NCBI GenBank assembly: GCA_009840595.1
Contig: VXNK01000020.1
Coordinates: 1-64,000 of the forward strand
DNA: 64,000 bases
Direction of reading: 5' to 3'
Origin: Rhodospirillaceae bacterium
GTDB lineage: Bacteria > Pseudomonadota > Alphaproteobacteria > Bin65
Made by a program: the position numbers and the translations under genes. The notes below the pieces were generated by a model, which saw only the letters and a list, made by a program, of their open reading frames with translations, ran no database searches and was not told where the DNA came from. Below, one piece after another: positions 1 through 64,000 of the stretch (positions are counted from its first letter, which is position 1; each line of letters starts with the position of its first letter).

Positions 1-784
1 ACACCGCCGACAAACTCAAACCGACATACCCTGCGGTCCTTGGCGGATGCTTACCCCTGAGCCCGGAAAGCTTCGGATAGCCAAGCGTAAAGACCGTCTG
101 CGCCACCACTGGACGCTGATACTTGATCCCTATCAACGGAACCAACGTTGGCTGGTCTACTTGAAGAATCGCTATATCGACGTCAGGATGTCTGTAGATC
201 GAATCGGGCCGGATCGAGAATTTGTTGCCCTGAAACTCTTGGCAGGCGTCTAATTCCATGTCGGATATAACATGTCGACAAGTCAGGACATAGGATGGGT
301 GAATGACAATGCCGGTACCCGCGACTACGTCGCCCTTGCTATTCGTTCCGGTTATATGCACCAAACCCGGTGCGCACAGCCGATAGAGGAAATCGGGGCC
401 GAGAGTCCGCGCCAACAAGAATTGTCCGCGCGACAAATTCCATTTCATCGACGCATACAGGTAATAGTCCCCTAAACCGCCAACTGATGGACGACCGTAC
501 CCAGAATGAATCAGAAGGCCGTCGGCTACCATTTGTTTGAGTATCTGCGCTACGCGTAGCGCATTCGGTTTCTTCTGAAAATTCCCGTTCGTAACGATAT
601 ACTGAAAAAAATCTGTCCCAGTGAGCGGCTTTGGTTTCCTATTTTTTGGAAAGGCCTTGCCAATTGCGCTGTAGCTTGCTGCAAGCTTGTCGACGTCGAA
701 GAAATTGAGTGCCATATCCACCAGCTTGAACTTCGATTCCAAGCCCCAGGGCGCGTTCATCGTATCTTCGTTGAAAAGTTGCAT
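1..784 (-). CDS. Trypsin-like serine protease with ~150-residue N-terminal domain (partial)
   Basis: Partial gene open to the left edge: 261 codons from ATG 784 with no stop. A chymotrypsin-fold protease signature is visible: GTGIVIHPSYVLTCRHVI with the catalytic His near residue 171, and HPDVDIAIL with the catalytic Asp near 203. The catalytic Ser would lie beyond the edge. About 150 residues precede the protease core; residues 55-100 look helical and winged-helix-like, which is inference. I see no signal peptide or membrane segment, so a cytoplasmic protein is likely, unlike periplasmic HtrA/Deg proteases. The start overlaps an upstream TAA (TAATG) and has only a weak ribosome site; an in-frame GTG lies 6 nt upstream. 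Base composition is clearly less GC-rich than the housekeeping genes, suggesting transfer. Trypsin-like peptidases of this intracellular kind are known in some bacterial conflict systems, but nothing here proves that role. Confidence 0.72.
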   Translation of the reverse strand, partial: MQLFNEDTMNAPWGLESKFKLVDMALNFFDVDKLAASYSAIGKAFPKNRKPKPLTGTDFFQYIVTNGNFQKKPNALRVAQILKQMVADGLLIHSGYGRPSVGGLGDYYLYASMKWNLSRGQFLLARTLGPDFLYRLCAPGLVHITGTNSKGDVVAGTGIVIHPSYVLTCRHVISDMELDACQEFQGNKFSIRPDSIYRHPDVDIAILQVDQPTLVPLIGIKYQRPVVAQTVFTLGYPKLSGLRGKHPPRTAGYVGLSLSAV

Positions 785-825
785 TAGCACCGCCGAAGTA
801 CCGGATTCAGTCGTACATTCACCCA

Positions 826-1115
826 ATGCCATGCACGCCACGTCCAAGTCAACTCTACCCGGCCACGTTGATCGCCGAGGAAATGACGCTGCGGGAACTG
901 CGCAAGGCCCGCGCGCTGACCCAGGCGAGCGTCGCGCGCGAGCTCGGCATCAGCCAGGACGCCATCTCCCGGCTGGAGAAGCGGAGCGACCTGCTGCTGT
1001 CCACGTTGCGCCGGACGGTGGAGGCGATGGGCGGCAGCCTGTCGCTGATCGCCCGCTTCCCCGACGCCCTCCGGTCGAGCTTGCCGGCATCGCCGCACAA
1101 GACGCCGACGATTGA
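826..1115 (+). pseudogene. HigA2-type XRE antitoxin, frameshifted near the C-terminus
   Basis: From about position 883 the translation is a clear Xre-family helix-turn-helix (LRELRKARALTQASVARELG, then ISQDAISRLEKRSDLLLSTL) followed by EAMGGSLSLIARFPD, the layout of HigA2-like antitoxins. Family members continue with a motif like DRPPVxLxGIA. Here that tail (RPPVELAGIAAQDADD, stop at 1113-1115) sits in the next reading frame. Loss of one C near 1065-1068 would explain it. Without correction the frame runs on to 1245 with an unrelated tail. The N-terminus before the HTH also looks unlike the family. No HigB-type toxin gene is recognisable upstream. It is most likely a decaying antitoxin in an accessory patch; a sequencing error is the alternative. 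Confidence 0.7.
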
Positions 1116-1228
1116 AGCTGCTTTGCTGTTGACTGTGGTTCGCGGTTTCGCTTACTGCTTACGCGAACTGGACGTGCCCCTGCCGTCGGCGAACTCATAT
1201 TGTCATGCAGCAACCGAAGGAAAAATAG

Positions 1229-1747
1229 ATGTCACAAAGAACTAAGGTGAATTGGCACTTGTTCGCATCTCTTTGTAGTCTTGTTCTGTCCATTGTTATT
1301 GCGCTTACGGGCGTTGGCTTCTGGCTCGGCGGCTTTACATCATCGTTTGAACGTCTTGCAGATAACGCAGTTGAAAAGGCAATGGACGATCTTTTGGGGC
1401 CCGGTACAATTATTCCTAAGTTCGCCCTGGAGCGAGCTAGTGTTCCGCCTGGATGGGTAGTTTGTAGCCAAAGCGGCACACCGGATCTTCAAGGAAGATT
1501 CCTCATAGGCACTACCGACATCAAGAATGCAGGCAAACCGGTTGGGGAACCTGGCCCAGGCTGGCGTGCTGGTGTGACAGGTGGTGAATCTCTTGGCAAA
1601 TTAGCGCCGGAAAAGGACGGTAACGACGACTTTGCGGACAATATCGGTAAGGGGCAGGGTGTTAGCGGTGATCGCAACTGGTATCATGAGCACTCGTTGC
1701 CTTCGGTTCAAGTGGTTTTCTTGTGTAGACAGCCTGACGTCAAATGA
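1229..1747 (+). CDS. Membrane-anchored phage-tail-collar-like protein
   Basis: A 172-residue protein. Residues about 10-33 are a strongly hydrophobic helix (LFASLCSLVLSIVIALTGVG), so it is probably anchored in the inner membrane with the rest outside. From about residue 66 it matches the phage tail-collar pattern: GTIIPKFALERASVPPGWVV, then TPDLQGRFLIGTTD, which resembles the usual 'G.I..F......P.GWl.CdG....PDLrGRF..G'. The C-terminal HEHSLPSVQVVFLCR is also like the end of collar-domain proteins. In phages the domain caps tail fibres; a single-TM version is unusual. It lies in the low-GC patch just after the broken HigA gene, and no other phage gene is visible. Function unknown. Confidence 0.6.
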   Translation: MSQRTKVNWHLFASLCSLVLSIVIALTGVGFWLGGFTSSFERLADNAVEKAMDDLLGPGTIIPKFALERASVPPGWVVCSQSGTPDLQGRFLIGTTDIKNAGKPVGEPGPGWRAGVTGGESLGKLAPEKDGNDDFADNIGKGQGVSGDRNWYHEHSLPSVQVVFLCRQPDVK

Positions 1748-2295
1748 CAAACCACGGTAGCTCCAAGCTCCTAACTATTGGGTGCGTGAGACTACAGGTT
1801 ACACATTGCTCTTTCGTGCCGGAGACAGCAGGGAAGATACAGCGTAGACGGCGACCCTCTCGCGGATCTCGGCTTTGGCATACAATGCTAACAGCTAGAT
1901 ATTCCGCGCCAACTGGACGATGCGCACTCCGTACCGTATAGGTCTGTGAGTCAGTTCACGCACGACGTTTCGCGGTAGTGGCTCCGTCGAACCGTGCCAG
2001 TCTGAACGACCGGAGGTGGTGAAGATGGCGAAACACGGGATGCTGCGTCGTCTCGGTATACGAAGCCAGCGGCAAGGCCCCCGGCTCCACGGCCCGACGG
2101 AACCATTACCACGGGTTCGGAGGCCGAAAATCGCAATACGTTGCCTCGCGCCGCCAAGGACCGTCCTGATTTTGAAAAAATCTGCATTCTATTTGATGAC
2201 TGATCCGGTAATTCCGTCCACACACTGTCTGAGTCAGAGAGATATATTCAATAAATACAGTTGTTTAGATGATTATTGCTCAAGTTCATAAAAAC
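1748..2295. other. Gene-poor accessory stretch
   Basis: About 550 bases without a supportable gene. Short open frames exist on both strands, but none has a credible start, ribosome site or recognisable protein motif. Composition falls to AT-rich near 2170-2295. It lies between the collar-like gene and the core gene pepA and looks like degraded mobile DNA. A sequence reminiscent of a group II intron 5' end (GTGCGTGAG near 1781) was seen, but no domain V or maturase could be found. Confidence 0.5.
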
Positions 2296-2382
2296 TTGAT
2301 CCGGGGCCCAGAGCCGTGAAGCGATGCCGTGCCGGGCGACTCTGGACTCCGGATTTCCGCTTCGCTCCATCCGGGGAGACAC
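2296..2382. repeat. Interspersed palindromic repeat, family A
   Basis: Contains TTGATCCGGGGCCCAGAG at the left and a matching arm (CTCTGGACTCCGGATTTCCG) followed by CTTCGCTCCATCCGGGG. The same architecture, GATCCGGGGCCCAG ... CTGGGCCCCGGAT ... GCTCCGTCCGGGG, occurs at 26411-26508, and a shortened form at 35408-35438. It lies downstream of pepA at the border of the accessory patch. These look like multi-copy intergenic elements able to fold as hairpins in RNA. Confidence 0.7.
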
Positions 2383-2470
2383 TGAGGGGCGGTCGAGGGC
2401 GTCAGCCACCAGAACGGCCGCGGGCCGCAAACGCGCGGTTACGGAAATGTTTCCGGTTCGAAACCTTCTC

Positions 2471-3961
2471 CTACCCCTCGTAATGCTCCGCGACCAGGCG
2501 GTCGAGCAGTTGCACGCCGAAGCCGGTGCCGCCCTTGGGCACGGTCGGCTTGTCCTTCTTGCTCCAGGTCACGCCGGCGATGTCGAGATGGGCCCAGGGC
2601 ACGTCGTTGACGAAGCGCTGCAGGAACTGCGCCGCCGTGATGCTGCCGGCGCCGCGCCCGCCGATATTCTTCATGTCCGCCGCGTCGCTGGTCAGTTCCT
2701 TGTCGTAGGCGTCGCCCAGCGGCATGCGCCAGGCGTGCTCGCCGACCGCCCTGCCGACTGCGGCGATCCGGTCGGCCAGCTCGTCGTTGTTGGCGAACAG
2801 GCCGCAATTCTCGTTGCCGAGCGCAATGATGATCGCGCCGGTGAGCGTCGCCAGGTCGATCATGAATTTCGGCTTGAACCGGTCCTGGGTGTACCAGAGC
2901 GCGTCGGCCAGCACGAGCCGGCCCTCGGCGTCGGTGTTGAGCACCTCGACGGTCTGGCCCGACATGGAGGTGACGATGTCGCCCGGCCGCTGCGCCGTGC
3001 CGGAGGGCATGTTTTCGACCAGCCCGGCGACGCCGACGGCGTTGCACTTCGCCTTGCGGCCGGCCAGCGCCTTCATCAGGCCGATGACGACGCCGGAGCC
3101 GCCCATGTCCCACTTCATGTCGTCCATGCCGGCGGCCGGCTTGATCGAGATGCCGCCGGTATCGAAGGTGACGCCCTTGCCGACGAACGCGACCGGCTGC
3201 TCCTTTGCGCCGCCGCCCTGCCACTGCATCACCAGCAGCTTGGATTCGCGCGCGCTGCCCTGGCCGACGCCGAGCAGCGAGCCCATGCCGAGGTCGCGCA
3301 TCTCGGCCTCGCCGAGCACCTCGACCTCGACGCCGAGGTCGCGCAGCGCCTCGCCCTGGGCCGCCAGGGTTTCCGGATACATGATGTTGGGCGGCTCGGA
3401 GACCAGGTCGCGGGTCAGGAACACGCCGTCGGCCAGGCTGTCCAGCGGCCGGAACGCCTTGCGCGCCGCCGCGGCGTCCGGCGCGCCGACCGTCATCCGC
3501 GCCAGCGTCGGCTTACGGTCGGGCTTCTCCTTGGTGCGGTAGCGGTCGAAGCGGTAGCTGCGCAGCCGAGCGCCGAAGCCGACCCGCGCCGCTGCTTCCG
3601 CGCCGCCGATCTTGCCGCCGTCGACCGGATCGAGCAGCAGGGCGGCGGATTTCGCGCCGGCGCCGTTGAGCGCCGTTACCGCCCGTCCGCCGGCATTCTG
3701 CGCCACCAGGGCGTCGAACTCCGCCGGCTTGCCGAGGCCGAGCAGGACCACCCGCTCCCAGCGGCCGTCGCCGGGGCTGGGCAGGACCAGCGCATCGCCG
3801 CCGCCGCCCTTGAAGCGGCTGGCCGCGACCGCGCGCGCGACGGCGCCGTCCAGGGCCTTGTCCACGGCCTGCGCCGAGGCCAGGAGCGCCCCGCCCTTCA
3901 GGGCGAAGACAACGAGCGAACCGTCTTTCGGCAATTCGAGCTTGCTGAAACGGATTTTCAT
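2471..3961 (-). CDS. pepA: Leucyl aminopeptidase (peptidase family M17)
   Basis: A 496-residue cytosolic aminopeptidase that removes N-terminal residues from peptides; it works as a hexamer with two metal ions. The M17 signature NTDAEGRL is at about 342-349 and the metal-binding block GKGVTFDTGG at 261-270, followed by Lys274 in ISIKPAAGM. The less conserved N-terminal macro-like domain occupies residues 1-165. Length and motif spacing are normal for the family, and all metal and catalytic residues I can check are present. It is transcribed alone, between the accessory patch and a repeat element. Some family members also bind DNA; nothing here shows that. Confidence 0.96.
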   Translation of the reverse strand: MKIRFSKLELPKDGSLVVFALKGGALLASAQAVDKALDGAVARAVAASRFKGGGGDALVLPSPGDGRWERVVLLGLGKPAEFDALVAQNAGGRAVTALNGAGAKSAALLLDPVDGGKIGGAEAAARVGFGARLRSYRFDRYRTKEKPDRKPTLARMTVGAPDAAAARKAFRPLDSLADGVFLTRDLVSEPPNIMYPETLAAQGEALRDLGVEVEVLGEAEMRDLGMGSLLGVGQGSARESKLLVMQWQGGGAKEQPVAFVGKGVTFDTGGISIKPAAGMDDMKWDMGGSGVVIGLMKALAGRKAKCNAVGVAGLVENMPSGTAQRPGDIVTSMSGQTVEVLNTDAEGRLVLADALWYTQDRFKPKFMIDLATLTGAIIIALGNENCGLFANNDELADRIAAVGRAVGEHAWRMPLGDAYDKELTSDAADMKNIGGRGAGSITAAQFLQRFVNDVPWAHLDIAGVTWSKKDKPTVPKGGTGFGVQLLDRLVAEHYEG

Positions 3962-4057
3962 GCGCGGATACCTGTCGGAAGAGAGCGTGAAGGGCCAGCG
4001 GCCTCTTACTTAATCGGCCCGCCGCCCCGGCGCAATCGACGGGGTTGCGGCCCACAC

Positions 4058-4188
4058 TGTCACCCCGGACGAAGCGCAGCGGCAATCCGGGGCGCGGCAC
4101 CACAGGCGTGGACCGTCGGGCCGGCCCCTTCGACAGGCTCAGGACAGCCTCAGAACCCCGGTTCGACCTTCGGCCGGCCGGGGTGACA
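4058..4188. repeat. Interspersed inverted-repeat element
   Basis: Bounded by TGTCACCCCGG (4058-4068) and its inverse CCGGGGTGACA (4178-4188). Inside are segments typical of dispersed alphaproteobacterial repeats: GACGAAGCGCAGCGGCAATC and CCCCTTCGACAGGCTCAGGA. It fills the gap between pepA and the orphan HigA-like gene, exactly where the toxin gene of a higBA pair would be expected. No coding potential is supported. Confidence 0.65.
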
Positions 4189-4251
4189 CAACGGTGCGTT
4201 GGCGCGATATTCGGTTGGACCACATACCAGGAGACGATACCGGGGAATCCG

Positions 4252-4539
4252 ATGCCCAAAGCCGAACCCACCCATCCGGGCGAACACCTGGCGGAGTTTC
4301 TCGACGAACTCGGGATCAGCCAGTATCGCCTTGCGACGGCGATCCGGGTGCCGCCGCGCCGGATCAACGAGATCGTCCACGGCCGCCGCAGTGTGACGGC
4401 GGATACGGCGCTGCGCGTCGGCAAGGCGCTCGGCACGACGCCCGAATTCTGGCTCAATCTCCAGCGGATGTACGATCTGGACGTCGCCAGAAACTCGACC
4501 GACGTCGAGGATATCCAACCGCTGGTGACGGCAGCCTGA
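4252..4539 (+). CDS. higA: HigA/VapI-family HTH antitoxin or regulator, apparently orphan
   Basis: A 95-residue HigA-family protein. It starts MPKAEPTHPGEHLAEFLDEL, then carries an HTH (ISQYRLATAIRVPPRRINEI) and the family block GRRSVTADTALRVGKALGTT-PEFWLNLQ. HigA neutralises the HigB mRNA interferase and represses its own operon. I chose ATG 4252 because family members begin PxHPGE just after the start; the frame is open further upstream, but there it reads through a repeat. A weak GGAGA lies 17 nt upstream. No HigB gene precedes it; the repeat at 4058-4188 occupies that place. It ends directly against the next gene's frame (TGAATG). It may act as a solitary repressor. Confidence 0.85.
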   Translation: MPKAEPTHPGEHLAEFLDELGISQYRLATAIRVPPRRINEIVHGRRSVTADTALRVGKALGTTPEFWLNLQRMYDLDVARNSTDVEDIQPLVTAA

Positions 4540-4584
4540 ATGCGGGCTACGGTCCCGGCGCCGCAACGAGGAGCTTTCGCCGCC

Positions 4585-5454
4585 ATGTTCGATCCGGACG
4601 CCGTCGCCGCCATCGACATCCACACCCATGCCGAGGAGCCGTGCGGCACCCACGCCGACGACGGCTATGCCGAATTCCAGGCCGGGATGCAGAAATACTT
4701 CCGCACCGGCCGCGACTGGCCGCCGGCGATCGACGAGACCGCAGCCTACTTCCGCGAACGCAACATCGGCGCGGTGATCTTCGCCGTCGATTGCGAGCGC
4801 GAGACCGGCTTCCGGCGCTACGACAACGAGCAGATCGCCGAGGAGGCCGCAAAGCATTCGGACATTCTCATCCCCTTCGCCAGCATCGATCCGGCCAAGG
4901 GCAAGCTGGGCGCCCGCGAGGCGCGCCGGCTGGTCGAGCATTACGGCATGCGCGGCTTCAAATTCCACCCGACCATGCAGGGCTTCTATCCGAACGACCG
5001 CAGCGCCTATGTGCTCTACGAGGCGATCGCCGAGGCCGGGGTGCCGGCGCTGTTCCACACCGGCCAGACCGGCGTCGGCGCCGGCATGCCCGGCGGCATG
5101 GGCATGAAGCTGAAATATTCCAACCCGATGTATCTGGACGACGTCGCGGCGGATTTCCCGGAGATGACCATCGTGCTCGCCCACCCCTCCTTCCCGTGGC
5201 AGGAGGAGGCGCTCTCGGTCGCGACCCACAAGCCGAACGTCTATATCGACCTCTCGGGCTGGTCGCCGAAATATTTCCCGCCGATCCTGGTGCGCTACGC
5301 CAATTCGCTGCTGCGCCACAAGGTGCTGTTCGGCTCCGACTGGCCGGCCATCACGCCGGACCGTTGGCTCGCCGATTTCGAGACCCTGAACATAAAAGAG
5401 GAAGTCAAACCCCTGATTTTGAAGGAAAATGCGCGGAAGGTCCTGGGGATCTAG
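4585..5454 (+). CDS. Amidohydrolase family 2 (ACMSD-like) metal-dependent hydrolase/decarboxylase
   Basis: About 289 residues with a TIM-barrel metal-dependent hydrolase pattern: AIDIHTHAEEP near the N-terminus (HxH metal ligands), FKFHPTMQGF, a middle ALFHTG, the conserved IVLAHPSFPW and, near the end, LFGSDWPAI with the metal-binding Asp. This is the amidohydrolase-2/ACMSD clan, whose members hydrolyse or decarboxylate aromatic or cyclic acids; the substrate cannot be read from sequence. I place the start at ATG 4585 because GAGGAG lies 11 nt upstream; an in-frame ATG at 4540, touching the higA stop, would add 15 residues. It precedes a DsbA/HCCA-isomerase-like gene whose start may overlap its end, so both could belong to a small aromatic-acid pathway. 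That link is inference. Confidence 0.85.
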   Translation: MFDPDAVAAIDIHTHAEEPCGTHADDGYAEFQAGMQKYFRTGRDWPPAIDETAAYFRERNIGAVIFAVDCERETGFRRYDNEQIAEEAAKHSDILIPFASIDPAKGKLGAREARRLVEHYGMRGFKFHPTMQGFYPNDRSAYVLYEAIAEAGVPALFHTGQTGVGAGMPGGMGMKLKYSNPMYLDDVAADFPEMTIVLAHPSFPWQEEALSVATHKPNVYIDLSGWSPKYFPPILVRYANSLLRHKVLFGSDWPAITPDRWLADFETLNIKEEVKPLILKENARKVLGI

Positions 5455-5488
5455 GCCGCGCACGCGACGACAACAGACAACCGGAGCC

Positions 5489-6100
5489 GTGACGGCAGTG
5501 CCTGACACCCCCGAACTCACCGTCTATATCGACGTCAAGAGCCCCTTCGCCTACCTCGCCATGGAACCGACAAGGGCGCTGGCGGCGGCGTTCGGCATCG
5601 AGCCGGTCTGGAAGCCCTACACGCTGGAAATCCCGGATTTCCTGGGCGCGGTCGAGACCCGCAACGCGCATCAGTGGCGCAAGGTCCGCTACGCCTACAT
5701 GGACGCGCGCCGGATCGCCAACACGCGCGGGCTGACCGTGCGCGGCCCGCAGAAGATCTTCGACAGCTCCATCGTCCATATCGGCATGCTGCGCGCCCAG
5801 GACCACGGCCGCTTCGAGCCCTATATCGACCGCGCGTTCCTGCGCTTCTGGAAGCGCGAACTCGAGATCGAGGACCCGGCCGCGGTCGCCGCGGTGCTGG
5901 ACGAGGCCGGCGTGCCGTCGGCCGGCTTCGCCGAATGGGCGCAGGGCGAGGGCCGCCGGCGCCACGACGCGCTGTGCCGGGAGGCCGAGGAGATCGGCGT
6001 ATTCGGCGTGCCGACCTTCGTGTTCCGGGACGAACTGTTCTGGGGCAGCGAGCGCCTCGACATGCTGCGCAAGCGGATCGAGGAAACCCTGGCGGCGTAA
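5489..6100 (+). CDS. DsbA-family / 2-hydroxychromene-2-carboxylate isomerase-like protein
   Basis: About 203 residues with a thioredoxin fold carrying a helical insertion. The N-terminal TVYIDVKSPFAYLAM matches the GST-kappa/HCCA-isomerase type active-site segment, in which Ser replaces the CxxC of true DsbA proteins. The C-terminal FGVPTFVFRDELFWGSERLD is the family cis-Pro block and its partner. No signal peptide, so cytosolic. HCCA isomerase acts in naphthalene breakdown with glutathione, but many members have unknown substrates. Start: GTG 5489 follows CCGGAG; an upstream ATG at 5429 would overlap the amidohydrolase end and adds an Arg-rich non-conserved tail. Co-directional with the amidohydrolase. 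Confidence 0.85.
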   Translation: MTAVPDTPELTVYIDVKSPFAYLAMEPTRALAAAFGIEPVWKPYTLEIPDFLGAVETRNAHQWRKVRYAYMDARRIANTRGLTVRGPQKIFDSSIVHIGMLRAQDHGRFEPYIDRAFLRFWKRELEIEDPAAVAAVLDEAGVPSAGFAEWAQGEGRRRHDALCREAEEIGVFGVPTFVFRDELFWGSERLDMLRKRIEETLAA

Positions 6101-6135
6101 GGGGCGCCGGCCCCGGCCGCGTTACAGAAGAAAAT

Positions 6136-6789
6136 TCAGGGCAGGGGCGGGGCGGCCAGCGCGCCGCCGCCGGACCAGCCGCGCCGGTGGACGACCCGCT
6201 CGCCCTCCACCCGCACCGCGCCTTCGGCCACCAGCCGCAGGGCGGCCGGGTAAATCCGGTGCTCCTGCGCCAGGACGCGGGCGGCGAGGCTGCCGGCCGT
6301 ATCGTCGGGCAGCACCGGCACGGCCGCCTGCATGACGATCGGCCCGTCGTCCAGTTCCGGCCGGACGAAATGGACCGTGCAGCCGTGCAGCCGCACGCCG
6401 GCCGCCAGCGCGCGTTCGTGGGTGTCGAGCCCCCGGAAGGCCGGCAGCAGCGAGGGATGGACGTTGAGCAGCCGGTCGCGCCACCGCTCGACGAAGCCGG
6501 CGGTCAGCAGGCGCATGAAGCCGGCGAGGCAGACGAAATCGGCGCCGGCGGCTTCGAGCCGGGCCGTCATCGCGGCGTCGAACGCGGCGCGGTCCGGGAA
6601 GCCGCGGTGGTCGACGACCGCCGTCGGGATGCCGAACGCCTGCGCCCGTCCGAGCCCCGCCGCGTCCGGTTCGTTGGACAGCACCAGCACGATTTCCGCC
6701 GGAAAGCCGGGGTCGGCGCAGGCTTCGGCCAGCGCCGTCATGTTGGAGCCGCGCCCGGAAATCGGCACGCCGACCTTCAGGCGCGCCAT
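6136..6789 (-). CDS. purN: Phosphoribosylglycinamide formyltransferase
   Basis: 217 residues. Transfers a formyl group from 10-formyl-tetrahydrofolate to GAR in the third step of purine synthesis. The N-terminal GRGSNMTAL binds the ribonucleotide phosphate. The catalytic block is complete: [24 protein letters not shown] and DDGPIVMQA carry the Asn, His and Asp of the family. Its start overlaps the end of purM by 13 bp (6777-6789), so the two are translated from one mRNA, purM first. The C-terminus ends in a short Gly/Ala/Pro-rich tail. Confidence 0.97.
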
Positions 6790-7778
6790 CGGTCCTCCCA
6801 GCCGGCGATCCGCACCGCCGGCGCCCCGGCGTCGCGCGGCACGACCGTGCCGATCCGCGCAACGGTTTCGCCCCGTTCGCGGAGCCGCGCCTCGGCGTCG
6901 CCGGCGGCATCCGGCGCGGCAATGGCGACCATGCCGAGGCCGCAGTTGAAGGTCCGCGCCATTTCGGCGGGATCGAGCCGGCCGGTTTCGCGCAGCCAGC
7001 CGAAGACCGGCGGGATCGGCCAGGCGCCGCCGTCCAGGTCGACGCCCAGGCCGGGCGGCAGGACGCGCGGGATATTCCCGGTCAGCCCGCCGCCGGTGAT
7101 GTGCGCCAGGGCGCCGATGCCGCCGGCGCCCTCATTCCGGTTCAGGGCCGCCAGAACGCTGCGGACGTAGATCCGGGTCGGCGTCAGCAGCGCTTCCCCG
7201 AGCGGGCGGGCCGGATCGAACGGAGCGGGCTCGTCCCAGCCGATCCCGGCATCGGCGCACAACATCCGGACCAGCGAAAACCCGTTGGAATGAAGGCCGT
7301 CCGACGCCAGGCCGAGCACGATATCGCCCGGCGCGACCGCCTCGCCGGTCAGCACCCGCCCGCGCTCCGCGGCGCCGACCGCGAAGCCGGCGAGATCGTA
7401 GTCGCCCGCCGCATAGAGCCCCGGCAGTTCCGCGGTCTCGCCGCCGATCAGGGCGCAGCCGGCGCGCCGGCAGCCCTCGGCGATGCCCTCGACGACCTCA
7501 GCGGCCACGTGCGGCTCAAGTCTGCCGGTCCCGAAATAGTCCAGGAAGAACAGCGGTTCCGCGCCGCCGACGACGAGATCGTTGACGCACATGGCCACGA
7601 GGTCGATGCCGACCGTGCGGTGGCGGCCGGTCTCGATGGCGATGCGCAGCTTGGTGCCGACGCCGTCCGTCGCCGCCACGAGAATCGGGTCGCTATAACC
7701 GGCCGCGGCAAGGTCGAACAGGCCGCCGAAGCCGCCGATCCCGCCCATCGCGCCGGGCCGCGCGGTCGCTCCGGCCAT
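6777..7778 (-). CDS. purM: Phosphoribosylformylglycinamidine cyclo-ligase (true 5' end lies further upstream)
   Basis: Makes AIR from FGAM with ATP, step five of purine synthesis. ATG 7778 gives 333 residues beginning in the middle of the conserved N-terminus. Upstream in the same frame the codons spell [20 protein letters not shown], the normal PurM start region, then [20 protein letters not shown] as usual. The frame is open back to a TAG near 7927 but contains no ATG, GTG or TTG. Candidate non-standard starts are ATC at 7895 (with GGGGAA 9 nt before) or CTG. The body is intact ([45 protein letters not shown]), so the gene is probably functional. See the finding on missing starts. Confidence 0.9.
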
Positions 7779-7881
7779 CGGCGCGATCCGTTCGACCAGC
7801 CGGTCGCCGGCCGCGATATCGACCCCGGCGTCCCGATAACTCCGGGGCCGACTGCTTTGGGGCCGGTCACTTCTCGGGGTG

Positions 7882-7914
7882 CGTTCGGCAGCGATGACGG
7901 CGGTTTCCCCGGCT
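7882..7914. repeat. Short repeat shared with the hflX leader (copy 1)
   Basis: CGTTCGGCAGCGATGACGGC followed by GGTTTCCCCGGCT. A near match, with two small gaps, occurs at 35509-35537 upstream of hflX. In both places it lies on the minus strand just where a start codon is expected, and reads ATC GCT (G/A)CC GAA CG in the frame of the downstream gene. It therefore encodes the head of each open frame. Only these two copies are in the window. Confidence 0.65.
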
Positions 7915-7981
7915 GGAATTCCGGGCTAGATTTAGGCGGCCTCGCAGGCCCGACGCAATCCCGCTTTCGCCGCCTCTGTCG

Positions 7982-9229
7982 ATGATTCAGATTTCGCCGC
8001 CCCGACGACCGTCCCGCCCGGCCGCCCGTACAGCCGGCGTCCGCCTGCCGGCCGCCGCGTTTGCCGCCCTTCTCGCCGTCCTTCTTGCCGGAGGTCCGGC
8101 GGCCGCGCAAAGCGACATCTACTGGGTCCGCGACGTTGCGGCGAAGGGCGAGGGCAAGACCGACCGGGCGGCCCGGACCGATGCCGCGCTGAACGCCGCG
8201 CCGGCGGCCCTGGAGCGCCTGTTGCACCGGCTGACCTCGATCCGCGACCGCGAATTTCTGCCGCCGGTCCCGCCGGAGCGCGCCCGCGAGATGGTCCGGG
8301 GGCTGGAGGTTGTGCGCGCCAAGCGGCAGGACAGCCCGGCCGGGCGCTCGTTCGACGGTGCGCTGAGCTACCTGTTCAATCCCGAGGCGGTCGGCGCCTT
8401 TCTCAAGGCCGAGCAACTCGGCTGGTCGGCGCGGCGCAGCGATCCGGTGCTCGTCCTGGCGGTCTGGCGCGGCGAGGGCGGCGCGGTCCTGTGGGACGAT
8501 CCGAATCCGTGGCGCGACGCCTGGGCGGCGACCGAACGCGAGCCCGGCCTGGTGCCGGTCGTCCTGCCGGAGGGCAGCCTGAAAGACCTGCAGGCGATCG
8601 ACGCCGAACAGGCGGCCGGCCGCGATGCGCAGAGCCTGGCGGCGATCGCGCGCGCCTATGGGGCGAAACAGGTGCTGGTGGCGGTCGCCGCCGCCGGGAC
8701 CGCCACCGGGGCCGCCACCGGGACCGAAGCCGAAGCCGAAGCCGAAGCCGGGACCGAAGCCGAAGCCGAAGGCGGCCTGACGGTCTCCGCCGCCCTGTTC
8801 AATCTGCGCAGCGGCGTGTCCGAGGAGCTCGAACCGGTGACCGCAAAGGGCGAAACGGCGATGGCGATGGCGGAAGCCGCGGCGGTGCTGACCGGGCGGC
8901 TCCAGGAACGCTGGAAAGACCGGGTCATCGTCCCCGAAGGGCCGGTATCGACCACGCGGGTCGTGCTGCGGTTCGGCGACCTCGCCGCCTGGGTCCGGGT
9001 GCGCGAAAATCTTGCCGCCGCCCCGTCCGTCACCGGGCACCGGGTGATCGCGTTTTCCGCCGGCGAGGCGCAACTCGCCCTGACGCACCGGGGCGATGCG
9101 GACGCGCTGGCGGCGCGTCTGCCGGCCTTCGGCCTGGCGTTGCAGCAGGAGAGCAGCGGCCGGGGGCGGAAAGCGAAGACCTTCTGGGTCCTGGGCGAAC
9201 GGCAGCGGGAAAGCGAACCGTCCGAATGA
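7982..9229 (+). CDS. DUF2066 domain protein, exported
   Basis: 415 residues. An N-terminal signal peptide (hydrophobic AAAFAALLAVLLAGGPAAAQ, cleavage after AAAQ about residue 43) suggests a periplasmic or envelope protein. The rest matches the DUF2066 family typically found between purM and hdaA in Alphaproteobacteria; function unknown. Around residues 238-262 it contains a TEAEAEAEAGTEAEAEG run encoded by a degenerate hexanucleotide array. The stop codon overlaps the hdaA start (ATGA), so the two are translationally coupled. It is divergent from purM. Confidence 0.82.
   Translation: MIQISPPRRPSRPAARTAGVRLPAAAFAALLAVLLAGGPAAAQSDIYWVRDVAAKGEGKTDRAARTDAALNAAPAALERLLHRLTSIRDREFLPPVPPERAREMVRGLEVVRAKRQDSPAGRSFDGALSYLFNPEAVGAFLKAEQLGWSARRSDPVLVLAVWRGEGGAVLWDDPNPWRDAWAATEREPGLVPVVLPEGSLKDLQAIDAEQAAGRDAQSLAAIARAYGAKQVLVAVAAAGTATGAATGTEAEAEAEAGTEAEAEGGLTVSAALFNLRSGVSEELEPVTAKGETAMAMAEAAAVLTGRLQERWKDRVIVPEGPVSTTRVVLRFGDLAAWVRVRENLAAAPSVTGHRVIAFSAGEAQLALTHRGDADALAARLPAFGLALQQESSGRGRKAKTFWVLGERQRESEPSE
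8691..8772 (+). repeat. In-frame degenerate hexanucleotide array (GCCGAA/ACCGGG)n
   Basis: Inside the DUF2066 gene: units such as GCCACCGGG and ACCGAA followed by repeated GCCGAA. Units are multiples of three, so length change adds or removes Ala-Glu, Thr-Glu or Thr-Gly pairs without breaking the frame. It is one of several similar arrays in this window. Confidence 0.8.
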
Positions 9230-9981
9230 GGCAGGCAGACGCCGGGGGGCCGCGCCAACTGACGCTCGATCTCCCGTTCCGGCCGGCGCTGGCGCGCGAG
9301 GATTTCGCCGTCGCCGGATGCAATGCGCTGGCGGTCGGCTGGATCGACCGCTGGCCCGACTGGCCGGGCGCCGGGCTGATCCTGCACGGCCCCGAAGGCT
9401 GCGGAAAATCCCACCTCGCGGCGGTCTGGCGCGCCGTCAGCGGCGCCGCCGAGCTGGGCGACGGCGCGCTCGACCTGGGCGCCGGCCGGGATCTGGCGGA
9501 GCGGGGCGGCGCCCTGCTGCTGGAGGATGTCGACGCCCGGCTGGCCGCGGTGCCGGCGTGGCAGGAGGCGCTGCTCCACCTCTACAACGCCGTGCGCCTG
9601 GCCGGCGGCAGCCTGCTGCTCACCGCGCGCACCCGGCCGGCGGCCTGGCGCACCGACCTGCCGGACCTGCGCTCGCGCATCGCCGCACTGCCCGCGGCCG
9701 AAATCGCGCTGCCCGACGACGGGCTGCTCGAAACCGTGCTGCGCAAGCAGTTCGGCGACCGGCAGCTCGCCGTCCAGCCGGGCCTGGTCCGCTATGTCCT
9801 GCCGCGGATCGAGCGGTCGTTTCCGGCCGTCCGGTCCTTCGTCGAGCGGATCGACCGGCTGGCGCTGGAACGGCGGCGCCGGATCGGCCGGGACCTGGCG
9901 GCGGAACTGTTGAACCGGAGCGGCGGGCCGGATGAGCCGGCCGCCGCCGCCGGGAGGGAGGATCATGGACCTGGGACTTGA
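9226..9981 (+). CDS. hdaA: HdaA, DnaA-related regulator of replication initiation
   Basis: 251 residues, a short AAA+ protein related to DnaA. The N-terminal QLTLDLPFRP (residues 11-20) is a beta-clamp-binding motif, followed by a Walker A GPEGCGKSHL (55-64) and a Walker B-like GALLLEDVD. It lacks a DnaA domain IV DNA-binding HTH. In Alphaproteobacteria HdaA, bound to the clamp, stimulates DnaA-ATP hydrolysis and so blocks re-initiation. Start ATG 9226 overlaps the DUF2066 stop by 4 bp and places the clamp motif at the N-terminus. Its last codons overlap the next gene's ribosome site, making a DUF2066-hdaA-SDR run. Confidence 0.92.
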   Translation: MRQADAGGPRQLTLDLPFRPALAREDFAVAGCNALAVGWIDRWPDWPGAGLILHGPEGCGKSHLAAVWRAVSGAAELGDGALDLGAGRDLAERGGALLLEDVDARLAAVPAWQEALLHLYNAVRLAGGSLLLTARTRPAAWRTDLPDLRSRIAALPAAEIALPDDGLLETVLRKQFGDRQLAVQPGLVRYVLPRIERSFPAVRSFVERIDRLALERRRRIGRDLAAELLNRSGGPDEPAAAAGREDHGPGT

Positions 9982-10744
9982 CGGAAAGACGGCGCTGGTC
10001 TGCGCGGCGAGCAAGGGGCTGGGCCGCGCCTGCGCCGAAGCCTTGGCCCGCGAGGGCGTGCGCGTGACGATCACCGCGCGCACGGCGGCCGACCTTGAGC
10101 GCGCGGCAGCGGAAATTTCCGCGGCGACCGGGCAGGCGGTGACGCCGGCGCCGGGCGACATCGCGACCGAAGCGGGCAGGGCGGCGGCGCTCGCGGCCTG
10201 CCCGGAGCCGGACATCCTGGTCAACAATGCCGGCGGGCCGCCGGCCGGCGATTTCCGGGAATGGGGCTACGGCGAATGGGCCGCGGCCTGCAACGCCAAC
10301 ATGATTACGCCGATCCTGCTCATCAAGGCGGTGATCGACCCGATGATCGGGCGCCGCTTCGGCCGGATCCTGAACGTCACCTCCTACGCCGTGAAGAAGC
10401 CGCTGCCCGGCCTCGGCCTGTCGAACGGCGCCCGGGCGGGCCTGACCGGCTTCATCGCCGGGCTGGCGCGCGAGACGGTGAAGCACAACGTCACAATCAA
10501 CAACGTGCTGCCGGGGCCGTTCGATACCGGCCGGCTGCGCTCCAACGTGGCGGCGATGGCCGAGCGCAAGGCCATCCCGTTCGACGAGGAGATGCAGAGC
10601 CGCTACGACGGCAATCCCTCCGGCCGCATCGGCGATCCGGCCGAGTTCGGCGCCATGTGCGCCTTCCTGGCGTCGGTCCATGCCGGCTACGTTACCGGGC
10701 AGAATATCGTTATCGACGGCGGCGAGGCGATGTCGACGCTGTAG
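9965..10744 (+). CDS. Short-chain dehydrogenase/reductase with substituted catalytic Tyr and Lys
   Basis: 259 residues, Rossmann fold. The nucleotide motif is ALVCAASKGLGRACA (a TGxxxGxG variant), and NNAGGPP and a C-terminal YVTGQNIVIDGG are typical of FabG-like SDRs. In the active site Ser140 is present, but the Tyr position 13 residues later is Ser153 and the Lys position is Arg157 (LSNGARAGL instead of YSASKAAL). This fits a known divergent SDR subfamily whose chemistry is unclear. ATG 9965 is preceded by GGGAGGGA at 9952-9959, which fixes the start. It overlaps the hdaA end by 17 bp. Confidence 0.88.
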   Translation: MDLGLDGKTALVCAASKGLGRACAEALAREGVRVTITARTAADLERAAAEISAATGQAVTPAPGDIATEAGRAAALAACPEPDILVNNAGGPPAGDFREWGYGEWAAACNANMITPILLIKAVIDPMIGRRFGRILNVTSYAVKKPLPGLGLSNGARAGLTGFIAGLARETVKHNVTINNVLPGPFDTGRLRSNVAAMAERKAIPFDEEMQSRYDGNPSGRIGDPAEFGAMCAFLASVHAGYVTGQNIVIDGGEAMSTL

Positions 10745-10860
10745 GACGGAGGCTGCGGCAACCGGCGGACAGGGCCGGCGCCGGCGCCGGGCCAGATCGG
10801 CATTGACGGCGCGCCGGTCCGGGGGCGGAATCCGGCACGCGAAAAAGGGACGAGGGCGAA

Positions 10861-11502
10861 ATGTCGGCGGCAATGGTGCGCACCGGGGGAATCCTGGTCT
10901 TCTTCCTGATCCTGGCGGTGCTTGTATCCGGAATCATGCTGGCCGGGGCAGCGGTCGGAGCGGGCGGGCGGCCGGACCCCGCGGGTTTCGGCGCGATGCT
11001 GGTCCTGATGACCGCGGTCTACAACGGCGTCATGACCTTCGTCTACTGGACGACGAAGGGCCTGTTCAACGCGTTCTCGTACAGCAGGGCCGATTTCCCG
11101 ATCCTGACGCTGATGACCGCCCTGGCGCTGAATCTGCTGCTGACGCTGCTCGGCGGCGGCAACCTGCCGGCGACGGGCGCCGCGCCGGCCGGGGGCGGGG
11201 GCCTCGGCGTGCTGGACGCCCTGTCCTTCGGGGTCCTCCTGGCGATGATCGCGGCGTGGATCTGGTTTTCGGTGGCGGCGATCGGCTTCGGCGCCCAGGT
11301 CGGCTCCCTGCTCTGGAGGGCGATCGGCATCGTTTACCTCGTCGCGAGCGGTCTGGTCGCGATCGCCCTGGCGCTGCTCGTGTCGGGCAGCGGGGCAGCC
11401 TTCGGCATGCTCGCGCTGCTTGCCGGCGCGGTCATGCTCGGCGGCTGGATCTGCCACGGCATCGGCCTGATCGTCGGCGCCAAGGAGATGGCCCGGATCT
11501 GA
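10861..11502 (+). CDS. Integral membrane protein of unknown function (about 5 TM)
   Basis: 213 residues, almost entirely hydrophobic. Likely TM helices are near residues 9-31, 43-60, 78-96, 116-140 and 150-200 (two). A Gly/Ala/Pro-rich loop sits around 99-112. I recognise no family; the layout recalls Yip1-like small membrane proteins but lacks a clear motif. An upstream GGGACGAGG supports ATG 10861. Co-directional with the next membrane protein gene 76 bp downstream; both may form one unit after the SDR gene. Confidence 0.65.
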   Translation: MSAAMVRTGGILVFFLILAVLVSGIMLAGAAVGAGGRPDPAGFGAMLVLMTAVYNGVMTFVYWTTKGLFNAFSYSRADFPILTLMTALALNLLLTLLGGGNLPATGAAPAGGGGLGVLDALSFGVLLAMIAAWIWFSVAAIGFGAQVGSLLWRAIGIVYLVASGLVAIALALLVSGSGAAFGMLALLAGAVMLGGWICHGIGLIVGAKEMARI

Positions 11503-11578
11503 CCGGAGGCGGGCCCGGGCACACGGCAGGACATACGGGCGGAAACGCGCCGCCGAACGGAGGAAGAGCAGGCCGCCC

Positions 11579-12109
11579 ATGACGATCGCCGTCCCTGGCG
11601 CGCTCGCCGCGCTTCTGACTCTCCTCGCCTTCGTCGCGCCGGCGCTGCTGGGCCCGGCGCTGGTGCTGGCGCTCGCCGCTTCGGCGTTCCGGCTCGCCAC
11701 GCTGATGCTGCTCCGCCGGGCAGCGCACCGGCCGGAGGCGCCGGACGATGCGGCGGTCCAGCGGGGCCTGCGGATCCTGTTCCTGGGCGAGGCGCTGTTC
11801 GCCGCCGCGACGGTCTACGGCCTGCCCGTCGAGCCGCTGGTCGAGGCCCCGGTCGAAATCGGCGGTTCCGAGTGGGCGGGCTGGGCCGGGCTGGCGGTCT
11901 GGCTGGGCTACGGCGCGGCCTGCGCCTGGGGCGGGTTGAAGCTGCTCGGCGCGCCGGGCTGGCTGCGCGCCGGCGGCATCCTGGTCGCGGTCGCCGCCGG
12001 TCTCTGGTTCACCTGGATCGGCCTGCTGCTCTGGCCCTTCGCGATGGCGGCAGGCTACGGCTGCTTTGCGGTGTATGGGCTAAAAATACACGCTAAAACA
12101 AAAGGTTGA
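11579..12109 (+). CDS. Integral membrane protein of unknown function
   Basis: 176 residues, with about five hydrophobic segments: residues 4-38 (probably two), about 65-85, 99-120, 128-145 and 148-170. It ends with a short basic tail (KIHAKTKG). No known domain is recognisable. The GAGGAAGAGCAGG stretch just upstream is a good ribosome site for ATG 11579. Convergent with the LigM-like gene; the 137-base gap between them holds nothing I can name. Confidence 0.6.
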   Translation: MTIAVPGALAALLTLLAFVAPALLGPALVLALAASAFRLATLMLLRRAAHRPEAPDDAAVQRGLRILFLGEALFAAATVYGLPVEPLVEAPVEIGGSEWAGWAGLAVWLGYGAACAWGGLKLLGAPGWLRAGGILVAVAAGLWFTWIGLLLWPFAMAAGYGCFAVYGLKIHAKTKG

Positions 12110-12246
12110 GGAGTGTTCCTGAACCGGAGTGCCCGCGCACGAGGTTATAGGCGAGCGTCTTGTTCGGTACAGACCGGACAGAGAAGCTCGACCTGTTGGC
12201 TGCCTGAATCCTGCCGAACCGTGCCGCGCCGGCCTCGATCCGGCGG

Positions 12247-13611
12247 TCAGGCCCGGTAGTCCGTCCGCGCGGTCAGGGAGATCGGACAGGGCTCGACCGT
12301 GGCCCGGACTTCGGTCTGGACATGGCGCTCGACGGTCGGCTTGGCGGTGCCGCCGTCGGGCTCGCCCCAGAGCACCGATACCTCCGTGCCGGGCTGCGCT
12401 GCGCTTTCGTCGAGCAGCGCCAGCGAGATCCAGGTGCGCACGTTGGAGCTGTAGACCGGGTAATGGGATATGCCGGCGGGCCGGCCCTCGTGGGTCACCA
12501 GGTCGTAGGGCAGGGTGGCGTAGTGCGAGGCCGGGATGTCCAGATACTTGAACCGGTCGCCTTCGCTGAGCAGGCTGGCGAAGACGCGCACCACGTCGTC
12601 CTTGTTCCAGCGCAGCGTCATCTTGCGCCTGTGGGGGCGGTCCTTCATCGCCTCCAGCGCGCTCCGGCCGATGTAATCGTGGTCGAACTTCACGATATGG
12701 CCGTATCCCAGGTCCCATGGCGTCAGGTAGTAGTCCTCGATGTCGGCGCTGACGAGGCTGCCGCCGAGCGAGATCGAGGCCTCGAAGCCGTCGGCGGGCA
12801 GCCATTCCCGGTAGGGCTTCAGCTCGTCGCCGGAATAGATCGCCGGCATCGGCGAGGGGAACCAGCCGCTTTCGTGCGCAACGGTCGAATAGGTCCGCGA
12901 TCCGGCCGGCAGCAGCCCGAATTCCTGCCCCGCTTCGAGCAGCGTATCCCGGACGAGGCCGTGGTCGTCGAACGGGCCGAACAGCTCCAGCCCGGCTTCG
13001 CCGGCCATGCCGTGGCGCAGGGCGCGGACCCGGCGTCCGGCGACATCGATCTCGCCCATGCGGAAGAACTTGATGCCCTCGATCGGGCCGCCGTTGACCT
13101 TTTCGAGGATCGCCCAGGCGTTCGGGCCCTGGACCTCGAAGCGGTAGCCCAGCCGGCGGCCCCGGTTGTCGAGCGCCCGGTCGTCGGTGGTCAGTTCGAC
13201 GTCGAATCCGCCCTGTTCCGCGTGCCAGACGACCCAGTTGCGCGTGATCGGCTTGTTGACGATGTTGACCCGGTTCTCCTCGAGGATGAACAGGATCGCG
13301 TCGCCGACGAAATAGCCGCTCGGCGCGCAGGCGACGAACTGCTTGGCGACGTTGCGGCGCCAGTTGGTCGCCGCGTTGGCGGTGAGGTGCTCGACCAGCC
13401 GGCGGGTGTCGGGCCCCTCGACATAGAGATCCGTCATGTGGAACGACTGGTCGAACAGGACGGCGGTCCGGCGCCAGGCCTCCTGCTCGTCGCGCCAGTT
13501 GGAAAATTCGGACTGGATCGGAAACTGGTACGGGCCCGCGGCGGCGTTGCGCAGCATGTCGACCGGGTTGCCGATCGACCGGATCTTGTCTTCGAGCGAC
13601 CGGGCGGTCAT
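12247..13611 (-). CDS. LigM-like tetrahydrofolate-dependent O-demethylase (GcvT family)
   Basis: 454 residues of the aminomethyltransferase (GcvT) superfamily. The sequence closely follows vanillate/3-O-methylgallate O-demethylase LigM: NPVDMLRNAAAGPYQFPIQS, EFSNWRDEQEAWRRTAVLFD, TLRHGMAG-like RALRHGMAGEAGLELFGPFD, then ESGWFPSPMPAIYSGDELKP and YREWLPADGFEAS. LigM moves the methyl group of methoxy-aromatics to tetrahydrofolate. Known family relatives include DMSP demethylase, so the substrate is inferred. ATG 13611 is chosen because GGGGGAGG lies 9-16 nt upstream; the frame is open for 25 more codons without conservation. No metF or ligH-type gene is adjacent. A palindrome at 13723-13741 lies about 110 bases upstream. 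Confidence 0.85.
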   Translation of the reverse strand: MTARSLEDKIRSIGNPVDMLRNAAAGPYQFPIQSEFSNWRDEQEAWRRTAVLFDQSFHMTDLYVEGPDTRRLVEHLTANAATNWRRNVAKQFVACAPSGYFVGDAILFILEENRVNIVNKPITRNWVVWHAEQGGFDVELTTDDRALDNRGRRLGYRFEVQGPNAWAILEKVNGGPIEGIKFFRMGEIDVAGRRVRALRHGMAGEAGLELFGPFDDHGLVRDTLLEAGQEFGLLPAGSRTYSTVAHESGWFPSPMPAIYSGDELKPYREWLPADGFEASISLGGSLVSADIEDYYLTPWDLGYGHIVKFDHDYIGRSALEAMKDRPHRRKMTLRWNKDDVVRVFASLLSEGDRFKYLDIPASHYATLPYDLVTHEGRPAGISHYPVYSSNVRTWISLALLDESAAQPGTEVSVLWGEPDGGTAKPTVERHVQTEVRATVEPCPISLTARTDYRA

Positions 13612-13722
13612 CTGGCGTTCCTCCCCCTGTGTTGCGCGGTGTTGCGCGCCGGGCGGGCCGGCACGCGTCTTCCTTAGAGCAGGCATCGTCGCGCGGGCAA
13701 GTTTTGAAAGGGTGACGATGTT

Positions 13723-13741
13723 TGCAGACCGTGCGTCTGCA
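13723..13741. promoter_or_regulatory. 7-bp inverted repeat upstream of the LigM-like gene
   Basis: TGCAGAC-5 nt-GTCTGCA, a perfect dyad in the 219-base gap between the LigM-like gene (start 13611, minus) and sixA (end 13831, minus). There is no T-run beside it, so it is not a clear terminator. It could be an operator for the demethylase gene or a hairpin ending the sixA message. Confidence 0.35.
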
Positions 13742-13830
13742 GCCTGCTGCCGTTCCGGCTACCGATGCCGTTGACTTCCCCTCGATGCCACTCCGGACGG
13801 AGCGATCGGCTTCCGCATCGAATACCGGGC

Positions 13831-14361
13831 CTAAACCAGGTCCTTCGGGCGGACGAAGCGTAGCAGGGCCGCCTTGCCCGGGCCGAGCGCGGACCAGGGG
13901 CCGTCGAACGCGAGATCGGCCACCGCGGCGGTCGGGAATTTGGCGCGCATCTCGGCGACCCCGGGCGCCGCCCGGTCCGCGGCAAGCCGGATCGCCAGGC
14001 CGTCGAAGCCCGGATGATGGCCGACCAGGCAGACCGTCGCCACGCCGTCGTCCAGCGAACGCAGGCGGTGCAGCAGATCGGCGGTCTCGGCGAGATAGAG
14101 GGCCTCGTCATGCACGGCCTCCGGCGCGGCGGGCCATTGCCGGGCGACGATCGTCCAGGTTTCGGCGGCGCGCCGGGCCGCGGAGCACAGGACGAGGGAC
14201 GGGACCGGCGCTTCGTCGGCCAGCCAGGCCCCCATGAGCGCGGCGGCGCGGCGCCCCCGGCCGTTCAGCGGCCGCTCGAAATCCGACCCGACCCCGGCGT
14301 GCCAGTCGGACTTGGCGTGCCGCAGGATCAGGATGCGGCGGTGGTCTTCGGTACCGGCCAT
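13831..14361 (-). CDS. sixA: SixA-type phosphohistidine phosphatase
   Basis: 176 residues, histidine phosphatase superfamily. The catalytic motif is ILILRHAKSDW near residue 10 (RHG-type, with Ala instead of Gly as in SixA), and a second His lies in VCLVGHHPGFD near residue 113. SixA removes phosphate from His-phosphorylated proteins such as HPt domains. It is divergent from ppk1, with 73 bases between the two ATGs that contain an AT-rich TTATATATTA (14382-14390), a likely promoter core for one or both. Confidence 0.88.
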   Translation of the reverse strand: MAGTEDHRRILILRHAKSDWHAGVGSDFERPLNGRGRRAAALMGAWLADEAPVPSLVLCSAARRAAETWTIVARQWPAAPEAVHDEALYLAETADLLHRLRSLDDGVATVCLVGHHPGFDGLAIRLAADRAAPGVAEMRAKFPTAAVADLAFDGPWSALGPGKAALLRFVRPKDLV

Positions 14362-14434
14362 TATGTTCTCCCGCGAATCTGTTATATATTAGCCCGGAGA
14401 AGGGCTGACGCCCGATATTGACGCGGACCCCCCG

Positions 14435-16702
14435 ATGGACGACCGGATCGCCCTGCTACAGGACAGCGACGCGCGTTTCGCCGACGCCGGAGAGGACATT
14501 CCGGACGCCGAAGGCATTTCGCCGACCGATTCCGGGCGGTTCATCAACCGGGAGCTGTCCTGGCTCGCCTTCAACGAGCGGGTCATGGAGGAAGCGGACA
14601 ATCCGGACCACCCGCTGCTGGAGCGCCTGCGCTTCCTGTCGATTTCCTCGAGCAATCTGGACGAGTTCTACATGGTCCGGGTCGCCGGGCTCAAAGGGCA
14701 GGTCGAGGCCGGCGTGACCGCGCCGAGCCAGGACGGCCTGACCCCGGCGGAACAGCTGCGCGCGATCCACGAGCGCGCCGGCGACCTGATCGATTCCCAG
14801 CTCGATACCTGGCGGCGGCTGAAAGCCGATCTGGATCCGCGCGGCATCGGCGTTGTCGATCCGGGCGCGCTGAGCGCCGCCGAACTCTCCTGGCTCGACC
14901 GGCATTTCATGGAAGAGGTGTTCCCGGTCCTCACGCCGATCGCGATCGATCCGGCACATCCCTTCCCCTTTATCCCCAATCTGGGCCTGACGATCGCGCT
15001 GGAGCTGGCGCAGCCGGACCAGGGCGATTCGCTCTACGCGCTGGTCCGCCTGACCGACCAGCTGCCCCGTTTCATCCGTTTGCCCGGCGAGTCCGCGCGC
15101 CATGTGACGCTCGAGGACCTGGTCGGGCTGATGCTGCACCACCTGTTCCCGGATTTCGAGGTCCAGGCGCGCGGCCTGTTCCGCGTGATCCGCGACAGCG
15201 ACATCGAGATCGAGGAAGAGGCCGAAGACCTGGTCGCCCTGTTCGAGACGGCGCTGAAACGGCGCCGGCGCGGCCATGTCATTCATCTGTCGGTCGATGC
15301 CGCGATGCCGGCGAGCCTGCGCCGCTTCGTCGTCAAGGAAATGGAGGTGCCGGAAGACGACGTTATCGAGATCGACGGCCTGCTCGGCCTCGCCGATGTC
15401 AACCAGCTGATCGACAACGGGCGGCCGGACCTGCTGTTCGAGCCCTACAACCCGCGCTCGCCGGAACGCATCCGCGACTTCGGCGGCGATTGCTTCGCCG
15501 CGATCCGGGCCAAGGACATCGTCGTCCACCATCCCTACGAGAGCTTCGACGTCGTCGTGCAGTTCCTGCGCCAGGCGGCGCGCGATCCTTCCGTCGTCGC
15601 GATCAAGCAGACCCTGTACCGGACCAGCACCGATTCGCCGATCGTCGCGGCGCTGGCCGAGGCGGCCGAGGCGGGCAAGAGCGTCACGGCGCTGGTCGAG
15701 CTGAAGGCGCGCTTCGACGAGGAAGCCAACATCCGCTGGGCGCGCAACCTGGAGCGGGCCGGCGCCCAGGTCGTCTACGGCTTCATCGGCCTCAAGACCC
15801 ACGCCAAGGTCTCGCTGGTCGTGCGGCGCGAGGGCCACGGCCTGGCCAGCTATGCCCATTTCGGCACCGGCAACTACCATCCGGTCACGGCGCGGATCTA
15901 TACCGACCTGTCCTTCTTCACCTGCGATCCGGTGCTGACCCGCGACGCCGCCCACCTGTTCAACTACATGACCGGCTATGCCCGGCCCGAGCCGATGCAG
16001 AAGCTCGCGGTCGCGCCGATCGACTTGCGCCAGACCCTGCTCGAGCTGATCGAAACGGAAATCGCCAACGCCCGGGCCGGCAAGCCGGCGCAGATCTGGG
16101 CCAAGGTGAACGCGCTGGTCGACGGCCCGCTGATCGACGCGCTCTACCGCGCCTCCGGGGCCGGGGTGCAGATCGACCTGGTGGTCCGCGGCATCTGCTG
16201 CCTCCGGCCGGGCGTGCCGGGCCTGTCGGAGAATATCCGGGTCAAGAGCATCATCGGCCGCTTCCTCGAACATTCGCGCATCGTCGCCTTCGCCAACGGC
16301 AAGGCCCTGCCGAACCGCGGTGCGCCGCTCTACCTGTCGTCGGCCGACTGGATGCCGCGCAACCTCGACGGCCGGGTCGAGAGCCTGGTGCCGATCGAGA
16401 ACCCGACCGTGCACGAGCAGATGCTCGACCAGATCATGGTCGCGCAGATCAACGACAACCTGCAGAGCTGGGTACTCGACGCGGCCGGCCGCTACGACCG
16501 GGTTGCGCCCGGCCCCGAAACTAACACCGAAACCGGTACCGGAACCGGCGACGCTTCCGGGCGTGCGTCGAAGGACTTTTCCTGCCATACCTATTTCATG
16601 ACCAATCCGAGCCTTTCCGGCCGCGGCAGCGCCCTCTACGGCAAGGGGCGCAGCAAGGGCCGGCGCCCGCCGGCCGACCTGCCGCCGCCGGGATGCAGTT
16701 GA
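14435..16702 (+). CDS. ppk1: Polyphosphate kinase 1
   Basis: 755 residues. Reversibly polymerises the gamma-phosphate of ATP into polyphosphate. The N-terminal block [19 protein letters not shown] is the Ppk1 start. The catalytic core carries [13 protein letters not shown] with the phospho-accepting His near residue 456 and [17 protein letters not shown]. The C-terminal [17 protein letters not shown] and [13 protein letters not shown] blocks are complete. After residue 690 there is a low-complexity [13 protein letters not shown] segment from an ACCGGN hexanucleotide array and a basic, non-conserved tail. Ppx follows after 28 bases, so synthesis and breakdown of polyphosphate are co-transcribed. 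Confidence 0.97.
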
Positions 16703-16730
16703 GGGGACGACGTTGAGGGAACGCGCCTGA

Positions 16731-18311
16731 ATGACCTCCGGCCTCGCCGAAGACGCGGCCGCGCAAAGTTTCGCTGCCGGTAATGTTGCCGTATTGCCCG
16801 TCGGAGAGGCGGCCGGCCCGGAGGCCCGGGCAGCGCACGACTATCTCGGGCGGCGGGTCGCCGTCATCGACATCGGCTCCAATTCCATCCGCCTTGTGGT
16901 GTTCGAGGGTTCGGCCCGCGCGCCGATTCCGATCTTCAACGAGAAGGTGATGTGCGGGCTGGGCCGCGGCATGCGCGCCAGCGGCCGGCTCAACCCGGAG
17001 GGCGTTGTCCAGGCCAGGGCGAATCTGGGCCGCTTCGCCGGTGCGGCCGCCGCCATGAAGGTGGCGAGCCTGTCGGCCTTCGCCACCGCGGCCGTGCGCG
17101 AAGCGGCGGACGGCCCCGAGTTCATCGACGCGCTGCGGCGCGATCCGGGCCTCGAGGTCCGGGTGCTGAGCGGCGAGGACGAGGCGCGGCTTTCGGCCTA
17201 TGGCGTCATGGCCGGCTTTCCCCGCGCCGAGGGCATCGTCGGCGACTTGGGCGGCGGCAGCCTGGAGCTGGTCCGGGTCGGCGGCGAGCAGGCCCACGAG
17301 ATGGCGACCCTGCCGCTCGGCCCGCTGCGCCTGAACGAGGCGATGGCGCAGGGCGAAACGGTCGGCGGACAGGTCAGGAGGGCGCTCACCGGAATCGGCT
17401 GGCTGGCCGGCGCGGAAGGCAAGACGCTCTACGCCGTCGGCGGCGCCTGGCGCTCGCTGGCCAAGGTGCATATGGCGCAGCACGACCGGGCGCTGAGGAT
17501 GATCGACGGATACCGGGCCGGGGCCGCGGACTTCGCCGATTTCGCCAAACTGCTGGCGCGCCAGAGCGAGCGGGGGCTGGAGCGGCTCCCGGCGATTTCC
17601 GTCCGGCGGATCGAGGCGGTGCGGGCGTCGGCCATCGTGCTGCGCCGCCTGATCCGCATCGCCCGGCCGGCGCAGATCGTCTTCGCCGCGCGCGGCGTCC
17701 GGGAGGGGGTGCTGTACGAAGCCCTCGACCTCAAGGCCCGGCGCGCCGACCCGCTGCTCGCCGGCGCGGCCGCCTACGGCCAGCGCTTCTGCCGCTTTAC
17801 CGGCCTCGGACCGGCGCTCGCCGCCTGGACCGCCGGCCTCTTCCCGCAGGAAACCCCCGAACGGGCGCGCCTGCGCCGGGCGGCCTGCGAGATTGCCGAC
17901 GCCGGCTGGATCGACCATCCGGACTACCGCAACCGCCACGCCTGGGACCGCATCCTGACCGCCCCCCTGATGGGCCTGGACCATCCGGGCCGCGCCTTCC
18001 TCGCCCTGACGGCAAGCGCGCGCTACAGCGGCGGCATCCAGGAGCATATGGAAGGGATCGCCCGCGACACCGGCCTCGGCGAGGAGGATATCCGCGATGC
18101 CCGCGCGCTCGGCCAGGCCCTGCGGCTGGGCTACACCGTCGCCGCCGGGCGGCCCGAAATCCTCGCCGGCAGCCGCTTCGAGCGCACGGACCGCGGCCTG
18201 GCGCTGCAGGTCGAAACCCACGCCGCCCACTATTCCGGCGAAGCGGCCGGCCGGCGCCTCGGCGACCTGGCGGCGACGCTGGAGCTGGAGCCGGAGCCGA
18301 TCCTGGACTAG
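16731..18311 (+). CDS. ppx: Exopolyphosphatase (Ppx/GppA family)
   Basis: 526 residues. Actin-like ATPase-fold enzyme that releases phosphate from polyphosphate ends or hydrolyses pppGpp. The first phosphate-binding motif is VAVIDIGSNSIRLVVFEG (about 43-60), and the second, GIVGDLGGGSLELVRV, is near 163-178. The conserved Glu segment VLSGEDEARLSAYGV precedes it. A C-terminal HD-like helical region (AAYGQRFCRFTGL ... RNRHAWDRIL) is present, as in long alphaproteobacterial forms. The first 40 residues are not conserved, so the actual start could be later. Forms an operon with ppk1. Confidence 0.94.
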   Translation: MTSGLAEDAAAQSFAAGNVAVLPVGEAAGPEARAAHDYLGRRVAVIDIGSNSIRLVVFEGSARAPIPIFNEKVMCGLGRGMRASGRLNPEGVVQARANLGRFAGAAAAMKVASLSAFATAAVREAADGPEFIDALRRDPGLEVRVLSGEDEARLSAYGVMAGFPRAEGIVGDLGGGSLELVRVGGEQAHEMATLPLGPLRLNEAMAQGETVGGQVRRALTGIGWLAGAEGKTLYAVGGAWRSLAKVHMAQHDRALRMIDGYRAGAADFADFAKLLARQSERGLERLPAISVRRIEAVRASAIVLRRLIRIARPAQIVFAARGVREGVLYEALDLKARRADPLLAGAAAYGQRFCRFTGLGPALAAWTAGLFPQETPERARLRRAACEIADAGWIDHPDYRNRHAWDRILTAPLMGLDHPGRAFLALTASARYSGGIQEHMEGIARDTGLGEEDIRDARALGQALRLGYTVAAGRPEILAGSRFERTDRGLALQVETHAAHYSGEAAGRRLGDLAATLELEPEPILD

Positions 18312-18380
18312 GGGCGCCCCCGGCGGCGGGCGGCCGGGCCTCGATCGACGAATAACCTGCACGACCACCGGACGGACGCC

Positions 18381-19553
18381 ATGACGGTTGCAGAAGGCCT
18401 GTTCCAGTTTCTCGCCCAGGAGCGCGTCGGCTGGGGCACGCCGGCGCCCGCGGCGGTTGCGCGGGAGATGGCGGCGCTCGATGCCCGGCGGGCGCTGATC
18501 GTGGCTTCGACGACCCTCGCCACCCGGACCGACCTGATTGCCGCCATCGAGGCCGAACTGGGCGACGGGCTCGCCGGCCTGTTCACCGGCTGCCGGGAAC
18601 ATACGCCCATCGACACCGTCATCGATTGCGCCGCCGCGATCCGGCGTAGCGAAGCCGATATCGTCGTCACCGTGGGCGGCGGCACGCCGATCGACACCGT
18701 GAAGGCCGCCATCCTGTGCCTCGCCGAAGATGTGCGCGACGCGGAAGCCCTGAAATCCTACCGCGTGACGGTGGCCGAGGACGGCGCGCGCACGGTGCCG
18801 GCGGTCGGACCCTCCGCGGTCCGGCAGATCGCAGTGCCGACCACGCTCTCCGGCGCCGAGTTCAGCAACATCGCTGGCGTGACCGACCCGGCCCGCGGCA
18901 TCAAGGACGCCTACATCGCGCGCGACAGCGCGCCGGCCGCCGTGATCCTCGACCCGGCGGCGACGGTCCACACGCCCGAATGGCTGTGGCTGTCGACCGG
19001 CGTGCGCGCGGTCGACCATGCCGTGGAAACCCTGTGCTCGCGCTCGGCCCAGCCGCTGCCCGACGCGACCGCCATCCATGCCCTGAAGATTTTCGCCGAT
19101 GCGCTGCCGCGGACGAAGGAAAGTCCGGACGACCTGGCCGCGCGGCGCGACTGCCAGCTCGCGGTGTGGCTGGCCGCGTTCGGCCTCGGCCGGGTCGAGT
19201 ACGGCGCCAGCCACGGCATCGGCCACCAGCTCGGCGCGGTCGGCGGCGTGCCCCACGGCCACACCAGCTGCGTCATGCTGCCGAGCGTGCTGCGCTGGAA
19301 CGCGCCGGCGAACGCGGCCCGGCAGGCGCTGGTCAGCGACGCCTTCGGCCGGGCAGGGGAGGCGGCGGCCGACGTCGTTGCCGATCTCATCGCCCGGCTC
19401 GGCCAGCCCGGCACACTGCGCGCGGTCGGCATAACGGAAGACCAACTCGACACGATCGCCGAAGGCAGCCTCGGCAACATGATGGTCCGCTCCAACCCGC
19501 GCCCGATCACCGAGGCGGCCCAGGTGCGGGAGATTCTGGATATGGCGTGGTGA
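18381..19553 (+). CDS. Iron-containing alcohol dehydrogenase / maleylacetate reductase family
   Basis: 390 residues. NAD-binding motif VTVGGGTPIDTVKAA (about 94-108), the PTTLSGAEFSNIAGVT block, and metal-binding RAVDHAVETLC and SHGIGHQLGAVGGVPHGHTS, which carry the conserved His residues. This is the Fe-ADH fold with a maleylacetate-reductase flavour, so it may reduce a ring-cleavage product or oxidise an alcohol; the substrate is unknown. It follows ppx by 69 bases in the same direction and faces the histidine kinase gene end-on. No terminator with a T-run is apparent between them. Confidence 0.88.
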   Translation: MTVAEGLFQFLAQERVGWGTPAPAAVAREMAALDARRALIVASTTLATRTDLIAAIEAELGDGLAGLFTGCREHTPIDTVIDCAAAIRRSEADIVVTVGGGTPIDTVKAAILCLAEDVRDAEALKSYRVTVAEDGARTVPAVGPSAVRQIAVPTTLSGAEFSNIAGVTDPARGIKDAYIARDSAPAAVILDPAATVHTPEWLWLSTGVRAVDHAVETLCSRSAQPLPDATAIHALKIFADALPRTKESPDDLAARRDCQLAVWLAAFGLGRVEYGASHGIGHQLGAVGGVPHGHTSCVMLPSVLRWNAPANAARQALVSDAFGRAGEAAADVVADLIARLGQPGTLRAVGITEDQLDTIAEGSLGNMMVRSNPRPITEAAQVREILDMAW

Positions 19554-19571
19554 GGACGCCGGTCTGCCGGT

Positions 19572-20861
19572 CTATGCCTCCGGAAGGGGAAGGCTGATTT
19601 CGAAGCATGCACCGCCGCCGGCGCGCGGTCGGCAGACGGCCTCGCCGCCGTGGCGCCGGGCGATCCGGCGGACCAGATAGAGTCCCAGCCCGGCCCCTCT
19701 TTGGTCGCGCGGGCTTTCTTCCGAACGGGAGCCAGTCGCGGAACGCACGGTCGACTGCCGATAGAAGGGCTCGAAGATTCGGTCCCTTTCCCTTTCCGGG
19801 ATTCCCGGACCCCGATCCGAAACGCGTAATAGGGCGCAATCGTCCCGCTGCTCCAGTTCGACCAGGACCGGACTGCCCGGCGCGTGGCATGCCGCGTTGT
19901 CGAGCAGGTTGCGGACGAGGCGGACGAGCAACCGGCTTTCGCCTTCAATCGTTGCCGGCGCGCCGGAAAAATCCGCCCCGGCGCGAGCGGCTTCTTCGGC
20001 GGCGAGAGCCTGGAGGTCGATCCTTTCCGGGCGCAGCGGCGGTTCGAGGCCCGCCAGGCGGCTGGCCAGCAGAATTTCCTCGATCAGGTCGTCCAGCTCG
20101 GCAATGTCGAGCTCGACCCGCGTCCGCAGCGCGGGATCGCCGTTCTCGGCGAGCAGTTCGACGGCCACGCGAATGCGCGCCAGCGGCGAACGCAACTCGT
20201 GGGACGCGGCGGCCAGGGTATGGCGTTGAGCCTCGACCAGTGCCTCGATGCGTTCGGCAGCCCGGTTGAAGCTGTGCGCAAGGGCGGCAACTTCGTCTTT
20301 CCCCTCTACCGCGACCCGAGCGGAGAGGTCGCCCGCACCGAGCGCTTCGACCCGCGTCTGCAACCGTTCGAGCCGGCCGGCCAGCCGGCGTGCCAGCGGA
20401 TAGGCGCCGATGGCAACGGCAAGCGCCAGCAGGGCGAGGGCGGCCAGGAAACCGACGGTCGGCGTGTGACCCGGTGTCCGGTCCGGCAGATACAGGACGG
20501 TTCGGCCGTCCGGCAAATGCACGGAAAAAATCCCGCGTTGGCGTATGCGCCGGTCCGACGGCGACTCTTCCGGCGCCGGCAGGGGCGTGCCCAGGTTGCC
20601 GAGCAGCCGGCCTTCGGGCCCGAAGATCGAGATTCGGCCACCGACATGCCGGCCCAGACGGGCCAGGGCCGCCTCTGTGCGGGCGCGGGGAGCGTCGGGC
20701 GGCGGCAGGGCTTCGCCGAGCAGGGCGCCGACGCTTCGGCGCAATTCCGCGCCTGGGCTTTCGTCATGGGTCAGCCACCATCCGAGAGCGGCGAGCGCCG
20801 CGAACAACACGACGATGCCGAGCAGGGCGACATAGGCCTGGAAGAAGAGGCGCCGTCTCAC
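19572..20861 (-). CDS. Sensor histidine kinase (HAMP, HisKA, HATPase)
   Basis: 429 residues starting at GTG 20861, which overlaps the response-regulator stop by 4 bp (GTGA). TM1 is at about residues 5-28 and TM2 at about 133-155, enclosing a roughly 100-residue periplasmic sensor region. Then come HAMP, the phospho-acceptor helix LAAASHELRSPLARIRVA, the N-box NLLDNAACHAPGS, the G1 box DRGPGIPERERDRIFEPFYR and the G2 box GAGLGLYLVRRIARRHGG. The frame is open far upstream, but the extra sequence is Arg-rich and overlaps the regulator gene. It resembles RstB/CpxA-like kinases. The stimulus is unknown; neighbours are membrane methyltransferases and an ion channel. Confidence 0.94.
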   Translation of the reverse strand: MRRRLFFQAYVALLGIVVLFAALAALGWWLTHDESPGAELRRSVGALLGEALPPPDAPRARTEAALARLGRHVGGRISIFGPEGRLLGNLGTPLPAPEESPSDRRIRQRGIFSVHLPDGRTVLYLPDRTPGHTPTVGFLAALALLALAVAIGAYPLARRLAGRLERLQTRVEALGAGDLSARVAVEGKDEVAALAHSFNRAAERIEALVEAQRHTLAAASHELRSPLARIRVAVELLAENGDPALRTRVELDIAELDDLIEEILLASRLAGLEPPLRPERIDLQALAAEEAARAGADFSGAPATIEGESRLLVRLVRNLLDNAACHAPGSPVLVELEQRDDCALLRVSDRGPGIPERERDRIFEPFYRQSTVRSATGSRSEESPRDQRGAGLGLYLVRRIARRHGGEAVCRPRAGGGACFEISLPLPEA

Positions 20862-21577
20862 GGTCCGCGGTCTTCGGGCCCGGCCTCGTCCTGGCTGCGG
20901 GTAAAGAGGTAACCCGCACCGCGAAGCGTCACGATGCGGCGCGGACTGCCGGGATCGTCCTCGATGGCAGCCCTGATCCTCGAAATGTGAACATCGATGC
21001 TCCGGTCGTAGGCCTCCAGGGCTTCGCCGCGCACCCGGTCCATGAGTTGTTCGCGCGTCAGAACCCGGCCGGCATTCTCGGCCAGAGCGCACAGGAGGTC
21101 GAACTGATGGCCGGTGAGCGGCCTCGCTTCGCCGTCGACGAGCACTCGCCGCGCCGCGCGGTCGATGGCGAGCCTGCCGAAACGCAGCGTTTCGCCGGCC
21201 GCCGCCTCGCTGCCGCCGGCCCTGCGGCGCAGGACGGCACGCAGCCGGGCCAGCAATTCACGCGGATTGAACGGTTTGGGCAGATAGTCGTCGGCGCCGA
21301 TTTCCAGGCCGACGATGCGGTCCGCCTCCTCGCCGCGCGCCGTCAACATCAGGATCGGCACGTCGGAGCGGGCGCGGATGTCCCGGCAGAGGCCAAGGCC
21401 GTCGCCGTCCGGCAGCATCAGGTCGAGCAGGATGGCGTCGTAGTCACCCCGGACCGCGGCCGCCAGGCCCGTTTCGGCGCTCGCCCGGTGCTCCAGCTTC
21501 ATGCCGGCCCGGCCAAGATAGTCGCCGACCAGCTCGGCAAGCGCGCAATCGTCCTCGATCATTAGCAGACGGGTCAT
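20858..21577 (-). CDS. OmpR/PhoB-family response regulator
   Basis: 239 residues. The receiver domain starts MTRLLMIEDDCALAELVGDY; phospho-acceptor Asp52 lies in AILLDLMLPDGDG and the conserved Lys in DYLPKPFNP. The C-terminal winged helix has the RxLT...VDVHISRIR pattern (SIDVHISRIRAAIEDD, then IVTLRGAGYLFTR). ATG 21577 is chosen because it is the conserved receiver start; the open frame extends 16 codons further without conservation. The stop overlaps the kinase start, so the pair is translationally coupled. Confidence 0.94.
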   Translation of the reverse strand: MTRLLMIEDDCALAELVGDYLGRAGMKLEHRASAETGLAAAVRGDYDAILLDLMLPDGDGLGLCRDIRARSDVPILMLTARGEEADRIVGLEIGADDYLPKPFNPRELLARLRAVLRRRAGGSEAAAGETLRFGRLAIDRAARRVLVDGEARPLTGHQFDLLCALAENAGRVLTREQLMDRVRGEALEAYDRSIDVHISRIRAAIEDDPGSPRRIVTLRGAGYLFTRSQDEAGPEDRGP

Positions 21578-21700
21578 ACCGGCTGCCCTAGCACGGCCCG
21601 GCCGCGGACGGAATCGCCGTTCCACAAACCCCGTTCGGGCCGGGCAGGCAGGCCCGGCGGGCGCGAGATTCGGTGCGCCAGCGGCATAGCATCGGGCCGC

Positions 21701-22162
21701 TCATGCGGCGCGCCGGAACCGTCCGAACCAGCGTCCGACATTCCGGCGGTATTCTTCGTACCGGTCGCCGAACTGACGGCGCATCTCCGCCTCTTCGTAA
21801 GCGATGTACCAATACCGGACGGCGAGAGCGAAGGCCGCGCCCAGCAGACAGGCCGAAAGCGTTCCCGAGACCAGTGCGGCACCCGTCGCGATCAGGACCA
21901 TGCCGAGATACATCGGATTCCGGGTGAAGCCGTAAATGCCCTCGGTGACGAGCATATCCGGCTTTTCGAAGGTATAGACGTTGGTGCCGGCACGCCGGAA
22001 CAGGCGCTTTCCGGCCGCGGAAATGCCCGCGCCAAGGACAACCAGCGTCCCACCGGCCCACGGAAGCCAGGGAGCGTCGAAGCGCATCAGGGGCAGGAAC
22101 CGGTCCGCGGCCAAGCCGGCGGCGATCAGGATCCAGAACAGGGTCGGCGGATTGATGCGCAT
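21701..22162 (-). CDS. Isoprenylcysteine carboxyl methyltransferase-like membrane protein
   Basis: 153 residues with about four TM segments. The C-terminal signature TEGIYGFTRNPMYLGMVLIA, then YWYIAYEEAEMRRQFGDRYE, is the SAM-binding motif of the ICMT/PEMT family, which methylates lipids or prenyl-cysteines inside the membrane. It lies upstream of the two-component pair in the same direction and downstream of a larger protein with the same motif, so the four genes could form one operon. The substrate is not predictable; phospholipid head-groups are the usual guess. Confidence 0.85.
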   Translation of the reverse strand: MRINPPTLFWILIAAGLAADRFLPLMRFDAPWLPWAGGTLVVLGAGISAAGKRLFRRAGTNVYTFEKPDMLVTEGIYGFTRNPMYLGMVLIATGAALVSGTLSACLLGAAFALAVRYWYIAYEEAEMRRQFGDRYEEYRRNVGRWFGRFRRAA

Positions 22163-22171
22163 GGTGCATCC

Positions 22172-23317
22172 TCAAAAAAGCGGTACCTGCCGGTCGCCGT
22201 AGAACGGCTTTTCCGGCGGCGGGTAGCTGGCGACGACCTGTCCGGCGCCCAGGTCGACATAGACCTCCCACAGGGCGGTCTTGTGGACGGCGTTCCACAG
22301 GATTCCGGATGGTTCCGGCAGCGGTGCCCGGCGACCGAAGACCGCCTGTGTGAAGACGACCTTGTAACGGGCGGGATTGCGGTCGGCGGGAACGCGATGG
22401 GAATAGCGCGCGCCGGGCGGCAAATGCATCGGGATTTCAGAGATATACATACCTGTCGGCAGGACGTAGGCGATCAGGTGTGTCTTTCCCGAGATTGCCG
22501 CCCGGACCTCCGGCGCCGCGCGCGCGATCCGCGCGACTTCGGACAACTGCCGCTGTGGAATTGCGACGACGGAGAGATAAACGCCTTCCCGTTCCGTGAG
22601 GATATGGAACGAAGCGATTGCGTGGGCACGGATGCCAAGCGCGACCAGAAGCGCGATGCCCAGCGATGCCGCATAGGCCAGCGCCCAGACCGCCATCCGC
22701 GCCGCCGCGCTATCGCCGACCGGCAGCTTGAAATTCGGGCTGAACGCCGCCGGTAGAAACATGCCCGTATTCTTCAGATAGCTGGCATATCCGGGAAAGC
22801 GGCGCAGGCAAACGCTCTCTTCGGCCCGCGCCAGCGCGATGTAGACGAAGATCACGGTAACCGTGGCCATGACGACCAGGTAGCGCGGCCAGAGCATCAG
22901 CATGCCGATGCTGGCGACGATCAGCGCGAGATACTGGGGATGGCGGATATGGCGATAGAGACCGCCGGTGACCGCGCCTCTGCCTCTGAGCTTGGCGGAA
23001 TAGATCTGGACCGCGCCGGCCGCGAAGGCCGCCAGGCCGCCGAAAAACAGGAACAGTCCCACACTCTCGTGAATGTCGATTGCGAACGAGGTCGTCTCCT
23101 CGACCAGATGCGGCATGAAGAACTGAATCAGCCAACTGGTCGTCCGGGAGCCCTGCAACCAGTCGAGTCCGAGGCCATAGACCCCGTAAAAATACGCCGC
23201 AAATGGCGAGGCCATGTAGAGGAACTCGAACGCGATCAGGATATAGAACGCGCCGGTCACAGCGAGGGCGCGGCGTGCGTTGACGGCATTGCTGTCCGAT
23301 CGGCTGTTGTCGGTCAC
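22172..23317 (-). CDS. Larger ICMT/PEMT-like membrane methyltransferase with C-terminal extension
   Basis: 381 residues from GTG 23317, preceded by AGAAGGCAAG. TM helices are near residues 17-45, 73-98, 120-140 and 145-165. The SAM-binding motif GGLYRHIRHPQYLALIVASI, then ARAEESVCLRRFPGYASYLK, matches NnrU/ICMT-type methyltransferases. Past residue 200 one more TM segment is followed by about 150 residues I do not recognise, ending in PPPEKPFYGDRQVPLF. The frame is open 60 codons upstream of the GTG but is not conserved-looking. The stop lies only 9 bp before the ATG of the smaller methyltransferase, so the two are probably co-expressed. Confidence 0.75.
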   Translation of the reverse strand: MTDNSRSDSNAVNARRALAVTGAFYILIAFEFLYMASPFAAYFYGVYGLGLDWLQGSRTTSWLIQFFMPHLVEETTSFAIDIHESVGLFLFFGGLAAFAAGAVQIYSAKLRGRGAVTGGLYRHIRHPQYLALIVASIGMLMLWPRYLVVMATVTVIFVYIALARAEESVCLRRFPGYASYLKNTGMFLPAAFSPNFKLPVGDSAAARMAVWALAYAASLGIALLVALGIRAHAIASFHILTEREGVYLSVVAIPQRQLSEVARIARAAPEVRAAISGKTHLIAYVLPTGMYISEIPMHLPPGARYSHRVPADRNPARYKVVFTQAVFGRRAPLPEPSGILWNAVHKTALWEVYVDLGAGQVVASYPPPEKPFYGDRQVPLF

Positions 23318-23551
23318 GGAATCTTGCCTTCTGGGAAACGGGAGAGTGTCCGGAAGCGCCCGACTCTTGGAACGGACCCGACCCTGCAACTTCGTGCTCG
23401 CCGTCAGGCTTCCGGACGGTACGCAGCCTAGAAGCGCGCTATTTCCCGCGTTTTTCCGGCAGGTAAAGAAGTGTAAAGTCGGCGCGTCGCCGCCCACGCA
23501 AATGCGGCCGATGTTTCCCCGACCTTTCCGGGACGCTTCGCGAACCGGCGC

Positions 23552-23992
23552 TCAGTCCCCGTCGGCCGCTTCGGCCTGGGCGACGTGCAGGCTGCGGATG
23601 AACTCGATCAGGAAGGCCGTGGTCAGGCCGAACAGGATCAGCCCGTCGGCGGCCATCATGCCCGACAGCAGCCGGTAGGGCTTGTCCAGCAGAATGTCGC
23701 CGAAGCCAAGCGTCGTGAACGAAACGAGCGAGAAATAGAGCGACAGCTCCAGGTCGGCCAGCGCGCCGGTCCAATGGAGAAAAACTGCCCAGATCCAGAT
23801 GCTCGCGCCCAGGCCCATGAGCAGCCAGAGCGAGACGCCGCAAAAGGCGCCGGCCAGCTTCGGAAGATACGGCGGCCGGCCGAGCCAGGCCGCGCGGCGC
23901 CGGATCGTCCGGACGGCCACGGCCATCAGGACGGCCTGAATCGCGATGGACAGCACGATCAAGGCCGTTCCCCAGGCAAGCTGGCTGGTCAT
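23552..23992 (-). CDS. Small potassium channel family protein
   Basis: 146 residues. TM helices lie near residues 6-28 and 46-68, then a pore helix and selectivity filter LVSFTTLGFGDILL (TTLGFGD, close to the K+ filter TVGYGD) and a final TM at about 105-130. No RCK/TrkA-N domain, so gating is unknown. It lies 234 bases upstream of the methyltransferase genes on the same strand; that gap holds no gene. The Phe in GFGD occurs in several K+ channels. Confidence 0.85.
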   Translation of the reverse strand: MTSQLAWGTALIVLSIAIQAVLMAVAVRTIRRRAAWLGRPPYLPKLAGAFCGVSLWLLMGLGASIWIWAVFLHWTGALADLELSLYFSLVSFTTLGFGDILLDKPYRLLSGMMAADGLILFGLTTAFLIEFIRSLHVAQAEAADGD

Positions 23993-24157
23993 TCCGCGGG
24001 TCTCCTCTCCGGGTGCCCGGCCGATGGTGCCAGATTTGCAGCACCCGGCCTACGGTTCGATTGCGCGAAGACCGGCTTCGAACCCTGCCCACAGAGAACC
24101 CTGCCACGGAGAACCCTGCGCACGGGCGGTCCGGTAACCGCAAGACATATCCGGCAC

Positions 24158-24186
24158 TTGACGCCGCCACGGCGACGATCCATATG
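24158..24186 (+). promoter_or_regulatory. Sigma-70-like promoter for the metZ leader
   Basis: TTGACG (24158-24163), a 17-nt spacer, then CATATG (24181-24186). The predicted transcription start at about 24192 coincides with the 5' strand of the first SAM-II aptamer, which supports both calls. It is in the 409-base gap between the divergent channel gene and metZ. Confidence 0.6.
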
Positions 24187-24191
24187 GGGAG

Positions 24192-24245
24192 CGGCGCCGA
24201 TTTAGACCGACTTGCGGGCGCTTTGAAGAAATGCGGCTAAAGAGG
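24192..24245 (+). promoter_or_regulatory. SAM-II riboswitch aptamer, first copy
   Basis: Matches the SAM-II (SAM-alpha) pseudoknot pattern: a P1 strand GCGCC (24194-24198), then GATTTAGACCG, CTTGC, the returning P1 strand GGGCGC (24216-24221), an A-rich loop and 3' ATGCGGCTAAAGAGG. The core GATTT...CCG...TTGC...GCTAAA follows the order of known SAM-II aptamers, and CCG can pair with CGG to form the pseudoknot. It is followed 4 bases later by an intrinsic terminator, which suggests transcriptional control of metZ by S-adenosylmethionine. Confidence 0.72.
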
Positions 24246-24249
24246 TGGG

Positions 24250-24279
24250 AACCCGTCCGGACGCCGCGACGGGTTTTTG
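24250..24279 (+). terminator. Intrinsic terminator/attenuator in the metZ leader
   Basis: AACCCGTC pairs with GACGGGTT, followed by a run of T (TTTTTGT). No gene ends just upstream on this strand, so it most likely acts as an attenuator of the first SAM-II aptamer rather than as an end-of-gene terminator. Confidence 0.75.
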
Positions 24280-24303
24280 TATGGGCCGATCCCCCTTACC
24301 GGA

Positions 24304-24358
24304 TCCGCGGGATTTGATCGGGCAGCTTGCATCCGCGTCACCAACTGCTAAAGCGCCA
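24304..24358 (+). promoter_or_regulatory. SAM-II riboswitch aptamer, second copy
   Basis: A stronger match to the SAM-II consensus than the first copy: P1 CCGCGG (24305-24310), GATTTGATCGGGCAGCTTGC, P1' CCGCG (24332-24336), then CACCAACTGCTAAAGCGCC. GCAG of the loop pairs with CTGC to form the pseudoknot, and GATTTG, CTTGC and GCTAAA are the conserved elements. It ends about 44 nt before the metZ ATG, so it could control translation or RNA folding after read-through of the upstream attenuator. Confidence 0.85.
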
Positions 24359-24376
24359 CGGAGGCATCTTCCGTGG
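24356..24376 (+). promoter_or_regulatory. Hairpin enclosing a GGAGG between aptamer 2 and metZ
   Basis: CCACGGA pairs with TCCGTGG around loop GGCATCT. The 5' arm and loop contain GGAGG (24360-24364), and the 5' arm abuts the 3' strand of the second aptamer. It may be the expression platform of that aptamer. There is no T-run, so it is not a terminator. Confidence 0.45.
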
Positions 24377-24401
24377 GCCCGCCGACCGGCAACCCATGGG
24401 G

Positions 24402-25691
24402 ATGACCGTGAACCAGATCCTTCAGCCGACCCCGGGACCCGTAACAGGGGCTTTTCTCCGGGATTTCCCCGATCCGCTTCACCCGGAAACCGCCGCGGTC
24501 CATAGCGGGATTGTGCGCAGCGGCTTCGAGGAGACCGCCGAGGCGCTGTATCTCACCTCCGGCTATGTCTATGGCTCGGCCGAGGAGGCGGCGGACGCCT
24601 TCGAGAACCCCGACCTGCGCTACGTCTACAGCCGCTACGGCAACCCGACGGTGCAGATGTTCGTCGACCGGCTGTGCGCCATCGAGGGTGCAGAGGCCGG
24701 CGTGGCGACCGCGAGCGGCATGTCGGCGGTCTTCACCGCCCTGATCGGCCTGCTGCGCACCGGCGACCGGCTGGTGGCGTCGCGCGCCCTGTTCGGCTCC
24801 TGCGCCTTCGTCTGCACCGATATCCTGCCCCGCTTCGGCATCGTCACCGAGCTGGTCGACGGCACGGACCTCGCGGCCTGGGAGCGGGCGCTGGCAACCC
24901 CGGCTAAGGCGGTCTTCCTGGAGACGTCGACCAATCCGCAGCTCGAAATCGTCGATCTCGCGGCGGTTGCCGGCCTCGCCCACGACGCCGGCGCGACGGT
25001 GGTGGTCGACAATGTCTTCGCCACGCCGCTGCTCCAGCGGCCGCTCGAACTCGGCGCGGATGTCGCGGTGTACTCCGCGACCAAGCATATCGACGGGCAG
25101 GGGCGCTGCCTCGGCGGCGCCATCCTCGGCTCAAAGGAATACTGCACCGAGGCGCTCTCGCCATTCGTGCGCCACACCGGGCCGAGCATGAGCCCGTTCA
25201 ACGCCTGGGTGCTGCTCAAGGGGCTGGAGACCCTGGCGGTGCGGGTCGAGCGCCAGTGCCGGACGGCGACCCAAATCGCGCACTGGCTGGAAGCGCGCGC
25301 CGGCGTCCGCCGGGTGCTCTATCCCTTCCTCGACTCCCATCCCCAGGCGGAACTGGCGCGCCGCCAGATGTCGGACGGCGGCACGGTCGTCACCTTTATG
25401 ATTGAGGGTACGATCGAAGGCGGCCGGCGCGAAGCCTTCGCCCTGCTCAACGCCCTGCAGCTGATCCCGATTTCCAACAATCTGGGCGACGCCAAGAGCC
25501 TGGCGACCCACCCGGCCTCGACGACGCACCACCGGATCGGCGCCGAAGGCCGGGCCGCCGTCGGCATCGGCGACGACATGATCCGCCTGTCGGTCGGCCT
25601 CGAACATCCCGACGACCTGATCCGCGACCTGGACCGCGCCTTGGACTGCGCGGGCGCCCTGGCCGGCCCCGGCTTCCGGCAAACGGCCTGA
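24402..25691 (+). CDS. metZ: O-succinylhomoserine sulfhydrylase
   Basis: 429 residues, Cys/Met-metabolism PLP enzyme that makes homocysteine from O-succinylhomoserine and sulfide. The PLP lysine is Lys228 in VAVYSATKHIDGQGR; SRYGNPTVQMFVDRLCAIEG and LETSTNPQLEIVDL are family blocks. Length fits MetZ. I place the start at ATG 24402: an earlier in-frame ATG at 24327 lies inside the riboswitch and encodes non-conserved residues. ATG 24396 and GTG 24408 are alternatives. Regulation is by S-adenosylmethionine through the tandem leader. A rhodanese gene follows after 17 bases. Confidence 0.95.
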   Translation: MTVNQILQPTPGPVTGAFLRDFPDPLHPETAAVHSGIVRSGFEETAEALYLTSGYVYGSAEEAADAFENPDLRYVYSRYGNPTVQMFVDRLCAIEGAEAGVATASGMSAVFTALIGLLRTGDRLVASRALFGSCAFVCTDILPRFGIVTELVDGTDLAAWERALATPAKAVFLETSTNPQLEIVDLAAVAGLAHDAGATVVVDNVFATPLLQRPLELGADVAVYSATKHIDGQGRCLGGAILGSKEYCTEALSPFVRHTGPSMSPFNAWVLLKGLETLAVRVERQCRTATQIAHWLEARAGVRRVLYPFLDSHPQAELARRQMSDGGTVVTFMIEGTIEGGRREAFALLNALQLIPISNNLGDAKSLATHPASTTHHRIGAEGRAAVGIGDDMIRLSVGLEHPDDLIRDLDRALDCAGALAGPGFRQTA

Positions 25692-25708
25692 CGAAAGGAT
25701 CGGAACCG

Positions 25709-26110
25709 ATGGCGACTCTTTCGAACAAGAAGAACATCACCGTCCAGGCGGTCGACGTGCACCGGGCGAAGATGCTGCTGGAGGCCGGCGAGGCCGTGCT
25801 GATCGACGTGCGCGAGGACATCGAATACGAGGACGAATACATTCCCGGCGCGGCGCACTATCCGCTCTCGACCTTCGACAGCTTCCGGCCCGAGGGCGAC
25901 AGCGGCAAGATCGGCATCTTCCATTGCCGCTCCGGCCGCCGGACCGCGGAAAATTTCGCCCGCTTCCTCGAAACCGGCTACCGGGAGGTCGTCCACATGG
26001 ACGGCGGCATCGTCGACTGGTTGATCGCCGGCTATCCGGTGCGCGGGGAGGACGACGGGGAGGCGACGCCGGACCTGCCCGCGCGGCCGGCCGGATCGGA
26101 GGCGGCGTGA
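25709..26110 (+). CDS. Rhodanese-like sulfurtransferase
   Basis: 133 residues, a single rhodanese domain. The active-site loop is FHCRSGRRTAENFARFL with the catalytic Cys near residue 75; LIDVREDIEYEDEYIPGAAH is the CH2A motif. Cytosolic, with an acidic/Ala-rich tail after residue 117. AAAGGATCGG upstream is a good ribosome site. Only 17 bases separate it from metZ, so it is probably in the same SAM-controlled message; a role in sulfur delivery to MetZ or in cyanide/thiosulfate handling is inference. Confidence 0.93.
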   Translation: MATLSNKKNITVQAVDVHRAKMLLEAGEAVLIDVREDIEYEDEYIPGAAHYPLSTFDSFRPEGDSGKIGIFHCRSGRRTAENFARFLETGYREVVHMDGGIVDWLIAGYPVRGEDDGEATPDLPARPAGSEAA

Positions 26111-26250
26111 GGGGGCGGTGCGGTTGCCGGCCGTATCGCAGCGGCCGCAAATTCCGCAAGAACAGGGTCGCGCCGGCGTATATATAATGAAGTGAATGTT
26201 CCAAAAAATAAGATAAAATTATATTATATCAGCCTGTTATCGCTCGAAGT

Positions 26251-26340
26251 TGGCGGATGGGGTGGGATTCGAACCCACGAGACGCATTCACGCCTGCCGG
26301 TTTTCAAGACCGGTGCCTTCGACCGCTCGGCCACCCATCC
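26251..26340 (-). tRNA. tRNA-Ser (anticodon TGA)
   Basis: Read on the minus strand: acceptor GGATGGG...CCCATCC, an A-box-like TGGCCGAGCGGTCGA, anticodon arm CCGGTCTTGAAAACCGG with TGA at 26306-26304, a long serine-type variable arm and T-loop GGGTTCGAATCCC. The discriminator G and CCA are encoded (26254-26251). The flanking DNA towards metZ (26170-26245) is strikingly AT-rich; no gene is supported there. Confidence 0.97.
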
Positions 26341-26410
26341 GTCGCAAGGGAAACTAGCGCGTCAAGTGCCCGGTTAGTAGGGTTTCAAAGGGGTCCATAC
26401 CATTGACTTT

Positions 26411-26508
26411 GCCGCCCCGGACTTGATCCGGGGCCCAGGGCCGACCCGAACAGTCTCAGCCGGTGGCCCCTGGGCCCCGGATCTTCGCTGCGCTCCGTCC
26501 GGGGCGGC
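26411..26508. repeat. Interspersed palindromic repeat, family A (complete copy)
   Basis: Outer arms GCCGCCCCGG and CCGGGGCGGC; inner arms GATCCGGGGCCCAGGG and CCCTGGGCCCCGGATC. It shares the inner arm and the CTTCGCTGCGCTCCGTCCGG tract with the element at 2296-2382. It fills the gap between tRNA-Ser and the D,D-carboxypeptidase gene. Confidence 0.8.
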
Positions 26509-26697
26509 AATGTTGGGATGGGTGAAATATGTCGGCCATCGGAAGGACAGTTGGCCGCAAACGCATAGTCAGCGACATGATCCCCTTTGACGCCCCCTAC
26601 GATGACGGGCGCCTGCCGAAGCAATGCCGGCGCGCGAGGCTATCCGGGCGGCGAATTATCCGTACAATGGCGCCGCCTCCGACCGCGCCGGGTGACG

Positions 26698-27537
26698 ATG
26701 CGCTCCTGCCTGCTCCTACTCCTGCCGACATGCCTGATCCTGTCGCCGGCCACAGCAGCGGAAGCGGGCAGGGCGGCCGGAAGCGCCATCGCCACCCCGG
26801 CGAAACAGGCGTTGCTGGTCGAGTATCCGTCCTTTCGCACGCTCCTGGCGAAGAACGCCGGGGACAGGATGCGGCCCTCGTCCATGACCAAGCTGATGAC
26901 CGCCCTGCTGGTCTTCGAGGCGCTGCGGTCCGGCGCGCTCTCCGCGGAGGCGCGGATCGCCGCCAGCAGCCATGCCGCCGGGCAGCGCGGGTCGCGCGTC
27001 GGCCTCAAGCGCGGCGCCCGCTACCGGGTGCGCGACCTGGTGCGGGCGACGATCGTGTATTCCGCCAACGACGCCACGGTCGCCCTGGCCGAGCGGCTGG
27101 CCGGCAGCGAGACGGCCTTCGCCGCGGCGATGACCCGGCGCGCGCGCCAACTCGGTCTGCGCGACACCGCGTTCCGCAACGCCACCGGCTTCACCGCCCC
27201 CGGCCACCTGACCAGCGCACGCGACATCGCCCGGCTGGCCGGCGAGATCGTCGCCCGGTTCCCGGTGCGCTACCGGCTGTTCGCCCTGCGCTCGGTGCAG
27301 TTCGGCGGCAAGACGTGGCGCAACCGGAACCCGGTGCTCGGCCGGGTCGTGGGCGCGGACGGTCTGAAAACCGGCCAGACCCGGGCCGGGGGCTACGGCC
27401 TCGTCGCCTCGGCGAAGCGCGGCGGCCGGCGGCTGATCCTGGTGATCAACGGCCTGACGAGCGCCGCCGGCCGGCAGCGCGAAGCGGTGCGCCTGCTGCG
27501 CTGGGGCTTTCGCCAACCTGCCGGTGCCGGGCAGTAG
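26698..27537 (+). CDS. D-alanyl-D-alanine carboxypeptidase (PBP5/DacF type, short)
   Basis: 279 residues with a signal peptide (RSCLLLLLPTCLILSPATA, cleavage near residue 20). All three penicillin-binding motifs are present: SMTK (Ser62, Lys65), SAN (122-124) and KTG (224-226). It trims the terminal D-Ala of peptidoglycan stem peptides in the periplasm. It ends about 50 residues after KTG, so the C-terminal PBP5 beta domain and membrane-anchoring helix are absent, suggesting a soluble enzyme. ATG 26698 is chosen because the signal peptide begins there. It heads a run dacF-tmk-holB with almost no spacing. Confidence 0.9.
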   Translation: MRSCLLLLLPTCLILSPATAAEAGRAAGSAIATPAKQALLVEYPSFRTLLAKNAGDRMRPSSMTKLMTALLVFEALRSGALSAEARIAASSHAAGQRGSRVGLKRGARYRVRDLVRATIVYSANDATVALAERLAGSETAFAAAMTRRARQLGLRDTAFRNATGFTAPGHLTSARDIARLAGEIVARFPVRYRLFALRSVQFGGKTWRNRNPVLGRVVGADGLKTGQTRAGGYGLVASAKRGGRRLILVINGLTSAAGRQREAVRLLRWGFRQPAGAGQ

Positions 27538-27541
27538 ACCG

Positions 27542-28204
27542 GTGGTGGATCGCGGGCCTACAGCCGGGCGCTTCATCACCGTCGAAGGCGGGGAGGGGGC
27601 CGGCAAGTCGACCCACATCCGCCTGCTCGCCGCCTGGCTGGACGGGCGGGGCATCGAGACCGTGACGACCCGGGAACCGGGCGGCACGCCGGGCGCCGAG
27701 GCGATCCGCGCGCTGATCGTCACCGGCGCGCCGGACCGGTGGGACGCCATGACCGAAGCCCTGCTCATCGCCGCGGCCCGGCGCGACCACGCCGGGAAGG
27801 TCATCCGGCCGGCGCTGGCGCGCGGCGCCTGGGTGCTGTGCGACCGCTTCGCCGATTCGACCCTCGCCTACCAGGGCTATGCCGGCGGCCTGCCGCTGGA
27901 CGGGCTGGCCGCGCTGACCCGGTTCGCGGCGGGCGACCTGACGCCGGACCTGACGATCGTTCTCGACCTGCCGGCCGAAGCGGGGTTGGCGCGGGCAGGG
28001 CGGCGAACGGCTGCCGGACCCGAGACCGAGACCCGGTTCGAAGGCCGCGATCTCCGGTTCCACGAAGCGGTGCGCGACGGCTTTCTCGACATCGCCCGGA
28101 AGGAACCGGCGCGCTGCGTCGTCGTCGATGCCGCCGCGCCGGTCGACGACGTGGCCCGGCGGATCGCCGCGGCGGTCGGGGAAAGGCTGTTCGCCGATGG
28201 CTGA
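27542..28204 (+). CDS. tmk: Thymidylate kinase
   Basis: About 220 residues. Phosphorylates dTMP to dTDP. P-loop VEGGEGAGKSTHIRLL at the N-terminus, TREPGGTPGAEAIRALI substrate block, DRFADSTLAYQG (DRx motif) and a LID-type RFEGRDLRFHEAVR. The start is uncertain: GTG 27542, GTG 27545, or GTG 27524 overlapping the carboxypeptidase end are all in frame; the first lies just after that gene's stop. An alternating PETETR stretch near residue 155 comes from a hexanucleotide-like run. The stop overlaps the holB start. Confidence 0.94.
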   Translation: MVDRGPTAGRFITVEGGEGAGKSTHIRLLAAWLDGRGIETVTTREPGGTPGAEAIRALIVTGAPDRWDAMTEALLIAAARRDHAGKVIRPALARGAWVLCDRFADSTLAYQGYAGGLPLDGLAALTRFAAGDLTPDLTIVLDLPAEAGLARAGRRTAAGPETETRFEGRDLRFHEAVRDGFLDIARKEPARCVVVDAAAPVDDVARRIAAAVGERLFADG

Positions 28205-29312
28205 ACCGAAGGAGGAGGAGACCCGGCCCGGCCCGGAGAACACCCACGCGCTGTTCGGTCACGAGACAGCCGAGGCAGTGCTGGCGAGGGCGTGGCGCAG
28301 CGGCCGGCTCGCCCACGGCTGGCTGCTGACCGGCAGCGAGGGCATCGGCAAAGCGACGCTGGCTTTCCGCTTCGCCCGGGCCGTCCTGTCCGGCGCGATG
28401 GACGGCGCAGCGGCGCCGGCGCAGGCCCTGCCGGGTCTGGCGGACCCTGCCTCGCCCGGCGAGCGCATGGCGAACGCCCGCATGAGGAACGACCGCCTGC
28501 CCGACGTCGGCCCGGACGACGCCGCGGCCCGGAAGATCGCCGCCGGCGCCCATCCCGGACTGCGGGTGATCCGGCGTTCGGTCAACCCGGATACCGGGAA
28601 GGTGCGCGGCGAAATCGTCGTCGGGGACGTGCGCCGCGCCATGGAATTCCTGGGCCGGACGGCGGCCGACGGCGGCTGGCGCATCGTGATCGTCGATCCG
28701 GTCGACGATATGAACCGGAACGCCGCCAACGCCCTGCTCAAATCGCTCGAAGAACCGCCGGACAAGTGCCTGTTTTTACTGATAAGCCATGTTTCCGGCA
28801 CCGTCCTGCCGACGATCCGCTCGCGCTGCCAGATTCTCGCCCTGTCGCCCTTGCCGGCGGCGGATGTCCGGGCCGCACTCGGCGCGGCGGCGCCGGATCT
28901 GGCGCCAAAGGCGGACGAGGCGCTGCTCAACCTCGCCGCGGGCAGTCCGGGCCGGGCGATCCGGCTTATCGAGGCGGACGCCGGCGCGCTGCAGGACCGG
29001 ATCGACGCCATTCTCGAGGCGCCGGAAGCGGGCGGCGGGCTGGCGGCGCTGGACCTGGCCGAACAGGTTGCGCGCAGCGGGGCGACGGCCGCCTTCCGCA
29101 TCGTCGGCGAACTGCTGGCGCGCCGCAGTGCCCGCCTGGCGCACGCCGCCGCGTCGTCGGCGGCACGGGATGAAGCCGCCGCGCTGTGGTTCGAGGTCGC
29201 CGACCGGTTCCGCGAAGCCGAGCGGCTCAACCTCGACCGCCGCCACACCGTATTGAAGGCGTGCCGCGATACCGGCCGCCTCGTCCGGGCGGCGGCCCCG
29301 CCCGGCGGATAA
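28197..29312 (+). CDS. holB: DNA polymerase III delta' subunit
   Basis: 371 residues. Clamp-loader subunit with AAA+ fold: HALFGHETAEAVLARAWRSG, P-loop-like LLTGSEGIGKATLAFRFARA (65-84 region), SLEEPPDKCLFLLISH and IRSRCQILALSPL (arginine-finger SRC motif). ATG 28197 overlaps the tmk end by 8 bp and is the conserved start. The tmk-holB-metG-tatD order is common in bacteria, which supports the assignment. A repeat separates it from metG. Confidence 0.94.
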   Translation: MAEPKEEETRPGPENTHALFGHETAEAVLARAWRSGRLAHGWLLTGSEGIGKATLAFRFARAVLSGAMDGAAAPAQALPGLADPASPGERMANARMRNDRLPDVGPDDAAARKIAAGAHPGLRVIRRSVNPDTGKVRGEIVVGDVRRAMEFLGRTAADGGWRIVIVDPVDDMNRNAANALLKSLEEPPDKCLFLLISHVSGTVLPTIRSRCQILALSPLPAADVRAALGAAAPDLAPKADEALLNLAAGSPGRAIRLIEADAGALQDRIDAILEAPEAGGGLAALDLAEQVARSGATAAFRIVGELLARRSARLAHAAASSAARDEAAALWFEVADRFREAERLNLDRRHTVLKACRDTGRLVRAAAPPGG

Positions 29313-29337
29313 GCGCTTGCGGCGCTTACCTCGCCCG

Positions 29338-29510
29338 TTATTTCGACCGAAGCGCTCTCCCATCCGTCATTTCGACCGAAGCGAAGCGAGTGGAGAAATC
29401 CGGCTGGCGACGAGCGCCGGCCGGATGCCGGAGCCTGTGGCGTCGACGGAGCGCGGACCGGATTTCTCCACTCCGCCCCGGCCGGGGGCCGAGGCTCCGG
29501 TCGAAATGAC
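29338..29510. repeat. Interspersed inverted repeat, 'TTTCGACCGAAGCG' family
   Basis: GTCATTTCGACCG (29366-29378) is inverted at 29498-29510 (CGGTCGAAATGAC); inner arms GGAGAAATCCGG and CCGGATTTCTCC match each other. A second partial copy of the left arm (TTTCGACCGAAGCGCT) sits at about 29341-29356. It fills most of the 341-base gap between holB and metG; the remainder shows no gene. Confidence 0.85.
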
Positions 29511-29653
29511 GAAGAGGGGTTCCGCAGGGAAATCCCGCAAGGGCGATTGGCCGCTGTAGCGCCGCCGCGCGGCTTGGCGTATGTCTCTGGTCCCGGCGCG
29601 CCCGGCCTTTCTGCAACCCTCGACGCCCCCTAGACGCCAGCGGTTCCGACGGC

Positions 29654-31216
29654 ATGACCGACAAGCCCAAATTCTACATCACCACGGCGATTTCCTACGT
29701 CAACGGCGCGCCCCATCTGGGCCATGCCTACGAAGCGATCTCGACCGACGTGATCGCCCGCTACAAGCGGCTGGACGGCTACGACGTGTTCTTCCTGACC
29801 GGGACCGACGAGCACGGCCAGAAGGTCGAATCCTCGGCGCGCGCCCAGGGTATGGAGCCGAAGGCCTTCTGCGACATGATCGCGGCGCAGTTCGAGGAGA
29901 TGACCCGGACGCTCAACATCTCGAACGACGGCTTCATCCGCACGACCGAGCCGCGCCACTACGCATCGACCCGGGCGATCTGGCAGAAGCTGGTCGACGC
30001 CGGCGACATCTATCTCGGCAGCTACGCCGGCTGGTATTCGGTGCGCGACGAGGCCTATTTCAGCGAGGACGAGCTGGTCCGGGACGGCGACCGCTGGCTG
30101 ACGCCCGGCGGGGCCGAGGTCGAGTGGATCGAGGAGCCGAGTTACTTCTTCCGCCTCTCGGCTTACACCGACAGGCTGATCGCCCATTACGAGGCCAACC
30201 CGGATTTCGCCGCGCCGCCGCACCGGCGCAACGAACTGATGAATTTCCTGCGCCAGGGGCTGAAGGACCTGTCGGTGTCGCGCACCAGCTTCCGCTGGGG
30301 CGTGCCGGTGCCGGGCGACGACGAGCACATCGTCTACGTCTGGCTCGACGCGCTGACAAACTACATTACCGCTGCCGGCTATCCCGATGAAGAATCGGAA
30401 TTTTACCGGCGTTACTGGCCGGCCGACATTCACATTGTCGGCAAGGATATCATGCGCTTCCACGCGATCTACTGGCCGGCCTTCCTGATGTCGGCCGGCG
30501 CGCCGCTGCCCGGCCAGGTGTTCGGCCACGGCTTCCTGACCATCGAAGGGCAGAAAATGTCCAAGTCCCTGGGCAACGTCGTAACGCCGGACGCGATGCG
30601 GGAAACCTACGGCCTCGACCAGATGCGCTATTTCCTGATGCGCGAAGTGCCCTACGGCAACGACGGCTCGGTGACGCCGGAGGCCATCGTGCAGCGCATC
30701 AACAGCGACCTGGCGAACGATCTGGGCAATCTCGGCCAGCGCGTGCTCACCATGATCGCGCGCAACTGCGGCGGGCGGGTGCCGGAACCGGGCGGTTTCA
30801 CAGCGGAGGACGAGGCGCTGTTCGCCGCCGCCGAGGCGCTGCCCGGCGAGACGCGGCGCGCCATGGAGGATCTGGCGATCCACCGGATGCTGGAGGCGAT
30901 CTGGCGCGTCGTCGGCGACGCCAACCGCTATGTCGACGCCCAGGCGCCCTGGGCGTTGCGCAAGACCGATCCCGCCCGCATGAACACGGTGCTGTATGTC
31001 CTCGCCGACGTCATCCGGCAGCTGGCGATCTTCGTGCAGCCGGTGGTGCCGGACGCGGCGGGCGCGCTGCTCGAACAGCTTGCGGTGCCGGACGAGGAGG
31101 GCGGCGGGGAGGGCGCCCGCGACTTCGCGGCCCTGCCCGCGCGGCTCACCCCCGGCACGGTGCTGCCGGCGCCCTGGCCGGTATTCCCGCGTTTCGTGGC
31201 CGAAGACGCCGCCTGA
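29654..31216 (+). CDS. metG: Methionyl-tRNA synthetase
   Basis: 520 residues, class I synthetase. The HIGH motif is HLGH in YVNGAPHLGHAYEAISTDVI and the KMSKS motif is GQKMSKSLGNVV near residue 300; FLTGTDEHGQK is the family's connecting block. It lacks the zinc-knuckle cysteines between these motifs and the C-terminal dimerisation domain, so it is the shorter MetG2-like form. It precedes tatD by 40 bases. Confidence 0.97.
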   Translation: MTDKPKFYITTAISYVNGAPHLGHAYEAISTDVIARYKRLDGYDVFFLTGTDEHGQKVESSARAQGMEPKAFCDMIAAQFEEMTRTLNISNDGFIRTTEPRHYASTRAIWQKLVDAGDIYLGSYAGWYSVRDEAYFSEDELVRDGDRWLTPGGAEVEWIEEPSYFFRLSAYTDRLIAHYEANPDFAAPPHRRNELMNFLRQGLKDLSVSRTSFRWGVPVPGDDEHIVYVWLDALTNYITAAGYPDEESEFYRRYWPADIHIVGKDIMRFHAIYWPAFLMSAGAPLPGQVFGHGFLTIEGQKMSKSLGNVVTPDAMRETYGLDQMRYFLMREVPYGNDGSVTPEAIVQRINSDLANDLGNLGQRVLTMIARNCGGRVPEPGGFTAEDEALFAAAEALPGETRRAMEDLAIHRMLEAIWRVVGDANRYVDAQAPWALRKTDPARMNTVLYVLADVIRQLAIFVQPVVPDAAGALLEQLAVPDEEGGGEGARDFAALPARLTPGTVLPAPWPVFPRFVAEDAA

Positions 31217-31256
31217 GGCCCCCAGATTCGAGACCGATCCGAGGCCGAGCCTGAAA

Positions 31257-32054
31257 ATGCTGGTCGACAGCCACTGCCATCTGGATTTCGGCTCGCTGGC
31301 CGAGGACCGCGCCGCCGTGCTCGACCGCGCCTGGCGCGCCGGAGTCGAGACCGTCGTGACCATCTGCACGCGGCTGAGCCGGTTCGGCGAGATACTTGAG
31401 ATCACGAAGGCTCATGAAAGAATCTACTGTTCGGTTGGCGTCCATCCCCACAATACCGACGACGAGGGCATTGAAAACGCGGCGGAACTGATTGAAAAAA
31501 CGGCGTTGCGCAAGGTTGTCGGCATCGGCGAAACCGGGCTGGACTATTTTTACACGAACAGTCATCCAGAAACCCAGCGCGCCAGTTTTATCGCCCATAT
31601 CGCCGCGGCGCGGGAAACCGGCCTGCCGCTGATCGTCCATGCGCGCGACGCCGACCGGGAGACGATGGAGATCCTGACGGCGGAGCGGGAGAGGGGCGCC
31701 TTTCCCGGCGTCATCCACTGCTTCACCGGCTCGCGGGCGCTCGCCGAACGGGCGATCGCGCTCGGGCTCTATATTTCCTTTTCCGGCATCCTGACCTTCA
31801 AGAAGGCGGACGAGCTGCGCGCGATCGCCCGGGACCTGCCGGAGGACCGGCTGCTTGTGGAGACCGACGCGCCGTTTCTCGCGCCGGTTCCGCACCGCGG
31901 CAAGACCAACGAGCCGTCTTTCGTCGTTCACACGGCGCAATGCCTTGCGTCGGTCCGGGAGATGCCGATGGAACGGCTGGCGCAAGTCACGTCCGATAAT
32001 TTTTATCGACTTTTCAATAAGATAGATCGTCCTGCTACAGTCCCGGTGGCATGA
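31257..32054 (+). CDS. tatD: TatD-family metal-dependent DNase/deacylase
   Basis: 265 residues, TIM-barrel hydrolase. MLVDSHCHLDF carries the HxH metal pair; GIGETGLDYFYTNS the Glu; LIVHARDADRET, VIHCFTGSRALAERAI and LLVETDAPFLAPVPHRGKTN the remaining ligands. ATG 31257 begins directly at the conserved MLVDSHCH. A stretch near 31400-31570 is more AT-rich than its surroundings but the protein is intact. Co-transcribed with metG; an AT-rich palindrome starts at its stop codon. Confidence 0.94.
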   Translation: MLVDSHCHLDFGSLAEDRAAVLDRAWRAGVETVVTICTRLSRFGEILEITKAHERIYCSVGVHPHNTDDEGIENAAELIEKTALRKVVGIGETGLDYFYTNSHPETQRASFIAHIAAARETGLPLIVHARDADRETMEILTAERERGAFPGVIHCFTGSRALAERAIALGLYISFSGILTFKKADELRAIARDLPEDRLLVETDAPFLAPVPHRGKTNEPSFVVHTAQCLASVREMPMERLAQVTSDNFYRLFNKIDRPATVPVA

Positions 32055-32087
32055 TTAATTTTCCATAATATATATTATGCGAATCAT
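32051..32087. promoter_or_regulatory. Nested AT-rich palindrome upstream of mazG
   Basis: A perfect 16-bp dyad CATAATATATATTATG (32064-32079) sits inside outer arms ATGATT (32051-32056) and AATCAT (32082-32087). It lies 27 bases before the mazG ATG. It could be an operator or a promoter core (TATATTATG) for mazG; no T-run suited to a terminator on the plus strand. Confidence 0.45.
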
Positions 32088-32113
32088 AGATACGGCGCAC
32101 AGGGAGTGAATCG

Positions 32114-32983
32114 ATGACGACGGACCCCTCTCCGGCTGCCGAAGCTGCCGAGATCGCGGCCGCCGATCCATCCGATGCGGCTGCGGACGCCGCAGCGCAG
32201 ATCCGGCGCCTGCTCGCCGTCATGGCGGCGCTCCGCAATCCGGACGGCGGCTGCCCCTGGGACCTGGAGCAGGATTTCGCCAGCATCGCGCCCTATACCA
32301 TCGAGGAGGCCTACGAGGTCGCCGACGCGATCGGCCGCAACGATATGGCCGATTTGCAGGACGAACTGGGCGACCTGCTGTTCCAGGCCGTGTTCCACGC
32401 CCGGATGGCGGAAGAAGCCGGCGCGTTCGACTTCGCCGACGTCGCCCGCTCCATCGCCGACAAGATGGAACGGCGGCACCCCCACGTCTTCGGCGGGGAA
32501 CGGGTCGCCTCGACCGAGGCCCAGTCGGCCGCCTGGGAGGAACACAAGGCCAGGGAGCGGGTGAGTAAATCAGAACAATCCCTTGAAATATCGAGTGTTC
32601 TTGACGATATTCCGGCCGCCCTGCCCGCCCTGCTCCGGGCCCACAAGCTGGGCCGTCGGATGGCGCGCGCCGGCTTCGACTGGCCGGACGCCCTGGCGAT
32701 CGCCGGCAAGGTCGAAGAGGAACTTGACGAGCTGCGCGCCGAAATCCGTGGCGGCGATGCCGGCCGCATGGCCGGGGAACTCGGCGATCTGCTGTTCACC
32801 GTCGCCCAGATCGGCCGCCGGCTCGGCATCGACCCGGAAGAGGCTCTGCGCCGGGCCAACCGCAAGGTCGAGCGGCGGTTTCGCGCCGTGGAAGACGGCA
32901 TTCGGCGCGATGGCGGCGACATCGCGGCGCTGCCAATGGAAGACCTAGAGCGCTACTGGCGCGCGGCAAAGGCCGCGGAATAG
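32114..32983 (+). CDS. mazG: Nucleoside triphosphate pyrophosphohydrolase MazG
   Basis: 289 residues with two MazG all-alpha domains. Domain 1: CPWDLEQDFASIAPYTIEEA and DLQDELGDLLFQAVFHARMA with the ExxE...ExxD metal residues. Domain 2: VEEELDELRAEI and MAGELGDLLFTVAQIGRRLG. It hydrolyses NTPs to NMP and pyrophosphate and clears aberrant nucleotides. An Ala/Asp-rich N-terminal extension of about 30 residues is not conserved. GGGAGTGAATCG upstream is an acceptable ribosome site. Confidence 0.96.
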   Translation: MTTDPSPAAEAAEIAAADPSDAAADAAAQIRRLLAVMAALRNPDGGCPWDLEQDFASIAPYTIEEAYEVADAIGRNDMADLQDELGDLLFQAVFHARMAEEAGAFDFADVARSIADKMERRHPHVFGGERVASTEAQSAAWEEHKARERVSKSEQSLEISSVLDDIPAALPALLRAHKLGRRMARAGFDWPDALAIAGKVEEELDELRAEIRGGDAGRMAGELGDLLFTVAQIGRRLGIDPEEALRRANRKVERRFRAVEDGIRRDGGDIAALPMEDLERYWRAAKAAE

Positions 32984-33133
32984 GATTTTCGCGGAACGGG
33001 AATTTTGCCGAACCGGGGCGATCCTGCCCGCGCTGCCGGCGGCGCGCAGACTCTCGCCGGGGCCGCGGGGGAAAGTTTTAAACCGTCCCCTACAAAATAA
33101 ATCGGCGGATTCCGGCCATTTCCCGATCTCCGG

Positions 33134-34018
33134 TCAGTCTCCCGTCAGCGTGTCGCGGATGTTGCGCCAGCTTGCGGCGTCGGGCGCCAGCAGGAAGGGA
33201 ATATCGCGTTCGACCGGCCGCCACGGGCCGGATTGCGGCGCGCCGTCGACATAGCCGTAGCAGCCGCCGGCCTCCGCGATCATCAGGATTCCGGCGGCAT
33301 GGTCCCAGGGCAGCAGGCGAGTGAATACAGTATAGTGCGCCCTGCCCGTCAGCATCGCGATATACTCCCAGGCGGCGCAGCGGGCGAAGCGGCGCGGACC
33401 GAGGCGCCCCCGGTTGCGCAGCGCCTTGATGCGCTCGAACATCGCCGGCGCCCGCGATTTGCCGACATAGAGCGCGCCCGTCATGGCGCCGAAGGCGGCC
33501 GGCGCCGGCATCCGGAGCGCGCCGGAACTGCCGTGGGCCCCCTGCCCCAGCCCGGCCGCGTAGGTCTCTTCGCGGACCGGCAGATGGATGTAGCCGCGAA
33601 CCGTGACGCCGTCGCGCACCAGCGCCACGATGGTGGCGAAGCGCGGATTGTCGTGGGCGTAGTTCCAGGTGCCGTCGATCGGGTCGATAATCCAGACGTC
33701 GCCGGGCCGTCCGAGCCGTTCCATGACCGACGGATCGGCCGCCGCCGCTTCCTCGCCGATCGTTGTCGAGCCGGGCAGCGCGCGGGTCAACGCCTCGCGC
33801 AGAAAGGCTTCGCAGCGTTCGTCGGCGACGGTGACGAAATCGTTGGGGCCCGTTTTCGTCTTGACATCCGCGCCGGCGAGATTTTGAAAGTGCGGCAGCA
33901 CGATGGTCCGGGCCGCCTCGCGCAGAATGCCGTCGACGGTATCGAAATCCGGTGGTTCGGGGCGACCGCGCGGGTTCTGCGGGCCGGCCGGCGGGCTGCG
34001 GTCGCCCGACGGCGTCAT
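33134..34018 (-). CDS. Inositol monophosphatase family protein
   Basis: 294 residues, Mg2+-dependent phosphatase fold. Metal ligands are visible: IGEEAAAADP, then WIIDPIDGTWNYAHDNPRFA (DPIDGT motif) and, C-terminal, LLPWDHAAGILMIAEAGG (WD motif). Substrates in the family include inositol phosphates, histidinol phosphate and PAP/NADP; which applies is not clear, though the alphaproteobacterial position next to hflX often holds such a gene. The first 25 residues are Pro/Arg-rich and not conserved. Last gene of the minus-strand block. Confidence 0.92.
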   Translation of the reverse strand: MTPSGDRSPPAGPQNPRGRPEPPDFDTVDGILREAARTIVLPHFQNLAGADVKTKTGPNDFVTVADERCEAFLREALTRALPGSTTIGEEAAAADPSVMERLGRPGDVWIIDPIDGTWNYAHDNPRFATIVALVRDGVTVRGYIHLPVREETYAAGLGQGAHGSSGALRMPAPAAFGAMTGALYVGKSRAPAMFERIKALRNRGRLGPRRFARCAAWEYIAMLTGRAHYTVFTRLLPWDHAAGILMIAEAGGCYGYVDGAPQSGPWRPVERDIPFLLAPDAASWRNIRDTLTGD

Positions 34019-34051
34019 CGAACCGGCCTCGTATTCAACCCGTATCCAGAA

Positions 34052-34065
34052 TACTGCATGCAGTA
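34052..34065. promoter_or_regulatory. 14-bp perfect palindrome between hflX and the phosphatase gene
   Basis: TACTGCATGCAGTA, a perfect dyad 34 bases upstream of the phosphatase ATG on the minus strand and downstream of the hflX stop. It may be an operator for the phosphatase gene. No matching second copy is seen in the window. Confidence 0.35.
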
Positions 34066-34100
34066 GTGCGGTTTTACACGCTGTATACTGGGCGTCGGAC

Positions 34101-35291
34101 TCACGGGTAGCCAGGTGCGTCGCCCGCCCCGCCCCCGGTCGGGGCCGCGGCGCGCACGCCGTAGCGGTTGTCCAGGGTCTGGCAGTCCGATCGGTCGATA
34201 TCGACCGTCAGCAGGCTGCCGTCCTCGTCGTCCGTGCGCTCGACGACCGCCCCCCGGTCGTACAGCCAGGCCAGCGCCGCGCCCTTTTCGTGCGGCACGC
34301 GGATCGTCATGCGCCGGCGCGCGGCGCCGAGCAGCGCCTCGACCTCGGCGCACAGGCCGTCGATCCCGGCGCCGGTGCGCGCGGAGACCAGCCGTATCCG
34401 GTCGTTGGCCCGGCCGGCCCGGTTGAACAGGCGTTCCAAATCCGGGCCGTCGAGGCGGTCGATCTTGTTCCAGACCTCGATCGTCCCCGACGCGAGCCGT
34501 TCTTCAGCAACCAGATCCTTCAGGATCCGGCGCACGCTTTCGGCCTGGGCCGCCGTATCCGGCCGCGCGATATCCCGGACATGCAGGATGACATCGGCCA
34601 GCGCCACCTCTTCCAGCGTCGCCCGGAAGGCCGCGACGAGCTCGGTCGGCAGGTCGGAGATGAACCCCACGGTATCGGACAGGACGATCCGCCGGCCGCG
34701 CGGCAGCACGACCTTGCGCATCGTCGGATCGAGGGTCGCGAACAGCGCATCCTCGGCGACGACGCCGGCGGCGGTCAGCCGGTTGAACAGGGTCGATTTG
34801 CCGGCGTTGGTGTAGCCGACCAGCGCCGCCACGGGATAGGGAACCTTCGCGCGCGCCTTGCGTTGCAGGGCGCGGCGCTTGCGCACCGTTTCGAGCTCGC
34901 GCTTCAGGCGGGCGATCCGGTCGTCGATCAGCCGCCGATCCAGTTCGATCTGGGATTCGCCCGGCCCGCCGACAAAGCCGAAACCGCCGCGCTGGCGCTC
35001 CAGATGGGTCCAGCTGCGCACCAGCCGGCTGCGCTGCCAGGTCAGGTGCGCAAGCTCGACCTGGAGCCGGCCCTCCCGGGTGCGGGCGCGCGCGCCGAAG
35101 ATTTCCAGGATCAGCGCGGTCCGGTCGATGACCTTGCAGTGCCAGCGCCGCTCCAGATTGCGCTGCTGGCCGGGGCTGAGGGTGCAGTCCATGACGACGA
35201 GCTGCGCGCCCGCGGCCGCAACCTCGTCGCCGATCGCTTCGGCCGCGCCCTTGCCGATCCAGGTTGCCGGCACGACCCGCGCGCACGGCAC
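34101..35291 (-). CDS. hflX: Ribosome-associated GTPase HflX (true 5' end lies further upstream)
   Basis: GTPase that splits stalled ribosomes. From GTG 35291 it is 396 residues: GKGAAEAIGDEV, then CTLSPGQQRNLERRWHCKVI, DRTALILEIFGARARTREG, the coiled linker, and the G domain with G1 GYTNAGKSTLFN, G3 DTVGFI and G4 NKID. Conserved HflX N-terminal coding continues upstream of that GTG in the same frame (ALVVHPWRRG ... EDRLGEAVGLARAIGLDV). The frame is open for 82 codons back to the UGA of hfq without any ATG, GTG or TTG. The upstream part is built partly from repeat sequence. A non-standard start, a frameshift or read-through of hfq must be considered. Confidence 0.9.
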   Translation of the reverse strand: MPCARVVPATWIGKGAAEAIGDEVAAAGAQLVVMDCTLSPGQQRNLERRWHCKVIDRTALILEIFGARARTREGRLQVELAHLTWQRSRLVRSWTHLERQRGGFGFVGGPGESQIELDRRLIDDRIARLKRELETVRKRRALQRKARAKVPYPVAALVGYTNAGKSTLFNRLTAAGVVAEDALFATLDPTMRKVVLPRGRRIVLSDTVGFISDLPTELVAAFRATLEEVALADVILHVRDIARPDTAAQAESVRRILKDLVAEERLASGTIEVWNKIDRLDGPDLERLFNRAGRANDRIRLVSARTGAGIDGLCAEVEALLGAARRRMTIRVPHEKGAALAWLYDRGAVVERTDDEDGSLLTVDIDRSDCQTLDNRYGVRAAAPTGGGAGDAPGYP

Positions 35292-35407
35292 CGGACGGGC
35301 GCTCCGGACATCGAGCCCGATGGCGCGCGCCAGCCCGACGGCTTCGCCGAGCCGGTCCTCGCTGCGTTCCGCCGCGCCGCCGTCGCCGCGCCGCCAGGGG
35401 TGAACGA

Positions 35408-35438
35408 CCAGGGCCCCCGGCAGGGCCCCGGATCCTGG
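35408..35438. repeat. Palindromic repeat (family A core) inside the hflX 5' reading frame
   Basis: CCAGGGCCCCCGGCAGGGCC followed by CCGGATCCTGG: the CCAGG...CCTGG dyad with the GGGCCCCGGATC core of the family A repeats at 2296 and 26411. It lies where HflX proteins normally begin and stays in frame with hflX. Confidence 0.55.
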
Positions 35439-35508
35439 GTCGTGCGCACCCGACAGGGCCGGCCCGGCCGCCTCTCCCGGCGCGCGGGGCCGCAGCCCGT
35501 TCGGCTGT

Positions 35509-35537
35509 CGTTCGGTAGCGATGGCGGGGGCCCGGCT
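35509..35537. repeat. Short repeat shared with the purM leader (copy 2)
   Basis: CGTTCGGTAGCGATGGCGGG followed by GGCCCGGCT. Matches 7882-7914 apart from two small gaps and one substitution. On the minus strand it reads ATC GCT ACC GAA CG in the hflX frame, immediately after the hfq stop. Confidence 0.6.
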
Positions 35538-35792
35538 TCAGGCTTTGTTGTCGGTGCCCGCCGTGTCCGGTTCGAACAGCTGGACCGGCTGCGACGGCAT
35601 CACCGTCGAGACCGCGTGCTTGTAGACCAGCTGCGAATGCTGGTCCCGGCGCAGCAGGATGCAGAAATTATCGAACCAGGTGACAATTCCCTGCAATTTG
35701 ACGCCGTTCACCAGAAACACGGTCACCGGCGTCTTGTTCTTCCGGATGTTGTTCAGAAAAACGTCCTGCAGGTTCTGTTTTTCCGACGACAT
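35538..35792 (-). CDS. hfq: RNA chaperone Hfq
   Basis: 84 residues, Sm fold, hexameric, pairs small RNAs with mRNAs. Sm1 is [20 protein letters not shown] (4-23), followed by [20 protein letters not shown]; Sm2 is [20 protein letters not shown], with the YKHA motif that binds poly-U. AAGGGA lies 8 nt upstream of ATG 35792. Its UGA is followed in frame by the hflX coding frame, as described there. Context (dat-HAD-hfq-hflX) is standard for Alphaproteobacteria, with the HAD gene added. Confidence 0.98.
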
Positions 35793-35871
35793 GCTCGATC
35801 CCTTCGTTATTTTTCTGCAGTCGGTTGCGACACGCCAGCTTCAGAGTCTCTCTTTGTCCCGGTCGTACGGG

Positions 35872-36540
35872 TCATATGGGCCGCCGCGCATCGACGGCAA
35901 GCCGTAATATGCCTTCGGAAGAATCCGCCACAGCCGCCGGTGGCCAGTCCCGGAACGCCGCTTCGGGCTCGTCGCCGGTCGCCCGCAGGACCGGCGTGCA
36001 ACCGGCGCGGATGGCGCATTCCATATCGATCGCCGCGTCGCCGACGAACCAGACCGCGTCCGACCGGCCGATGCCGGTTCCCCGAAGCGCCAGGTCGACC
36101 GGCGCGACGGCCGGCTTGTCCTCGACCGCATCGCCGGCGCCGACGGCGCGCCCGAAATAACCGCCCCAGGCGAGATGGCGGATTTCCTTGCGCAGATACT
36201 CGCCGTTCTTGTTGCTGACGACGCCGACATAGACGCCGAGCCCGTTGAGGCCGCGCAGCAGCCCGGCGGCGCCGGGCAGCGGATTCAGCGTTTCGAGATG
36301 GTTCGTGCGGAAACTGCCATAAAAGATGTCGCGCGCCTCGGTCCAGGCGTCGCCGAACATGGCGGGAAAGCTGTTGCGCATCGACTGCCGGACCCAGCCG
36401 CGCACCGCCGCTTCGCTCATTTCCGGATGGCCGAAGGCGCCGCGCGCGGCGTTCAGCGCGCCGGCGATGGCGGCCCAGTTGTCGACCAGCGTGTTGTCCC
36501 AGTCGAACAGGACGGCGGCCGGCGCCGGCAGCGCCGTCAT
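35872..36540 (-). CDS. HAD-superfamily phosphatase (Gph/PGP-like)
   Basis: 222 residues. Motif I LFDWDNTLVDNW (Asp nucleophile in DWDNT), motif II VGVVSNKNGEYLRKE, motif III Lys in EDKPAVAPVDLAL, motif IV VWFVGDAAIDMECAIRAG. A helical cap lies between motifs I and II, so subclass I, like phosphoglycolate phosphatase; the usual DxD acid is Asp-Trp-Asp. Substrate unknown. ATG 36540 overlaps the dat stop by 4 bp (ATGA), so the two are translationally coupled. It is inserted between dat and hfq. Confidence 0.9.
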   Translation of the reverse strand: MTALPAPAAVLFDWDNTLVDNWAAIAGALNAARGAFGHPEMSEAAVRGWVRQSMRNSFPAMFGDAWTEARDIFYGSFRTNHLETLNPLPGAAGLLRGLNGLGVYVGVVSNKNGEYLRKEIRHLAWGGYFGRAVGAGDAVEDKPAVAPVDLALRGTGIGRSDAVWFVGDAAIDMECAIRAGCTPVLRATGDEPEAAFRDWPPAAVADSSEGILRLAVDARRPI

Positions 36541-37400
36541 GCCGTGTCCGGATGCGCCATGCCCGCGTGGGCGGCGTAGTCGGCCTGAAGCGCCGCAGTC
36601 AGCGGGCCGGGCCTGCCGTCGCCGACCGGCCTATCGTCGATCCGCACGACCGGCATGACATGGGAGGTTGTGCTGGTCAGGAAGGCTTCGGCCGCGGCCC
36701 GCGCTTCGTTGAGCGAGAAGACCCGCTCGACGACCGCATAGCCTTCGCGCTCGGCGATGGCGCGGACGGTGCGGCGCGTGATTCCGTTGAGGATCGCGTT
36801 GGTCGGCGGCCGGGTCACGACCTCGCGGCCGGCCGTCACGATCCAGGCGTTGGCCGACGTGCCTTCGGTGACGTCGCCGTCCGGCGTGACCATCCAGCTT
36901 TCGTAGGCGCCCGCCTCCACCGCCCTCTGCTTGGCCAACACATTAGGCAAGAGGCCGACCGTCTTGATATCGCAGCGTTTCCAGCGGATATCCTCCGTCG
37001 TCACCACAACGACGCCGTCGGCCAGCGCCGCCGACTTCGGCTTCATCGACCGGGCCGTCACGACGAGGGAACTCTTCCGGTGGGCCGGAAAGGCGTGGTC
37101 GCGCCGGGCGACGCCGCGCGAGACCTGCAGATAGACGATGCCGTCGCGCACCCGGTTGCGCCGGACGGTTTCGCGCAGGATGCGTTTGAGGGCGGACCGG
37201 GCGACCGGCGGCGCCATGCGCAATTCGCCGAGCGAACGGTCGAGCCGGTCCAGATGGGGCCCTTCGTCGACGAAGCTGCCGTTCTGGATCGCGATCACCT
37301 CGTAGACGGCGTCGGCGAACTGGTAGCCCCGGTCCTCGATATGGATCGCCGCGTCGCGGTGTCGGGTGAAGCGGCCGTTGACATAGGCGAAACGGGACAT
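36537..37400 (-). CDS. dat: D-amino-acid transaminase (class IV aminotransferase)
   Basis: 287 residues, PLP fold type IV. AYVNGRFTRHRDAAIHIEDR, then GYQFADAVYEVIAIQNGSF, is the family start; the PLP lysine is in DIKTVGLLPNVLAKQRAVEA and EGTSANAWIV follows. It converts D-amino acids to keto acids, feeding D-Glu/D-Ala pools. ATG 37400 begins at the conserved MSRFAYVNG; the same frame is open far upstream only as an antisense-free shadow of trkA. It sits 53 bases downstream of trkA. Confidence 0.94.
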   Translation of the reverse strand: MSRFAYVNGRFTRHRDAAIHIEDRGYQFADAVYEVIAIQNGSFVDEGPHLDRLDRSLGELRMAPPVARSALKRILRETVRRNRVRDGIVYLQVSRGVARRDHAFPAHRKSSLVVTARSMKPKSAALADGVVVVTTEDIRWKRCDIKTVGLLPNVLAKQRAVEAGAYESWMVTPDGDVTEGTSANAWIVTAGREVVTRPPTNAILNGITRRTVRAIAEREGYAVVERVFSLNEARAAAEAFLTSTTSHVMPVVRIDDRPVGDGRPGPLTAALQADYAAHAGMAHPDTA

Positions 37401-37453
37401 GGCGGAGCTCGGAAACGCGATCGGGAAAGGCGCGGAATGCGATGTGCGGCAGG

Positions 37454-38830
37454 CTAGAAGAATTCGAGGCTGACGGAGAACAGTTTTTCGACCTTGCGCA
37501 CGACGTTCGGCAGGGCATAGAGGATCACCCGGTCGCCCGCCTCGATTACGGTATGGCCGCGCGCCATGATGACGGCGTCGCCCCGGACGACCGCGCCGAC
37601 CATGATGCCCTTGTCCAGCTTCGCGCTGTTCAGGGGCTTGCCGACGATCCGCGAGGTATCCATCGCCTCGGCCTCGACGATCTCCCCCACCCCTTCGCGC
37701 AGCGAATGGACCGCCCGGATCCGCCCGCGGCGCAGATGCTGGAGGATGGTCGACACCGTAATGGCGCGCGGCGAGACCGCGACATCGACGCCGAGCGAGG
37801 TGACCAGCGGCTGGTAGTGTTCGGTGTTGACCAGCGCCACCGTGCGCGCGCAGCCGAGCCGCTTGGCGAGCAGCGCCGCGAGCACGTTGACCTCGTCGTT
37901 GTCGGTGACGGTGATCAGCGTGTCGGTATGGGGGATGTTGAGGTCTTCGAGGATGTCGCTGTCCAGGACATCGCCGTGGACGACGACGGTATGGGACAGG
38001 GACGCCGCGACCAGCTTCGCCCGCGCCTCGTCCTGCTCGACCAGCTTGAGGGAGACCTCCTCGTCCTGCTGCTCGATCTCCTGGGCGAGGAACAGGCCGA
38101 TATTGCCGCCGCCGACGATGATGACCCGGTGCGCTTCCGGTTCTTCGTGGCCGAACGCCGCCATGGCGCGGGGGACATGGTCGCGGTCGGCGACGAAGTA
38201 GATTTCGTCGCCGGACAACAGCTGGTCGTCCGGCGTCGGCACGATCGTCCGGCCATCGCGCAGGATGGCGACGATCACCGTGGCAAGATCGGGAAACAGG
38301 GACGTCAACTGGCGGATCGGCGTGTCCAGCACCGGGCAGTCCTCGCCCAGCCGGGTGCCGATCGCCTGCACCTTGCCCATGCTGAGCGGGATCGCCTCGA
38401 AGGCGCCGGGAACGTGCATGCGGCGCCGGACCGCCCGCGCAACCTCGACCTCCGGGGAAATGCGCACGTCGATCGGCATGTGGTCGGCGCTGAACAGGCT
38501 CGCCCAGATCGGCTGCAGGTAGGATTGCGCCCGGACCCGGGCGATCTTGGTCGGCACCTCGAACAGGGAATGGGCCACCTGGCAGGCGACCATGTTGACC
38601 TCGTCGGTCTGGGTCACCGCGATGATCATGTCGCAGTCGGCGGCGCCGGCGCGCTCCAGCACGTCGGGGTGCGGCGCATGGCCGACGATGGCGCGCACGT
38701 CCAGGGCGTCGCCGATGCGCCGGATCAGCGCCTCGGACCGGTCGATGACGGTGACCTCGTTGTTCTCGGTCGCCAGGTGGCGGGCGATGTTGAGACCCAC
38801 CTGCCCTGCCCCGCACACGATTACGCGCAT
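37454..38830 (-). CDS. trkA: Trk potassium uptake regulatory protein TrkA
   Basis: 458 residues with two RCK-N/RCK-C tandem repeats. First Rossmann motif MRVIVCGAGQVGLNIARHLA at the N-terminus, second RVIIVGGGNIGLFLAQEIEQ near residue 235; TrkA-C domains follow each. It binds NAD(H) and gates the TrkH/TrkG channel on the cytoplasmic face. No trkH is in the window. The gene is the sixth in the dusB-ntrBCYX block and lies 54 bases downstream of ntrX. Confidence 0.97.
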   Translation of the reverse strand: MRVIVCGAGQVGLNIARHLATENNEVTVIDRSEALIRRIGDALDVRAIVGHAPHPDVLERAGAADCDMIIAVTQTDEVNMVACQVAHSLFEVPTKIARVRAQSYLQPIWASLFSADHMPIDVRISPEVEVARAVRRRMHVPGAFEAIPLSMGKVQAIGTRLGEDCPVLDTPIRQLTSLFPDLATVIVAILRDGRTIVPTPDDQLLSGDEIYFVADRDHVPRAMAAFGHEEPEAHRVIIVGGGNIGLFLAQEIEQQDEEVSLKLVEQDEARAKLVAASLSHTVVVHGDVLDSDILEDLNIPHTDTLITVTDNDEVNVLAALLAKRLGCARTVALVNTEHYQPLVTSLGVDVAVSPRAITVSTILQHLRRGRIRAVHSLREGVGEIVEAEAMDTSRIVGKPLNSAKLDKGIMVGAVVRGDAVIMARGHTVIEAGDRVILYALPNVVRKVEKLFSVSLEFF

Positions 38831-38884
38831 GATGTCAACGAACTCCGCATTGGGTGAGGCCGTCCCGGGTTGGGCCGGAGCGGA

Positions 38885-40288
38885 TCAATGGACCGTATCG
38901 CCGCCGTCGCCGGCGCCGCGCTCCCCGCCGGTCAGGCCGAGCAGCTTCAGCTTGCGGTGCAGGGCGGAGCGTTCCATGCCGACGAATTCCGCCGTCCTGG
39001 AGACATTGCCGCCGAACCGGTCGACCTGCGCCGCCAGATACTCGCGCTCGAACATTTCCCGGGCCTCCCGCAAGGGCAGCGCCATGATCTCGCCGCCCTT
39101 TTCGAAGCGCGGCAGCATGGTCTCCTCGCCCAGGATTTCCGGCGGCATCATCTTTGCCGTCAGCTGTTCGCCGGGACCGGCTTGGGCCATGATGAGAAGC
39201 CGGTCGATGACGTTGCCCAGTTCCCTGACATTGCCCGGCCAGTCGTAGGCCTGCAGGGCCGCCAGCGCGTCCTCGGAGAAGCTGCGCGCCGGCAGGCCGG
39301 ACCGGGCGGCGGCTCCCGCCATGAAATGCCGGGCCAGTTCGGGGATGTCCGGGCGCCGGTCGCGCAGGGGCGGAATATCGATGGGAACGACCCTGAGCCG
39401 GTAGTAGAGATCCTCCCTGAAGCGCCGGGCGGCGATTTCGGCTTCGAGACGCCGGCTCGTCGACGCGATGACGCGAATATCGACCTCGACGGTCGCCCGG
39501 CCGCCGATCCGCTCGAACCCCCGGTCCTGGAGAATCCGCACGAACTTGCCCTGGGTTTCCCAAGGCATTTCCGCCACTTCGTCGAGCAGGAGCGTGCCGC
39601 CGTGGCAGAGTTCGAGGATGCCGCTGGTCGTGCGTTCGCCGGTCTCCTCGCCGAACAGTTCCTGCTCCAGCCGGTCCGGGTGCATGGTCGCGCAGTTCAC
39701 GCTCACGAACGGGCCGTCGCCGCGTGCGCTGCGCTGGTGGATCAGCCGGGCGACCACCTCCTTGCCGACGCCGGCGGCCCCGGTGACGAGCACGCGGCTG
39801 CTCGTGCGGGCGACCCGCCCGATCGCCTGGTCGATCTGCGCGATCGCCGGCGACTTCCCGATCAGCTGGATGGCGCCGCCGGCGCGCTCGAGCAGCGCTT
39901 CGTTCTCCCGCTTCAGGCGCTCGGTCTCGATGGCGCGCTCGACCAGCAGGAGCAGCCGGTCGGTCTTGAACGGTTTCTCGATAAAGTCGTAGGCGCCCAT
40001 CTTGATGGCGTTCACGGCGATTTCGACCGTTCCGTGGCCGCTGATCATGATGACCGGCAGGTCGGGATGGTCCTTCTTGACCAGGCCGAGAATCTCGATG
40101 CCGTCCGTCGGGCTGCCCTCCAGCCAGATATCCAGCAGGATCAGCGATGGCCGCCGGGCGCGAATCTGCCCAAGCGCCTCTTCGGCGTCGGCGGCGACCC
40201 GGGTCTGGTATCCCTCGTCGGTCAGGATGCCCGATATCTGCTTGCGGATATCGGCTTCGTCGTCGACGACGAGTATTTCGGCGGACAT
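38885..40288 (-). CDS. ntrX: NtrX sigma-54-family response regulator
   Basis: 467 residues: receiver (Asp53 in ILLDIWLEGS), AAA+ domain and a C-terminal Fis-type HTH (NVSRTAEFVGMERSALHRKL). Walker A is VTGAAGVGKEVVARLI. The GAFTGA loop that contacts sigma-54 is replaced by GEETGERTTSGILEL, as in other NtrX proteins, so it probably does not activate sigma-54 polymerase in the usual way. It pairs with NtrY in nitrogen, redox and envelope regulation. The 49-base gap to ntrY contains a (A/G)ACCGG-like hexanucleotide array. Confidence 0.96.
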   Translation of the reverse strand: MSAEILVVDDEADIRKQISGILTDEGYQTRVAADAEEALGQIRARRPSLILLDIWLEGSPTDGIEILGLVKKDHPDLPVIMISGHGTVEIAVNAIKMGAYDFIEKPFKTDRLLLLVERAIETERLKRENEALLERAGGAIQLIGKSPAIAQIDQAIGRVARTSSRVLVTGAAGVGKEVVARLIHQRSARGDGPFVSVNCATMHPDRLEQELFGEETGERTTSGILELCHGGTLLLDEVAEMPWETQGKFVRILQDRGFERIGGRATVEVDIRVIASTSRRLEAEIAARRFREDLYYRLRVVPIDIPPLRDRRPDIPELARHFMAGAAARSGLPARSFSEDALAALQAYDWPGNVRELGNVIDRLLIMAQAGPGEQLTAKMMPPEILGEETMLPRFEKGGEIMALPLREAREMFEREYLAAQVDRFGGNVSRTAEFVGMERSALHRKLKLLGLTGGERGAGDGGDTVH

Positions 40289-40337
40289 CGGCTAGCCGTC
40301 CGGGCGCGACCGGGAGCGGAACCGGGACCGGGACATA

Positions 40338-42628
40338 TCAGGCGTCCGCCGGAACGGGCCGGGCGGCCTTGTCCGCGCGGACGGTCGCCGGGAACGCCAT
40401 GCTGACTGTTGCACCGCAGATCTTCCTTTCCGTCGAATAGTCGTTCTTCAACCGCAACTCGCCGCCATGATCCTCCATGATCTTGCGCACGATGGCGAGT
40501 CCCAGTCCGGTGCCTTTCGCCCGGGTCGAGACGTAGGGCTCGGTCAGCCGGTGCAGCATGTCGGTCGGCAAGCCGGGCCCGGTATCGGCGATCGATACGG
40601 TTATGCCCGCCTCATCGTCGTCGATCGTGACGGCGATGGTGCCGGCCGGGCCCGAACCCGAGTCCAAACCCGAACCCTCCGGACCGCCCTGTTCCTCGAT
40701 CGCGTTGGCGGCGTTCTGAAGCAGGTTGGTCAGCGCCTGGCCGATCTGGTGGCCGTCGCACAGGACGTGCAGCGGCGTCTGGGATTTCGCGAATTCGTAG
40801 GCGATCGCCGGATGCGCCGAGCGTTCGAGGAAAATCGCTTGCCGGCACAGCGTCCGCAGGTCGTTTTCCTTCATGCGCGGCGCCGGCATCCGCGCAAAAC
40901 TGGAAAATTCGCTGACCAGCCGGCCGATATCGTCGACCTGCCGGATGATCGTGTCGGTGCAGGTGTCGAAAACCTCCGGATCGGTCTCGATATGCTTGAG
41001 ATATTTGCGCCGCAGGCGTTCGGCCGAAAGCTGGATCGGGGTCAGCGGGTTCTTGATTTCATGGGCGATCCGGCGGGCGACATCGGCCCAGGCCGCCGTG
41101 CGCTGGGCCTGCTGCAGGTCGGTGATATCGTCGAAGGTGAGGACGTAGCCGACGGTTTCCGACCCCAGGCGTTCGGCGGCGAGGCGCACCATGAGGGTGC
41201 GCGCCCGGTCGTTGCGGTGAATGACGATCTCGCTGCCGTGGCGGCGCGCCGGATTGCGCTCGACCCGGTCCATCATCTCGCCGAATTCCGGCACGATATC
41301 GGCGATCTTCTCGCCGATCCGGCTTTCCAGGTCGATTCCGAGAAGGTCGGACGCCGACCTGTTCGGCAGGTTGATCCGGCGCCCGGCGTCGAGGCCGATC
41401 ACCCCGGCGGTCACGCCCTCGAGCACCTTTTCGGTAAACTCGCGGCGCGCCTCGACCTGCCGGTTCGCCTCGACAAGTTCTTCCCGGTTGCGTTCAAGTT
41501 CTCCGGTCATTTGATTGAAAGACCGCGATAAATTGGCAACTTCATCCTGGCCGAAACTGCGCACCCGAACGCTGAGGTCGCCCTTGCCGACCCGCTCCGA
41601 CGCCGCGATCAGTTCGGAGATCGGCCGGATCATCCGGTTGGCGAAGTAGAGTCCCAGCCAGACCGCGGCGAGCAGGAGCAGCAGGGAGACCACCCCGTAC
41701 AGCAGGAAATAGCCGATCTGCATGCCGGAGCGCTGCCCCTCCAGCATGAGATATTCGTCGACCGCCTCCTTCATGCGCATCATGTGGGAGCGCAGGGTCG
41801 GCTCGATCGGGCGGCTGACATAGAGATAGAGGTTCGAATCGAAGAAGATCGTCAGCCGCGTTATCGCGCGGATATTGTGCTCGCCCCGGCGCGCCACCAG
41901 GACGATGTCGCCGTCCCTGCGGATGCGCGAGATGGCGGCGCGGAGGTTCGCCGGCGTTTCGTTCGCCGGCGAAAAGCTGCCGACGTTGCCGACCAGCACG
42001 CGCCCGAACTCGTCGAACACCGATGCGCCGACGATGCCGCGTTCGCGCACGCGCCGGTTGAAGAAGTCGGGCAGGCGCTGCGGCTCGCTCATCAGTTCCA
42101 GAGCGCTCTCGTTGATATCGGACGCCAGATTGCGGATGTCCGCCTGCAGCGCGATGATGTGCTCGTCGACGTATTTCTCGGTTATCTGAACCGATTCGCG
42201 CAGCGCCGTGCCGACCCTGCTGCTGAACCAGGACTGGATGCCGAATTCGAACATCGCGGCGGAAAACACCGCAACGACGATCGCCGGCGCCACCGCCACG
42301 AAACTGAACAGAAGCACCAGCCGCGCGTGCAGCCGCGACCCGGCCTTGCCCTGCCGCCGGGCCGACCAGAGCAGGACGATCCGGAACGCGATGAGCCCGG
42401 CAAGCGGCAGGACGACCATCAGGTCGATCAGGATCAGCGCGACGTTGATGGCCGGATCGGCGCCGAGCGGCGATTCCGCGAGGTTGATCGCGGTCGCCAG
42501 GCTGATGACGACGGCCGCGATCGTCAGCCCGATGGTCAGGCGGCTCGACAGGGCGACCCGGTTGGCGAGCGCCGAGAGCCGCAGCATCAGGCGCTGGCGC
42601 CGGCGGACGGGGGCAACGGCGCTGTCCA

Positions 42629-42629
<1 letters not shown>
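40338..42629 (-). CDS. ntrY: NtrY membrane sensor histidine kinase
   Basis: 763 residues. Several N-terminal TM helices (about residues 32-52, 58-85, 98-125 and 300-320), a periplasmic sensor region, HAMP (FANRMIRPISELIAASERVG), PAS, HisKA with phospho-His in ARRIAHEIKNPLTPIQLSAE, and HATPase (NLLQNAANAIEE; DTGPGLPTD; GTGLGLAIVRKIMEDHGG). Near residue 655 a GGPEGSGLDSGSGPAG linker interrupts the HATPase domain; it is encoded by a degenerate CCCGAA-type array. The start overlaps the ntrC stop by one base (TGATG). Confidence 0.96.
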
Positions 42630-44137
<1,508 letters not shown>

Positions 44138-44140
44138 GGG

Positions 44141-45319
44141 TCAGGGCCCTTCCTGCGCCGGCAGTCGCACCTGGAACACGGTGCGCCCGTTGTCCCGGTC
44201 GAATTCGACAACCCCGCCCAGCTCTTCGACCAGCTTGGCGACCAGCGCGAGGCCGAGGCCGCTGCCCGCCGATTTGGTCGTCACGAACGGATCGAACAGG
44301 TGGTTGCGCAATTCGCCGGGTATGCCGGGGCCATTATCCTCGACCGAGACGACGATCGGCAACCGGATAGCGCCGTCGCCGGCCGGCGCCGCGATCCGGA
44401 CGCCCGCCCGATAGGCGGTGCGCAGGCGGATCTCGCCGCTGCGGTCCGGCGCCGCCTCGGCGGCGTTCTTGACCAGGTTCAGGAATATCTGGACCAGCCG
44501 GTCCCGGTCGCCCGGAACCGGCGGCAGGGACGGATCGTAGTCCTCGACGATCCGCAGGCTCTTCGCGAAACCGTATTCGGCGCTGCGCCGGACCCGGCCC
44601 AGCACTTCGTGGATGTTGACCCCCTCGCGCCGGACCAGCGGCCGGTCGGCGAAGATCTCGAACCGGTCGACCAGGGCGTTCAGCCGGTCGGCCTCCTCGC
44701 AGATCAGGCTGGCGAGCGGGCGGTCCTCTGCGGACGCCGCGGATTCGAGCAGCTGCGCGGCGCCCTTGATGCCGCTCAGGGGATTGCGGATTTCGTGGGC
44801 CAGCAGGGCGGCCATGGCGGAGACCGACCGGGCGGCGCTGCGATGGCTGAGCTGGCGGTCGATCTGGTGGACGATCGATTGTTCCCGGAAGCTGAGCACG
44901 ATCGATTCCGCACCGTCGCCGACCGGGCTGGCGTGAACCGCGACATGGGGGATGGCCCGTTGCCGCGATTCGAGCGACGCATCGCTGTCTGCGACAGTGC
45001 TGCCGGTCTCCCGCGCCTGCTGCAGGAGCGAGAAAACCGGGCTGTCTTCCGGAAAATACTGCGCGAGCGTCCGCCGGCAGATGGCTTTCCGGCTGGAGCG
45101 CAGCAGATTTTCGGCGGCCGGGTTGGCGAACCGGATGGCGTTTTCCCGGTCGACGACGAGGATCGCGTCCGCCAGCGCGTTGAGACAGGCCCGGCCGTCC
45201 GCCCAATCTCCAGTCCGGTTCTCAGCCCGGTCCTCCACCCGGTCCTCGGGGGCGTCCGCCGGGGCCCCGGTCCCGGCACCGGTCCGTGCCTGCGGCGCTG
45301 CGGCGGCGGTCAGGGCCAC
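44141..45319 (-). CDS. ntrB: Nitrogen regulation sensor kinase NtrB
   Basis: 392 residues from GTG 45319, two bases after the dusB stop. Soluble kinase: PAS domain (ADAILVVDRENAIRFANPAA), phospho-His in MAALLAHEIRNPLSGIKGAA, N-box NLVKNAAEAAPD, VEDNGPGIPGELRNHLFDPF and SAGSGLGLALVAKLVEELGG. It senses nitrogen status via PII and phosphorylates NtrC. The first 45 residues are a low-complexity tail (VEDRAENRTGD region) encoded by a CCGGTC-rich array. The start is chosen because the frame further upstream is the dusB gene in another frame. Confidence 0.95.
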   Translation of the reverse strand: MALTAAAAPQARTGAGTGAPADAPEDRVEDRAENRTGDWADGRACLNALADAILVVDRENAIRFANPAAENLLRSSRKAICRRTLAQYFPEDSPVFSLLQQARETGSTVADSDASLESRQRAIPHVAVHASPVGDGAESIVLSFREQSIVHQIDRQLSHRSAARSVSAMAALLAHEIRNPLSGIKGAAQLLESAASAEDRPLASLICEEADRLNALVDRFEIFADRPLVRREGVNIHEVLGRVRRSAEYGFAKSLRIVEDYDPSLPPVPGDRDRLVQIFLNLVKNAAEAAPDRSGEIRLRTAYRAGVRIAAPAGDGAIRLPIVVSVEDNGPGIPGELRNHLFDPFVTTKSAGSGLGLALVAKLVEELGGVVEFDRDNGRTVFQVRLPAQEGP

Positions 45320-45321
45320 GG

Positions 45322-46320
45322 TCAGGCCGCCAGGGCCGCGGGCGGCGGCGCGGGCGCCGCGAACGCCCGGTCGATCAGGTCCAGAACCGCGGCGGGACCG
45401 GTCATCCGGTTCGCCGCGGCCCTGAAGGACGGCGGCACGCCGGCGGCCTCGGCGTACCAGGCGAGGTGCTTGCGGGCGATCCGGACCCCCGCCGGAACGC
45501 CGTAATGTTCGAGGATGGCGCCGTAATGGCCCTTGACGAGCGCGGCGAGCGCCGGCCCGGCGGGCGGTGCGGCTGCCGGGCGGCCGGCCATGCGCCGCAT
45601 CGCGTCGCGCAGCAGCCACGGCCTGCCGCACGCGCCGCGGCCGATCATGACGCCGTCCGCTCCCGACTGCGCCAGGGCCTCCGCCATGTCCGCCGGCGAA
45701 CGGATGTCGCCGTTGACGATCACCGGCACGCCGACGGCGCGTTTGACCGGCGCGACAGCCGCCCAGTCGGCGCAGCCGCCGAAGCGCTGTTCGCGGGTCC
45801 GGGCGTGGACCGTGAGCATCCGGGCGCCGGCCGCTTCGCACAGCCGCGCGAATTCGGGCGCGTTGCGGTGCGCATCGTCCCATCCCAGGCGCATTTTCGC
45901 GGTCACCGGCAGCGGATCGGCGGCGCGCACCACCGCCTCGACGATGCGCGCGGCCAGCGTCGGCTCGCGCATCAGCGCCGATCCGCACGCCTTGTTCACG
46001 ACCTTTTTCGCCGGACAGCCGAAGTTGATGTCGATCAGGGCCGCGCCGCCGTCCCGGGCCATTCGGGCCGCCTCGGCCATGTCCGCCGGGTCCGCGCCGG
46101 CGAGCTGGAGCGCGGCGGGATGGCGCTCGCGGCTGAGGTCGCCCCGGAGCCGCGACTTGCGGGTCCGTTGCACCATCGTGCGGCTGGCGACCATTTCGGA
46201 AAAGACCAACCCGGCGCCGAACGACCGCACGAGCCGCCGGAACGGCGGATCGGTCACGCCGGACATGGGCGCGAGCAGGACCGGCGCGTCCAGCGTCACA
46301 TTTCCGACCCGAATGCCCAT
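45322..46320 (-). CDS. dusB: tRNA-dihydrouridine synthase (NifR3-like)
   Basis: 332 residues, FMN-dependent TIM barrel reducing uridine in tRNA. Typical blocks: APMSGVTDPPFRRLVRSFGA, INFGCPAKKVVNKACGSALM with the catalytic Cys, KMRLGWDD, TVHARTREQRFGG and GVMIGRGACGRPWLL. It is the classic first gene of the alphaproteobacterial nifR3-ntrBC operon. The C-terminus is Ala/Pro-rich. The 120-base gap upstream, shared with divergent ispDF, is relatively AT-rich near 46338-46362 and probably holds both promoters. Confidence 0.96.
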   Translation of the reverse strand: MGIRVGNVTLDAPVLLAPMSGVTDPPFRRLVRSFGAGLVFSEMVASRTMVQRTRKSRLRGDLSRERHPAALQLAGADPADMAEAARMARDGGAALIDINFGCPAKKVVNKACGSALMREPTLAARIVEAVVRAADPLPVTAKMRLGWDDAHRNAPEFARLCEAAGARMLTVHARTREQRFGGCADWAAVAPVKRAVGVPVIVNGDIRSPADMAEALAQSGADGVMIGRGACGRPWLLRDAMRRMAGRPAAAPPAGPALAALVKGHYGAILEHYGVPAGVRIARKHLAWYAEAAGVPPSFRAAANRMTGPAAVLDLIDRAFAAPAPPPAALAA

Positions 46321-46440
46321 TTCTCGTCCAGCGCCTGTTTATTGTGCAATTCAGCAAACTAGGCCGCAGCCGGCGCTGCGGCAACGCACGCCGGCGCTGC
46401 GGCGGTCAGCACGGGATGGGAACGATGCCGGATCGGTGAT

Positions 46441-47679
46441 ATGAGCGGCAGCATGACGGAAGAGCCGAAGCCTGCTGCAACCGGTGGAGGACCGGGCGGA
46501 GAGCCCGGCGGAGGAGTGGGCGCCTGCGCGGCCGTGATCGTGGCGGCCGGGCGCGGCGTGCGCGCCGGCGGCGACGTGCCGAAGCAATATGCCCGGATCG
46601 GCGGCGAACCGGTGCTGCGGCGGACGGTCGGCGTCTTCGCGGCGCATCCGGCGGTCTCGACCGTCGTGGCGGTCATCCACCCCGACGACGCGGCACTGGC
46701 CCGGCAGGCGGCCGGCCCGGCGCGGGTCCATTTCGTGGACGGTGGCGCATCGCGTCAGGAATCGGTCTACAACGGATTGAAATTCCTCGATAACCTCGAT
46801 CCGGAATTCGTCCTCGTCCACGATGCGGCCCGGCCCTTCGTCACCGCGGATATCGTCGGCAAATGTCTCGATGCGGCGCGCCGCCACGCCGCCGCCGCCG
46901 CCGGCGTGCCGATGGCCGATACCGTCAAGAGGACCGACGAGGCCGGCGTCGTGACCGATACGATCGCGCGCGACCGGCTGTGGCGGGCCCAGACGCCCCA
47001 GGCCTTTCGCTACCGCGACCTGATGGCGGCGCACGAAGCGGCGGCCGGCCGGGCGCTGACCGACGACGCGGCGGTCGCCGAAGCCGCCGGCTTCGCCGTC
47101 GCCATGAGTCCGGGATCGGAGGACAATTTCAAGATCACCGCGGCCGAAGACCTAGCCCGGGCCGACCGGATCGCCCGGGCCCTGGCGCCGCGGGTCACGG
47201 TCGTCGGCCACGGCTTCGACGTTCACGCCTTCGGTCCCGGCGACCATATCGTGCTGTGCGGCGTCCGGATCGGCCATTCCCGGGGACTCGAGGGCCATTC
47301 GGACGCCGACGCCGCCCTGCACGCCCTGACCGACGCCCTGCTCGGCGCGCTGGGCGAAGGCGATATCGGGCAGCACTTCCCCGACAGCGATCCGCAATGG
47401 CGCGGCGCGGCCTCGGACCGGTTCGTGCGCCACGCGCTCGGCCTGGCCGCGGCGGCCGACGGGCGGCTGATCAATCTCGATCTCACGATTGTCTGCGAGC
47501 GGCCGAAACTGCAGCCGCATTACGACGCCATGAAGCGCAGCCTGTGCGCCCTGACCGGCTTGCCGCCGGCGCGGATCGGCCTCAAGGCGACGACGACCGA
47601 AAAGCTCGGCTTTACCGGCCGCGGCGAGGGCCTGGCGGCGCAGGCGGTCGTGTCGCTCGACCTGCCGGATACGGTGTGA
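46441..47679 (+). CDS. ispDF: Bifunctional IspD/IspF isoprenoid enzyme
   Basis: 412 residues. IspD half (about 25-250): AAGRGVRAGGDVPKQYARIG, HDAARPFVT and RAQTPQAFRY; makes CDP-methylerythritol. IspF half (about 252-412): VVGHGFDVHAFGPGDHIVLC with metal His/Asp, GHSDADAALHALTDALLGAL, GDIGQHFPDSDPQW and KATTTEKLGFTGRGEG; makes MEcPP. The fusion is typical of Alphaproteobacteria. The first 25 residues are Gly-rich and not conserved; ATG 46456 (MTEEPK) is a possible start. It is followed directly by pgpA. Confidence 0.97.
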   Translation: MSGSMTEEPKPAATGGGPGGEPGGGVGACAAVIVAAGRGVRAGGDVPKQYARIGGEPVLRRTVGVFAAHPAVSTVVAVIHPDDAALARQAAGPARVHFVDGGASRQESVYNGLKFLDNLDPEFVLVHDAARPFVTADIVGKCLDAARRHAAAAAGVPMADTVKRTDEAGVVTDTIARDRLWRAQTPQAFRYRDLMAAHEAAAGRALTDDAAVAEAAGFAVAMSPGSEDNFKITAAEDLARADRIARALAPRVTVVGHGFDVHAFGPGDHIVLCGVRIGHSRGLEGHSDADAALHALTDALLGALGEGDIGQHFPDSDPQWRGAASDRFVRHALGLAAAADGRLINLDLTIVCERPKLQPHYDAMKRSLCALTGLPPARIGLKATTTEKLGFTGRGEGLAAQAVVSLDLPDTV

Positions 47680-47680
47680 C

Positions 47681-48184
47681 GTGGCGGCGGCACGGCCGGA
47701 AGGTTTCGCCGGCTGGCTGGCGGTGTGGTTCGGGGCCGGCCTGTCGCCAATCGCGCCGGGAACCGCCGGATCGCTGGCCGCCCTGCCCTTCGGCGCGGCG
47801 ATCCTGTGGGCCGGCGGCGCCTCGGGCTGGCTCTGGCTCGGCCTGGCGACGCTGCTGCTGCTGCCGCTCGGCGCCTGGGCGGCGGCGGCCTATGACCGGC
47901 AGACCGGCGGGCACGACAATGCCGCCATCGTCGTCGACGAGGTCGCCGGCCAGTGGATCGCCCTGCTGCCCGCCGCCCCGATGACGGTTTCCGGCGCGGC
48001 ATGGTGGCACTATGCGCTGGCGTTCGGCCTGTTCCGGCTGTTCGACATCGCCAAGCCCTGGCCGGTCGGCTGGGTCGACCGGAAAATCGGCGGCGGCTGG
48101 GGCGTCATGGCCGACGATGTCGCGGCCGGCCTCTATGCCGGGGCGCTGACCTGGCTGGCCATCCGGCTGGAGCCGAACCTGTGA
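47681..48184 (+). CDS. pgpA: Phosphatidylglycerophosphatase A
   Basis: 167 residues, integral membrane enzyme that removes phosphate from phosphatidylglycerophosphate. The signature [19 protein letters not shown] and [14 protein letters not shown] (with the conserved Asp/Glu) are present, with about four TM segments. Start GTG 47681 lies one base after the ispDF stop. The stop overlaps the GTG of the next gene (GTGA). Order ispDF-pgpA-cinA is conserved in the class. Confidence 0.95.
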
Positions 48185-48702
48185 GCCCGGAAGCAAGGCC
48201 CGTCGATCCGGCGGAACTGTTGCAGGCGGCGCGGACGGCCGGCCTGACCGTCGCCACCGCCGAATCCTGCACCGGCGGCATGGTCGCGGCCGCGCTGACC
48301 GATATCGCCGGCTCGTCCGACGTGTTCGAGCGCGGCTTCGTCACCTATTCCAACGAGGCCAAGGCGGAGCTGCTGGGCGTCGATCCGGCCTTGACCGGGC
48401 CGGGCGGCCCCGGCGCGGTCAGCGAGCCGGTCGCGCGGGCCATGGCCGAAGGCGCGCTGCACCGGTCCCGGGCGGACGTCGCCGTGTCGGTCACCGGGAT
48501 CGCCGGTCCGGGCGGCGGCTCCGCCGACAAGCCGGTCGGCCTGGTCCATTTCGGCTGGGCGGCGCGCAAGGGAGCGGCGCGCGACGGGGCGGCCGGCGCC
48601 GACCGCCGGATTTTCGCCGGCGGCCGGGCAGAAATCCGTGCGGCGGCAACGCGGCACGCCCTCGCCCTGCTCGCCCAGGCGATCGACGCGGCGAAACCAT
48701 GA
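48181..48702 (+). CDS. pncC: CinA C-terminal-type nicotinamide-nucleotide amidohydrolase
   Basis: 173 residues, only the CinA C-terminal domain, so a stand-alone Pnc[21 protein letters not shown] carries the catalytic Ser; [16 protein letters not shown] and [20 protein letters not shown] are family blocks. It deamidates NMN to NaMN in NAD salvage. GTG 48181 overlaps the pgpA stop by 4 bp. The stop overlaps the next ATG (ATGA), continuing the coupled run. Confidence 0.94.
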
Positions 48703-49448
48703 GCACGGCCCCGACCGTAACCCCGAAAACGGCCGGGACGCCGAAACCGATCGCCGGGCGCGACCTGCTGGTCGCCGTCGGCGTCGCCGTCCTGGTCTAC
48801 GCCTTCACGATCCAGTTCGTGCCCCTGCTCAAATCCGAGCCGGTCACCGGCGCCGGCAAACAGCTCGTCCTGATCGGCTACCTGGCGGCCAACCTGGCCG
48901 CGTTCGGCGCCGCCGTCTCGGCGCTCCTGCTGCGCGACCCCGGCTACACCTGGCAGGATCTCGGCGTCAGACCGGCCAGCGACATCTGGAAACGGCGCGC
49001 CGTCCTGTTCGGCCTCGCGGCGACGCCGCTGGCCTTCGCCGCCGGTCTGTTCCTGCGCCGGACGTTCGATCTCGACCCGCCGGCCATCGACTTTTTCGCA
49101 CCGGACGATTTTTCCTGGGTCGCTGCCGCCACCATCGTTCTGTACGGCGGGCTGCTCGTCCCGATGTTCGAGGAACTGTTCTTCCGCGGCGCGGTCTATT
49201 CCTGGCTGCGCAACCGGCTGGCGGCGGCGAGCGCGATACCGCTGAGCGCGCTGGCCTTCGCGGTCGTGCATATGCGCATCGAGGTTATGGTCGTCGCCTT
49301 CGCGATGGGCTGCCTGCTGGCCTGGCTCTACGAAAGATCGCGCTCGATCCTGCCCAGCATCCTGCTGCACCAGACCTTCAATACGGCGCAGCTGGCCTTC
49401 GTCTACGGCGCCGTGGCGCTCGCGCCCGACCGCAGCGGGCTCGGCTAG
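48699..49448 (+). CDS. CPBP (Abi/Rce1-type) intramembrane metalloprotease
   Basis: 249 residues with about six to eight TM segments. The CPBP motifs are [20 protein letters not shown] (EExxxR) near residue 156, [19 protein letters not shown] with the second metal His, and SILLHQTFN. Homologues of Rce1; bacterial members are linked to bacteriocin self-immunity or protein quality control, and the substrate here is unknown. ATG 48699 overlaps pncC by 4 bp; its end overlaps the convergent coq10 gene by 4 bp. Confidence 0.9.
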
Positions 49449-49927
49449 GCGGGATTTTCGTGCGGCGCCACCGGCGCGGCCTTTCGGACCGCCGCGGGAT
49501 CGCCGTACAGCTTGCGCGCACGGCTTTCGAAGGCGGAGACCATCTTGCGCACCGCCTCGTGGAACAGGGCGCCGATCAGCCGTTGCAGCAGCCGGGACTT
49601 GAACTCGAAATCGAGAAAGAACTCGATCTCGCAGCCGTCCGGATGGGCTTTGAAGACCCAGTGATTCTCCAGATAGCGGAACGGGCCCTCGGTATAGGTC
49701 ACATCGATCCGGCCCGGCCGGTCGAGGCTGACGCGGGACGTGTAGCGCTCGCGGATCATCCGGAAGCCGACCAGCAGGTCCGCGACGATCAGGGTCTCCG
49801 ACCGGCGCCGGATGCGCGCGCCCATCACCCAGGGCAGGAATTCCGGATAGCGTTTCACGTCGGCGACCAGGTCGAACATCTGGTCCGGCGCGTAGGGCAG
49901 GATCGCGGTCTGGCGGTGTTTAGGCAC
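49445..49927 (-). CDS. COQ10/RatA-type ubiquinone-binding START-domain protein
   Basis: 160 residues of the polyketide-cyclase/START fold. [33 protein letters not shown] and [20 protein letters not shown] match the family that includes mitochondrial Coq10 and bacterial RatA. In Alphaproteobacteria it is most likely a ubiquinone-binding chaperone for respiration; RatA-like toxin behaviour is an alternative with little support. The start overlaps the lipA stop by 8 bp, so it is expressed with lipA. Confidence 0.92.
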
Positions 49928-50906
49928 CGCCCTGCCCGCCGGCCGCCCCCGCCGCGGCCCGCGCCGCCTTCAGCCGGGCGAAGTCGTCGCCGGCGTGATA
50001 GGAGCTGCGGGTGAGCGGCGAGGCGGAAACCATCAGGAAGCCCTTGCCCAAGGCCATTTTTTCGTAGGCCCGGAACTCGTCGGGATGGACGAAGCGGTCG
50101 ACGGGAGCGTGCTTGCGCGTCGGCTGCAGATACTGGCCGATCGTGAGGAAATCGACGTCGGCCGAGCGCAGGTCGTCCATGACCTGGTAGACCTCCTCCC
50201 TCGTCTCGCCCAGGCCGACCATGAGGCCGGACTTGGTGAAGATCGACGGGTCGGTTTCCCTGACCTGCTGGAGCAGGCGCAGCGATGCGAAATAGCGCGC
50301 GCCCGGCCGGATCGCGGGATAGAGCCGCGGCACCGTCTCCAGATTGTGGTTGAACACGTCCGGCCGCGCCCTCGCGACCCGTTCGACCGCGCCCGGCTTG
50401 TTGAGAAAATCCGGCGTCAGGATTTCGACCGTGGTGTTCGGCGCGTGGCGGCGGATGGCGGCGACCGTCTCGACGAAATGGCCGGCGCCGCCGTCTTGCA
50501 GGTCGTCCCGGTCGACCGACGTGACCACGATATGCTCGAGGCCGAGCCGCGCCGTCGCCAGGCCGACATTCTCGGGCTCGTGGGGGTCGAGCCGGTCCGG
50601 CAGGCCGGTTTCGACGTTGCAGAAGGCACAGGCCCGGGTGCAAACGCTGCCCAGAATCATGAAGGTGGCGTGCTTCTTCGCCCAGCACTCGCCGATATTG
50701 GGGCAGGCGGCCTCTTCGCACACCGTCGCGAGATTGTGATCCCGGACCAGCTTCCGGGTGGCGTTGAAGGCATCGCCGGCCGGGGCCTTGACCCGAATCC
50801 AGCCGGGTTTGCGCCGGATCGGGCTGTCCGGCCGGTGCGCCTTTTCGGGATGCCGCGGCTTCGCCCGGTCCCCGGCCGCTACGGCGGCGGATTCGGAAAT
50901 CGCCAT
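49920..50906 (-). CDS. lipA: Lipoyl synthase
   Basis: 328 residues, radical-SAM enzyme inserting two sulfurs into octanoyl groups. The auxiliary cluster motif is [15 protein letters not shown], the radical-SAM motif [13 protein letters not shown], and the terminal [10 protein letters not shown] supplies the RSSY Ser. The length is normal. The C-terminus has a short Ala/Gly tail. It precedes coq10 in the same message, an arrangement common in the class. Confidence 0.98.
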
Positions 50907-50992
50907 GTCCCGGAAATGCCCCCTCGCCGGCCGCCGTTCAAGGCGCGATTGCGCGCGGAAGGCGGTCGGTCGGAACCGCAGGAAAACGCCGC

Positions 50993-51289
50993 TCAGCCGA
51001 TCGGACGGTCGGTGCGGAAATTCTCGGCGTAACTTTTCGGCCTCACCGTCCGTTCCCGCGGTTCGCGGACCTGGTAGTCGATGCCCTTGCGCTTGCAGAA
51101 GGCGATCGCCTCGTCGCGGGTCGCGAAACCCATTTTCACCTGCTGGCCGGTATCCGACGACGTCGTCCAGCCGGTCACCGGATCCTGCTTCATGGCCGCC
51201 TGCGGCTCGTACTCGACGATCCAGCTCTTGGCATTGCCGCGGCCGGATTGCATGGCGGTCTTGGCCGGGCGGTAGATGCGCGCGCGCAT
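50993..51289 (-). CDS. NDUFS4-like NADH dehydrogenase (complex I) accessory subunit
   Basis: 98 residues. [28 protein letters not shown], then [20 protein letters not shown] and [14 protein letters not shown] match the ETC complex I subunit family, homologous to mitochondrial NDUFS4 (18 kDa). It binds peripherally to the N-module of complex I. ATG 51289 starts at the conserved MRARIY; an open frame extends upstream through the tRNA-Pro gene and is not real coding. Isolated from the nuo genes, as usual in Alphaproteobacteria. Confidence 0.93.
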
Positions 51290-51320
51290 GGTTCGATTCC
51301 GAATTCCCAATGTTCCTGAC

Positions 51321-51397
51321 TGGTCGGGGCGGACGGATTCGAACCGCCGGCTTCCTGCTCCCAAAGCAGGTGCTCTACCTGGCTGAGCTACGCCCCG
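51321..51397 (-). tRNA. tRNA-Pro (anticodon TGG)
   Basis: Minus strand: acceptor CGGGGCG...CGCCCCG, D-arm TAGCTCAGCCAGGTAGAGC, anticodon loop TTTGGGA with TGG at 51363-51361, T-loop GGTTCGAATCC, discriminator A and encoded CCA (51323-51321). It lies between the NDUFS4-like gene and the divergent O-methyltransferase gene. Confidence 0.98.
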
Positions 51398-51547
51398 GCA
51401 TCCGCCTGCCGATAGCCGAACCCGCGGCCCGCGGCAAGCGCCTGTCGCAGGGGAGATGTGGTATCGCCGAACCTGTGTTATCAAGACGCCCGTCCGCGCC
51501 GGACCCGGCGTCCCTCCCCGTGGCAGTCAACGTCCAGGAATCCGCCC

Positions 51548-52216
51548 ATGTCCCGCCGCACCGGCCAACTCACCGACGCGCTCCACGCCTACCTGCTGCG
51601 CTGGGGCGTCGACGAACCCGCCCCGGTGCGGGCGCTGCGCGAAGACACGCGCAAGCTGTCCCAGGACGGCTGGCAGAGCTCGCCCGAACAGGCCCAGTTC
51701 ATGGCCCTGCTCGCCGGCGCGATCGGCGCGAAGCGGTTTCTCGAAATCGGTACCTTCACCGGCTATTGCACCCTGCGCATGGCGCTGGCGCTGCCGGAAG
51801 ACGGCCGGGTCGTCGCCTGCGACGTCACCGACGAGTTCGTCGAGAAGGCCGGCCGCCGGCACTGGCGCGAGTCCGGCATGGAAGACCGTATCGATCTGCG
51901 CATCGGCCCGGCGGCGCAAACCCTCGAAGGGCTGCTGGCCGATCCCGGCCCCGGCAGTTTCGACATGGCCTTCATCGACGCTGACAAGGAGGATTACCCG
52001 GTTTACTTCTCCTTGTGCGCGCAACTGGTCCGGCGCGACGGGCTGGTGCTGATCGACAACGCCTTCTGGGGCGGCCGGGTCGCCGACCCCGACGATACCC
52101 GCAAATCGACGGCTGCGATCCGCGAAGCGACCCGCATGGCCTTCGAGCGCGACGATTTCGAGGTCGCGATGGTGCCGATCGGCGACGGCCTGTTGATGGC
52201 CAGACGGCTGCTTTAG
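51548..52216 (+). CDS. SAM-dependent O-methyltransferase (caffeoyl-CoA type)
   Basis: 222 residues, class I Rossmann methyltransferase. FLEIGTFTGYCTLRMALALP is motif I, RVVACDVTDEF motif II, FDMAFIDADKEDYPVYFSLC the metal-binding DADK block, and GLVLIDNAFWGGRV motif III. This matches the Methyltransf_3 family that methylates catechol-like hydroxyls with Mg2+. Cytosolic; the physiological substrate is unknown. Its end overlaps the convergent HDAC-like gene by 4 bp. Confidence 0.92.
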   Translation: MSRRTGQLTDALHAYLLRWGVDEPAPVRALREDTRKLSQDGWQSSPEQAQFMALLAGAIGAKRFLEIGTFTGYCTLRMALALPEDGRVVACDVTDEFVEKAGRRHWRESGMEDRIDLRIGPAAQTLEGLLADPGPGSFDMAFIDADKEDYPVYFSLCAQLVRRDGLVLIDNAFWGGRVADPDDTRKSTAAIREATRMAFERDDFEVAMVPIGDGLLMARRLL

Positions 52217-53259
52217 CCCGCCTCGTCGGCAACCGACGCGAACCAGCGTTCCGGCGGGTTTCGACCGCGGGAATGGCTCCAGGTTACGGCGCGCAGCACG
52301 GCCTGGGCTGCGGCGTCGATCGGGGACTCGGCCTCCAGGCTGTTGAGCACGCCCCAGACCCGGGTCCAGCAGCGCGCCGTCGCCCAGGGATTGTAGCCGC
52401 CGCCGCCCGTCACCAGCAGGCGCGGGGCGAGCGCCATCGCCGCCGCGGCCGTCCGGGCGTGGCTGGCGTTGCTGAGCGCCAGCCCGCTCATCGGGTCGTC
52501 GGCCAGGGCGTCGGCGCCGCATTGCAGGATCAGGAGCTGCGGATCGAAGGCACGGACGACCGGCAGGATTTCCGAATTCATCAGCGATTCGAAATGATTA
52601 TCGCCGAAACCTGCCGCGACGGGATAATTGTGGATGTGCCGCGACGGATCGCTGTCGGTGCCGGTGCGCGGCCAGCGGCCGGCCTCGTGGACCGACAGGA
52701 TCATGACCCGGGGATCGTCGCCAAGCGCGATCTCCACGCCGTCGCAATGATGGGCGTCGATATCCAGATAGGCGACCCGCGTCGCGCCCCGGTCGAGGGC
52801 GGCGAGGATGCCGAGCACCGGATCGTTGAAGAAACAGAAGCCGCTCGCCCGGTCCTTCAGGCCGTGATGCGTCCCGCCGGCCGGGCTGAACACGATGCCG
52901 CCCTTCTCCAGCAGACCGATGGCGTGCAGCGTCGCGCCGGCCGCGGTTGCCGGGCGCCGGAAGATCTCGCCGAACACCGGATTGCCGTTGACGCCGAGGT
53001 TGAAGCGCGCGCGCTGGTCTTCGGTCGCCGCCCCGTCGCGCTCGCACTGCCGGACGGCGGCGACATAGTCCGGATCGTGGAACCGGGTGAGCTGTTCTTC
53101 GGTCGCGACCGGGCTCTCGAGATACTGTTCCGCCGGCAGCCAGCCCAGGGCGCGGCACAAATCGACGGCGAGCGAGACCCGCGGGATCGCCAGCGGGTGT
53201 TTGCCGCCGTAGCGGGAATGCCGGTAGATCTCGCTGGCGATGAAGCGGGGTTTGGGCAT
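52213..53259 (-). CDS. Histone deacetylase-family (AcuC-like) zinc hydrolase
   Basis: 348 residues of the arginase/deacetylase fold. The catalytic His pair is in FSPAGGTHHGLKDRASGFCF, the zinc ligands in VAYLDIDAHHCDGVE, and LVTGGGGYNP is the family's Gly loop. Bacterial members act on acetylpolyamines, acetoin-pathway proteins or acetyl-lysine; substrate unknown. The start ATG 53259 is at the conserved MPKPRFIASEIYRHSRYGGK. Convergent with the O-methyltransferase gene. Confidence 0.93.
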   Translation of the reverse strand: MPKPRFIASEIYRHSRYGGKHPLAIPRVSLAVDLCRALGWLPAEQYLESPVATEEQLTRFHDPDYVAAVRQCERDGAATEDQRARFNLGVNGNPVFGEIFRRPATAAGATLHAIGLLEKGGIVFSPAGGTHHGLKDRASGFCFFNDPVLGILAALDRGATRVAYLDIDAHHCDGVEIALGDDPRVMILSVHEAGRWPRTGTDSDPSRHIHNYPVAAGFGDNHFESLMNSEILPVVRAFDPQLLILQCGADALADDPMSGLALSNASHARTAAAAMALAPRLLVTGGGGYNPWATARCWTRVWGVLNSLEAESPIDAAAQAVLRAVTWSHSRGRNPPERWFASVADEAG

Positions 53260-53309
53260 GACGCTCCCGAATTAGCGCGATCGGCCGGCCGTTCCAGCCC
53301 GGAGGCACC

Positions 53310-53337
53310 GTAGGGAGGGTTTGAAACCCACCCCTAC
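53310..53337. repeat. Hairpin repeat GTAGGG(A)GGGTTT
   Basis: GTAGGGAGGGTTT is followed by AAACCCACCCCTAC, an almost perfect dyad. A related but eroded copy, GGGGAAAGTTTTAAACCGTC then CCCTAC, lies at about 33067-33092 downstream of mazG. It lies between the HDAC-like gene and the TPP riboswitch. Confidence 0.6.
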
Positions 53338-53422
53338 AACCGCTTGGCTCCTGTTCCGTACTTGGGTCGAGTCCGAACGCCCGGCCTTGCGCCACGCCGC
53401 CGCCTGTCATACTCCTGTCGCA

Positions 53423-53550
53423 TCACTTGGGGGAGCCCTAGCCCGGCTGAGAGGTTCCCTGCCCGTCACCGGCCCTTTTCCGCGGGCCGGACGGCGCAGC
53501 GAACGACCCCTGGAACCTGATCCGGTTCGCACCGGCGTAGGGAACAGTGA
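53423..53550 (+). promoter_or_regulatory. TPP (thi-box) riboswitch
   Basis: Conserved elements in order: TTGGGGGAGCCC (53427-53438), CTGAGAGG (53447-53454), a variable P3 stem GGCCC...GGGCC, ACCTGATCCGG (53515-53525) and GCGTAGGGAA (53535-53544). Closing stem TCACT (53423-53427) pairs with AGTGA (53546-53550). AGGGA inside the conserved 3' element is also the ribosome site, 9 nt before the permease ATG at 53552, so thiamine pyrophosphate should block translation directly. Confidence 0.95.
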
Positions 53551-53551
53551 C

Positions 53552-54430
53552 ATGGCCGAGAGCCGGGACAACAGCCGCCGTACCAGCCGCACCGCCCCGA
53601 TCGCCGCCGGGCTGCATCCGGCGAACCTTCCGCACGATTCCTTCGCGCCGGACGACCCCTTTGCGCCGGACGGGGCCGGCCCGCTGGAACGCGCAATCCG
53701 GATCGGCGTCATCCTGATCGGCGTCGTCGCCTTCTGGTATGCGGCGATCCTGCTGACCGGCGCGCCGCGCTTCATCCTGCCGCCGCCCGACGCCGTGCTG
53801 GCCTCGCTGATCGGCGACGCTGGCCTGCTCGCGGAAAACGCGCTCACCACGATCAGCGAGATCCTGCTCGGCATGCTGTTCGGGCTGACCGTCGGCTGCG
53901 CCACCGCCCTGCTGATGGCGGCGAGCGCGCCGGTGCGGCGCTGGATGCTGCCGGTGCTGGTCGCCAGCCAGGCGGTTCCGGTCTACGCCTTGGCACCGGT
54001 GCTGGTGCTGTGGTTCGGCTTCGGCATCTGGCCCAAGGTCGTGATGGCGACCCTGATCATCTATTTCCCGGTCACCGCCGCCTTCTTCGACGGGTTGCGC
54101 CGGGCCGACCGGCAGTGGATCGATCTGGCGCGCTCGATGGGCGCGTCGCGCGGCGACGTGCTGCGGCTGGTCCGCCTGCCGGCCGCCCTGCCCTCGCTCG
54201 CGTCGGGCATCCGCATCGCCGCGGCGACCGCGCCGATCGGCGCCATCGTCGGCGAATGGATCGGCGCCAGCGCCGGCCTCGCCCATGTCATGAACCAGTC
54301 CAAGGCCCAGGCCGAGGAGCCGCGCATGTTCGCCGCGCTGGTCGTCATCGCGGTCATCGCCGTCGGCCTCTATTTCGCCGTCGACCGGCTGCTGCGCCTC
54401 GCCGTGCCCTGGCGCGCCGAGACCGCCTGA
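53552..54430 (+). CDS. thiX: ABC transporter permease for a thiamine precursor (ThiX-like)
   Basis: 292 residues, BPD-type permease with about six TM helices between residues 47 and 285. The EAA-like loop is LARSMGASRGDVLRLVRLPA, then LPSLASGIRIAA. It resembles SsuC/TauC-type permeases; the TPP riboswitch immediately upstream and the NMT1/THI5-like binding protein downstream point to hydroxymethylpyrimidine or a related precursor. The first 45 residues are hydrophilic with an Asp/Pro-rich stretch. The ATG is fixed by the riboswitch ribosome site. Confidence 0.9.
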   Translation: MAESRDNSRRTSRTAPIAAGLHPANLPHDSFAPDDPFAPDGAGPLERAIRIGVILIGVVAFWYAAILLTGAPRFILPPPDAVLASLIGDAGLLAENALTTISEILLGMLFGLTVGCATALLMAASAPVRRWMLPVLVASQAVPVYALAPVLVLWFGFGIWPKVVMATLIIYFPVTAAFFDGLRRADRQWIDLARSMGASRGDVLRLVRLPAALPSLASGIRIAAATAPIGAIVGEWIGASAGLAHVMNQSKAQAEEPRMFAALVVIAVIAVGLYFAVDRLLRLAVPWRAETA

Positions 54431-54446
54431 TTGTGGAGGTGTAAAG

Positions 54447-55415
54447 ATGCTGCTTCCGTCCCCGATCCGCCCGTTCCGCATCGCGTTCCTGGCCGCCTTC
54501 GTCGCCGCCTTGGCCAACGCAGCGCCCGCGACCGCGGCCGACAGGTTCACCGTCCTGCTCGACTGGTTCGTGAATCCCGATCACGGGCCATTGTTCGTCG
54601 CGCAGGAGCGCGGTTATTTCAGGGAGGCCGGGCTGGACGTCGAACTGATCGCGCCGTCCGATCCCAACGATCCGCCCCGGCTGGTCGCGGCGAAGCGCGG
54701 CGACGTCGCGATTTCCTACCAGCCGCAGATCCATATCCAGACGAGCAAGGGCCTGCCGCTGGTCCGCATCGGCACCCTGGTCGCGACGCCGCTCAATTCG
54801 CTGGTCGTGCTGCGCGACGGCCCGGTCAAGCGGATCGCCGACCTCAAGGGCCGCAAGGTCGGCTATTCGGTCGGCGGCTTCGAAACGGCGCTGCTGAAGG
54901 CGATGCTGGGCAAGCACGGGCTGGCAATCGAGGACATTACGCTGGTCAACGTGAACTTCGACCTGTCCTCCAGCCTGATGGCCGGCAAGGTGAGCGCGGT
55001 CATCGGCGCCTACCGCAATTTCGAACTCAACCAGATGGACATCCAGAAGCGGCCCGGCACCGCCTTCTTCGTCGAGGAAGAGGGTGTGCCGCCCTATGAC
55101 GAGCTGATCTACGTCGCCCACAAAGACCGGGTTTCCGATCCGAAAATGCGCAAATTTATCAATGCGGTGGAGCGCGGCGTTCAGTATCTGGTGAATTATC
55201 CGCAGCGCAGCTGGGCGCTGTTCGTCAAGGGCCGCGAGAAGGAACTGGACAGCGCGCTCTTCCGCCGGGCGTGGCGGGATACCCTGCCCCGGTTCGCGCT
55301 CCGGCCGGCGGCGCTCGACACCGCGCGCTATGCGAAATTCGCGGCCTTCCTGAAGGCCCAGGGCGTTATTGCGAACATGCGGCCGGTTGCCGAATACGCG
55401 AGGGAACTGAAGTGA
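54447..55415 (+). CDS. thiY: ABC transporter substrate-binding protein for pyrimidine precursor (ThiY-like)
   Basis: 322 residues with signal peptide (FRIAFLAAFVAALANAAPATA, shortened here; cleavage near residue 31). NMT1/THI5-like fold: FTVLLDWFVNPDHGPLFVAQ, YFREAGLDVELIAP, GDVAISYQPQIHIQTSKGLP and VGYSVGGFETALLKAML. ThiY proteins bind N-formyl-4-amino-5-aminomethyl-2-methylpyrimidine. It follows the permease after 16 bases, with GGAGGTG as ribosome site. No ATPase (ThiZ) gene follows in this window; it may be supplied from elsewhere. Confidence 0.9.
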   Translation: MLLPSPIRPFRIAFLAAFVAALANAAPATAADRFTVLLDWFVNPDHGPLFVAQERGYFREAGLDVELIAPSDPNDPPRLVAAKRGDVAISYQPQIHIQTSKGLPLVRIGTLVATPLNSLVVLRDGPVKRIADLKGRKVGYSVGGFETALLKAMLGKHGLAIEDITLVNVNFDLSSSLMAGKVSAVIGAYRNFELNQMDIQKRPGTAFFVEEEGVPPYDELIYVAHKDRVSDPKMRKFINAVERGVQYLVNYPQRSWALFVKGREKELDSALFRRAWRDTLPRFALRPAALDTARYAKFAAFLKAQGVIANMRPVAEYARELK

Positions 55416-55616
55416 CGGTCAGTGCGACTCCCCGGTTTGGCGCCGGGAAGCCGGTTCGGATTGCGGCGTCGAAACGAGCCGCGAAGCATCGGGCACCGCG
55501 GCCCACGACCATTATCGAACTGAGACACTCCCGACCCTCCGGCGGCCTTGTCACGGTTGACGGCGCTCACTAGGGTTCGCGGCGCCCGAACGCGTATTGG
55601 AGAGGATGGGAACGCC

Positions 55617-56114
55617 GTGCGGCTGGTCGGCCTGTATCTTGCCCTGTTCGCCTTCTGGCTGCTGATGTCCGGCCATTACGAGCCGTTGATCGTCGGCTTC
55701 GGCGTCGTCTCCTGCGCCGCGACGGTCTATATCGCCCGGCGCAAGGATTTCGTCGATTACGCAACCCTCTCCTGGTACATCAAGCCGACGCTGCCGCTCT
55801 ACTGGCTCTGGCTGCTCGGGCAGATCCTGAAAGCCAATTTCGACGTTGCAACGCGCTGCGTCCTGCCCGGCAGCCGGATCGACCCCTGCGTCTTTCGCGC
55901 GCCGGCGAACCAGGATACCGGCGTCGGCGTCGCGACCTACGCCAATTCGATCACGCTGACGCCCGGCACCGTCTCGATGCAGACCTGGGACCACGAGATC
56001 CGGGTCCATGCGCTGACCCGCGACGGCGCCCGGGATGTCCTCGGCGGCGAAATGGACGGCCGGATCTGCCGGGTCGAGGGCCGCACGAAGGACGGGACGG
56101 AGGACGGGCCATGA
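55617..56114 (+). CDS. mnhE: Mrp antiporter subunit E
   Basis: 165 residues. Two N-terminal TM helices (AVRLVGLYLALFAFWLLMSG; EPLIVGFGVVSCAATVYIAR), then the MnhE block YIKPTLPLYWLWLLGQILKA and NSITLTPGTVSMQTWDHEIR, VHAL. GTG 55617 is preceded by GGAGAGG; the frame is open 23 codons further but not conserved. First gene of a ten-gene operon in which nearly every stop overlaps the next start. MnhE lies at the outer part of Mrp complexes. Confidence 0.93.
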   Translation: MRLVGLYLALFAFWLLMSGHYEPLIVGFGVVSCAATVYIARRKDFVDYATLSWYIKPTLPLYWLWLLGQILKANFDVATRCVLPGSRIDPCVFRAPANQDTGVGVATYANSITLTPGTVSMQTWDHEIRVHALTRDGARDVLGGEMDGRICRVEGRTKDGTEDGP

Positions 56115-56446
56115 TGTTCGCCGCAGCCATGGCCGGTGTGCTGGCGGCGATGGCGTTGACGCTGGTCCGCGGCCTGCTCGGCCCGACGGTGTTCGACCGG
56201 GTTCTCGCGCTCAACACCTTCGGCACCGTGACGGTGCTGGCGATCGCCGTGCTCGGCTTCCTGATGGGCCGGCCGCAATTCCTCGATATCGCCCTGCTCT
56301 ATGCGCTGATCAATTTCGTCGGCACCATCGCGATCCTGAAATACCTGCAATACGGCGATCTCGGCGCATCCGGCCGGGAGGCCGGCACCGGCAATTCCAA
56401 CACCGGCTCCGGCTCGGACACCGGCGGGGGCGGCGGCCGGCCATGA
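56111..56446 (+). CDS. mnhF: Mrp antiporter subunit F
   Basis: 111 residues, three TM helices. Conserved RGLLGPTVFDRVLALNTFGT and FLDIALLYALINFVGTIAIL are MnhF hallmarks with the charged residues in TM2. The last 25 residues (TGNSNTGSGSDTGGGGG region) are a low-complexity tail from an ACCGGC-type array and are not part of the family. Starts inside the mnhE stop (ATGA). Confidence 0.93.
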   Translation: MMFAAAMAGVLAAMALTLVRGLLGPTVFDRVLALNTFGTVTVLAIAVLGFLMGRPQFLDIALLYALINFVGTIAILKYLQYGDLGASGREAGTGNSNTGSGSDTGGGGGRP

Positions 56447-56793
56447 CGCTGGCGGTCGATATTGCAAGCTGGCTCTGCCTGGTCGCCGGAGCGTTGCTCT
56501 GCCTGGCCGGCGGCATCGGCATGATCCGCTTTCCCGACGTCTACGCGCGCAGCCACGCGGCCGGGGTCATCGATACCGGCGGCGCCTATCTGATCCTGCT
56601 GGGCCTGGCGCTCCAGGCCGGGTTTTCGCTGATCACGGTGAAGCTGGTGCTGATCGGGCTGCTGCTGTTCTTCACCTGCCCGACGGCGACCCACGCCCTG
56701 GTCAAGGCCGCGCTCGCCGGCGGCCTCGAGCCGCTGTGCCGCGAACTCGGCGCCGACGAAACCGCCGATCTGGCGGACGAGGCCGCGCCTTGA
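56443..56793 (+). CDS. mnhG: Mrp antiporter subunit G
   Basis: 116 residues, three TM helices. GGIGMIRFPDVYARSHAAGV is the MnhG signature, followed by LVLIGLLLFFTCPTATHALV. Overlaps mnhF by 4 bp. After residue 95 a short acidic tail ends the protein. In Mrp complexes subunits E, F and G form the small lateral module. Confidence 0.93.
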   Translation: MTLAVDIASWLCLVAGALLCLAGGIGMIRFPDVYARSHAAGVIDTGGAYLILLGLALQAGFSLITVKLVLIGLLLFFTCPTATHALVKAALAGGLEPLCRELGADETADLADEAAP

Positions 56794-57431
56794 TTACCGC
56801 GACCAACCTGGCGCTGCTCGCCTTCATGGCGATCACGGCCTGGGCCATCGCCCGGACCCGCAACCTGTTCGTCGCGACCATGCTGGCCGGCATCTACAGC
56901 CTGCTGATCGCCACCGTCTTCGTCCTGCTCGACGCGGTGGACGTCGCGTTTACCGAAGCGGCGGTCGGCGCCGGCATCACCACGGTGCTGTTCCTCGGCG
57001 CCCTGCTGCTGACGGACCGGCAGGCCAAACCCCACAAGCATCGCTTCGGAACCTACGGCCCGATGCTGCTGGTCGTGCTGCTCGGCGCGGCGCTGGTCTA
57101 CACCACGCTCGATCCGCTGATGCCGCATTTCGGCGACGCCGGAGCGCCGGCCCAGGGGCGGCTGGCGCCGGAATTCCTCGCCGATTCGGTGCGCCAGGTC
57201 GGCCGGGATGCGCCGACGGCGACCCATATCCCCAATGTCGTGACCACGACCCTGGCGAGCTATCGCGGCTTCGACACCCTGGGCGAGGTCGTCGTGATCT
57301 TCACCGCGGGCGTCGGCGTGCTCATCCTGCTCGGCGGCGGCGCGAGCGGTGGCCGCCGGCGGCGGTCGCGACGGCGGGACGGCGACGACGCCTCCGGCCG
57401 CGGTTCGACGGCCGGCGGAGCCGGCGCATGA
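56790..57431 (+). CDS. MbhD/DUF4040-type subunit with MnhB-N-like part
   Basis: 213 residues from TTG 56790, which overlaps the mnhG stop (TTGA). N-terminal four TM helices with the DUF4040/MbhD pattern AIARTRNLFVATMLAGIYSL, AFTEAAVGAGITTVLFLGAL. Later VVTTTLASYRGFDTLGEVVV resembles the end of MnhA or MbhE (YRgfDTlGE). So the C-terminal part of canonical MnhA is a separate gene here, as in Mbh/Mbx-type complexes. The last 30 residues are a basic, low-complexity tail (RRRRSRRRDGDD). Confidence 0.85.
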   Translation: MITATNLALLAFMAITAWAIARTRNLFVATMLAGIYSLLIATVFVLLDAVDVAFTEAAVGAGITTVLFLGALLLTDRQAKPHKHRFGTYGPMLLVVLLGAALVYTTLDPLMPHFGDAGAPAQGRLAPEFLADSVRQVGRDAPTATHIPNVVTTTLASYRGFDTLGEVVVIFTAGVGVLILLGGGASGGRRRRSRRRDGDDASGRGSTAGGAGA

Positions 57432-57898
57432 TCGAGCATGTGGTCCTGCGCGTCATCGCCAGGCTGCTGGCGCCGTTCATCGTGCTGTTCGCGCTCTACG
57501 TCCAGTTCCACGGCGATTTCGGGCCGGGCGGCGGCTTCCAGGCTGGCGTGATCTTCGCCTCGGCGTTCATCCTGTTTGCCTTGATCTATGGCATCGAACA
57601 CGCCCGCCAGATCGTCCCCCCCGCCGTCGCGCAGGCGGGGATCGGGCTGGGCGTGCTGATCTATGCCGGAACGGGCGTCGCCGGAATGCTGCTCGGCGGC
57701 AGGTATCTGGACTATTCCGTCCTGGCCGACGACGCCGGGCACGGCCAGCATTACGGCATCCTGATCGTCGAGTTCGGCGTCGGCGTGACCGTGGCCGCGG
57801 TGATGATCACGGTCTTCTTCACCTTCGCCGGCCGGCGCGGCGTCCTGGAAGCGCGCGAAGACACCGCCGTACCGCCCGACGGCGACGAAGAGCGGTAG
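57428..57898 (+). CDS. mnhB: Mrp antiporter subunit B
   Basis: 156 residues, four TM helices. FALYVQFHGDFGPGGGFQAG is the MnhB signature (HGhxxPGGGFqgG), and HYGILIVEFGVGVTVAAVMI is the second conserved block. Starts inside the previous stop. In Mrp the B subunit contributes to the ion path between the two large pumps. Confidence 0.94.
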   Translation: MIEHVVLRVIARLLAPFIVLFALYVQFHGDFGPGGGFQAGVIFASAFILFALIYGIEHARQIVPPAVAQAGIGLGVLIYAGTGVAGMLLGGRYLDYSVLADDAGHGQHYGILIVEFGVGVTVAAVMITVFFTFAGRRGVLEAREDTAVPPDGDEER

Positions 57899-57907
57899 CC
57901 GGCGCCC

Positions 57908-58267
57908 ATGTGGCAGACCTTCCTCGGCCTGTACAACTACTGGATCGTCATCCTGCTGATGATGGCCGGCTTCTACATCGTGATGTCGCGGCACAATCTG
58001 GTGAAGAAGCTGATCGGCCTGAACATCTTCCAGTCCGCCGTGTTCCTGTTCTACATCAGCGTCGGCAAGGTCGGGGGCGGCACGGCGCCGATCGTCGAAG
58101 AAGGAATAACCAGTTATTCCAATCCGTTGCCGCATGTTCTGATCCTCACGGCCATCGTCGTCGGCGTCGCCACCGTGTCCCTCGGCCTGGCGCTGGTCGT
58201 CCGGCTCAAGGAGGCTTACGGCACCATCGAGGAAGACGAAATCAACGAGATGGATGCCGCCGGCTGA
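57908..58267 (+). CDS. mnhC: Mrp antiporter subunit C (NuoK-like)
   Basis: 119 residues, three TM helices, homologous to NuoK. VMSRHNLVKKLIGLNIFQSA with the conserved Lys-rich loop, then PLPHVLILTAIVVGVATVSL with the PHALiLTaIVig motif. The stop overlaps the start of mnhD by one base (TGATG). Proton or cation path component. Confidence 0.94.
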   Translation: MWQTFLGLYNYWIVILLMMAGFYIVMSRHNLVKKLIGLNIFQSAVFLFYISVGKVGGGTAPIVEEGITSYSNPLPHVLILTAIVVGVATVSLGLALVVRLKEAYGTIEEDEINEMDAAG

Positions 58268-59745
58268 TGGGCGAACATCTGCCCATATTGCAGGTAATCC
58301 TGCCGTTGATCGCCGCGCCGGTCTGTCTGCTGATCCGCCACGGCACGGTCTGCTGGCTGATCACGACTCTGGTCAGCTGGCTGTGCCTCGCCATCGCCGT
58401 CCTGCTGCTGCTCCAGGCGCTCGACGGCGGCGCGGTCCGCTACCAGCTCGGCAGTTGGGTCGCGCCCTGGGGCATCGAATATGTCGTCGACCGGCTGAAC
58501 GGCTTCATCCTCGTCATCGTCGCCGCCATCGGCGCGGTCGTCGCGCCCTACGCCCTGCGCAGCGTGGCCGAGGAACTGCCGGAACGGCAGATCGGCCTGT
58601 TCTATGTGATGTATCTGCTGTGCCTGTCCGGCCTGCTCGGCATCACGATCACAGGCGACGCGTTCAACGTCTTCGTGTTCCTCGAAATCTCGTCGCTGTC
58701 GTCCTATGCGCTGATCAGCATGGGGCGGCACCGCAAGGCGCTGCACGCCGCCTACCAGTATCTGGTGATGGGCACCATCGGGGCGACCTTCTTCCTGCTC
58801 GGCGTCGGCCTGCTCTACCTGATGACCGGCACCCTCAACATGGCCGACCTGGCGGAGCAGTTGAAGCCGCTCGCCGGCTCGCGCATCGTGCTGGCGGCCT
58901 TCGGCTTCATCGTCGTCGGCATGGGCCTGAAGCTCGCCGTCTTCCCGCTGCACCTGTGGCTGCCGAACGCCTACGCCCACGCGCCCTCGGCGGTCAGCGT
59001 CTTCCTCGCCGGCACGGCGACCAAGGTGTCGCTCTATGTCGTGCTGCGCTTCATCTTCACCGTCTTCGGCTTCGAGTTCAGCTTCGCCGGCCAGCCGTTC
59101 GGCCCGGCCCTGCTGATCCTCGCCATCGCCGGGGTCGTCGTCTGCTCGCTGGTCGCGATCTACCAGGACGATGTCAAGCGCCTGCTCGCCTGGTCGTCGG
59201 TGGCGCAGATCGGCTACATGCTGCTCGGCCTGTCCTTCGCGACGGCGCTCGGCCTGCAGGCCGGCCTGCTGCACATCTTCAACCACGCGCTCATGAAGGC
59301 CGGCCTGTTCCTGGCCATGGGCTGCGTGTTCCTGCGCCTCGGCAGCTGCCGGCTTGAGGCCATCGCCGGGGTCGGCCGGCAGATGCCCTGGACGATGACG
59401 GGTTTCCTGCTGTGCGGGCTCAGCCTGATCGGCGTGCCGCTCACGGCCGGTTTCGTGAGCAAGTGGTATCTGGTCCTCGCGGCGCTGGAGAAGGGCTGGT
59501 GGCCGGTCGCCGCGCTGATCGTGCTCACCTCGCTGCTCGCGGTCGTCTACATCTGGAAGGTCGTGGAGGCGGCATGGTTCCGCGACCCGCCCGGGACCGC
59601 CGGCCGGGTCGGCGAAGCGCCGCTCGTCATGCTGGTCCCGCTCTGGATCGTCGTCGCGGCGAACGTCTGGTTCGGCTTCGAGACCAGCGGCAGCGTCGAT
59701 GTCGCGAAAGCCGCCGCCCTGGCGCTGATGGGGGCCGTCGAATGA
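58267..59745 (+). CDS. mnhD: Mrp antiporter subunit D (NuoN/ND2-like pump, copy 1)
   Basis: 492 residues, about 14 TM helices, Proton_antipo_M family. VFVFLEISSLSSYALISMGR carries the key TM5 Glu; KLAVFPLHLWLPNAYAHAPS the TM7 Lys; DDVKRLLAWSSVAQIGYMLL the TM8 region; GVPLTAGFVSKWYLVLAALE the C-terminal Lys helix. All charged residues needed for ion transport look present. First of three homologous pumps in the operon. Confidence 0.94.
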   Translation: MGEHLPILQVILPLIAAPVCLLIRHGTVCWLITTLVSWLCLAIAVLLLLQALDGGAVRYQLGSWVAPWGIEYVVDRLNGFILVIVAAIGAVVAPYALRSVAEELPERQIGLFYVMYLLCLSGLLGITITGDAFNVFVFLEISSLSSYALISMGRHRKALHAAYQYLVMGTIGATFFLLGVGLLYLMTGTLNMADLAEQLKPLAGSRIVLAAFGFIVVGMGLKLAVFPLHLWLPNAYAHAPSAVSVFLAGTATKVSLYVVLRFIFTVFGFEFSFAGQPFGPALLILAIAGVVVCSLVAIYQDDVKRLLAWSSVAQIGYMLLGLSFATALGLQAGLLHIFNHALMKAGLFLAMGCVFLRLGSCRLEAIAGVGRQMPWTMTGFLLCGLSLIGVPLTAGFVSKWYLVLAALEKGWWPVAALIVLTSLLAVVYIWKVVEAAWFRDPPGTAGRVGEAPLVMLVPLWIVVAANVWFGFETSGSVDVAKAAALALMGAVE

Positions 59746-61256
59746 GCGGCGGCCTGCTGATCGCGCTTGCCCTGCTGATTCCCCTGGCCGGCGCCGGCCT
59801 GATCGCCCTGTCCGGACGCTGGCCAAACCTGCGCGAGACCGTAACGATCATCACGGCTGTGCTGCTGTTCGCCGTGAACCTTCTTCTGGCGATCGAATTT
59901 ATCGGCGGCGAAACGCCGGTGCTGCGCGTCCTCGAACCGGTCGAAGGCGTTCCCATCGCCTTCGCCATCGAGCCGCTCGGCATGCTGTTCGGGCTCGTGG
60001 CCTCGTTCCTGTGGATCGTCACCTCCTTCTATTCGATCGGCTATATGCGGGCGAACGGGGAGGCGCGCCAGACCCGCTTCTACGCCTGTTTCGCACTGGC
60101 GCTCGGCGCCACGATGGCCGTCGCCTTTTCGGGCAACCTGCTGACGACCTTCATCGGCTACGAGGCGCTGACGCTCACCACCTATCCACTGGTTACGCAC
60201 CACGGCGACGCGAAGTCCGTGCGCGCCGGGCGGACCTATCTCGGCATTCTTCTCGGCACCTCGATCGCCTTGCTGCTTCCGGGCATCGTCGCAACCTGGA
60301 TGCTCGCCGGCACCCTCGATTTCCGTGCCGGCGGCATTCTTTCGGGCACGGCGTCGGACGGCGTCGTTCTCCTGCTTCTGGGCCTCTACATGTTCGGCAT
60401 CGGCAAGGCCGCCCTGATGCCGATCCACCGCTGGCTGCCCGCGGCGATGGTCGCCCCGACGCCGGTATCGGCGCTGCTGCACGCGGTCGCCGTGGTCAAG
60501 GCCGGCGTCTTCGTCGCCCTCAAGGTCATCGTCTATGTGTTCGGCATCGATCTGCTGAACAGCAGCGGGGCCGGCGCGTTGCTGGTCTGGATCGCAACGA
60601 TCACCCTGGTGGTCGCCTCGGTCGTCGCGCTGACGAAGGACAATCTCAAGGCCCGACTCGCCTATTCCACGGTGAGTCAGCTCGCCTATGTCGTGCTGGC
60701 CGGCGCGCTCGCGACCCAGTGGGGCATCCTGGGCGGCGGCATGCACATCGCCATGCACGCCTTCGGCAAGATCACCCTCTTCTTCTGCGCCGGGGCGATC
60801 TACACAGCGCTGCACAAGACGGAAATCAGCGACATGCAGGGCATCGGCCGCGCCATGCCCGTCACCATGCTCGCCTTTCTGATCGGCGCCCTGAGCGTTG
60901 CCGGCCTGCCGCCCGGCGGCGGCACCTGGAGCAAATGGTATATCGCGCTGGCGGCCGCCGAGACCGGGCAGCTGATAATCGTCGGCGCGCTGATGCTCAG
61001 CACGCTGCTGAACATCGCCTATTTCATGCCGATCGTCGCGCGCGCCTGGTTCACGCCCCGGGCGATACATCCGGCGCGCTCGGCGGGCGCCATGGCCGCG
61101 CCGGACGGTGGCGAAGGGCTGAAGGAAGCGCCCCTGTTCTGCCTGATCCCCCTGTCCCTGACCGCCCTGGGATGCATCGTCCTGTTCGTCTTCGCCGGCG
61201 AACTGCAGGCATTTCTGGCGCCGATGATCGACGGACTCTCGACGAAGGGCCGATAG
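59742..61256 (+). CDS. Second MnhD-like proton-conducting subunit
   Basis: 504 residues, about 14 TM helices. FIGYEALTLTTYPLVTHHGD carries the TM5 Glu in a YEALTL context, typical of MnhA/NuoL N-terminal halves; MPIHRWLPAAMVAPTPVSAL and DNLKARLAYSTVSQLAYVVL follow, and GLPPGGGTWSKWYIALAAAE near the end. It lacks the long C-terminal extension of MnhA, whose role is presumably taken by the MbhD-like gene. Overlaps mnhD by 4 bp. Confidence 0.92.
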   Translation: MSGGLLIALALLIPLAGAGLIALSGRWPNLRETVTIITAVLLFAVNLLLAIEFIGGETPVLRVLEPVEGVPIAFAIEPLGMLFGLVASFLWIVTSFYSIGYMRANGEARQTRFYACFALALGATMAVAFSGNLLTTFIGYEALTLTTYPLVTHHGDAKSVRAGRTYLGILLGTSIALLLPGIVATWMLAGTLDFRAGGILSGTASDGVVLLLLGLYMFGIGKAALMPIHRWLPAAMVAPTPVSALLHAVAVVKAGVFVALKVIVYVFGIDLLNSSGAGALLVWIATITLVVASVVALTKDNLKARLAYSTVSQLAYVVLAGALATQWGILGGGMHIAMHAFGKITLFFCAGAIYTALHKTEISDMQGIGRAMPVTMLAFLIGALSVAGLPPGGGTWSKWYIALAAAETGQLIIVGALMLSTLLNIAYFMPIVARAWFTPRAIHPARSAGAMAAPDGGEGLKEAPLFCLIPLSLTALGCIVLFVFAGELQAFLAPMIDGLSTKGR

Positions 61257-61258
61257 CG

Positions 61259-61534
61259 ATGACCGGAAACGATTCCGAAAAGCACACCCCGCCGGAGCGG
61301 CGCTACTGGCTCGACGAGCGGCGCAACGTCGACAAGGTCTATTGGGGGCTCCTGGTGATCTGCGCCGGCCTGTTCGCAGCGGACCTGTTCTACGACAAGC
61401 ACGGGAAGTTCGCGATCGAGGACTGGTTCGGCTTCTACGGCCTCTACGGCTTCATCGCCTGCGTCTTCCTCGTTCTGGCGGCCAAGCAGCTGCGCAAGCT
61501 GCTGATCCGGCCGGAAGACTATTATGATCGCTAG
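61259..61534 (+). CDS. Small two-TM membrane protein of the antiporter operon
   Basis: 91 residues. A hydrophilic N-terminus (residues 1-27) is followed by two hydrophobic helices, VYWGLLVICAGLFAADLFY (about 28-46) and FYGLYGFIACVFLVLAAKQL (about 59-78), and a basic/acidic tail LRKLLIRPEDYYDR. I do not recognise a named family. It starts 2 bases after the second pump's stop and its end overlaps the third pump by 11 bp, so it is firmly part of the operon and may be a linker subunit. Confidence 0.8.
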   Translation: MTGNDSEKHTPPERRYWLDERRNVDKVYWGLLVICAGLFAADLFYDKHGKFAIEDWFGFYGLYGFIACVFLVLAAKQLRKLLIRPEDYYDR

Positions 61535-63215
61535 CCTGCCGCCCGGCCTGCTGCTGATCGGCGGCGCGCTCGCCGTCCCGTTCCTGCGCGGCTGGCTGCG
61601 CTGGGCGTGGATGCTGGCGCTGCCGGTCGTCGGCTTCGTCGACCTGATCGGGCTGGAGCACGGCGCCCACGTCACCGTCTCTCTGTTCGACTACGAATTG
61701 CAGCCGGTCCGGGTCGACAGGCTGAGCCTCGCCTTCGGATACATTTTCTACATCGCGGCGTTTCTGGGGATCCTCTACGCCGTCACGATCAACCGGACCG
61801 CCGAGCAGGTCGCCGCGCTGATCTATATGGGCAGCGCCGTCGGCGCGCTCTTCGCCGGCGATCTGATCACCCTCTTCGTCTACTGGGAGGTGACGGCGGT
61901 CGCCTCGGCCTTCGTCGTCTGGGCCGGCAACACCGAACGGTCCTACCGGGCGGGTATGCGCTACCTGGCGGTCCAGGTCGTCTCCGGCGTGCTGCTGCTG
62001 TCCGGCGCGCTGGTGCAGATCGCCGAGACCGGCTCGGTCGCCTTCGCGCAGTCCGGCCTCCAGAGCCTTGCCGGCCTGCTCATTTTCCTCGCTTTCGGCA
62101 TCAAGTGCGCCTTTCCGTTCCTGCACAACTGGCTGCAGGACGCCTATCCGGAAGCGTCGCCGACCGGCACCGTTTTCCTGAGCGCCTTTACCACCAAGCT
62201 GGCGGTCTACGGCCTGGCCCGGGGTTTTGCGGGCGAGGATATCCTGATCTGGATCGGCGCGCTGATGACCGCCTTTCCGATCTTCTACGCGGTGATCGAG
62301 AACGACCTCCGGCGCGTTCTCGCCTACAGCCTCAACAACCAGCTCGGCTTCATGGTCGTCGGTATCGGCATCGGCACGGAGCTGTCGCTGAACGGCACGG
62401 TCGCCCACGCCTTTACGCATATTCTCTACAAATCGCTCCTGTTCATGTCGATGGGCGCGGTGCTGTACCGGGTCGGCACCGTCAAGGGCTCCGAGCTCGG
62501 CGGGCTTTACAAGTCCATGCCGTGGACGGCGGCCTTCTGTATCGTCGGCGCGGCGTCGATTTCGGCCTTTCCCCTGTTCAGCGGTTTCGTCTCGAAATCG
62601 CTCATCATGAGCGCCACGGCCGGCGAAGGACTGCTCTTTATCTGGTTCGTGCTGCTGTTCGCCTCGGCCGGCGTGTTCCACCATTCGGGGATCAAGATTC
62701 CCTATTTCGCGTTCTTCGCGCACGATTCGGGCAAGCGCTGCAAGGAGGCGCCGCTGCCGATGCTGCTCGCGATGGGCGCGACGGCCTTTCTGTGCATCGG
62801 CATCGGCGTCTGGTCGGACCCGCTCTATGCGCTGCTGCCCCATCCGGTCGATTACGTCCCCTATACGACCGCGCATGTCGTGACCCAGCTGCAGCTTCTC
62901 CTGTTCTCGGCGCTGGCCTTCGCCGTGCTGATGCGGACCGGGCTCTATCCGCCGGAGCTGCGCTCGGTCAATCTCGATATCGACTGGATCTACCGGCGGG
63001 GCCTGCCCGCGGCCGGCCGGGCCCTGGCGCGCGTACCGGCAGGGCTGCGCGACGCCCTGGCCGCCGCCGGCGTGCGGACCACGTTCGGTTTCCTCAACCG
63101 CCTGGTCCGGCTCGCCGGCCCGGAAAGCGCGCTCGCCCGCACCTGGCAAACCGCGGGCATGGTCGGCCTGATCGTCATCGTGATGGCCGTCTACCTGGTT
63201 CTGGCGCTGGTGTGA
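61524..63215 (+). CDS. Third MnhD-like proton-conducting subunit
   Basis: 563 residues, about 15 TM helices. FVYWEVTAVASAFVVWAGNT carries the TM5 Glu; KCAFPFLHNWLQDAYPEASP the TM7 Lys; ENDLRRVLAYSLNNQLGFMV the next block; FPLFSGFVSKSLIMSATAGE the later Lys helix. Compared with the other two it has about 70 extra C-terminal residues with an amphipathic stretch and a final TM helix (MVGLIVIVMAVYLVLAL), a little like the lateral helix of NuoL. Last gene of the operon. Confidence 0.92.
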   Translation: MIASLPPGLLLIGGALAVPFLRGWLRWAWMLALPVVGFVDLIGLEHGAHVTVSLFDYELQPVRVDRLSLAFGYIFYIAAFLGILYAVTINRTAEQVAALIYMGSAVGALFAGDLITLFVYWEVTAVASAFVVWAGNTERSYRAGMRYLAVQVVSGVLLLSGALVQIAETGSVAFAQSGLQSLAGLLIFLAFGIKCAFPFLHNWLQDAYPEASPTGTVFLSAFTTKLAVYGLARGFAGEDILIWIGALMTAFPIFYAVIENDLRRVLAYSLNNQLGFMVVGIGIGTELSLNGTVAHAFTHILYKSLLFMSMGAVLYRVGTVKGSELGGLYKSMPWTAAFCIVGAASISAFPLFSGFVSKSLIMSATAGEGLLFIWFVLLFASAGVFHHSGIKIPYFAFFAHDSGKRCKEAPLPMLLAMGATAFLCIGIGVWSDPLYALLPHPVDYVPYTTAHVVTQLQLLLFSALAFAVLMRTGLYPPELRSVNLDIDWIYRRGLPAAGRALARVPAGLRDALAAAGVRTTFGFLNRLVRLAGPESALARTWQTAGMVGLIVIVMAVYLVLALV

Positions 63216-63257
63216 CCGCTCTGCGTGCGCCGCACGGCTACGGTCGCCGGTCTGTAC

Positions 63258-63289
63258 TTGCATTATGCTGTCTATGACTGCATAATGCA
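63258..63289 (+). promoter_or_regulatory. vapBC promoter-operator
   Basis: TTGCAT (63258-63263), 17-nt spacer, CATAAT (63281-63286). The same segment is a perfect dyad: TGCATTATGC (63259-63268) and GCATAATGCA (63280-63289), covering both promoter boxes. The vapB ATG at 63293 lies at the expected transcription start, so the mRNA would be leaderless. Binding of VapBC to the dyad would block polymerase. Confidence 0.7.
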
Positions 63290-63292
63290 TTC

Positions 63293-63529
63293 ATGCCGGT
63301 TCAGATCACGATACGGGGCGTTGCCGAAGAGGTTCGCGACGAGCTGGCGTTGCGCGCGGCGGCGCGCCGCCAGTCCATGCAGGAGTTCCTGCGCGGCGAA
63401 CTGGAGCGGATCGCTTCCCGTCCGTCCATCGATCTCTGGCTCCGGGACGTGCGCCGGCGCAAGGCGGCAGCCGGTTCCACCGTGCCGCGGTCGGCCATTC
63501 TGCGAGCCCGGGACGCGGACCGTAGGTGA
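63293..63529 (+). CDS. vapB: VapB/FitA-type ribbon-helix-helix antitoxin
   Basis: 78 residues. The N-terminus MPVQITIRGVAEEVRDELAL, RAAARRQSMQEFLRGELERI is a ribbon-helix-helix DNA-binding domain of the FitA/VapB kind; the basic C-terminal half (LWLRDVRRRKAAAGS) would wrap the toxin. There is no Shine-Dalgarno sequence between the promoter and ATG. The stop overlaps the vapC GTG (GTGA). Confidence 0.9.
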   Translation: MPVQITIRGVAEEVRDELALRAAARRQSMQEFLRGELERIASRPSIDLWLRDVRRRKAAAGSTVPRSAILRARDADRR

Positions 63530-63945
63530 GCGCCCCGGTCGATTCAGTCGCTGCGGTCGATGCGTCCGTAGTCGTCGCGGCGCTGATCGACGCCGGTCCA
63601 GACGGCAGATGGGCGGAATCGGCCGTCGCCGGGGAGGCGCTGGCCGCGCCGGAACTGATGCTGGCGGAAGCCGCCAATATCCTGCGCCGGCTCGAACGGA
63701 CGAACGCGATCTCCCGTGCCGAAGCAAACGGCGCGCACGCCGACCTGCTCGGACTGAGCATCGAACTGTTTCCCTTCGCCCCGTTCGCCCGCCGCGCCTG
63801 GGAACTGCGCAGCAACCTGACCGTCTACGACGCCTGGTATGTGGCGCTGGCCGAAGCGCTCGGTTGCCCGCTCCTGACGCTGGACCGCAAGCTCAGCCGC
63901 GCGTCCGGCCCGAGATGCCGCTTTATCGTCCCGGCGCGCTCCTGA
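63526..63945 (+). CDS. vapC: VapC PIN-domain toxin
   Basis: 139 residues, PIN-fold RNase. The acidic residues are present: Asp in AAVDASVVVAAL, Glu in LMLAEAANILRRLE, Asp in LTVYDAWYVALAEALG and Asp in LLTLDRKLSRA. VapC toxins cleave tRNA or rRNA until bound by VapB. GTG 63526 overlaps the vapB stop by 4 bp. No gene can be assigned in the remaining 55 bases to the right edge. Confidence 0.93.
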   Translation: MSAPVDSVAAVDASVVVAALIDAGPDGRWAESAVAGEALAAPELMLAEAANILRRLERTNAISRAEANGAHADLLGLSIELFPFAPFARRAWELRSNLTVYDAWYVALAEALGCPLLTLDRKLSRASGPRCRFIVPARS

Positions 63946-64000
63946 GCCGTCCGCGGGCCACCCCCGGGGGCAGGCGGGCCATCACCCGCCGAGGAACAGG

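Follow-up and report, generated by a model that had tools for sequence, protein, structure and literature searches.

A trypsin-fold protease gene split by an IS66-family element at the start of a Rhodospirillaceae contig, and its apparently mobile single-gene family

The analysed stretch of DNA (the window) comprises 64,000 nucleotides from a Rhodospirillaceae bacterium (GenBank: GCA_009840595.1; contig VXNK01000020.1) and starts at base 1 of its contig, C108, in an assembly of 4.1 Mb and 168 contigs. The following features lie at its left end:

1..54 (plus strand): terminal 54 nt of an IS66-family element, identical to C158:2-55; inverted repeat GTAAGCATCCG... on the minus strand
55..62 (no strand): 8-bp target-site duplication CCCTGAGC; second copy at C163:4355-4362, on the other side of the element
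55..784 (minus strand): N-terminal part of the protease gene, residues 1-243 and one base; interrupted by IS66
365..784 (minus strand): N-terminal domain of about 140 aa, predicted winged helix and two linking helices
272..274 (minus strand): codon of the catalytic His, residue 171, motif CRHV, invariant in 15 of 15 rows
176..178 (minus strand): codon of the catalytic Asp, residue 203, motif DIAIL, invariant in 15 of 15 rows
826..1245 (plus strand): XRE-type helix-turn-helix ORF, divergent, 42 bp from the protease start; HTH_VI 5.7e-7

The protease ORF runs on the minus strand from an ATG at 784 to the left edge of the window. Pfam Trypsin_2 matched residues 156-239 of its product (E 1.8e-10, above the curated cut-off), and the positions of His171 and Asp203 are invariant across 14 relatives, which bears out the trypsin-fold His and Asp named in a preliminary description of this DNA. 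The same description saw no export signal and a foreign composition, and both observations hold: hydropathy of the window protein revealed no hydrophobic export segment (maximal 19-residue Kyte-Doolittle mean 1.34), and the composition of the gene is foreign, since its GC content is 50.7% (55-784) against 69.1% for positions 2441-64000 of the window. Positions 55-784 encode the N-terminal two thirds or so of a cytosolic, PDZ-less trypsin-fold protease.

Bases 1-54 of the window are the end of an IS66-family element and not part of the protease. They are identical to bases 2-55 of contig C158, the identity ending at TTAC; IS66-family inverted repeats start with GTAA, of which TTAC is the reverse complement. 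The adjoining CCCTGAGC borders on GTAAG at a single site of the genome, C163:4355-4367. From 4362 down to 4065 on its minus strand, contig C163 (4416 bp) continues with REAPVVMQQGAVTSETVTALPGERLFLFSAISRPGNSGGPVMSEDGYVVGL... and then a stop codon. This segment contains the last ~98 protease codons including the catalytic Ser (SRPGNSGGPV), and the C-terminal fragment shows 71% identity to the corresponding region in three relatives. At its very end, C163 carries 54 bases whose reverse complement matches C13:2357-2410 exactly; this part of C13 is the end of an IS66 element on the tnpA side. The element on C13 has three genes, with a transposase matching PF03050 at 7.7e-92, and its two ends (IRL and IRR) agree at 17 of 20 bases. 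Transposase, inverted repeats beginning with GTAA and an 8-bp duplication on both sides of the insertion are thus all present. A second copy of the element extends over C13 (L008) 1-2410 and C158 (L009) 1-63, with a perfect 8-bp duplication GGTTTTTC and its third gene cut at the contig start.

Because CCCTGAGC lies on both sides of one copy and GGTTTTTC at the other, the genome holds two copies of IS66 that the assembler has collapsed; one of them splits the protease gene between its catalytic Asp and Ser. The contig end at the window start is therefore not random but explained by the transposon that interrupts the gene. Neither assembled fragment holds a complete triad, His and Asp being encoded in the window and Ser on C163. 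Since the insertion falls between Asp and Ser, the protease is inactive in this assembly. The preliminary description overlooked this interruption; as assembled, an active enzyme cannot be made. It had further supposed that the missing left part of the locus might hold a partner, but what lies there is the IS66 element followed by the C-terminus of the protease itself. Its caveat that the catalytic Ser might be lost from the full gene was checked, and the Ser is present on C163. Taken alone, the identity of the gene and its disruption by IS66 are practically certain. The fragments from the window and from C163 were analysed separately.

The family considered here consists of 14 uninterrupted relatives on six MAG contigs, two Rhodococcus plasmids and six viral contigs, giving 15 rows together with the window. 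A genome scan with the single window protein as query found nothing, and an alignment search of genome contigs revealed six relatives. The full-length relative of the same genus, from Rhodospirillaceae bin65 (G001; locus L050), shows 39% identity. Other MAG relatives reach 54% (Nitrospinota bin107), 52% (a gammaproteobacterium), 45% and 53% (two Chloroflexi) and 47% (Latescibacteria). Sponges are presumably the source of all MAG relatives other than bin65 and bin107. These two originate from the sponge Aplysina aerophoba (PMC5649159).

The N-terminal domain and the H, D, S triad are kept in all 14 full-length relatives. The order of the triad is that of trypsin, split over two fragments in the present genome, and the Ser lies in a GNSGG motif. 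The extra N-terminal domain that the preliminary description had noted is thus genuine, with about 140 aa ahead of the protease domain. The start ATG is common to the window gene and the relatives (L049: MELWNQDTMNAPWG; window: MQLFNEDTMNAPWG), and all members end after the protease domain, with the stop directly behind the S1 domain. Above the Pfam cut-off, the relatives and the C163 fragment matched trypsin-type families only and showed no PDZ domain; none of the 14 proteins has a clear hydrophobic segment that could serve as export signal or membrane anchor (maximal 19-residue mean 1.71). The residue equivalent to chymotrypsin 189 is Ile in the family, with Met or Thr in one member each, and the catalytic Ser is surrounded by an HtrA-like SAI-[SA]-RPGNSGG motif. 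Judged from these sequences, the whole protease would have about 340 aa, with a predicted winged-helix N-domain and a PDZ-less S1 trypsin fold.

The catalytic domain is closest to DegS, DegP and MarP in sequence and fold, and the family shares with HtrA/Deg proteases the S1 catalytic fold, the H-D-S triad, GNSGG and a usually aliphatic residue at position 189. This would agree with an ordinary HtrA/Deg-type quality-control protease whose start was mis-called or whose PDZ domain is missing, a possibility raised in the preliminary description. Unlike HtrA/Deg, however, the family has no PDZ domain, signal peptide or membrane helices, carries a winged-helix-like N-domain and is mobile and patchy; the start codon agrees among relatives and the stop follows directly on the S1 domain. 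We regard this explanation as very improbable, the architecture ruling out an ordinary HtrA.

AlphaFold2 modelling of the relative L045, with an 8-row alignment that included the window sequence, gave a mean pLDDT of 80.5, with the N-domain mostly at 85-93. The model contains helices 18-31 and 34-43, a short strand 57-58, helices 59-69 and 78-90 and strands 94-98 and 110-113, and helices 117-143 lead into the protease domain. The order a1-(a)-b1-a2-a3-b2-b3 predicts a winged helix with an added helix, a call made from the order of secondary structure in one model, whose N-domain coordinates were searched together with the protease. In these fold searches with the full model the protease domain took all matches and the winged helix was not confirmed; modelled alone and with no alignment, the N-domain reached a pLDDT of 39. 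A profile search of the N-domain against the PDB yielded no relative (best E 2.7, the unrelated TarM). The 14 N-domains had no EAD or other match at E<0.05 in a Pfam copy that may lack some EAD/Trypco models, with neighbours scanned in part, and against PADLOC they produced a sub-significant AbiEi match only (E 0.011). The N-terminus of AbiEi is a winged helix. Across the family the pI of the N-domain ranges from 4.7 to 9.6, so that sensing of a protein or a small ligand is as likely as DNA binding.

Among catalogued phage families, the nearest is possibly phrog_18002 (330 aa, no assigned function). It matches residues 83-295 of the protein from L053, a viral contig (E 7e-10), so that some 50 residues of the N-domain are covered, and none of its members was recovered when the phage collection was searched in translation. 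Outside the genus, a class-wide protein search returned trypsin-domain matches only, and scans of viral sequences with clade alignments found no further members. Fusions of the N-domain to other proteins were absent from plasmids and from 398 genomes of the phylum. The family is rare and patchy: a profile of the N-domain had no match in a sample of 397 further genomes from the phylum, and 50,697 phage genomes, searched in translation, yielded one weak trypsin-only hit and nothing of full length.

The two Rhodococcus plasmids and six viral contigs, five of the latter with integrases in the stretch read, are mobile carriers, and some other relatives lie in islands with integrases or restriction genes. 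In 11 of the 14 relatives, the GC content of the gene lies below that of its flanking DNA. In L045 (7874-9018, Nitrospinota) and L048 (7873-9018, Chloroflexota), 1146 bp are 90.9% identical at the DNA level. The common unit consists of the gene and a leader of ~115 bp only, and the flanks are unrelated; misbinned contigs could alter single phylum labels, but not the finding of one gene in unrelated flanks. The protein tree mixes phyla and does not place the two copies from one genus as sisters (support of 92-97 near the window row, which represents the N-terminal part only). As far as these comparisons reach, the protease crosses phyla as a single gene carried by prophages, plasmids and islands, and nearly identical copies in two phyla could serve as a marker of single-gene exchange between distant bacteria. 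The surroundings of an island edge and of mobile-element or conflict type, as proposed for the window, are supported. Upstream of the common unit, L048 carries an 81-aa N-terminal remnant of an ATPase-like gene.

Carriage by mobile elements would also be consistent with anti-defence or with regulation of lysogeny. In the first case, phages and plasmids would employ the protease as an anti-defence or superinfection factor that cuts host defence proteins, as the presence of the gene on six viral contigs and two plasmids might suggest. It is, however, also found on chromosomal contigs of several phyla, and the single weak trypsin-only hit among the 50,697 phage genomes shows that it is not a common lytic-phage gene; we consider this role improbable. 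A regulator of its mobile element, acting as an immunity or lysogeny switch through DNA binding of the winged helix and through protease control of a repressor or of excision, is somewhat less improbable but still unlikely. The predicted winged helix and the proximity of several copies to integrases would suit it. The range of pI does not indicate a general DNA-binding surface, though, and no operator-like palindromes (perfect inverted repeats of at least 7 bp) were detected upstream of the protease. Furthermore, no neighbouring target gene is conserved across loci, and the protease also occurs on plasmids and islands that do not carry the same element type.

An all-against-all comparison of ORFs at the 15 loci uncovered no conserved partner; only the protease and recombinases (tyrosine and serine) were common. 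Pairwise neighbour matches were isolated, for example restriction-type methyltransferase ORFs at L045 and L046. The protease of L046 adjoins a type IIG restriction enzyme, that of L047 a DUF4145/PD-T7-4-like gene, and the L050 locus includes an MBL gene and two membrane proteins. This MBL-fold gene, three ORFs upstream of the protease, matches PADLOC PDC-M48B (3.7e-95) as well as LmuA-, RTasMBL- and Avs1a-type MBL models. The protease could accordingly act in trans on a gated MBL-fold pro-nuclease, cutting and activating it as the trypsin domains of Hachiman, Avs1 and Lamassu do; the HamA protease cleaves after Ile (PMC12799240), and the family has its HtrA-like Ser motif. Against this, no relative of the L050 MBL was found at the other loci compared or in the genome of the window (G000), two membrane-protein ORFs separate the MBL gene from the protease, so that it is not immediately upstream, and the family protease is not fused to HamA, Avs, LmuA or RT. 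We think it improbable that the family activates such a nuclease. An MBL nuclease as general partner was rejected, being present at L050 only among the loci compared.

Cytosolic trypsin-fold proteases also occur as domains of defence proteins in PADLOC (RT-Protease_XI, LmuA, HamA, Avs1b). The best PADLOC matches of the family were RT-Protease_XI (down to 8.5e-15) and LmuA (down to 7.8e-12), both in the protease domain; the confinement of all matches to this domain counts against a role in defence. In contrast to the defence domains, the family is not fused to RT, HamA, LmuA or STAND, has no obligatory adjoining MBL nuclease and possesses its own N-domain. In the CARD-NLR proteases, LypA, which stands in an immune context, similarly has a helical N-terminal domain before the trypsin-like domain; however, LypA combines an all-helical CARD (aa 1-80) with an ATPase domain and an NLR partner, whereas the family has a predicted beta-wing, no ATPase and no partner (PMC13236601).

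A scheme with one gene would resemble the E. coli protease Lit, likewise a solo gene with a proposed dormancy until a phage cue. Lit is a metalloprotease unrelated to the trypsin-fold family, and the likeness is one of analogy only. The most likely mechanism, as we infer it, follows the logic of solo Lit and not of nuclease-protease pairs. The latent protease would wait in the cytosol, held inactive by the winged-helix domain and the two linking helices, which may act as sensor or oligomerisation switch. A phage-derived cue, either protein or nucleic acid, would release it, and the released protease would cut a host or phage protein after small aliphatic residues, whereby the infection is aborted. 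Cleavage after such residues is likely because of the Ile at the 189 equivalent and the HtrA-like Ser motif, and, as there is no nuclease partner, the simplest scheme is that the protease itself directly cuts a host or phage protein, as Lit does. Precedents exist in Lit for a solo phage-activated protease (PMC9712102, PMC12926258) and in Hachiman for activation of a trypsin-like immune protease through induced oligomerisation; the trypsin domain of a Hachiman system became toxic on forced dimerisation and cleaves after isoleucine (PMC12799240). No report of a phage assay of any family member was found in the open-access papers searched.

Our preferred reading as a whole, a single-gene, mobile-element-borne latent protease of phage-conflict type that is gated by a winged helix and broken in this genome, falls slightly short of an even chance. 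More tentatively, and with the balance rather against it, the relatives may represent a previously undescribed cross-phylum defence family, found chiefly among sponge symbionts: a cytosolic serine protease gated by a winged helix, complete in one polypeptide and carried as a one-gene cassette. Trypsin-like proteases of bacterial immunity have so far been described as fused to or paired with nucleases, NLRs or reverse transcriptases. If the proposal is true, a solo mobile protease regulated by a winged helix would be the smallest form of proteolytic immunity, and it could be tested with one gene.

Further observations concern the surroundings of the protease. At L050 5320-7590 (plus strand), two ORFs for unclassified predicted membrane proteins (217 and 165 aa) come immediately after the MBL-fold gene, and the three are a candidate system of their own beside the same-genus protease. 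In the window, the XRE-type ORF (826-1245) resembles the antitoxin half of a toxin-antitoxin pair, with no visible toxin partner. The low-GC island also contains a 172-aa ORF (1229-1744, plus strand), whose N-terminus contains a hydrophobic segment and which matches nothing in Pfam or PADLOC; no tRNA was found at the island edge. A 33-bp intergenic repeat (94%) is shared by both genomes of the genus on opposite strands, at 2344-2376 of the window and at L050 11124-11156. On C163 (L012), two overlapping ORFs of 92 and 169 aa (3206-3990, plus strand) have no match in Pfam or PADLOC, and the 169-aa ORF displays the RRSVSASYYALFH motif typical of HEPN-like proteins; they are possibly a toxin-antitoxin pair on the island. 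The same contig carries an IS630-type transposase, recognised by eye and split over two reading frames (1687-2822, minus strand).
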